From: Paludibacteraceae bacterium
GTDB taxonomy: Bacteria; Bacteroidota; Bacteroidia; Bacteroidales; Paludibacteraceae
Reading direction: 5' to 3'
Length of the DNA stretch: 32,433 bases
NCBI GenBank assembly: GCA_017959385.1
Contig: JAGDAS010000060.1
Coordinates: 1 to 32,433, forward strand
Shown: positions 1-32,433 of the stretch, piece after piece
How positions within the stretch are numbered: the stretch's first letter is position 1
How the letters are laid out: every line of letters begins with the position of its first letter
Program-made: the position numbers and the translations under genes
The notes under the pieces: generated by a model
Seen by the model: only the letters and a program-made list of their open reading frames with translations
What the model was told of the DNA's origin: nothing
Databases searched by the model: none

Positions 1-120
1 GCTCCCGCCATCGAAAAGACCACGCTTGGTGATATCGAAGGTTTGGCCGCTTTGAAGGCTTCTCTGCAGGAGAGCGAGGCCAAGAGCGCCAAGAAATCCT
101 CCAAGAAGGACGCCGAATAA
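1..120 (+). CDS. rpsA: C-terminal end of a gene entering from the left edge; probable 30S ribosomal protein S1
   Basis: The frame is open from base 1 and gives 39 residues before TAA at 118-120. The visible tail has a short helix-like block, TTLGDIEGLAALKASL, followed by a Lys/Ser/Glu/Ala-rich end. From memory, Bacteroidota S1 proteins end with a similar TLGDxxALAALK block and a charged tail; that recollection is the only basis for the name. No S1 RNA-binding repeat lies inside the window, so the call is tentative. Another abundant protein with a charged tail is possible. The gene converges on uvrA and is followed by a terminator. Confidence 0.5.
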   Translation, partial: APAIEKTTLGDIEGLAALKASLQESEAKSAKKSSKKDAE

Positions 121-140
121 TCGGACGCACATAGCAAAAA

Positions 141-172
141 GAAAGCCGGGGTTGACCCCGGCTTTCTTTTTT
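141..172. terminator. Bidirectional intrinsic terminator between convergent genes
   Basis: An 11-bp perfect GC-rich stem (GAAAGCCGGGG at 141-151, CCCCGGCTTTC at 156-166) with a TTGA loop is followed by a T run on the plus strand. On the minus strand the stem is followed by another T run, the complement of the A run at 136-140. It should end both the rpsA-like transcript and the porQ-cmk-ispH-pfkA-uvrA transcript. The plus-strand T run reaches into the uvrA stop codon. Confidence 0.85.
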
Positions 173-2951
173 ACATCAGTTTCCCGCGTAGGAAAGGCGC
201 TGTCGGTGACTGGACACACCGGCACAACCCCTCGGGCGTGCCCTCGTAGATCAAATTACCACCCTTCTCACCGCCCTCCGGACCCAACTCAAGCACATAG
301 TCGGCCACAGCGATCACATCCAGGTTATGCTCAATGATGACCACCGTGTTGCCCCGCTCGATCAGCCGGTCAAAGGCATGCATCAGGGTTTTGATGTCGT
401 AATAGTGCAGTCCGGTGGTGGGCTCGTCAAAAATGAACAGACGGTGCAGTCGGTCGTCGCCTGTCAGGAACGAGGCCAGTTTGACCCGCTGGTTCTCGCC
501 TCCGGAGAGCGTACTCGACGACTGGCCCAATTTGAGGTATCCCAATCCCACCTCCTGCAGGGGTTTGAGGCGGGTCGTCACCCGGGAGGCTTTCTCATCT
601 TCCGAGAAGAACTCCACCGCCTGGTTAACGGTCATCTCGAGAACATCGTATATGGAGACACCCCGGTATTTCACATCCAGCGTATCCGGCTTGTAACGGC
701 GTCCGTGACAGGCCTCGCAGGTCAGCACCACATCGGCCATGAACTGCATGGGGACGGTCACCACCCCCTCGCCCTGGCATTCCTCACACCGGCCGCCCAC
801 CGAATTGAATGAGAAGTAACCGGCCGTATAGCCGGACTGCTTCGCCAACGGCTGGTCGGCGAACAAACGCCGGATCTCATCGAAAGCCTTCAGGTAGGTG
901 GCCGGATTGGAGCGCGTGCTCTTACCGATCGGGTTCTGGTCCACAAACTCCACTCCCTCCACCAAATGCAGTGCCCCCTGCAGGGAGCCGAAGCTTCCCA
1001 CATAGTCAACCGCTTCATCAAAATGACGTTTGAGTGCCGCATACAGGACATCGCGGACCAAAGTGGACTTGCCGGAACCGCTTACCCCCGTCACCACCGA
1101 AATCACACCCAACGGAAACTTGACGTTCAGATTCTTCAAATTATGTTCGGTCGCCTCCGTGATTTCCAGAAACTGGTTCGCCTTGCGCCGTGAGGCAGGC
1201 ACAGGCATCCGGTCCTCCCCGGACAGGAATCGCAGACTCGGCGATTTCGGATAACGGTCGGCCTCCGAGAGCAGCTGCGCCGGACGTCCAACGGCCGTCA
1301 CCTCACCGCCCAAACGTCCGGCTCCAGGCCCCATATCGACCATCCAGTCGGAGGCGCGCATCATCTGCTCGTCATGCTCCACCACCACCACGGTGTTGCC
1401 CAAGGCCTGCAACTTACGCAGCACCCCGATCAACCGTTGGGTATCCCTGCTGTGCAAACCCACACTGGGTTCGTCCAGCACATAGAGCGATCCGACCGGC
1501 GAGCTGCCCAGCGAAGTGGACAGATTGATCCGCTGGCTTTCGCCACCGGAGAGTGTGTTGGCGGCACGGTCGAGCGTCAGGTAACCCAGACCGACATCCA
1601 GCAGGTATTGCAGCCGGTTGGTTATCTCAATCAAGAGTTTTTTGGCCGCTTCGCGCTCGTAATCGTTCAGCGTAAGCGTGTTGAAGAAATGCAGCAGATC
1701 CCCGACCGACATGGCCGTCAGCTCATGAATGTTCTTTCCACCCACCCGGACATAGAGTGCCTCGGGGCGTAACCGGGATCCGTCGCACGCCGGACATTTC
1801 GTCTTGCCACGGTATCGGCTCAGCATGACCCGGTACTGGATTTTGTATTGGTTGGACTTGACCCATTCAAAAAATGCGTTGATTCCCTCAAAATACGGGG
1901 TTCCTTCCCACAACTGGCGCTTCTGCGCATCGGTCAGCCGGTAGTAAGGCTCATGCACGGGAAAACCGCACTGCGCCGCTCCGCGGACCACCGCCTTGCG
2001 GTATTCTCCCATTTTCTCACCGCGCCAGGGAGCGACCGCCCCTTCAAACACCGAAAGGGCCGGATTGGGAATCACGGCATGTTCGTCAATGCCGATAATC
2101 TGCCCGAAACCCTCACACTCCGGGCAGGCACCCAGCGGACTGTTGAAACTCAGCAACTGTTCGGAAGGCTGCATAAACTGGATGCCGTCGGCCGAAAACG
2201 CCTCCGAAAACTCCTCGGTGCGCACCACGTTCCGCTGTCCGTCGAGCACCAGCACACGGCACACGCCCCCCCCCTCATAGAATGCCGTCTGCACCGAATC
2301 CGCCAACCGGTTGAGAAAGGCTGGGCCGGGTTCGACCGCCACCCGGTCCACCACCAAGAGGGCGTCCGGGTAATTTTCCAAATGCTGCTGCAACTCGTCG
2401 ATACGCACCAAGGCACCGGCCGCCCAAAAGCGGCTGAACCCCTGCTGACGCAGTTCCTCCAAACGTTGCGGAACCAATGCGACCGGCGCCGTCAGCAGTA
2501 CCGGCGTTCCCTCGTCGAGGGCACCGATCATCTGTTGCACATCGGCCACCTGGTGTTTCTTCACCTCTCTGCCGGAAATGGGTGAGACGGTTTTGCCGAT
2601 ACGGGCGAACAGCTTGCGCAGGTAATCGTAGATTTCCGTCGAAGTACCGACGGTGGACCGCGAGTTGCGCGTCTTCACCTTCTGCTCCACCGCAATAGCG
2701 GGAGGCAGGCCGACAATGGCATCTACTTCAGGTTTGGACATACGTCCCAGAAACTGGCGGGCATAAGAGGAAAGACTCTCCACATAACGACGCTGCCCCT
2801 CGGCGTAAAGCGTATCGAACGCCAGCGATGACTTACCGCTGCCGCTCAGACCGGTAATGACCGTAAGGCTGCCGCGCGGAATGTCCACATCCACCTGCTT
2901 TAGGTTGTTGACCTGCGCCCCTTTGACCTGTATGAAATCCTCCGTACTCAA
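171..2951 (-). CDS. uvrA: UvrABC excinuclease subunit A
   Basis: DNA-damage recognition ATPase of nucleotide excision repair; it loads UvrB at lesions. At 926 aa it has the normal family length. Visible motifs: first Walker [10 protein letters not shown] (about residues 34-42), CPECEGFG (about 274) and CPACDG (about 385), first ABC signature LSGGESQR (about 467), second Walker [10 protein letters not shown] (about 621), the C-terminal zinc finger CEECQG...CEACHG (about 719 and 743), and second signature LSGGENQR (about 814). All metal- and ATP-binding elements look intact. The start is TTG at 2949-2951; it overlaps the pfkA stop TGA and gives an N-terminus of normal family length, with no better ATG upstream. 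It is the last gene of the minus-strand operon, so translation is probably coupled to pfkA. Confidence 0.97.
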
Positions 2952-3928
2952 ATGGACAAGCTTCTAAGGGTATCCACCAGGCTCATATCAATGGGTTTGT
3001 CGTCCTTAATCGCCTTGGAGAAAGGTACATACACCACCTGGTCATGGTCTATGCCGATCATCACATTGCGCTGTCCCTCCATCAATGCCTGCACCGCACC
3101 ATATCCCAACCGGCTGGCCAGGATGCGATCGAATGCCGAAGGAGAGCCACCGCGCTGGATATGTCCCAGCACCACCACGCGCACATCGTACTCCGGATGC
3201 TCGCTTTTCACCCGGTCGGCCACCGTCTGCGCACCGCCGGTCACCTCACTTTCGGCCACCAGCACAATGCTGCTGTTCTTGGTTTTGCGAAAGCCGTTCT
3301 GAATGACTTCCGTCAAAAGGTCGTCTTTAATGCTGACCTCCGGAATCACCGCCGCCTCGGCACCCGAAGCGACCGCCGCATTGAGCGCCAGGAAACCGGC
3401 GTCACGCCCCATCACTTCCACAAAGAACAACCGCTCGTGCGAGGAGGCCGTATCGCGGATCTTGTCCACCGCATCAATCACCGTATTGAGCGCCGTGTCA
3501 TAACCAATGGTGTGGTCGGTGCCGAACAGGTCGTTGTCAATGGTGCACGGAACGCCCACCACAGGAATATTGTATTCCTTGGCGAAAATCCGGGCACCGG
3601 TAAACGTACCGTCACCACCCAACACGACCAAGGCGTCAATTCCCTCTTTTTGAATCACGTCGAAAGCCTGTTTGCGGCCTTCAGCCGTGGCAAACTCCTT
3701 ACAGCGCGCCGTCTTGAGGATGGTACCGCCCTGTTGGATGATATTGCTCACATTCTGTGTCTTGAACTCCACAATCTCATCGGAGAGTAGGCCCTTATAC
3801 CCACGATAGATGGCCTTTACCTTCATTCCGTTGAAAATAGCCGCCCGCGTCACCGCCCGTACAGCGGCATTCATTCCGGGAGCGTCACCTCCCGAGGTCA
3901 ATAGACCGATTGTCTTGATTTCCGTCAT
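2948..3928 (-). CDS. pfkA: ATP-dependent 6-phosphofructokinase
   Basis: Phosphorylates fructose 6-phosphate to fructose 1,6-bisphosphate, the committed step of glycolysis, in the cytoplasm. The 326 residues match the bacterial PfkA length. Motifs: GGDAPGMNA near the N-terminus (nucleotide binding), GGDGT at about 103-107, PCTIDND with the catalytic Asp at about 128-131, MGR (substrate binding), and [15 protein letters not shown] Gly rather than Asp in GGDGT, and no Lys before TIDND, favour ATP over pyrophosphate as phosphoryl donor (established rule for the family). The ATG at 3926-3928 follows the ispH stop by one base, and the stop overlaps the uvrA start. Confidence 0.96.
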
Positions 3929-3929
3929 G

Positions 3930-4790
3930 TTATAGTCGATTTAACAACGCATTTCTCAATTCCTCCATCTGACTCAACGCCGTCGAAGTGGCTCCGCTGA
4001 TTCCCACCGACGAAACTCCTTCCAACCACTCCGTCCGCACATCCTCCACCGAAGAGACAAAATAGGTGTGCGGATTGTACCGGCGGCAGTTCTCCATCAG
4101 AATCCGTCCGTTGGAGCTTTTGGCTCCGCATACAAACAGCACCACGTCGTGCGCCTGGGCGAACTCACGCATCTGACGCATCCTTCCGGCCACCTGCCGG
4201 CAAATGGTGTCGTGGTGTTCCAACGATGTTCCCGCATGCAGGTAATCCCGTACCGCCCGGATCATGGCCTCATACCCCTCGCCCGACTTGGTCGTTTGCG
4301 AGAAAAGCACCGTATCGCGTTCAGGATCCAACCGGTCCACATCCGAAGCCTGTTCCAGCACCACCGCTTTCCCCTCGGTCTGCCCGACCAAGCCGTTCAC
4401 CTCGGCATGTCCGTACTTTCCGTAAATGGCGATCTGCACCTGCGGACGCTGCCGGTACACCTGGCTGATCCGCCGCTGCAACTGCAGCACCACCGGGCAG
4501 GTGGCGTCCAACAGCTGCAACCGGTGCGCCTCCGCTGTCCGATAGGTGGACGGTGGCTCGCCATGGGCGCGCAGCAGCACCTTGCTGTCGTGTAGTTGTG
4601 CATACGCCTCATGATCCACCACCCGGAGCCCCATCGCCGCCAAACGGGCCACCTCGGCTTCGTTGTGGACAATATCGCCCAGGCAATACAAACGTTCGCC
4701 GGCCGAGAGCGCCTGTTCAGCTTTCTGAATGGCATTCACCACTCCGAAACAAAAACCGGCATGCGGATCTATTTCTATTTGCAGCGGCAT
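3930..4790 (-). CDS. ispH: 4-hydroxy-3-methylbut-2-enyl diphosphate reductase
   Basis: Last enzyme of the MEP isoprenoid pathway; reduces HMBPP to IPP and DMAPP using a [4Fe-4S] cluster. With the start at 4788-4790 the protein is 286 aa, beginning MPLQIEID. The three cluster cysteines are C14 (GFCFGV), C98 (DATCPVV) and C197 (DTICRQ). H42, H76, H128 and the catalytic Glu (E130 in GHAEVNG) are present. An ATG nine codons upstream (4817) is also open. The inner start is preferred because family members begin only a few residues before the IEID...GFCFGV block. It overlaps cmk by 16 nt. It supplies precursors for the UppS product encoded at 18.6 kb. Confidence 0.95.
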
Positions 4791-5458
4791 GCTTTTACGT
4801 AAGCTTGATACATCCATTCATTCTGCTCCTCCAGCGTCATGTGGCCGTTGTCGAGCAACAATGCGTCATCGGCGCGGCGCAGCGGACTGTCGGCCCGGTG
4901 TTCGTCCATATCGTCCCGCTGGCGCACATTGGCCAGCACCTCCTCAAGCGACACCTGCCGTCCGGCCGAGCGGAGTTCATCGTAGCGCCTTTGCGCCCGT
5001 ACGGTGGCATCGGCCGTGACAAACACCTTCAAACGGGCATCCGGAAAGACCACCGTGCCGATGTCACGGCCGTCCATCACCACTCCGCCGCTGGCACCCA
5101 TCGCCCGCTGCCAGCGTACCAAATGACGCCTTACAAAGGGCAGTGCACTCACCCGGCTCACCTGCGACGACACCTGCATACTCCGGATTTCCGGTTCCAC
5201 CACCTCGCCGTTCAGGCGGCAGCGTCCCTGCGGATCGAAATCGACCGTCAGATCCGGCAAAGCCGCCTCCAGACGGGTCTGATCCACCTCGCCGTCCCGT
5301 ATCCATCCCTGACGCATTGCGTACAAGGTCACAGAACGATACATGGCTCCCGTATCAATATAGGTATATCCGATACGCTTGGCCAGTGCCTTGGCCATGG
5401 TGCTTTTTCCACACGAGGAATAACCGTCAACCGCTATGGTGATCCGATCTGTATTCAT
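4775..5458 (-). CDS. cmk: Cytidylate kinase
   Basis: Phosphorylates CMP and dCMP to the diphosphates in the cytoplasm. The 227 residues fit the family. Walker A GYSSCGKST lies at residues 12-20, followed by the YIDTGAMYR substrate-binding motif, and GxVVMDGRDIGTVVFPDA, diagnostic of Cmk, is in the middle. The ATG at 5456-5458 shares one base with the porQ stop (TAATG), pointing to translational coupling. The porQ-cmk neighbourhood is, to my knowledge, common in Bacteroidota. Confidence 0.96.
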   Translation of the reverse strand: MNTDRITIAVDGYSSCGKSTMAKALAKRIGYTYIDTGAMYRSVTLYAMRQGWIRDGEVDQTRLEAALPDLTVDFDPQGRCRLNGEVVEPEIRSMQVSSQVSRVSALPFVRRHLVRWQRAMGASGGVVMDGRDIGTVVFPDARLKVFVTADATVRAQRRYDELRSAGRQVSLEEVLANVRQRDDMDEHRADSPLRRADDALLLDNGHMTLEEQNEWMYQAYVKACRCK

Positions 5459-6480
5459 TAGAGTTTTTTCTTGTTTAAATGGTCAATATCCATGGAAAGA
5501 GTCAGATGGGTCGTCACCGCCGACTTGCCGAAGAAGGATACGCCCAACCCGAAATGGAAGGCCTGCAGACGCACCCCGCCACCCAACGACAGTCCGGCCA
5601 CCGACAGCACATACGGGTTCTGAAGGGACAGACCGCGGTCGAAATTATACGACAATGCCAGGAAGAAGCGGTCGTTGCGGGGAACGACATCCACACCCAG
5701 CACGATTTTGCGCGCAAAAGCCAGACCGGCTTTCACCCGACCGTCCGACTCCACGCCGGAGACAGCATAGTCATACTTCCATTTCTGCAAATCCTGCAAG
5801 GTGAAATGCAAGGCGAACGGCGCCTTGCGGAACCGTTTGACAAAACCCAAGTTGAGATGCACCGGCATCCAGCGCGACGCCATCGCCAGCTGCTCCGAAC
5901 CCGCGATCCGACCGCCGAAATTGCGCACCGTCAGCCCCACCGCCAGGCAGTGCGCCGTATCGGTGAACTGGATGCCCATATCCGCTCCCAGCGAAAAATA
6001 GTTGTAGTCCGCATAGTGGGACAAGGCGGGCTTGAGCGTGACTCCGATGCTGAAATAGCGGTTCAACAGGCGTGCGTACGAAGCGCTCAGGGCGAAATCC
6101 TGCGCTGTGTAACGGCCCAGCGGTGTACCGTCCGTATCGTATCCGTCCACTTCGCCGTAATGGGCGAATTGGAATCCGGCACCCAGAAAGTCATTTTCCG
6201 AAAGGGCCATGGAATACGAACCGCTGCCGTATCCGGTCCGCGCCAGATAAAAGGAGTAATTCAAATGCACCGTCTTTACCGCCGACTGCGTCAGCAGAGC
6301 CGGATTGAGCACCTGGAAGCCGGATTCCGAACCGTAAAAGGCGGCATTCACACCGCCCAACGCCGCCACGTGCGCCGACACAGGATAGTCCAGAAAGGAC
6401 GCCGTGCCGACCCCCATGGCCTGCGCCGCCGCCGGCACAGGCAGCAACCAAGGCAGCAGAAGAATCAGGATCTTTTTCAC
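5458..6480 (-). CDS. porQ: Type IX secretion outer-membrane protein PorQ
   Basis: A predicted outer-membrane beta-barrel; in the known T9SS, PorQ belongs to the PorU/V/Q/Z attachment complex that processes and anchors cargo. The protein (340 aa) starts with a signal peptide, VKKILILLLPWLLPVPAAAQA, then a FadL/PorV-like start (ALGGVNAAFYGSESGFQVLNPALL) and alternating barrel strands. The start is set at GTG 6478-6480. A TTG seven codons upstream (6499-6501) is open but lies inside the promoter -7 box TATCTTTG, so it should not be transcribed as a start codon. Name rests on the sequence pattern plus linkage to cmk. It is the first gene of the minus-strand operon. Confidence 0.85.
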   Translation of the reverse strand: MKKILILLLPWLLPVPAAAQAMGVGTASFLDYPVSAHVAALGGVNAAFYGSESGFQVLNPALLTQSAVKTVHLNYSFYLARTGYGSGSYSMALSENDFLGAGFQFAHYGEVDGYDTDGTPLGRYTAQDFALSASYARLLNRYFSIGVTLKPALSHYADYNYFSLGADMGIQFTDTAHCLAVGLTVRNFGGRIAGSEQLAMASRWMPVHLNLGFVKRFRKAPFALHFTLQDLQKWKYDYAVSGVESDGRVKAGLAFARKIVLGVDVVPRNDRFFLALSYNFDRGLSLQNPYVLSVAGLSLGGGVRLQAFHFGLGVSFFGKSAVTTHLTLSMDIDHLNKKKL

Positions 6481-6498
6481 TGGTTGACAATAAGCATT

Positions 6499-6506
6499 CA
6501 AAGATA
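6499..6506 (-). promoter_or_regulatory. -7 box of the porQ-cmk-ispH-pfkA-uvrA promoter
   Basis: The minus strand reads TATCTTTG, a match to the Bacteroidota -7 consensus TAnnTTTG. A clear TTTG -33 element is not seen; only a TTTT run lies upstream. The leader to the GTG start would be only about 12-15 nt. Confidence 0.6.
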
Positions 6507-6611
6507 ACCTTTTTTAGGAAAATTCAGCACCATTTCCGTGATAAGAAACATAAAAAAAAGCATCTGATCTGATTTTTCCGTACAGAGAGCCCTTTTTTCA
6601 AAAAAAATCCA

Positions 6612-6619
6612 TAAATTTG
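6612..6619 (+). promoter_or_regulatory. -7 box of the tonB promoter
   Basis: TAAATTTG matches TAnnTTTG, 37 bp before the tonB ATG; a T run (6593-6598) sits about where the -33 element would be. The 175-bp intergenic region 6481-6655 thus carries divergent promoters for porQ and tonB; nothing else is seen in it. Confidence 0.55.
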
Positions 6620-6655
6620 CGTAATATTTGATAGCGAATACTAGAAACAAATCCT

Positions 6656-7339
6656 ATGGAAGTTAAGAAATCACCGAAAGCGGACTTGGACAAACAGAAG
6701 GGTATGGCCCTTTTGATGGGTCTGGTCGCAGCGTTCGGTATCATGTACATCGTCTTCCAGTTTGCGGACAACGATGTCACGGCTACAGAGGCCTATGTTG
6801 AAGATTTCGTCGGCGAAGACGATATCATGATTGAAAGCACGCAGCGTGACGAAACGCCGCCCCCTCCCGAACCCGAACCGCAGAAACAGGTACTGGAGCA
6901 GGTGATTGAAATCGTGGACGAGAACGTGGAAACCGGAGAAGTGAACACCTCGACCGAGGATGAAGGCGAGGCGGTGGAGCCGGTTGCGCCGATCGCCCAG
7001 GTGGAAGAGGAGGACGACACGGAGAATCAGATTCTGATTGTGGTGGAGAAGACCGCCGAATTCCCCGGAGGTACCGAAGCCATGTACAAGTGGTTGTCCA
7101 AAAATATCAAATACCCGGCCATCTGTCAGGAGACCGGCATCCAAGGACGTGTGGTATGCCAGTTCGTCGTCAACAAGGACGGCAAGATTGTGGATGTTGA
7201 GGTGGTCCGTGGGGTGGACCCCAACCTGGATGCCGAAGCCATCCGCGTCATCAAGGCCATGCCGGCCTGGAAACCGGCCAAAAACGGCGGCAAAGCCGTG
7301 CGTATGCGCTACACGCTGCCGATCCGTTTCAAACTTTAA
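6656..7339 (+). CDS. tonB: Energy transducer TonB
   Basis: Couples the inner-membrane proton-motive force to TonB-dependent outer-membrane receptors. Of 227 residues, the N-terminal cytoplasmic stretch is short and Lys-rich, one membrane segment lies at about 17-36, then comes a periplasmic linker rich in Pro and Glu (TPPPPEPEP and a long acidic run). A C-terminal TonB domain follows from about residue 133: FPGGTEAMYKWLSKNIKYP, GRVVCQFVVNKDGKI, and a C-terminal IRFKL. This is the Bacteroidota TonB type. No exbB or exbD is in the window, so the partner complex must be encoded elsewhere. It is separated from hflX by a small hairpin. Confidence 0.92.
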   Translation: MEVKKSPKADLDKQKGMALLMGLVAAFGIMYIVFQFADNDVTATEAYVEDFVGEDDIMIESTQRDETPPPPEPEPQKQVLEQVIEIVDENVETGEVNTSTEDEGEAVEPVAPIAQVEEEDDTENQILIVVEKTAEFPGGTEAMYKWLSKNIKYPAICQETGIQGRVVCQFVVNKDGKIVDVEVVRGVDPNLDAEAIRVIKAMPAWKPAKNGGKAVRMRYTLPIRFKL

Positions 7340-7362
7340 ACTTGGATTACACCGAATACCAG

Positions 7363-7393
7363 GAACCCTCCCGCAAAGAGGGTTCTTTGGTTT
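7363..7393 (+). terminator. Weak terminator or attenuator between tonB and hflX
   Basis: An 8-bp perfect stem, GAACCCTC (7363-7370) and GAGGGTTC (7378-7385), with a 7-nt loop is followed by TTTGGTTT. The interrupted T run suggests partial termination, which would reduce hflX transcription relative to tonB. Confidence 0.5.
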
Positions 7394-7407
7394 GACTACC
7401 TTACATA

Positions 7408-8618
7408 ATGCAGGAAGAACAACCGCAAGACAACCGGGAACGGGCCATTCTGGTGGGGCTCATCACCCCCATGCAGGAGGAACGGAAGGCCCGCGAATAC
7501 TTGGACGAGCTGGCCTTTTTGGCCGACACGGCCGGGGCGGTGACCGTACGCCACTTCCTGCAGCGCGCCGACTGCGCCAACGCCAAGACCTTTGTCGGAA
7601 CCGGCAAACTGGAAGAACTGAAGAATTATGTCGCCGACAACGACATCCAACTGGCCATCTTCGATGACGAGTTGAGCGCCGTCCAGATCCGCAACATCGA
7701 AACCGAACTGCAGATCAAAGTGTTGGACCGTACCAACCTGATTCTGGATATTTTCGCCAAACGTGCACAGACAGCGCACGCCAAAACCCAGGTCGCACTG
7801 GCGCAACTTCAATACATGCTGCCCCGTCTGACCGGTTTGTGGACGCACTTGGAGCGGCAACGGGGCGGTATCGGTATGCGCGGACCGGGCGAGACTCAGA
7901 TCGAGACTGACCGCCGGATCATCCTGAGCCGCATCGCTCTGCTCAAGGCCGAACTGGCCGACATTGACCGGCAGAAGAGCATTCAGCGCAAAAACCGCGG
8001 AAAACTGGTCCGCGTAGCCCTGGTCGGCTACACCAATGTGGGCAAATCAACGCTGATGAACCTGCTCAGCAAATCGGATGTGTTCGCCGAGAACAAGCTC
8101 TTCGCCACACTCGACACCACCGTTCGCAAGGTAGTGGTCAAGAACCTGCCGTTTCTGCTGACCGACACCGTCGGATTTATCCGCAAACTTCCCCACGGTC
8201 TGGTCGAGTCGTTCAAGTCAACGCTTGACGAGGTACGCGACGCCGACATCCTGGTGCATGTGGTGGACATTTCCCATCCGGCCTTCGAGGAACAAATCCG
8301 GTGGTGGAGAAAACCTTGTCGGAAATCGACAAGCAGGAAAAACCGACCATTTTGGTGTTCAACAAAATAGACGATTACCGCTACACACCGCAGGACGCCT
8401 TCGACCTGGCCCCGAAAGAGCGTTGCAACTGGACGCTGGAAGAGTTGCAATCCTCCTGGATGGCCAAGCTGGGCGACAACTGCCTGTTCATCTCCGCCAA
8501 AGAGAAAACCAACATAGAAGCCCTCAAGGACGTACTGTACGAACGGGTGAAAACGATCCACACCGCCCGTTTCCCCTACAACGACTTCCTGTACGACACC
8601 TACGAAGATTTGCAGTAA
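7408..8618 (+). pseudogene. hflX: HflX GTPase with an apparent 1-nt deletion (frameshift)
   Basis: HflX is a ribosome-associated GTPase that splits or rescues stalled 70S ribosomes. The first frame (7408-8370) encodes the N-terminal HflX domain, the signature GGIGMRGPGETQIETDRR, G1 GYTNVGKST (about 208-216) and G3 DTVGF (about 253). At about 8299-8304 the frame breaks: it reads ...EEQIRWWRKP and stops at 8370. The continuation VVEKTLSEIDKQ, with G4 NKID and G5 SAK, lies in the -1 frame from 8301 to TAA 8618. Adding one G to the CGGTGG site restores a 403-residue protein of normal length. The truncated product would lack G4/G5 and so guanine specificity. Either a sequencing/assembly error or a true mutation; the coding signal is strong on both sides. 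Confidence 0.88.
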
Positions 8619-8620
8619 CC

Positions 8621-10576
8621 ATGGCCTACAGACCGCTTTCGAAAAATGAGATCCGCGCACTTGAACTCCAAGGCTGCTCAGCGGCATCCTGGGCGAACGT
8701 CCGGGTGGAGGAGCCGTTCTCGCCCGAATGGCTGCGGGATGTGCGTTTTTCGGGCGAAATCACGCTGGGGGCCTTTGAAAGGGAAGTCGAACTGGAAGGA
8801 GGAATGAAAGAACACTGCGGCATCTACCAAGCCGCCCTCCACAACTGCCGCATCGGCAGGAACGCCTACATCCGCCATATCGGCCGTCATATCGCCAACT
8901 ACCGTATCGGCAACGATGTCTGCATCAGTGATGTACAACTGCTCGCCGTCAGCGGACCGACCTCCTTCGGCAACGGAACGCGCATCCGCGCGCTCAACGA
9001 AGCCGGCGGCCGCGAAATCGTCCTCTACGACCGACTTTCATCGCAAACCGCCAGCCTGTTGTGCCTCTACCGGCACCGGCCGGAAATGATTGTACAGCTT
9101 ACCGCCATGATTGACCGCTATGTTGCGTCGGTGACCTCCGAAACCGGTCGGATCGGCGACGGGGTCTGTATCCGCTCCTGCGGAATCCTGCGGAATGTCA
9201 ACATCGGCACCGGAGCCCGTTTGGAAGGAGTCAGCCGTTTGGAGGAAGGCAGCGTCAACAGTTGTGCGGAAGCCCCTGTCACCATCGGACAAAACGTCTG
9301 CGCCAACCGCTTCATCCTGTCGGCGGGAAGTTCCGTCACCGACGGCTGCCTGCTGGAGAACTGCTTTGTCGGACAAGGGACCGTACTGGGCAAACAATTC
9401 TCGCTGTACGACAGCGTCCTGATGTCCAACTGTCAGGGATTCCACGGCGAAGCCTGCAGCATCTTCGGCGGGCCCTATACGGTCACGCACCACAAAAACA
9501 CCCTGCTGATTGCCGGCAACTTCTCGTTCATGAATGCCGGAAGCGCCTCCAACCAAAGCAACCACCTATATAAATTGGGGCCGGGCCAACAAGGACTACT
9601 GGCCCGGGGATGCAAAACCGCCAGCGGATCCTACCTGCTGTGGCCGGCACGCATCGGTGCCTTCACATTGGTATCGGGCCGGCACTACCGGCACCCGGAT
9701 ACCGACACCCTGCCGTTCTCCTATTTGTTGGAAAACGACGGACGCTCCTGCCTGCTTCCCGGCGTGAACCTGCGCAGCGCAGGTACCGCCCGCGATGCCG
9801 CCAAATGGCCGCAACGCGACGGCCGTGTCCCGCGCGATCCGCTCGACCATATCCACTTTGCACTGTTCAATCCCTATACAATAGGGCGTGCACTGCAGGG
9901 CAGCCGGTTGCTGAACGACCTGGCCGTACAACCCGCCGACGAATACAACTACAACGGCACCTGCATCCCCGCGCAAGCGGTCGCCAAAGGGCTGGAATAC
10001 TACCGGACCGCCGTCAACTGCTACCTGGGCGGGCAATTCGCCGAAAGGCTGCAACACAACGGTATCGACTCGGTCCTGACCGCCCCGACCGGCCTCACCG
10101 GCCTCGGGACATGGTCGGATTTGGGCGGCCTGACAGCTCCCGACAGCGAAATCAACCGCATCATTGACCTGTTGGAGCAGGGCGGCATTGCAACATTGGA
10201 ACAATTGGAATCGGCCTGGGAGCGGCTCTACCGCCAATACGCCGACTATGCATGGGTCTGGACCTGGAAGACCTGGCAGGAAGCTACAGGCCGCTCCCAT
10301 CCGGACCGGCAGGATCTACGGAAACTCATTGACACTTGGGAAAGCAGTTCCGCGCAATTGGCGCAATGGCAGCTCGATGACGCCCGCAAGGAGTTCGACG
10401 GGGAGATGTTGCGCAGCTACGGGGTGAATGACGACCCGGAAATCCGCCGGAAGGACTTCAACGAGGTACGAGGCGGATACGACAACAACGCATTTGTCGT
10501 CCACGTCCGCGAAACACTCGAAAACATCCGTCAAACCGCTTCCCAATTGCGCAATCTGATTGCAGAAAAGGCATGA
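8621..10576 (+). CDS. DUF4954-like left-handed beta-helix protein, function unknown
   Basis: A 651-residue cytoplasmic-looking protein with no signal peptide. From about residue 65 to 330 it shows hexapeptide-like turns typical of left-handed parallel beta-helices (for example NCRIGRNAYI, NYRIGNDVCI, TGRIGDGVCI, NVNIGTGARL, ENCFVGQGTVLG), as in nucleotide-sugar acyltransferases and related enzymes. The C-terminal third is helical and Glu/Arg-rich. I recall the DUF4954 family in Bacteroidota as similar, but this was not checked. The helix suggests sugar-nucleotide or acyl-group handling; no catalytic residue can be assigned. The ATG at 8621 is 2 nt after the hflX stop. The stop overlaps the next gene by 4 nt (ATGA), so the two are probably co-translated. 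Confidence 0.75.
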   Translation: MAYRPLSKNEIRALELQGCSAASWANVRVEEPFSPEWLRDVRFSGEITLGAFEREVELEGGMKEHCGIYQAALHNCRIGRNAYIRHIGRHIANYRIGNDVCISDVQLLAVSGPTSFGNGTRIRALNEAGGREIVLYDRLSSQTASLLCLYRHRPEMIVQLTAMIDRYVASVTSETGRIGDGVCIRSCGILRNVNIGTGARLEGVSRLEEGSVNSCAEAPVTIGQNVCANRFILSAGSSVTDGCLLENCFVGQGTVLGKQFSLYDSVLMSNCQGFHGEACSIFGGPYTVTHHKNTLLIAGNFSFMNAGSASNQSNHLYKLGPGQQGLLARGCKTASGSYLLWPARIGAFTLVSGRHYRHPDTDTLPFSYLLENDGRSCLLPGVNLRSAGTARDAAKWPQRDGRVPRDPLDHIHFALFNPYTIGRALQGSRLLNDLAVQPADEYNYNGTCIPAQAVAKGLEYYRTAVNCYLGGQFAERLQHNGIDSVLTAPTGLTGLGTWSDLGGLTAPDSEINRIIDLLEQGGIATLEQLESAWERLYRQYADYAWVWTWKTWQEATGRSHPDRQDLRKLIDTWESSSAQLAQWQLDDARKEFDGEMLRSYGVNDDPEIRRKDFNEVRGGYDNNAFVVHVRETLENIRQTASQLRNLIAEKA

Positions 10577-11364
10577 GCCGAATACATCCGACATACATCA
10601 TCCGCTATATCCGGCATTTTCTCACAGCTTTCTCAAGCCGCGGCTTCGGCATACACTCCCCCTTTGTCTTCTCCTTTGTGGAAGACCTCCTACCCGAAGC
10701 ACACAGTTACTACGCCTACGGACCCGTAGAACGCATCCGGCAGAACCTATTGCATGACACCGCCTCCATCCAGGTGGAGGACTACGGCACCGGCCACAGT
10801 GGCAGGCGCCGCATCTGCGACATTGCCCGCCACAGTCTGAAACGTCCGCACGACGCCCGGCTGCTTTTCCGTATCGCCGCACGTATGCGCCCGGACAACA
10901 TCATTGAGCTCGGCACCTCGCTGGGCATCACCACACTCTATCTGGCCCAAAGCGACACCCGCCGCACCATATATACATTGGAAGGGTCGCCCGAGACCGC
11001 ACGCGTTGCCCAATCCCTCTTCGACCGCTGGCGGCAGAAACAGATCCGGCTGGTCACCGGGCGTATTGAGGACACACTTCCGCAGGTACTCGCACAAGTG
11101 GACGGCATCGGACTGCTTTTTATGGATGCGAACCACACCGAGGAGGCCACCCTCCGGTATTTCACCACCTGCCTGCCGAAAATCAACGACCGAACCATCA
11201 TCGTCATCGACGATATCCACAGCAGCACCTCCATGGAGGAAGCCTGGCTGCAAATCACCCGGCACGAACGCGTACGGACCTGCATTGACCTGTTCAGCAT
11301 GGGCATTTTGTTTTTCCATCCGGAAAATCCCAAGGGCGTTTACAAGATCCGCCACCTCCCCTGA
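10573..11364 (+). CDS. Class I SAM-dependent methyltransferase
   Basis: A 263-residue soluble protein with a Rossmann-fold methyltransferase core: motif I IIELGTSLGITTLYLA (from about residue 110), an acidic strand-2 end (TLEGSPE), the motif LLFMDANHTEE, and TIIVIDDIH, resembling O-methyltransferase-type enzymes (the Asp-Asp pair could bind a metal). The N-terminal segment HSPFVFSFVEDLL is shared, to my memory, by Bacteroidota homologues of unknown substrate. The start ATG overlaps the upstream stop by 4 nt. Substrate unknown. Confidence 0.8.
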   Translation: MSRIHPTYIIRYIRHFLTAFSSRGFGIHSPFVFSFVEDLLPEAHSYYAYGPVERIRQNLLHDTASIQVEDYGTGHSGRRRICDIARHSLKRPHDARLLFRIAARMRPDNIIELGTSLGITTLYLAQSDTRRTIYTLEGSPETARVAQSLFDRWRQKQIRLVTGRIEDTLPQVLAQVDGIGLLFMDANHTEEATLRYFTTCLPKINDRTIIVIDDIHSSTSMEEAWLQITRHERVRTCIDLFSMGILFFHPENPKGVYKIRHLP

Positions 11365-11430
11365 TTTAAGGAATGGACACGGGGGAAAACAACAAATACA
11401 CAGGTGCAAAGCAAAAATAAACGACAAAAG

Positions 11431-11460
11431 TTGTACATAGTGAAAATTTACTTATCTTTG
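11431..11460 (+). promoter_or_regulatory. Promoter of the DUF2795-type gene
   Basis: TTG at 11431-11433, 19 nt spacing, then TATCTTTG at 11453-11460: the best match in the window to the Bacteroidota promoter (-33 TTTG-like, -7 TAnnTTTG). The leader from about 11466 to the ATG at 11520 holds a 5-bp stem CGTCC/GGACG (11467-11471 and 11486-11490). Confidence 0.7.
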
Positions 11461-11519
11461 TACGTTCGTCCAGGTGTGAGAAGCCGGACGGGCAATGAAC
11501 CGATTAAGCAAAAAAGATC

Positions 11520-11741
11520 ATGTACTGGACATTAGAGTTGGCATCCAAATTGGAAGATGCACCTTGGCCGGCAACCAAGGAGGAGTTGATTGACTACGCC
11601 ACAAGATCTGGCGCTCCTATGGAAGTTATTGAGAATTTGCAGGAAATTGAGGATGAAGGCGACATATACGATTCGATTGAGGATATATGGCCGGATTACC
11701 CCAGCAAAGAAGATTTTTTCTTCAACGAAGACGAATATTAA
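11520..11741 (+). CDS. DUF2795-like small acidic protein
   Basis: A 73-residue acidic protein without signal peptide or membrane segment. The N-terminal part (about 1-45) has a DUF2795-like helical core, including PWPATKEELIDYATRSGAP and an IENLQEIEDEGD block, and the C-terminus is DYPSKEDFFFNEDEY. I recall this small protein as very strongly conserved in Bacteroidota, which suggests a core role, but its function is not known to me. It has its own promoter and lies directly upstream of the T9SS operon; whether porP is also transcribed from this promoter cannot be told, since the 118 nt between them hold no clear terminator. Confidence 0.85.
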   Translation: MYWTLELASKLEDAPWPATKEELIDYATRSGAPMEVIENLQEIEDEGDIYDSIEDIWPDYPSKEDFFFNEDEY

Positions 11742-11773
11742 CATTTCATAGCCTTCGTTTGTAAAAATTTTTA

Positions 11774-11781
11774 TATCTTTG
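11774..11781 (+). promoter_or_regulatory. -7 box of the porPKLMN promoter
   Basis: TATCTTTG matches TAnnTTTG. A -33 TTTG at the right distance is not clear. Transcription would start near 11788, giving a leader of about 70 nt before the porP ATG at 11860. Confidence 0.6.
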
Positions 11782-11859
11782 CACTTAAATAGAGTTCGAA
11801 ACGGTGTGAAAAACGGCGGGTTCAGCGGAATCGGAAGCACAAAGGAAAGCTTCAAACCA

Positions 11860-12816
11860 ATGAGACTGCTCATTCTGACCGTCGCTATTTTATTTAGCTA
11901 CAGCGCCTTCGGACAATATTCGGTTGAGTTCAGTCAGTATATGCTGAATCTGAACACGATAAATCCCGCAGCGGCGGGTGGCAACGACATGATGAACATC
12001 TTTGGTACCTTTAGATCGCAATATGCGGTCTATGAGGGTACTTCGTCTTCTTTTTTGGAAGGGATGCCAATCACCTACGTTGTCGGAGCCGACATCGGCT
12101 TTACAATTGGAAAAACGAAACACGGAGCATCGGCAGGGTTCTATGACAACCGGGTCGGACTCTTCCGCCATCAGAACGTCAACATCGGATACGCCTACCG
12201 CTTTCCGATTCTCAACGGGCACTTGAGCGGAGGTTTCCAAGCCAGTTTCACAACCGTCAGTTACGACACCAAACGGTTGCACGAAGTGGAATCCGACTAC
12301 CACAGTTCAGGTGATCCTGTTATCGCCCAGACAGAGGGGAATGATTTCAAGATGGATCTGGGCGTCGGATTTCTGTTTCAGAATCCGGACTGGTTTGCCG
12401 GCGTATCGTTGTTGAACATTTTGGCGCCTGAGTACGATTTGGGGAAGCAGACCTTATATAACAAGACCCGCAACCTCTACTTCATGGGTGGATACAACGT
12501 CAAGTTCGGCAACCCGCTGTACCGGTTGAAACTGTCGGGCGAAATCAATACCGACTTCATCACCTGGACGGGCATGGCCAATATGCTGGTGGATTACAAG
12601 GAGAAGTTCTGGGGAGGCGTAGGATACAGAGTGGACGGAGCGGTCACCTTCCAAATCGGATTCAAATTGTTCAATGCGCTCGTGTTGGGATATTCCTATG
12701 ATTTACCCACCTCCAAGTTGGTCCGGACAGCCGGTTGCCACGAAGTGGTGCTTAGATATAGTTTTAGTATAGAAAAGGCGAATAAAAGCCAATATAAAAG
12801 TATAAGATTCTTGTAA
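11860..12816 (+). CDS. porP: Type IX secretion outer-membrane protein PorP/SprF family
   Basis: A predicted outer-membrane beta-barrel; PorP interacts with the PorK/N ring in known T9SS and is needed for secretion. The protein is 318 aa with signal peptide MRLLILTVAILFSYSAFG before QYSVEFSQYMLNLNTINPAAAG, the hallmark N-terminus of PorP/SprF proteins. The rest consists of alternating barrel strands, ending in VVLRYSFSIEKAN. An in-frame TTG at 11779 would overlap the -7 box and put 27 residues before the signal peptide, so ATG 11860 is chosen. It is the first gene of the porPKLMN operon, 23 nt before porK. Confidence 0.93.
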   Translation: MRLLILTVAILFSYSAFGQYSVEFSQYMLNLNTINPAAAGGNDMMNIFGTFRSQYAVYEGTSSSFLEGMPITYVVGADIGFTIGKTKHGASAGFYDNRVGLFRHQNVNIGYAYRFPILNGHLSGGFQASFTTVSYDTKRLHEVESDYHSSGDPVIAQTEGNDFKMDLGVGFLFQNPDWFAGVSLLNILAPEYDLGKQTLYNKTRNLYFMGGYNVKFGNPLYRLKLSGEINTDFITWTGMANMLVDYKEKFWGGVGYRVDGAVTFQIGFKLFNALVLGYSYDLPTSKLVRTAGCHEVVLRYSFSIEKANKSQYKSIRFL

Positions 12817-12839
12817 TAGAATATAACCAGTAAACCAAT

Positions 12840-14321
12840 ATGAAAAAGTTACTTTTTTCTCTGCTTGCAGCCGCCGCATTGGTCGCCTGCAGCAACCAGA
12901 GCAGTGGTGAGTTAGTCGGCGTACAGGGCGAGGCTTGGAAAGAGCCGAATCCGTACGGCATGGTTTACATCAAGCCGGGTTCCTTCACCATGGGAGCCAA
13001 CGACCAAGATGCAAACTGGGCTGCTTCCACACAAGCCAAAGTGGTCTCCATTGACGCTTTCTGGATGGATGAGACGGAAATCACCAACCGGGAGTACAAG
13101 CAGTTTGTATTCTGGGTACGTGACTCCATCGTTCGTGAAAAACTTGTCCGCATCGACGGCGAAGACTCCAAGTACGCCATCCGCGACAAGAAGACCGGTG
13201 AAGTGCAATACAAGAAGGGCGGACGCCCCAACGATGCCGACCGCGACGACATCGAGAAGTTGATCAAACTCAACTGGGACCAGCCCATTCCTTGGAACAA
13301 GCAGGAAACAGAAGAAGAGGCCAAAGTAATCGACTCCATGTTCTACACCGATGACGACGCACTCTCCTACGCCCGCGAGTTGAACGGTCAGATGTTGAAC
13401 TACCAGTACCGCTGGATCGACTACAATCAGGCAGCCGCCAAGCGCAACAAGTTCAACCACAACAAGGCCGGTTACAACAAGCCCGACCTCTCCAAGTTGG
13501 GTCATGGCAAGGACAGCGCCGACCTGTTGGTTCAAAAAGACACTTCCTGGATTGATGAGAACGGCGAGATCGTCAACAAAACCAAATATGTTGAGCTCCG
13601 CACCCGCCGCGACTTCATCTCCTCGCGTATTATTAATGTATATCCCGATACACTTTGCTGGATCCGCGATTTTACCTATGCCTACAACGAACCGTACATG
13701 CGCATGTATTTCGCCCACGACGGTTACGGTGACTACCCGGTAGTCGGTGTAAGCTGGGAACAGGCTTCCGCCTTCTGCTACTGGCGTACCAACCTGCTCA
13801 ACAACGCACAGATCCGCATGGGTCAGAAGGTGGTTCAAGACTACCGCCTGCCGACCGAATCGGAGTGGGAATATGCCGCCCGCAGCGGACGTCAGTTGTC
13901 TATGTATCCTTGGGGCAGCACCTACATCCGTACAGCAAGAGGATGCTTCCTGGCCAACTTCAAACCGATGCACGGCAACTACTCGGTTGACGGTTTCATG
14001 ATCGCCGCCAAAGTAGGTTCCTTCCCGCCCAACGACTATGGTTTGTACGACATGGCCGGCAACGTAGCCGAATGGACCTCGTCCGCATTCCACGAATCCA
14101 ACTACAGCTTCGTAAGCGACCTGAACCCCAGCTACAACTACAATGCCAAGGCGGTTGATCCCGAGATCATGCGCCGCAAGGTAATCCGTGGCGGTTCCTG
14201 GAAGGATATAGGTTACTACCTGCAGTGCGCCACGCGTACCTACGAATATCAGACGGAGACCCGTTCCTACATCGGTTTCCGCTGCGTACGTAGCGTCATC
14301 GGTGCCAACTACATGAACTAA
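12840..14321 (+). CDS. porK: Type IX secretion ring lipoprotein PorK/GldK
   Basis: An outer-membrane lipoprotein that forms, with PorN, the large periplasmic ring of the T9SS. The 493 residues begin with a lipoprotein signal, MKKLLFSLLAAAALVAC, with the lipidated Cys at 17. The mature protein carries a formylglycine-generating-enzyme-like (sulfatase-modifying) fold split by a charged insertion at about 120-260. Fold motifs: MVYIKPGSFTMGA, DETEITNREYKQF, GVSWEQASAFCYW, RLPTESEWEYAARSG, YDMAGNVAEWT, VIRGGSWKD and GFRCVRS. The role is structural, not enzymatic, by knowledge of the family. porL follows after a 53-nt AT-rich spacer with no terminator. Confidence 0.96.
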   Translation: MKKLLFSLLAAAALVACSNQSSGELVGVQGEAWKEPNPYGMVYIKPGSFTMGANDQDANWAASTQAKVVSIDAFWMDETEITNREYKQFVFWVRDSIVREKLVRIDGEDSKYAIRDKKTGEVQYKKGGRPNDADRDDIEKLIKLNWDQPIPWNKQETEEEAKVIDSMFYTDDDALSYARELNGQMLNYQYRWIDYNQAAAKRNKFNHNKAGYNKPDLSKLGHGKDSADLLVQKDTSWIDENGEIVNKTKYVELRTRRDFISSRIINVYPDTLCWIRDFTYAYNEPYMRMYFAHDGYGDYPVVGVSWEQASAFCYWRTNLLNNAQIRMGQKVVQDYRLPTESEWEYAARSGRQLSMYPWGSTYIRTARGCFLANFKPMHGNYSVDGFMIAAKVGSFPPNDYGLYDMAGNVAEWTSSAFHESNYSFVSDLNPSYNYNAKAVDPEIMRRKVIRGGSWKDIGYYLQCATRTYEYQTETRSYIGFRCVRSVIGANYMN

Positions 14322-14374
14322 GCAAATGCAAGAGAATCAAATATTATTGAAACAAATTAATTAAATCAAAAAAA

Positions 14375-15193
14375 ATGGCAAGTTTTCTAGAGAGCCCGGG
14401 ATTTAAGAAAATGACGGGTATGGCCTATGGCTTTGGTGCATCTGTTGTAATTATCGGTGCGTTGTTCAAGATTCAGCACTATCCAGGTGCAAGTGTGATG
14501 CTTATGATTGGTATGTTTATTGAGGCCATTCTGTTTGCATTGTCCGCAGTTGAAAAACCGCACAAGAACTACGAGTGGGAGTTGGTATTCCCGCAATTGG
14601 ACGGCGGTGAGGCTGCTCCGGTTAAATCCGAAGGTTCCGCTGCCAAGGCCGGCAACACGATCGACGACATCGCTAAGAGCGGTTCTCTGACCGCCAGCGA
14701 CGCTCAGAGACTGAATGAAGGTATCAAGCGTCTGAGCGAAAGCGCCAACCAGATTGCTGATGTAACGGCTGCCGTTTCGGCTTCTTCCAACTACGCCAGA
14801 AGCATGAACGCCGCTTCCGACTCCATCAGCGCATTTGCCGCCACCCAGGCCAATCTGAAGACCTCGTCCGACTCCCTGTTCGCCTCCTACAAGTCGGTAG
14901 CCGAGAGCATGAGCGCTGTAGCCAGCGACGCCGAAGGCTATATGAAGGAGATGCAGGGCATCACGAAGAACCTGTCTTCGATCAACGCCGGTTACGAAAT
15001 GCAGGTGAAGAGCCTCGCATCGCAGGCTGAGATGATCAACGGTGTCAACGAGAACCTGAACAAGATGCAGTCCTCGATCAACGACGCCGCTGCCGAAGCG
15101 ACCGAATTCAAGAGCCAAATGTCGAAGCTCTCGCAACAGATCAGCAGCTTGTCCGGCATCTATGGCAATATGTTGAATGCATTCAAGGCATAA
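14375..15193 (+). CDS. porL: Type IX secretion motor protein PorL/GldL
   Basis: Inner-membrane stator that with PorM forms the proton-driven motor of the T9SS and gliding machinery. Of 272 residues, two membrane helices lie at about 16-34 and 40-60. Key residues of the family are visible: K32, H35 and Y36 in FKIQHYPGA between the helices, and E50 and E60 in the second helix, the acidic residues associated with proton transfer. Residues 80-272 are a Ser/Ala/Asn-rich, helical cytoplasmic domain with many heptad-like stretches (NLNKMQSSINDAAAEATEF). Operon position between porK and porM is the canonical one. Confidence 0.96.
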   Translation: MASFLESPGFKKMTGMAYGFGASVVIIGALFKIQHYPGASVMLMIGMFIEAILFALSAVEKPHKNYEWELVFPQLDGGEAAPVKSEGSAAKAGNTIDDIAKSGSLTASDAQRLNEGIKRLSESANQIADVTAAVSASSNYARSMNAASDSISAFAATQANLKTSSDSLFASYKSVAESMSAVASDAEGYMKEMQGITKNLSSINAGYEMQVKSLASQAEMINGVNENLNKMQSSINDAAAEATEFKSQMSKLSQQISSLSGIYGNMLNAFKA

Positions 15194-15234
15194 TAAACTT
15201 CGTTCAAAACCAATTATTAATTAACTGAACAAGT

Positions 15235-16848
15235 ATGGGTGCAACAAATTGCCCGGAGACCCCGCGGCAGAAAATGATTAGCATGATGTACTTGGTGTAC
15301 ACGGCCCTATTGGCATTGAACGTGTCCACCGACGTACTGAACGGCTTCACCGTTGTTCAAAAGAGCTTGAGCCAGTCCATTGAGACGACGACCAAGAAGA
15401 ATGCTTCTTTGATCGCCTCCTTGGAAAGCATGAAGAGCATGAACGCGACGAAGATCGGTCCCTGGCTGGATAAGGCCATGTTGGTAAGAGAACGCTCGCA
15501 GGCGTTGATCGACCAAGTTGAAGATATGAAGTACCGTATCATCTCGACTGCTGATGGTGTTTCGGTTGAAGACATCAAGAAAGCGGAGGAGCAGGACGGT
15601 GAGTACAAAATTCAGAAACGAGACAACCTGGACGTTCCCGCCCAAGTTGCTTTGAACACGGCTGAGATCAAGGATGCGTACTATGGTCAATACTTGAAGG
15701 ACAGTATCGACGCCTACGCCGCTTATGTATCTCAGATTGTTTCCGACGACGAAGCGCTGACGAACACCATTCAGAAGAACTTCGACACGTCCGACCAGCC
15801 TAATCCGCAAGAACCGGACCAGCCGGTGCCCTGGTTGCACCGTACGTTCGACCACATGCCGGTGGTAGCGGTTATGACGCTGTTGACCAAGGTGGAGCAG
15901 GATATCCGCAACACCGAAGCCGACGTGATCAGCCACATCATCAGTTTGGTGGACGCAGGCGACTTCCGTGTGAACAAGATTTCGGCCGAAGTTATTCCGG
16001 ACGCTTCCTACGTAACCCGTGGTGGCAAGTACCGTGCACGTATCATCCTGGCTGCCGTCGACTCGACGCAAAAGCCTGAGATCATCGTTAACGGCAAACC
16101 GTTGGAGAAAGGCGAGGAAGTATATACCGTAGCCTGCGGCAGCACCGGTAAATTCCCTGTAAAGGGTGAGATCAAGCTGCTCAAGCCGGACGGAACGACC
16201 GCCGACTATCCTTTCGAAAGCGAGTATATCGTAGGTGAGCCGACCGCTATTATCTCGGCCGACATGATGAACGTGTTCTATGCTGGTATTGACAACCCGG
16301 TCAGCATCTCTGTTCCCGGTGTGGCTGCCGCCAACATCAACGCGACATCGACCAACGGTACGCTGGTAAAAACGAGCAAAGGATGGTCCATCAAGCCGAT
16401 CAAGGTAGGTCAACCCTGTAACATCAGCGTATCGGCCAAGATGGATGACGGCAAGGTACAAGCCATCGGTGGCAAACCCTTCCGTGTAAAGGCACTGCCT
16501 CCTCCAATGGCTTACATCGAATACCAACAGGATGGTGTACCCTCCAAGTACAAGGGTGGCAAGGGCTTCTCGAAAGCTTATCTGGTAGCCGCCAAGGGCA
16601 TCAAGGCCGAGTTGGACGATGCTGATTTGGATGTTAAGTATCAAGTATTGAGCTTCGACCTCAACTACAACGACTCCATGGGTAACACCTTGGTTAAGAC
16701 TTCCAAGTCCACCAACTTTACCGACGACCAGCGCAACATTATGCGTGGCATGGCCAAGGGCAAACGATTCTTCATTTCGCAGATTCGTGCAAAAGGTCCC
16801 GATGGCATCGAGCGCGTATTGCCGCCTATAGAAGTAATTGTAAACTAA
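15235..16848 (+). CDS. porM: Type IX secretion motor protein PorM/GldM
   Basis: Spans the inner membrane once and reaches through the periplasm to the PorK/PorN ring, transmitting motion from the PorL/M motor. The 537 residues begin MGATNCPETPRQKMISMMYLVYT, the conserved GldM N-terminus (NCPETPRQKMI), with one membrane helix at about 15-33. The periplasmic part has a helical first domain followed by beta-rich domains (GKYRARIILAAVD, ISVPGVAAANINATS, RVKALPPPMAYI). The length is normal. It follows porL by 41 nt, and porN begins 12 nt after its stop. Confidence 0.96.
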   Translation: MGATNCPETPRQKMISMMYLVYTALLALNVSTDVLNGFTVVQKSLSQSIETTTKKNASLIASLESMKSMNATKIGPWLDKAMLVRERSQALIDQVEDMKYRIISTADGVSVEDIKKAEEQDGEYKIQKRDNLDVPAQVALNTAEIKDAYYGQYLKDSIDAYAAYVSQIVSDDEALTNTIQKNFDTSDQPNPQEPDQPVPWLHRTFDHMPVVAVMTLLTKVEQDIRNTEADVISHIISLVDAGDFRVNKISAEVIPDASYVTRGGKYRARIILAAVDSTQKPEIIVNGKPLEKGEEVYTVACGSTGKFPVKGEIKLLKPDGTTADYPFESEYIVGEPTAIISADMMNVFYAGIDNPVSISVPGVAAANINATSTNGTLVKTSKGWSIKPIKVGQPCNISVSAKMDDGKVQAIGGKPFRVKALPPPMAYIEYQQDGVPSKYKGGKGFSKAYLVAAKGIKAELDDADLDVKYQVLSFDLNYNDSMGNTLVKTSKSTNFTDDQRNIMRGMAKGKRFFISQIRAKGPDGIERVLPPIEVIVN

Positions 16849-16860
16849 AATTCCAATGCT

Positions 16861-17745
16861 ATGAAGACGTATTATCGGAGTTTGATTTTCGGACTACTGT
16901 CGCTGTTGGCTGTACCGGCCATGGCGCAAGACGAGGACTATTCGTTCTTCGGAGAAGACGGAGAGATAGCCGCCTCCAACCTGCCGACCAGCATTCCCCT
17001 GGACGAGCGGAAGCCTATCGAGTATAACAACCCGAGAGCAGACGACATCATCTGGCAAAAGGTGATCTATCGTGTGATTGACCTTCGCGAGAAGATCAAC
17101 TACCCCTTGTATTTCCCTGAAGAAGCCGGCGATAATCGTCAAAGTTTGTTCACAACCATCTTCCGGTTGTTCGAGGAAGGCAAGATCAAATGCTACAACT
17201 ACTTGGACAACAAGGAGATTTTTACGGAAGACAACCGTTTGGACTTCAACGAATTTGTAGAATCCTGCAAAATTCTGGTAACCGTCAAGACGGACTCCGT
17301 AACGGGTGACACGATCAGCACCGAAATTATGGAGAGTGACATACCCAACCGCGAGGTTATGAAATACTACCTCAAGGAAGTATGGTACTTTGACAAGCAC
17401 AACTCCATCTTCTCCGTTCGTTTGATCGCCATCTGCCCGATTTGGTACGAGAATGACTACGAACTCGGTTTGAAAAAACGTCCCTTGTTCTGGACGACCT
17501 TCGACGGACTGCGTCCCTATCTGGCCCGTCAAGAGGCTTTGATCACCGACCGCAACAACGGTGCGCGTGAAACGGTGGACGACCTGTTCATCAAACGCCG
17601 CTTTGGCAGCTACATCTTCAAGGAATCCTCCACGAAGAACCGCAACTTGTTGGAATACAACAACACAGCCGCCGAAATGCACAAAGAACAGGAGCGTATC
17701 AAGACCGAAATCGTGAACTTTGAGCAGGATTTGTGGGAATATTGA
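16861..17745 (+). CDS. porN: Type IX secretion ring protein PorN/GldN
   Basis: Periplasmic partner of PorK in the T9SS ring. The 294 residues start with a cleavable signal peptide ending VPAMAQ (about 23), then a region with the family blocks ADDIIWQKVIYRVIDLREKINYPLY, IFTEDNRLD, VWYFDKHNSIFSVRLIAICP, GLKKRPLFWTTFDGLRPYLARQEA, DDLFIKRRFGSYIFKESS, ending in a helical tail rich in Glu (about 270-294). It is the last gene of the operon; the terminator follows 20 nt after the stop. Confidence 0.95.
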   Translation: MKTYYRSLIFGLLSLLAVPAMAQDEDYSFFGEDGEIAASNLPTSIPLDERKPIEYNNPRADDIIWQKVIYRVIDLREKINYPLYFPEEAGDNRQSLFTTIFRLFEEGKIKCYNYLDNKEIFTEDNRLDFNEFVESCKILVTVKTDSVTGDTISTEIMESDIPNREVMKYYLKEVWYFDKHNSIFSVRLIAICPIWYENDYELGLKKRPLFWTTFDGLRPYLARQEALITDRNNGARETVDDLFIKRRFGSYIFKESSTKNRNLLEYNNTAAEMHKEQERIKTEIVNFEQDLWEY

Positions 17746-17764
17746 TCTCCCTGTAAATACACCG

Positions 17765-17800
17765 AAAAAGCGCTGCACAAGTTTGTGCAGCGCTTTTTTT
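17765..17800 (+). terminator. Strong intrinsic terminator of the porPKLMN operon
   Basis: A perfect stem of about 15 bp, with left arm AAAAAGCGCTGCACA (17765-17779) and its complement at 17784-17798, a 4-nt loop AGTT, and a T run of seven (17794-17800). It separates the core operon from porG. Confidence 0.93.
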
Positions 17801-17886
17801 ACGTCCGGATGCAACTTTTTCACCCTATACAAGTCTGAATTTTTGCTATATTTTGTTAAACCTGCGGAAATACGCGGGATTATGCG

Positions 17887-17894
17887 TATCTTTG
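17887..17894 (+). promoter_or_regulatory. -7 box of the porG-uppS-bamA promoter
   Basis: TATCTTTG matches TAnnTTTG. TTTG at 17852-17855 is too far upstream to be the partner at normal spacing. The leader to the porG ATG at 17947 is about 45 nt. Confidence 0.6.
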
Positions 17895-17946
17895 CGTGTT
17901 AAAAACTGTGCCGGTGAAGCATCAATACTCGAGCAAAACGAAAAAT

Positions 17947-18642
17947 ATGAAAAACCAACAAAAGCGAATCTGCTGTTTGCTGCTTTGCGTATTGTCGAGC
18001 GCACTGATGCATGCCGAGTACAACCATGAGTTGGGATTGACGGCAGGAACCGCCTTTTATTTGGGCGACGCCAATCACATTACCCCGTTTGAGCACAGCC
18101 GTTGGACGGCCGGAGCCTTCTACCGTTACAACTTCGACACACGCTGGGCCATGAAAATCCACGCCTCCTACTCGCAGGTGGCAGGCGACAGCCGCGATTT
18201 CGGATACAAATTCCCCGACGGGCAGGAATACGCCGCCTTCCAGCGTCAGTTCTTCAATCTGGACGCTGTAGGAGAGTTCAATTTCTTCGACATCGGCGAA
18301 AGCAAGTATTACAAAGCCAATTACAAAGCCACCCCCTACCTCGTGCTGGGTATCGGCATGACGGCCTACAATGCATTCGGTCCCGATGCGAGCATGTTCC
18401 ATGTAAGCATTCCCTTTGGTATCGGCGGCAAATGGAAACCCACCAAACGCCTTACACTGGGCATTGAATGGAGCATCCACAAGCTTTTCGCCGACGATTT
18501 GGATGTAACCGGCAAGGACAACGCCGTGCTCAACAACCCCTACCACAACCGCAAGGTCGGATTTCTGGACACGGACTGGTTTTCCCTGGCCAGTTTCTAC
18601 CTGTCGTTCAGCATGTTTGAAATCAACAAATACTGCAAATAA
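17947..18642 (+). CDS. porG: Type IX secretion outer-membrane protein PorG (DUF6089 family)
   Basis: An outer-membrane barrel that associates with the PorK/PorN ring in P. gingivalis. The 231 residues begin with signal peptide [23 protein letters not shown], then [25 protein letters not shown] and short alternating strands with YxxDxD-like turns. The ATG at 17947 is used because 17 extra residues from an in-frame upstream ATG (17896) would place the signal peptide internally. The assignment rests on the DUF6089-like pattern and on gene order porG-uppS-bamA-skp-skp-murI, which I recall from P. gingivalis (PG0189 region). The stop shares one base with the uppS start (TAATG). Confidence 0.82.
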
Positions 18643-19391
18643 TGGCCTATACGAAAGAAGATATCCTCAACGGTAGCATTCCTCAGCATGTGGCTGTCAT
18701 TATGGACGGCAACGGACGATGGGCCAAACAGAACAACATGCCCCGTCTCTACGGGCACAGAAACGGAATCAAAGCCGTACGGCAAATTACGGAGGCGGCC
18801 GCAGAGTGCGGTGTTAAATACCTGACCCTCTATGCCTTCTCAACCGAGAATTGGAACCGGCCGGCGGAGGAAGTGAAGGGACTGATGCAACTGCTGGTCA
18901 GCGCCATCGAGAACGAGACGCAAACCCTGATGAAGAACAACGTACGTCTGCTGACCATCGGCAACACCGCCCAACTCCCGGCCGATGTGGCGCAGCGACT
19001 CAACGAATGCATCCGCCGTACCGCATCCAACACCGGGCTGACGCTGGTACTGGCACTCAGCTACTCATCCCGTTGGGAACTGCAGGAAGCAATCAGGTCA
19101 ATCGCCGCCGAGGTGGCCGACGGACGCCTGAGCATGGACAATATCAACGATCAAACCATAGCGGAGCATCTGACCACCCGTGGAATTCCCGATCCCGACC
19201 TGCTCATCCGCACCAGTGGAGAGACCCGCATCAGCAATTTCCTGCTGTGGCAGATCGCCTACACAGAATTGTACTTCACTCCGACCCTATGGCCGGATTT
19301 CGGCAAAACAGACTTCTACGAAGCGGTCGTGGACTTTCAAAAACGCGAACGCCGTTTCGGCAAAACCAGCGAACAGGTAGCACATGAATAA
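18642..19391 (+). CDS. uppS: Isoprenyl transferase (undecaprenyl diphosphate synthase)
   Basis: Condenses IPP units with FPP to make the C55 carrier lipid for peptidoglycan and O-antigen synthesis. The 249 residues match the cis-prenyltransferase family. Motifs: [13 protein letters not shown] with the catalytic Asp at 22, [18 protein letters not shown], and the C-terminal [15 protein letters not shown]. The ATG overlaps porG by 1 nt, and the end overlaps bamA by 8 nt (ATGAATAA), so translation is probably coupled across the three. Precursors come from the MEP pathway; ispH is in this window. Confidence 0.97.
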
Positions 19392-22038
19392 ACGGATTTC
19401 CCACATACTGCTGATGCTGGCGGGCGCACTGCTGAACGCCTATGCCGTGGAAGAGCTGCCCGCCGACAGCCTGACGGCTGTCGTACCGTCGGATACGGTG
19501 GCGGTGGACAGCATGACGACGGAGCAGACGGTTCCCGTATGGAGCGACGATGAACTACCCGATTTGGACTACACCACGCCGCAAACCTACGAAATCGCCG
19601 AAATCACCTGTTCGGGCGACCACCGCTACGAGGATTATGTGCTCATCGGATATTCGGGATTGAAGGTCGGCGATCAGATCACACTGCCCGGTGAAGACAT
19701 CACCAAGGTGGTGAAACAGTTCTGGAAGCAGGGACTATTTTCGAATGTACGCGTGGAAATCGCCGCCATCCGCGACCGCCAGATCTGGCTGAACCTGCAC
19801 ATCGACCAACGGCCGCGCATTTCCGAAATCAACATCATCGGCTGCAAGAAAAAAGAGAAAGAGGATCTTGAAAAAGGCATCGGCCTCTCCAAAGGCGGTC
19901 AGCTGACGCCATACGGACTGGACAAAGCCAAGAAGTCGGTGGAACGCTATTACGCCGACAAAGGGCACTACTATGCCAAGGTCAAAATCCGCACCCGTGA
20001 GGACAAATCCAGCACCGGCAACATCGTGGACATTCTGGTGGACCGTGGAGAACGGATCCGTGTGAACCGCATCTACATCAGCGGCAACGACAACCTGCCC
20101 AAGCGCAAACTGGACCACGCCATGAAGAAAACCAACGACCGCCACAGCCTGCTCAACTTCTTCCGGAGCAAGAAATTCATTCCGGAGGAATATGAGAAGG
20201 ACAAGGTTTCCTTTATTGAAAAATACAATGAATACGGCTATCGGGATGCCGTGCTGGTGGCCGACAGTGTCGTGAAGGATCCTCAAAAACCGGAAAAATA
20301 CGTGAATGTCTATCTGACAGTGGATGAAGGCAACAAGTATCACTTCCGTGACATTGCCTGGACAGGCAACTCCATCTACACGACCGAATACCTGCGCCGC
20401 GTACTGAACATCAAGAAGGGCGATGTGTACAACCAGAAGAAACTCAACCAACGTCTCAATGAAGACGAGGACTGTGTCAGCAACCTCTATCTGGACAACG
20501 GCTACCTGTTCTTCAACATGCAGCCCATCGAGGCCAATGTGACCAACGACTCCATCGACTTGGACATCCGGATTACGGAAGGCCGACAGGCAACCATCAA
20601 CCGGGTGGAGATTGTGGGCAGCGAATATCTGTACGAACATGTCGTGCGCCGCGAACTGCGCACAAAACCGGGCGATCTGTTCCGAAAATCGGACATCATG
20701 CGATCCATGCGCGAACTGGCCGCATCCGGACATTTCTCGACCGAGGAGGGGAAAATGGACATCAAGACGGTACCCGATCCCGAAAACGGAACCGTGGACC
20801 TCACCTATGTGCTGGAATCCAAACGCAACGACCAGGTGGAACTCTCGTTCGGATGGGGCCAGACCGGCGTAGTCGGCATCCTGAGTCTGAAGTTTACGAA
20901 CTTCTCCATCCGCAACCTGTTTAATTTCAAACGTTGGAAGCCGCTGCCGCAGGGCGACGGGCAAACGCTGACCCTGCGCGCCCAGACCAACGGTATGTAT
21001 TACCAGGCCTACAGCCTGTCATTCACGGAACCCTGGCTGGGCGGCAAACGACCCACCTCCCTGTCGGTATCGGCCTTCTACTCCATCCAATCGGGTGTGA
21101 GCAACAACTACAGTTCCAACTACTACTACGGCTATTACTACGACAACGACTCGTACAACTCCTGGTATTCCTCGTCGTACGACCCCGACAAGTACATCAA
21201 AACCCTGGGAGTGGCCGTGGGCATCGGCAGCCGCCTCAACTGGCCGGATGATTATTTCACCATTTACGGACAGTTGTCGTATCAAAACTACAACCTGAGC
21301 AACTGGGCGTATTTCGCGCTGCACAACGGCCGTGCCAACAACCTGAGCGCATCCGTGACGCTGGGCCGCAACTCGCTCGACCAACCCATCTACACCACCC
21401 GCGGATCGGACGTGTCGGTAACCCTGTCGCTAACCCCGCCCTATTCGTTGTGGGACGGCATTGACTACGCCAACGCCACCGACCAGGAGAAATACAACTG
21501 GGTGGAATATTACAAGGTCAAATTCAAAGCCCGCTTCTTCGTACCGCTTACCCGCAACAACAAGCTGGTACTTATGGGACGTACCGAATTCGGTTTTCTG
21601 GGCTACTACAACTACAACAAACGCTCGCCCTTTGAAACCTTCTGGATGGGTGGTGACGGTATGACAGGCTACAGCAGCACGTATGCCACCGAAACCGTGG
21701 CGTTGCGCGGCTATACAACCGGATCGCTGACCCCCTACTACGACGACGGCAGCATCGCGGGCAACATCTATACCAAACTGACGGTGGAACTGCGCTACCC
21801 GCTGCTGCTGAAGGAAAGTACCATGGTATGGGCGCTGGCTTTCTTTGAGGCCGGCAACTGCTGGAAGGAATACAAGGACTTCAATCCGTTCAAGTTGAAA
21901 CGCAGCGCCGGTGTCGGTCTGCGCGTCTATATGCCCATGTTCGGTCTGCTGGGTGTGGACTGGGCCTACGGCTTCGACGAGATCAACGGCAAACGGAGCG
22001 GAAGCCAGTTCCATTTTGTCATCGGTCAGGAATTTTAA
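19384..22038 (+). CDS. bamA: Outer-membrane protein assembly factor BamA (Omp85)
   Basis: Inserts beta-barrel proteins into the outer membrane. The 884 residues start with a signal peptide (about 1-20), then a variable acidic and Ser/Thr/Val-rich stretch (about 21-65). Five POTRA-like repeats follow at about 69-138, 146-220, 224-317, 318-400 and 403-480. The C-terminal barrel runs from about 482 to the end, which finishes in HFVIGQEF. The barrel has the Omp85 signature motif in the variant LRGY (about 774), in [12 protein letters not shown] Tyr/Asn/Ser-rich segment at about 573-604 (11 Tyr in about 32 residues) is probably a surface loop. It sits upstream of the Skp-like chaperones that feed it. 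Confidence 0.96.
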
Positions 22039-22088
22039 ACCTTATCCTTACGCATACGTCAAGAAGAATGTTGAAAAAATACGCAAAT

Positions 22089-22604
22089 ATGAAAAAGTTC
22101 ATGCTGACACTGGGCCTTGCCGCCCTTTCCACTTTGGCAGGATACTGCCAGAAGTACGCATTGGTCGATCTCGAATACATCCTGAAAAACATTCCCGCCT
22201 ACGAGTCGGCCTCGCAACAGCTGGAGCAGAGCTCCAAGAAATGGCAGAAGGAGATTGACGCCCTCAATGAGGAGGCGCAAACCCTTTACAAGAACTATCA
22301 GGCCGAAATGGTTTTCCTTTCGGACGATCAGAAAAAGGAGCGTGAAAAAGAGATCATCACCAAAGAGACGGAAGCGAAAGAGCTGAAACGCAAGTATTTC
22401 GGCAACGACGGCGAACTGTACAAAAAGCGCGAAAGCCTGATGCGTCCCATTCAGGAGGAGATTTACAACGCCGTCAAGGATCTGTCCGAAAGCAAGGGAT
22501 ACGCTCTGGTGCTGGACCGTGCCTCGGGAACCAACATCATCTTTGCCAACCCGAGCATCGACATCAGCGACGACGTGCTGGCCAAAATGGGCTATGCCAA
22601 CTAA
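22089..22604 (+). CDS. OmpH/Skp-family periplasmic chaperone, first copy
   Basis: A 171-residue protein with a signal peptide (MKKFMLTLGLAALSTLAGYCQ) followed by KYALVDLEYILKNIPAYESA, the standard start of the mature OmpH family. Long charged coiled-coil helices follow (for example KKEREKEIITKETEAKELKRK), and the end is RASGTNIIFANPSIDISDDVLAKMG. The ATG at 22089 is taken because the in-frame ATG 7 codons upstream would add residues before the signal peptide. Likely delivers unfolded outer-membrane proteins to BamA. The spacer to bamA is about 50 nt without a terminator. Confidence 0.9.
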   Translation: MKKFMLTLGLAALSTLAGYCQKYALVDLEYILKNIPAYESASQQLEQSSKKWQKEIDALNEEAQTLYKNYQAEMVFLSDDQKKEREKEIITKETEAKELKRKYFGNDGELYKKRESLMRPIQEEIYNAVKDLSESKGYALVLDRASGTNIIFANPSIDISDDVLAKMGYAN

Positions 22605-22636
22605 AACGTAAAATAAAAACCAATATTTAACATCTT

Positions 22637-23140
22637 ATGAAAAAGCTTATTATCGCATTGATGCTCCTGCTTCCGTTCGGATTGACGGCACAGGAAATGA
22701 AATTCGGACACATCAACAAATCGGCTGTGCTGGAACTGATGCCCGAAGCCGACGACGCCCAGCGTCAGTTGGAGGACATGAACCTGAAGTACCGGATGCA
22801 GATCAAGGCCATGGAAGAGGAAATCACCAAGAAGGAACAGGAATACCAGGAGCAGGCCGACTCGCTCGACGCCACCATACGCCGCTACAAGGAAACGGAA
22901 CTGCAACGCCTCTACCAGAGCTATCAGGAATTCGGCAAGACCGCCCAGGAGACCTTGAGCAAGAAGGCCCAGGAGCTTATGACACCGATTGAAGCCAAAA
23001 TCAACAAAGCCGTGGAGCAGGTAGGCAAAGACAACGGTTTCCTTTACATCTTCGATGTCACCACGCCGGGAACCTTCGCCTATATGTCGGACAAGAGTGT
23101 TGATGTCCTTCCGCTGGTAAAAAAAGCACTCGGACTCTAA
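22637..23140 (+). CDS. OmpH/Skp-family periplasmic chaperone, second copy
   Basis: A 167-residue paralogue of the preceding gene. The signal peptide MKKLIIALMLLLPFGLTAQ is followed by EMKFGHINKSAVLELMPEA, then a coiled coil (about 45-95: ITKKEQEYQEQADSLDAT, QRLYQSYQEFGKTAQETL). The C-terminal lobe contains FLYIFDVTTPGTFAYMSDKSVDV. Tandem skp-like genes after bamA are also known in P. gingivalis, where they are adjacent to Omp85. The stop precedes murI by 1 nt. Confidence 0.9.
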   Translation: MKKLIIALMLLLPFGLTAQEMKFGHINKSAVLELMPEADDAQRQLEDMNLKYRMQIKAMEEEITKKEQEYQEQADSLDATIRRYKETELQRLYQSYQEFGKTAQETLSKKAQELMTPIEAKINKAVEQVGKDNGFLYIFDVTTPGTFAYMSDKSVDVLPLVKKALGL

Positions 23141-23141
23141 G

Positions 23142-23966
23142 ATGCTCACAGACGGCACCATAGGGGTGTTTGATTCCGGATATGGCGGACTGACCATATT
23201 GGAACATTTTCAGGCATTGCTGCCCAGGTACGATTACATCTATCTGGGCGACAATGCCCGAACGCCTTATGGCAACCGCTCGTTCGACGTGGTGTATGAA
23301 TTCACCCGCGAATCGGTAGAGCGTTTGTTTGAGATGGGCTGCAATCTGGTGATTTTGGCCTGCAACACGGCCTCGGCCAAAGCACTCCGCACCATCCAGC
23401 AACGCGACCTTCCCGGATGGGGAGCGGACAAACGTGTACTCGGCATTATCCGTCCGACAGCCGAAGCCATCGGTACGCTGACACGCAACGGTCATGTCGG
23501 TTTATTGGCGACCGAAGGCACCATCCAGTCGGAATCCTACCCGCTTGAAATCCGCAAAATCTATCCTGAACTGCAAGTCAGCGGACAGGCCTGCCCGATG
23601 TGGGTGCCGCTGGTGGAAAACGGTGAGGCGGAGAGTCCGGGCACGGATTTCTTTGTCAAACAATACCTGGACCGGCTGTTGCAGCAGGATCCGGACATTG
23701 ACACCGTAGTGTTGGCTTGTACCCATTACCCCCTGCTGGCGCACAAAATCCGCAAGTACCTGCCCAAGCACATCCAAATTCTTGCGCAGGGGCCGCTGAT
23801 TGCCTCCAGCCTGCAGAATTATTTGCAACGCCACCCCGATTTGGACCGTCACCTGACCCAAGGCGGCACCACCCGATTTTACACGACCGAAAATGTGGAC
23901 CGGTTCACCCAATCCGCCTCCATTTTCTTAAAAAAGACAATTAAAACAGAACACATCACCCTCTAA
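23142..23966 (+). CDS. murI: Glutamate racemase
   Basis: Interconverts L- and D-glutamate for peptidoglycan. The 274 residues have the usual length. The catalytic cysteines are C74 in ILACNTAS and C193 in VLACTHYP, with the start motif IGVFDSGYGGLTIL and GDNARTPYG. The ATG is at 23142, just after the stop of the second skp-like gene. The acyltransferase gene follows after 6 nt with no promoter or terminator in the gap. Confidence 0.96.
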   Translation: MLTDGTIGVFDSGYGGLTILEHFQALLPRYDYIYLGDNARTPYGNRSFDVVYEFTRESVERLFEMGCNLVILACNTASAKALRTIQQRDLPGWGADKRVLGIIRPTAEAIGTLTRNGHVGLLATEGTIQSESYPLEIRKIYPELQVSGQACPMWVPLVENGEAESPGTDFFVKQYLDRLLQQDPDIDTVVLACTHYPLLAHKIRKYLPKHIQILAQGPLIASSLQNYLQRHPDLDRHLTQGGTTRFYTTENVDRFTQSASIFLKKTIKTEHITL

Positions 23967-23972
23967 TTCACC

Positions 23973-24866
23973 ATGGAAGACCTCAATCACCACCATTGGG
24001 ACGGAGACACCGACGGCACCGGATGGATGCAGCGCAGCCTGCTGTGGATGACACAGGGGCCGGGACTCTGGTTGTTCTACGGCATCGTAGCCGTGGTGGT
24101 GTGCTTCTATATCCTGCTGCGTCCACGCGACACAAGAGCCATCTACCGGCTGCACCGCCGGCTGGGCCGCAACCGGTTGCATGCAGCCGTGGCGGTCTAT
24201 GGCAATTTCTTCCAGTTCGGATGCGTCATCATGGACCGTTTCTCCGCTTACGGCGGGAGGAAATTCGACATCCGCTTCGATGAACGCGAAGCCTACACCC
24301 GGCTGCTGCAGAACGAAAGCGGAATCGTACAGTTGTCGTCGCATGTGGGCAACTACGAAATGGCCGGCTATTCACTGCCCTATGAATCGAAGGAAATGTA
24401 CGCCCTGGTTTATTCAGGTGAAACGGAAACCGTTATGGAGAACCGCCGGCGCATCTTCCAGCGGCATCACATCCGGATGGTCCCTGTCAAGGAGGACCTG
24501 TCGCACCTGTTCATCCTCAACGATGCACTGGAGCACGGAAACACGGCCAGCCTGCCCGCCGACCGCGTGTTCGGTTCGCCCAAATATTTCAGCATCCCCT
24601 TCCTGGGCCGCGATGCCCGTTTCCCGAAAGGGCCTTTCGCTCTGGCCGTCAAACGCCAGGTACCTGTCGTCGCGATGTTTGTGTTGAAACAGCCGCACCT
24701 GCGCTACAGCATCCACTACCGCGAGCTGCGTCTCAACGCCGATGAAAGCCTGTTGCCGGCCGCCGTACAAATGCGTCGGTTGGCGGAAAAATACACCGTC
24801 GAATTGGAAAAAATCGTACGCGCTTACCCGTCACAATGGTTCAACTTTTTTGATTTCTGGATGTGA
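23973..24866 (+). CDS. LpxL/HtrB-like lysophospholipid acyltransferase, first gene of the polyene-type cluster
   Basis: A 297-residue membrane-associated acyltransferase. The N-terminal WDGDTDGTGWMQR block resembles the WxGxTxGT start I recall for acyltransferases of Bacteroidota aryl-polyene clusters. Hydrophobic residues (about 30-50, LWLFYGIVAVVVCFYILL) give a membrane anchor. The motif SSHVGNYEMAG supplies the H-x4-E acyltransferase dyad, followed by ADRVFG, KGPFALAVKRQVPVVAMFVLK and a C-terminal PSQWFNFFDFW. In such clusters it is expected to attach the polyene acyl group to a lipid or glycolipid. It begins 6 nt after murI and ends TGA overlapping the GTG start of the next gene. Confidence 0.88.
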   Translation: MEDLNHHHWDGDTDGTGWMQRSLLWMTQGPGLWLFYGIVAVVVCFYILLRPRDTRAIYRLHRRLGRNRLHAAVAVYGNFFQFGCVIMDRFSAYGGRKFDIRFDEREAYTRLLQNESGIVQLSSHVGNYEMAGYSLPYESKEMYALVYSGETETVMENRRRIFQRHHIRMVPVKEDLSHLFILNDALEHGNTASLPADRVFGSPKYFSIPFLGRDARFPKGPFALAVKRQVPVVAMFVLKQPHLRYSIHYRELRLNADESLLPAAVQMRRLAEKYTVELEKIVRAYPSQWFNFFDFWM

Positions 24867-25288
24867 AGCCCCTACCTGACATATGCCAACTGCTGCCGCA
24901 GCAGAGGCCGTTCCATCTTATCGACAGATTGGTGAAGGTGGATGCGGATTCAGCCCTGTCCGAACTTACGGTCAAGGGTAACACCCCGTTTGTTGGAAAC
25001 GGACTGCTTCAGGCATCGGGATTGGTAGAGAATATCGCCCAAACCTGCGCCGCACACATCGGCTACCTTCATTGGCCGGATATTCGGATCGGCCTCATCG
25101 GTGCCGTTCCCTCACTGCATATCCTGCGGCTTCCGCGAATCGGGGAGACCGTCAACACCGCCATACAGGTGGAATCGCAGGCTTGGGGCTTGAGTGCCGT
25201 GAAGGCAACCGTCCGTGCGGGAGAGGAAATCCTCGCCCAAGGCAGCATCAAAATCGCATTAACCGGTCAAAACCTACCCGCCCGATGA
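24863..25288 (+). CDS. Hotdog-fold dehydratase-like protein with the Glu half-site (ApeP-like)
   Basis: A 141-residue hotdog-fold protein resembling 3-hydroxyacyl-ACP dehydratases. The N-terminal segment QLLPQQRPFHLIDRLVKVD is FabZ-like. By ungapped alignment to FabZ, the catalytic Glu is present (E56 in ASGLVENIAQ) but the catalytic His position is Pro with no His within ten residues (NTPFVGNGLL). It thus cannot form a complete site alone. The start is GTG at 24863, overlapping the acyltransferase stop; its stop overlaps the next start (ATGA). In known aryl-polyene systems dehydration is done by a heterodimer (ApeI:ApeP); the second hotdog gene at 30341 would be the partner. Confidence 0.8.
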   Translation: MKPLPDICQLLPQQRPFHLIDRLVKVDADSALSELTVKGNTPFVGNGLLQASGLVENIAQTCAAHIGYLHWPDIRIGLIGAVPSLHILRLPRIGETVNTAIQVESQAWGLSAVKATVRAGEEILAQGSIKIALTGQNLPAR

Positions 25289-26427
25289 AGATCGTCCGAC
25301 TATCCGACCACCTGGTCTGCCCGCTGGGGCATGACACGGAAACGACCCTGGAGGCTGTTCTGCAGGGACGTTCCGAACTGCGGCTGCACAGTGACTGGCA
25401 GCACCTGCCGGAACCGGTCTGCGCCTCCCTGTTCGAACCGGACGGAATCGCATCGGCATTTGCCGAAAACGGCCAAACCGACCAAGGTTACACCCGTTTT
25501 GAACAACTGGCCATCGCATCGGCCGCACCGGCCATCGCCCGGTCCGGCATAGATCCCGCCTCACCGCGCGTGCTTTTCGTCCTTTCCACCACCAAAGGTA
25601 ATGTGGAACTGCTGGGCGGAAACGGTGCCGGGCAATCCGAATCCGTATCGCCCGTGTGGTCGGCGGAACGTCTGGCTCGTCATTTCGGGAATCCGAACAT
25701 TCCCTTGGTTGTGTCAAACGCCTGTATTTCAGGATTATGTGCACAAATATATGCACCCCGCGCACTGCAAAGCGGCCGTTACGACCAAGCGGTCATTGTA
25801 GGAGCGGACGTACTCTCTTCCTTTATTGTATCGGGGTTCCAAAGCTTCAAGGCTCTGTCGCAGCAACCCTGCCGGCCATTTGACCGTGAGCGCAACGGGC
25901 TCAACCTGGGCGAAGGCGCCGCCACGCTTGTCATCGGGCGGGTTGAAAACGCCGATGGTGCATGGACCCTCTGCCAGGGTGCCATCCGCAACGACGCCAA
26001 TCACATTTCCGGCCCGTCGCGGACGGGCGAGGGTGCCTGCCAAGCACTGAAAGCCACCCTGGCGGGCATCTGTCCGGACGAAGCCGCCATGATCAGCGTA
26101 CACGGAACCGCCACCCTCTACAACGACGAGATGGAGGCCGTCGCCCTGCAGCGCGCCGGGCTGGACCACCTTCCGGTCAATGCCTACAAAGGGTATCTGG
26201 GACATACCCTGGGGGCCGCCGGCCTGTTGGAATCGGTACTCTCCATGCATGCGATCGACCGCGGGGTGATTCCAGCCACCCGTGGCTTTTCCGAGCCGGG
26301 GGTCAGTGTGCCGCTGCAGGTCAGCAATCAACCCCGTACAACCGACAAGAAGGCCTTTATCAAAATGCTTTCGGGCTTTGGCGGCTGCAATGCCGCACTT
26401 TACTATCGGAAAGGAGGGACGCAATGA
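25285..26427 (+). CDS. Beta-ketoacyl-ACP synthase, catalytically complete (first KS)
   Basis: A 380-residue FabF/KASII-type condensing enzyme of the thiolase fold. The triad is complete: C147 (SNACISG), H273 (HGTAT) and H307 (YLGHTLGAAG). The C-terminal block is KMLSGFGGCNAAL. It elongates ACP-bound chains by condensing malonyl-ACP. The ATG at 25285 overlaps the previous stop, and the next gene overlaps its stop by 4 nt. An upstream open frame back to 25072 is a shadow of the preceding gene. It is followed directly by a KS-like half protein, suggesting a heterodimer. The exact chain is unknown. Confidence 0.88.
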   Translation: MKIVRLSDHLVCPLGHDTETTLEAVLQGRSELRLHSDWQHLPEPVCASLFEPDGIASAFAENGQTDQGYTRFEQLAIASAAPAIARSGIDPASPRVLFVLSTTKGNVELLGGNGAGQSESVSPVWSAERLARHFGNPNIPLVVSNACISGLCAQIYAPRALQSGRYDQAVIVGADVLSSFIVSGFQSFKALSQQPCRPFDRERNGLNLGEGAATLVIGRVENADGAWTLCQGAIRNDANHISGPSRTGEGACQALKATLAGICPDEAAMISVHGTATLYNDEMEAVALQRAGLDHLPVNAYKGYLGHTLGAAGLLESVLSMHAIDRGVIPATRGFSEPGVSVPLQVSNQPRTTDKKAFIKMLSGFGGCNAALYYRKGGTQ

Positions 26428-27029
26428 GACTGCTGCAGTACATACGGGTCAACTCCGAAGGCATTTGGCTGAACGGACGGTTCTCCGCACTTCCTACCGG
26501 TGACTGGGCGGAGGCGCTCTACCGGCAGGACGGGATTCAGTATCCGAAATTCTTCAAAATGGATCATCTGTGCCGCATCGGTTGGATGGCCTCCGAACTG
26601 CTGCTGGCCGGCGAAAACGACCGGTTTGAACCACGCACGGACCGCGCCGTCATCCTCTTCAACCGATCGGGCAGCCTGTGCAACGATACACAATACCAGA
26701 CCACCATTCAGGATCCGGACAATTATTTCCCGTCGCCTGCCCTGTTTGTCTATACGCTGCCCAACATCGTCACCGGTGAGATTGCCATCCGCAACGGCTA
26801 CCGGGGCGAGACCTCCTGCTACCTGCTGCCTGATTTCGATGCCGGCATCTTGGTCGAAACCTCCCGCCAGGCCCTACAGGATCCCGGCACCCGCAGCCTG
26901 CTTACCGGCTGGGTGGAATGCGCTCCGGGGCAAAGCGACGACCTGCTCCTATGCCTGGTGGATGCGGAGACGGAAGAAAACTGGAATGAAAAAAACCTAC
27001 TACAACTCTATCGATATGGACACCTTTAA
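26424..27029 (+). CDS. Short ketosynthase-like protein without the nucleophile
   Basis: A 201-residue protein resembling the N-terminal half of a ketosynthase. The block FPSPALFVYTLPNIVTGEIAIRNGYRGE (about 102-129) matches KS text of the type NTLPNxxxGExxIRxGxxG. The Cys position of a KS falls at about D137 (ETSCYLLPDFD), so it should not condense chains. It is not evidently truncated by mutation: it starts by overlapping the first KS, ends with a stop 14 nt inside the ACP gene, and keeps a normal reading frame. I infer a KS partner or chain-length protein, like an inactive subunit; family name not certain. Confidence 0.7.
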   Translation: MRLLQYIRVNSEGIWLNGRFSALPTGDWAEALYRQDGIQYPKFFKMDHLCRIGWMASELLLAGENDRFEPRTDRAVILFNRSGSLCNDTQYQTTIQDPDNYFPSPALFVYTLPNIVTGEIAIRNGYRGETSCYLLPDFDAGILVETSRQALQDPGTRSLLTGWVECAPGQSDDLLLCLVDAETEENWNEKNLLQLYRYGHL

Positions 27030-27273
27030 GCAAGAATTGAAAGCTGAGATTATTCGTGTTTTGAACCTGGACGGCATGCAACCCGACGATATCAACGACG
27101 CCGAGCCGCTCTTCGGCGAAGGACTGGGACTGGACTCCATTGATGCGCTGGAGCTGATTGTGCTGCTGGAGAAGAACTACGGCATCAAATTGGAGAAACC
27201 GGAAGACGGGAAAGCTGTCTTCCAGTCTGTCAACGTATTGGCGGATTACATCACCCGCAACCGCAAAAAATAA
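27016..27273 (+). CDS. Acyl carrier protein of the polyene-type cluster
   Basis: An 85-residue acidic ACP with the phosphopantetheine attachment site at S41 in GEGLGLDSIDALELIVLL. It tethers the growing chain between the KS, dehydratase and reductase enzymes. ATG 27016 is preferred because it gives a normal ACP length; an ATG ten codons upstream (26986) is also open. It overlaps the previous gene by 14 nt and lies between the two KS pairs. Aryl-polyene clusters of E. coli encode two ACPs; only one is seen here, so a second may lie beyond the right edge. Confidence 0.93.
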   Translation: MDTFKQELKAEIIRVLNLDGMQPDDINDAEPLFGEGLGLDSIDALELIVLLEKNYGIKLEKPEDGKAVFQSVNVLADYITRNRKK

Positions 27274-27274
27274 G

Positions 27275-28465
27275 ATGAAGGGAACAACCGTCTGCATTAC
27301 CGGCGCCGGCATTGTATCGGCCATCGGCTTTGGCAAAGAGGAGACGCTGCAGGCGCTCCGCCAGGGCCGGAGCGGCATTGCGCCCATCCGCTACCTCGAA
27401 ACTACGCACGCGGATGAGTTTCCCAGTGGCGAAGTGAAGGCCGACACGCCCTCGCTGCGCCGTCGGCTGGGCATGCAGGACGGCAACCGGACTACCCTGC
27501 TGGGCATCCTGGCCATACAGGAGGCACTGCAACAGGCCGGTATCACCGATACCCGCACGGTCAGCCTGCTCTCCGGCACCACCGTCGGAGGCATGGAGGA
27601 AACCGAGCAACACTATGCCGAAGCGCTGAAACACCCGGGTACAACCATCAGCATCCGCACGCACCACTGTGGCGCCACCACCGATGCCATGGCCGCCTTC
27701 TTCGGCGGGTTCCGGCATACCGCCACGCTGTCAACCGCCTGTTCGTCGGCCGCCAACGCCATACTGCGCGCAGCGGAGATGATCCAGTCCGGACGGACGG
27801 ATATCTGCATCGCTGGCGGCAGCGAATGCCTGAGCAAATTCCACCTCAACGGATTCAACTCGCTGATGATTCTGGACCGCCGTCCCTGTCGGCCGTTCGA
27901 TGCCGGCCGCGCCGGACTGAACCTGGGCGAGGGTGCCGGATTCCTGGTACTGGAAAGCGAAGTCTCCGCCCGGCGGCGCAAAGCCGCCGTACTGGGCTGG
28001 CTCAACGGTTACGGCAACGCATGTGACGCCTTCCACCAAACCGCCTCGTCGCCGGAAGGCGAAGGTGCCTTCCTTGCTATGCGGCAGGCACTGGAGATGG
28101 CCGGACTGACCCCCGCCGACATTGATTACATCAACGCACACGGTACCGGCACCCCCAACAACGACGCATCCGAAAGCCGTGCGGTGCTCCGCCTGTTTGG
28201 TGGAAACTACCCGCCCATATCCTCGACCAAGGCGTTCACCGGCCATACAACCAGTGCCTCGGGGGGCATCGAAGCCGTCATCTGCCTGCTGGCGCTGCAA
28301 GAGCAGTTTCTGCCTCAAAACCTGCATTTCAGCGAACCCATGGAGGGAGGATTGCTGCCGGTTCAAGACCAACAACCGAAGCGTCCCGTCCGACATGTTC
28401 TGTGCAACGCTTTCGCCTTTGGCGGGAACGACACCTCGCTACTTCTTTCGAACCAACCCGTATGA
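27275..28465 (+). CDS. Beta-ketoacyl-ACP synthase, catalytically complete (second KS)
   Basis: A 396-residue FabF-type condensing enzyme. Triad: C156 (STACSSAANA), H289 (NAHGTGTPNND) and H324 (FTGHTTSASGG), with MKGTTVCITGAGIVSAIGFGKE at the N-terminus. Condensing role as for the first KS, probably a different chain step. The ATG is 1 nt after the ACP stop, and the stop overlaps the next KS-like gene (ATGA). The pair with the following gene matches KS/chain-length-factor organisation. Confidence 0.92.
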   Translation: MKGTTVCITGAGIVSAIGFGKEETLQALRQGRSGIAPIRYLETTHADEFPSGEVKADTPSLRRRLGMQDGNRTTLLGILAIQEALQQAGITDTRTVSLLSGTTVGGMEETEQHYAEALKHPGTTISIRTHHCGATTDAMAAFFGGFRHTATLSTACSSAANAILRAAEMIQSGRTDICIAGGSECLSKFHLNGFNSLMILDRRPCRPFDAGRAGLNLGEGAGFLVLESEVSARRRKAAVLGWLNGYGNACDAFHQTASSPEGEGAFLAMRQALEMAGLTPADIDYINAHGTGTPNNDASESRAVLRLFGGNYPPISSTKAFTGHTTSASGGIEAVICLLALQEQFLPQNLHFSEPMEGGLLPVQDQQPKRPVRHVLCNAFAFGGNDTSLLLSNQPV

Positions 28466-29490
28466 AACAACCGGTTTACATCACAGCGGCCAGCGCCATC
28501 TCCATTCAGGAACCGCTCAGCGAATCCTGGATGCAGCATCCTGTCGTACCGCAGGGCGGTGCGGCTTATGCCCGGGAGCCGGACTACACCCCCTTTGTCA
28601 AACCGCTGGAGGCCCGACGCATGGGCAAACTGCTCAAGCGCGCCACAGCCACGGCGCAGACAGTCCTGCGGCAAACGGGCATTGCCCGGCCGGAAGCCAT
28701 CCTGACAGGCACCGGACACGGTTGCGTGCAAAACACGCTGACCTTCCTCAACGATCTCTGCCAAGGCGGTGAGCAAATGCTCAAACCCACCTGTTTCATG
28801 CAGTCCACACACAACACCATCGGATCACTTACCGGCATTCAGACGGGCAGCCACGGCTACAACAGCACCTACGCCCACGGCGGAACCAGTTTTGAATGTG
28901 CCCTGATGAACGCCTGGGACCTGTTGCAGCTGGGCCGCGTTCACAATGCGCTGGTCAGCGCCCACGACGAACTGACCGACGACTACTACCCCATGCTGCA
29001 GGCATCGGGCTATGCGGACGGCCGGATGACCTGTCCGACCACAGAGGCTTCGGTTTCATGTATGCTGCAGACCGCTGCGGAAGGCCCCGTCCTGCTGCAG
29101 GGAGTGGACGTCCTCTACCGGCCTGCACCGGAGCAACTGCTACAGGCACTTGATGCGTTGCTGGAGGAAGCCGGCCTGCAACGAACGCAAGTGGACGCCC
29201 TGCTGACCGGTGCCAACGGAAGCGGCACGGACCGGGCATACGACCCGCTTACCCATGCGCTTCCCCAATGTGAGCTATTGACCTACAAACATTTGTTCGG
29301 CGAAAGTTTCAGCGCCGGCGCACTCGGATGCTATGTGGCGCAAGCCTGTCTGAGACACGACCTGCTGCCCGCCTGTCTGCGTCGTGGCGGAGAAGACCGG
29401 CAACCGGCACCCCGGCACTGGCTGGTGGCGAACTGCTTTGACGGGACGGATTATTCACTCATACTGCTTTCGAAATGTTGCGATTACTAA
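28462..29490 (+). CDS. Inactive KS homologue, probable chain-length factor
   Basis: A 342-residue thiolase-fold protein that has lost all catalytic residues. The nucleophile position is Gly141 (YAHGGTSFECA instead of a Cys-containing ACxSG), the first His motif is replaced by LLTGANGSGTD, and the second by KHLFGESFSAGAL. This matches chain-length-factor-type subunits found in aryl-polyene and type II PKS systems, where a dead KS subunit with an active KS sets product length (established concept). It overlaps the second KS by 4 nt, supporting a heterodimer. The small membrane gene overlaps its end by 16 nt. Confidence 0.82.
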   Translation: MKQPVYITAASAISIQEPLSESWMQHPVVPQGGAAYAREPDYTPFVKPLEARRMGKLLKRATATAQTVLRQTGIARPEAILTGTGHGCVQNTLTFLNDLCQGGEQMLKPTCFMQSTHNTIGSLTGIQTGSHGYNSTYAHGGTSFECALMNAWDLLQLGRVHNALVSAHDELTDDYYPMLQASGYADGRMTCPTTEASVSCMLQTAAEGPVLLQGVDVLYRPAPEQLLQALDALLEEAGLQRTQVDALLTGANGSGTDRAYDPLTHALPQCELLTYKHLFGESFSAGALGCYVAQACLRHDLLPACLRRGGEDRQPAPRHWLVANCFDGTDYSLILLSKCCDY

Positions 29491-29828
29491 CCCTTATCCT
29501 GACACAGAGCGTACTATTGGTGGCCGCCCAGTCGCTGCTGAAAGTCTCCGTACAGAAATTCGGAGCCTTCCATTGGTCGTGGAGTTGGTTCGCCACCGCA
29601 CTCACCACTTGGCAGTTCGCACTCAGCGGCGTATGCGCCTTAGCCTGCATGGCCACCTGGATGCATGTGCTCAAACACTACGAGTTCTCGCTGGCCTACC
29701 CGCTGCTGTCGGTCAGCTATATCATCGGGCTGGTGGTGGCCTGGCTGTTCTTTCACGAAGCCGTTCCGCTCACCCGCTGGATCGGTGTATTGGTTATTAT
29801 GGCGGGCGTTTATCTGGTGGTCAAATGA
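29475..29828 (+). CDS. Small EamA/SMR-like membrane protein, possible lipid flippase subunit
   Basis: A 117-residue protein with four predicted helices (about 1-22, 44-66, 70-90 and 97-116), typical of small multidrug/EamA-type carriers. The segment QSLLKVSVQKFG resembles the start of ArnE/ArnF-type flippase subunits, and a Glu precedes the last helix (FFHEAVPLTRW). With a GT2 glycosyltransferase in the same cluster, a role in moving a lipid-linked sugar is plausible but inferred. The 16-nt overlap with the upstream gene and 4-nt overlap with the LolA-like gene suggest coupled translation. Confidence 0.7.
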   Translation: MLRLLTLILTQSVLLVAAQSLLKVSVQKFGAFHWSWSWFATALTTWQFALSGVCALACMATWMHVLKHYEFSLAYPLLSVSYIIGLVVAWLFFHEAVPLTRWIGVLVIMAGVYLVVK

Positions 29829-30337
29829 AGCGTTGGTGCATGATACTCGGGTTGCTGGCCGTCGTGACGTATGCCACGGCGGGTGACACCGCTTGCCGGA
29901 AGGGATGGCAGCAGCTGCTGCTGCGCTCACGGCAAATCCACGAACTGGAGGCCGACTTTGTGCAAACCCGGACAGTCGCTGTGCTTGACCGGCCCGACGT
30001 TCAACAGGGGCACCTCAGCTTCAAGGCTCCGCATACGGTCCGCTGGAACTACGAAGGTATGGAGCAGAGCGCCACGGCCTCCCGCCTGATCACCTCGGTG
30101 GTACAAGCGACCCTGAAGGGCGACACGGTCAGCCTCAACAAGAGTTTTGCGCAGGATTGCACCCTCCATCAGAACGCCACCTGGCTGCAATTGATTCCCA
30201 AAGAACGGCGCCTGAAACCGTATATCCGGCATATCTTACTGAAAATCAACACACGGGGAGATGTCATCGAGGTGCTGGTGGAAGAAACATCCGGTGACAG
30301 CACCCACATCCGGCTCCGTAATTTAAAATGCTATTGA
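29825..30337 (+). CDS. LolA-like periplasmic lipid carrier
   Basis: A 170-residue exported protein. Signal peptide MKRWCMILGLLAVVTYATA ends near residue 19. The mature part has LolA/LolB-fold blocks: LRSRQIHELEADFVQTRTVAVLD, GHLSFKAPHTVRWNYEGM, GDTVSLNKS, WLQLIPKERRLKPYIRHILLKIN. Such outer-membrane-lipoprotein-carrier-like proteins are found in aryl-polyene clusters and are thought to move the lipid product across the periplasm. The ATG at 29825 overlaps the preceding stop. The frame is open further left to 29384, which is a shadow of the upstream genes. Confidence 0.8.
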   Translation: MKRWCMILGLLAVVTYATAGDTACRKGWQQLLLRSRQIHELEADFVQTRTVAVLDRPDVQQGHLSFKAPHTVRWNYEGMEQSATASRLITSVVQATLKGDTVSLNKSFAQDCTLHQNATWLQLIPKERRLKPYIRHILLKINTRGDVIEVLVEETSGDSTHIRLRNLKCY

Positions 30338-30340
30338 ACC

Positions 30341-30670
30341 ATGCTGAAGGACACCTTATACCATATCAAACGGTACCTTACGGAAAATGACCGTTTCGAA
30401 GCCGGCATCGTTCTGGCTTCGGACCATTGGATTCTGCAGGCTCATTTCCCGGAATATCCCGTCGTACCGGGAGCGGCGTTGGTGCAGACCGCCGCCGAAC
30501 TGACTCCGGGCGACGGCACGGTCCTCGATCTGCGCAGCGTCAAATTCCTGCAAATGGTGCGCCCGGGGGAGGAACTGCAAATCAACGGACAACGGAACAA
30601 CGGATGGTGGAAAGTAGCGTTTTTCCGGCAGGAGCAGTGTTGTTGCAAAATGGAATACACCTATGGCTGA
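30341..30670 (+). CDS. Hotdog-fold dehydratase-like protein with the His half-site (ApeI-like)
   Basis: A 109-residue FabZ-like protein. Ungapped alignment of AHFPEYPVVPGAALVQTAAE with FabZ GHFPxxPxxPGxxxxEAMAQ keeps the catalytic His (H35) but replaces the catalytic Glu with Gln (Q49). It therefore carries the half-site missing from the hotdog gene at 24863, which keeps the Glu and lacks the His. In FabZ dimers the active site is built from residues of both subunits, so a heterodimer could form a single complete site. It begins 3 nt after the LolA-like stop, and its end overlaps the glycosyltransferase start by 8 nt. Confidence 0.8.
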   Translation: MLKDTLYHIKRYLTENDRFEAGIVLASDHWILQAHFPEYPVVPGAALVQTAAELTPGDGTVLDLRSVKFLQMVRPGEELQINGQRNNGWWKVAFFRQEQCCCKMEYTYG

Positions 30671-31412
30671 AGCACTGAACAACATACGGGTTTGTGTGCT
30701 GATCCCCACCTACAACAATCAGGGCACATTGGGACAGGTCATACAGGACGTACTGCAGGCCGGATGGCCGCTGTGGGTTATTGATGACGGGAGCACGGAC
30801 GGAACCGGCCGGCTGCTTGCGTCCCGGCAGGACCGGGTGCATGTGATCCGCTACCAACCCAACCGCGGCAAGGCCTATGCGTTGGAACAGGGTTTCAAAG
30901 CCGCCTACGAAGTCGGATACACCCATGCCGTCACCATGGATGCCGACGGACAGCACTTGGTGCAGGACCTGCCGGCGTTGGCCGCATTCGCAACCGCCCA
31001 TCCGGACACGGTCGTGGTGGGGGCGCGCATCCAGGAGGATAAAAAGGGGCAAAAGGCCGGCAGTGCCTTTGCCAACCGCTTCTCCAACTTTTGGTTCCAT
31101 GTGCAGACAGCTATCCCGCTCCAGGATACCCAATGCGGTCTGCGTCTCTATCCGCTGCGTGCCGTACAAGGCATACGGGTGCTGGGACGCCGCTACGAAG
31201 GCGAACTGGAGCTGTTGGTACGACTGGCCTGGCGCGGCTGGGACGAGCAGTCGCTACCTGTGCATGTTTACTACCCCCCTGCGGAGGAACGGGTTTCGCA
31301 CTTCCGCCCCTTCACCGATTTTGCACGCATCAGTGTACTCAATACGCTATTGACCCTGCTGGCCCTCCTCTACGGACTGCCGGCGCGGCTTATACACCGG
31401 ATCGGAAAATGA
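30663..31412 (+). CDS. Family 2 glycosyltransferase
   Basis: A 249-residue inverting glycosyltransferase (GT2 fold). Motifs: CVLIPTYNN at the N-terminus, IDDGSTDGTG, the DxD-type TMDADGQH (metal/nucleotide-sugar binding), and VVVGARIQ and DTQCGLRLYP for acceptor/donor binding. A C-terminal hydrophobic segment (about 220-245, ISVLNTLLTLLALLYGL) would attach it to the inner membrane. It could transfer a sugar from an NDP- or polyprenyl-linked donor onto the polyene lipid; donor and acceptor cannot be told. It overlaps both neighbours by a few bases. Confidence 0.9.
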   Translation: MAEALNNIRVCVLIPTYNNQGTLGQVIQDVLQAGWPLWVIDDGSTDGTGRLLASRQDRVHVIRYQPNRGKAYALEQGFKAAYEVGYTHAVTMDADGQHLVQDLPALAAFATAHPDTVVVGARIQEDKKGQKAGSAFANRFSNFWFHVQTAIPLQDTQCGLRLYPLRAVQGIRVLGRRYEGELELLVRLAWRGWDEQSLPVHVYYPPAEERVSHFRPFTDFARISVLNTLLTLLALLYGLPARLIHRIGK

Positions 31413-32433
31413 AACGACTGCTGCTGACCCTATACGACTGTCTGGAAAAACGCCGCCGCCTGTGCATCGGGCTGCTGACCGGATTGGTGTTGTGCCTGCT
31501 GGCGGGTGCCTGGCAGCTCAAAACCTCGGAAGACATCAGCGACTTCCTGCCGGCCGACGAACGTTCGAAGGAGATCCGCCGGCTGTTGGCCCGCGGTCAG
31601 GAGTCGGGACGCATCATCTTCATGCTGACCGCCCGCGACACCGCCGCAGTCGATCCCGAACGCAGCATCGAGGCCATGGAGATGCTGGTGGAAAACCTGG
31701 ATACCTGCTGCGGCACCTGGATCAACGACCTGTTCTTCCAGATCGATGCCGCCACCATGGCCGAAGTATCCGGTTTTGTGAGTAGTCATTTGCCGTATTT
31801 CCTAACGGAAAAGGATTACGACCGTCTGGATTCGCTGACCTCGGCGGAATATATGCGCAAGAGTGTGGCGGACGACCGAAAACGCCTGCTGTCGGCCGAG
31901 GGGATGCTGGTGCGGAACGTACTGCTCAACGACCCGCTGCACTTTTCGGCCGCAGCCTTTCAGGATTTGCAGCGTTACAGCGCACAGTCCCGGTACGAGA
32001 CGTACAACGGCTATCTGTTCTCCGACCGGGCCACCACGCAATGGCTGATCGCCGGCACCACGCTTTCCGATTCCCGGACCGGGAGCGGAGCGGACTTCGC
32101 CGCGCAGTTGCACAAGGCGGTGGACAATACGCTGGATGCCTACGGCGGCGATTATGACATCCAATGGTTCTCGGCGGCCGAAGTGGCCGAAACCAATGCC
32201 GCACGCATCAAGACGGACAGCCTGATTGCCCTCGGGCTCTCGCTGCTACTCATGCTCCTGCTGCTCTGGTCGTTCTTCCATCATTTCAAAGCGTTGCTGG
32301 TCATTGTCAGCTCGGTCGGATTCGGCGGATTGTTTGCCATGGCGCTATTGGGTATCAGCGGGCACACCGTGTCCATGATCGCAGTTGGCGCCGGCTCGGT
32401 CATTCTGGGCATCGCCATCGACTACGCGCTGCA
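31409..32433 (+). CDS. MMPL/RND-family exporter, cut by the right edge
   Basis: The frame is open to the last base, giving 341 complete codons of what is normally a much longer (about 800 aa) transporter. The N-terminus has a membrane helix (about 19-36), then a large periplasmic domain (about 40-265; typical DFLPADERSKEI start), then helices at about 271-294 (SLIALGLSLLLMLLLLW) and 297-318, and the hallmark GAGSVILGIAIDYAL at the edge. MMPL exporters are the usual transporters of aryl-polyene clusters and are thought to extract the lipid from the inner membrane. Start ATG 31409 overlaps the glycosyltransferase stop by 4 nt. Confidence 0.9.
   Translation, partial: MKRLLLTLYDCLEKRRRLCIGLLTGLVLCLLAGAWQLKTSEDISDFLPADERSKEIRRLLARGQESGRIIFMLTARDTAAVDPERSIEAMEMLVENLDTCCGTWINDLFFQIDAATMAEVSGFVSSHLPYFLTEKDYDRLDSLTSAEYMRKSVADDRKRLLSAEGMLVRNVLLNDPLHFSAAAFQDLQRYSAQSRYETYNGYLFSDRATTQWLIAGTTLSDSRTGSGADFAAQLHKAVDNTLDAYGGDYDIQWFSAAEVAETNAARIKTDSLIALGLSLLLMLLLLWSFFHHFKALLVIVSSVGFGGLFAMALLGISGHTVSMIAVGAGSVILGIAIDYAL

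Follow-up and report, generated by a model that had tools for sequence, protein, structure and literature searches.

We find that two genes in a Bacteroidales pigment cluster very probably encode the subunits of an ApeI:ApeP-type heterodimeric dehydratase, one starting at position 24,863 (ApeP) and the other at 30,341 (ApeI). They lie in a window of 32,433 nucleotides from a Paludibacteraceae bacterium. The window is the whole of contig C44 in a genome of 1.66 Mb that is 97% complete, and the nearest named related loci of this genome are from Bacteroidales. We propose that ApeP and ApeI make up the 3-hydroxyacyl-ACP dehydratase that serves a type II polyketide synthase (PKS) of the aryl polyene/flexirubin type. 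The two proteins would form a heterodimeric hotdog whose interface brings His35 of ApeI opposite Glu56 of ApeP, a presumed trans geometry that would create the sole working FabZ-like site. This site would take water from the beta-hydroxyacyl-ACP in each elongation round, yielding a conjugated polyene. The mirror-image site, where the shortened ApeP loop meets Gln49 of ApeI, would be empty. Either protein alone would be expected to be inactive.

Two hotdog genes in a type II PKS cluster

Both open reading frames (ORFs) are found where the earlier note had placed them (Table 1). They are ~5.05 kb apart, in agreement with its figure of ~5 kb, on one strand and in one gene cluster. The NCBIfam FabZ profile matches the two proteins at 7.1e-5 (ApeP) and 6e-5 (ApeI), with scores of 22.8 and 23.0 bits that are far below its curated cut-off of 113. 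A Pfam search gave no family match for ApeP and a sub-threshold, FabA-like match for ApeI. Together with the predicted folds, these weak but consistent profile matches identify both as FabZ/FabA-type hotdog proteins. Family databases barely recognize the dehydratases of Bacteroidales pigment clusters.

The neighboring ketosynthase (KS), chain-length factor (CLF)-like, acyl carrier protein (ACP), LolA, GT2-like, and exporter-like genes are those of an aryl polyene (APE)-type type II PKS cluster, and we assign the locus to the Bacteroidales aryl-polyene/flexirubin type. An MMPL-like exporter ends the cluster and is cut by the contig end. In a related cluster (L064), ApeI is likewise followed by a GT2-like gene. 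In the place of the 201-aa protein, L064 has an ORF of 183 aa and another related cluster (L125) has one of 210 aa. The layout of L064 is fuller, with upstream ORFs that, read from their sequences rather than from profiles, resemble an ammonia-lyase, a KS, a methyltransferase, and an ACP.

The window cluster has no ketoreductase (KR) and is missing further genes that related clusters carry upstream, and murI sits directly upstream of the acyltransferase, where those genes would be. Activity must therefore rely on genes elsewhere. The absence of the usual upstream part could also be a sign that the pair is decaying and no longer functional in this genome, and the window ApeI is shorter than its relatives, lacking four residues around the central helix. 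We nevertheless hold decay to be very unlikely, since both ORFs are intact, the required residues are kept, the predicted folds are confident, and a KR, an ACP, and an ammonia-lyase are encoded on other contigs of the same genome.

Table 1. Features of the gene cluster and of the dehydratase pair. Positions refer to the window, except in the last row, where they refer to contig C112.
Feature	Position	Strand	Remarks
Lipid A/lysophospholipid-type acyltransferase (ApeD-like)	23973..24866	+	PF03279 1.5e-12
ApeP-like hotdog subunit, Glu half of dehydratase site	24863..25288	+	ORF, 141 aa, GTG start
Shortened loop N46-V55 of ApeP, no His	24998..25027	+	FabZ counterpart is the GHFPxxPxxPG His loop; six residues fewer
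Codon of catalytic Glu E56 (ApeP)	25028..25030	+	Glu in 114/114 homologues
Beta-ketoacyl-ACP synthase	25285..26427	+	PF00109/PF02801
201-aa protein, no family match	26424..27029	+	No Pfam/NCBIfam matches
Acyl carrier protein	27016..27273	+	PF00550 2.5e-9; NF006617 above cut-off
Beta-ketoacyl-ACP synthase (elongating KS)	27275..28465	+	PF00109/PF02801; NF006618 4.7e-95, below its cut-off
Short ketosynthase-like protein, probable chain-length factor	28462..29490	+	PF13723 2.9e-18
Small EamA/ArnF-type membrane protein	29475..29828	+	NF002816 3.5e-11, below cut-off
LolA-like periplasmic carrier, closest to flexirubin LolA2	29825..30337	+	PF03548 3.2e-10; NF053544 3.5e-19, below its cut-off
ApeI-like hotdog subunit, His half of dehydratase site	30341..30670	+	ORF, 109 aa
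Codon of catalytic His H35 (ApeI), AHFPEYPVVPG	30443..30445	+	His in 89/89 homologues
Codon of Q49 (ApeI), at FabZ Glu position	30485..30487	+	Gln in 65/89 ApeI
Codon of E53 (ApeI), one helical turn past Q49	30497..30499	+	FabZ/ApeP have Gln there
Glycosyltransferase-2-like protein	30663..31412	+	ORF + sequence; overlaps ApeI stop by 8 bases
Second pair, contig C112 (L061)	ApeP 3726-4151; ApeI 4562-4963		

Complementary halves of one proposed active site

The earlier note had read a catalytic Glu without a His in ApeP, and in ApeI a His with Gln in place of Glu. Both readings are borne out. Glu56 of ApeP stands in the context GLVENIAQTCA and is invariant in A1 and A3 too; His35 and Gln49 of ApeI both lie within AHFPEYPVVPGAALVQTAAEL. 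FabZ has His and Glu in one chain, whereas each window protein has one of the two. The further claim that ApeP has Pro where His should be proved to be an artefact of ungapped alignment. Such an alignment sets Pro42 opposite His, and this placement is ruled out by relatives and by an alignment to FabZ, which show that the His loop has lost six residues. The His position of ApeP, as aligned, is better described as lost or unconserved than as Pro. Counting the residue in the ApeP His column (His in 7 of 114) is not meaningful: two alignments put different residues there. For this region of ApeP, we use just the length of the loop and the fact that no His is conserved.

Structure models of both proteins, built from 46-sequence alignments, have a mean pLDDT of 94.0 for ApeP and 93.5 for ApeI. 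In these models, the sixth residue of the central helix is E56 in ApeP and Q49 in ApeI, an agreement that supports treating the two positions as equivalent.

Conservation of the split

Homologues were drawn from 60 related genomes and 80 named loci. The aligned set holds 204 distinct sequences of the ApeP and ApeI types, including one proteobacterial pair (E. coli CFT073), together with 7 FabZ controls; the ApeP count of 114 leaves aside one further entry, a fragment. The earlier note had proposed looking for a conserved His-only/Glu-only split among homologous pairs, and we find one. Glu is kept in every ApeP (114/114) and His in every ApeI (89/89), and all seven FabZ controls have both. The distance from the aligned His column to the Glu is 8 residues in each ApeP (114/114) and 14 in each ApeI (89/89), the latter figure also holding for the FabZ controls. 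At the Glu position, the 89 ApeI have Gln (65), Glu (5), Asp (2), or other residues such as N, G, K, and R (17). At the position of E53, Glu is present in 75 of the 89 ApeI, and Gln in all 114 ApeP and all 7 FabZ.

We also compared linked pairs, with both genes on one strand. The combination of ApeI-His with ApeP-Glu occurs in 73/73 of these, which is significant. None of the 73 has ApeP-His together with ApeI-Glu/Asp, the makings of a complete second site; by independence alone such a site is expected in fewer than 1 of 73 pairs, so that 0/73 is not itself significant. ApeI is present in 54 of the 64 loci whose sequence extends 8 kb or more past ApeP. The alignments indicate that the Glu/His split is far beyond chance, and they show free variation at the position of the missing partner residue. 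That two pseudo-enzymes simply drifted into this pattern is ruled out by the invariant Glu of ApeP and the invariant His of ApeI.

The same invariance bears on whether the proteins are dehydratases at all. ApeP could be an isomerase, a thioesterase, or a chain-length gate with the hotdog fold as its scaffold, while a housekeeping LpxC-FabZ-type protein does the dehydration. A complete FabZ domain, with His and Glu, is indeed encoded elsewhere in the genome, on C156, and the Pfam results above would also suit a reading in which one or both proteins have another function. We nevertheless regard it as extremely unlikely, given that the catalytic residues are invariant in both families, that the cluster context is that of an APE pathway, and that an APE assay used an ApeI/ApeP-type enzyme as the dehydratase (PMC8041823).

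Evidence for partnership

Gene arrangement in related genomes is consistent with a joint function for ApeP and ApeI. In a same-genus genome (G004:C45, L021), the two types form one open 301-aa ORF with ApeP first and ~13 residues between the matched domains, although this fusion comes from one assembly and a single-base error is possible. In a sister genome (L022), the ApeP and ApeI genes are 3 bases apart. The window's own genome holds a second ApeP/ApeI pair, on contig C112, with the same Glu/His split and adjoining KS-, ACP-, thioesterase-, MMPL-, KR-, and LolA-like ORFs.

Structural comparison is consistent with this pairing. The best match of the ApeI model is 6qsr_A (Z 16.4, rmsd 1.5 Å, 104 residues aligned), followed by 3esi (Z 15.3) and FabZ (Z 14.4). 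The best match of the ApeP model is 6qsr_B (Z 20.2, rmsd 1.7 Å, 134 residues aligned), formally tied with FabZ chains less than 1 Z unit behind (19.7). Profile searches link ApeI to 6qsr_A (3.9e-11) and ApeP to 6qsr_B (8.9e-6), with only ~15% identity between the window proteins and 6QSR. That entry is entitled "The Dehydratase Heterocomplex ApeI:P from Xenorhabdus doucetiae" and reportedly stems from the work of Grammbitter et al. in 2019.

Among the points against the pairing, the window ApeI keeps a Glu, E53, one helical turn on from Gln49. ApeI might work as a homodimeric dehydratase in its own right, with E53 or another acid standing in for the Glu, and ApeP might be a separate non-catalytic or regulatory hotdog. 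Such a role for E53 would suit the frequency of Glu at this +4 position (75/89), and proteobacterial ApeI have a FabA-like His+Asp pair; moreover, the ApeI-like protein 3ESI was deposited as four identical chains. We consider this very unlikely. The solved complex is ApeI:ApeP, a natural ApeP-ApeI fusion ORF exists, and the Glu of ApeP is invariant despite the absence of its own His, which makes sense mainly if it serves the His of another chain. A heterodimer resembling ApeI:ApeP, with one complete and one empty site as the earlier note had suggested, fits all of the evidence (the 6QSR chains, the 73/73 pairs, the L021 fusion, and the literature).

Bacteroidota and proteobacterial ApeI

We compared the Bacteroidota proteins with those of plasmid-borne proteobacterial clusters. 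The FabA-like pair of His and Asp is present in 8/8 proteobacterial ApeI and in 6QSR chain A, and the shortened loop with Glu in the 8 proteobacterial ApeP and in 6QSR_B. Bacteroidota ApeI, in contrast, mostly have Gln at the FabZ Glu position and Glu one helical turn on (75/89). The second acid of proteobacterial ApeI thus appears to be usually lost in Bacteroidota ApeI, where the split is cleaner, a modest new observation.

The earlier note had named homologues with both residues as evidence against a split site. Such homologues do exist for ApeI, namely the nine proteobacterial sequences with His and Asp and 5 of the 89 with His and Glu. The single-site picture survives because the partner, ApeP, has no conserved His. 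Since the proteobacterial ApeI keep His and Asp, homodimers of them with complete sites are conceivable. There is perhaps an even chance that the dead site of Bacteroidota has decayed on both subunits, making ApeP and ApeI fully interdependent, while proteobacterial ApeI could still complete sites by itself.

Comparison with known systems

The window pair is an ordinary ApeI:ApeP pair, and it leaves knowledge of the enzyme itself unchanged. The concept put forward in the earlier note is already published. ApeI/ApeP has been described as a dehydratase that is heterodimeric and has one active site (PMC8041823). The FabA active site takes His70 from one subunit and Asp84 from the other (PMC516016); FabA sites pair the His and Asp of different subunits, and the structure of the catalytic dyad is conserved between FabA and FabZ (PMC516016, PMC2698920). 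The window pair is probably a clear case, found in nature, of complementary residue loss that has made a symmetric homodimeric enzyme heterodimeric, each dimer having one site. It also suggests that pigment clusters across Bacteroidales share the ApeI:ApeP arrangement whose structure was solved in a proteobacterium.

The ApeI:ApeP complex of X. doucetiae (6QSR) resembles the window pair in its two hotdogs of the same fold, its GHFP His loop in ApeI, its Glu and shortened loop in ApeP, and its cluster type, but its ApeI has Asp where the window ApeI has Gln. In the E. coli cluster, ApeI and ApeP are listed as the two dehydratases, and most core-gene deletions abolish the pigment (PMC8253772). 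E. coli CFT073 shares with the window a two-gene dehydratase in an APE cluster (ApeI, c1196; ApeP, c1188). Its ApeI carries His and Asp, unlike the window ApeI, and adjoins an acyl-ACP synthetase; gene order and spacing also differ, with ApeI 5' of ApeP at ~6.7 kb. Bacteroidota flexirubin-type clusters are similar in that the window LolA matches flexirubin LolA2, although just a portion of such a cluster lies in the window, where dialkylresorcinol genes were not seen. FabZ has the hotdog fold, the His/Glu catalytic residues, and the helix position of the window pair. It is, however, a homo-oligomer in which every chain carries both residues, whereas the window proteins contribute one residue each.

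The FabZ order Glu...Gln (positions i and i+4, i being the column of the FabZ Glu) is reversed to Gln...Glu in ApeI-type proteins, and Glu occupies i+4 in 75 of the 89 aligned ApeI homologues. The central helix region of the window ApeI is four residues shorter than in its relatives.

The same genome encodes another ApeP/ApeI pair on a separate contig (locus L061), with a Glu-only/His-only split identical to that of the window pair. Its surroundings form an aryl polyene (APE)-like cluster, with ORFs that are KR-like, MMPL-like, and oxidoreductase-like. In a same-genus genome (locus L021), ApeP and ApeI appear joined as one 301-aa ORF in a single assembly.

Coordinates of the features described
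Feature	Locus	Positions	Strand
gldK-gldN-like gene row (putative)	window	12840-17745	
murI	window	23142-23973	
201-aa protein	window	26424-27029	
ApeI	window	30341-30670	+
Gln...Glu reversal	window	30497-30499	
Second ApeP/ApeI pair	L061 (G000:C112)	3726-4151 and 4562-4963	
ApeP-ApeI fusion	L021	1090-1992	-

Between the KS and the ACP of the window lies a 201-aa protein that had no family match; an ORF of similar size holds the matching position in two related clusters. The window also carries a gene row that, judged by sequence, presumably resembles the gliding/type IX secretion genes gldK-gldN. This genome carries an ammonia-lyase on a separate contig (C133). In the window, murI lies immediately 5' of the cluster, whereas a related locus with a fuller layout (L064) has in its place ORFs resembling ammonia-lyase, KS, methyltransferase, and ACP.
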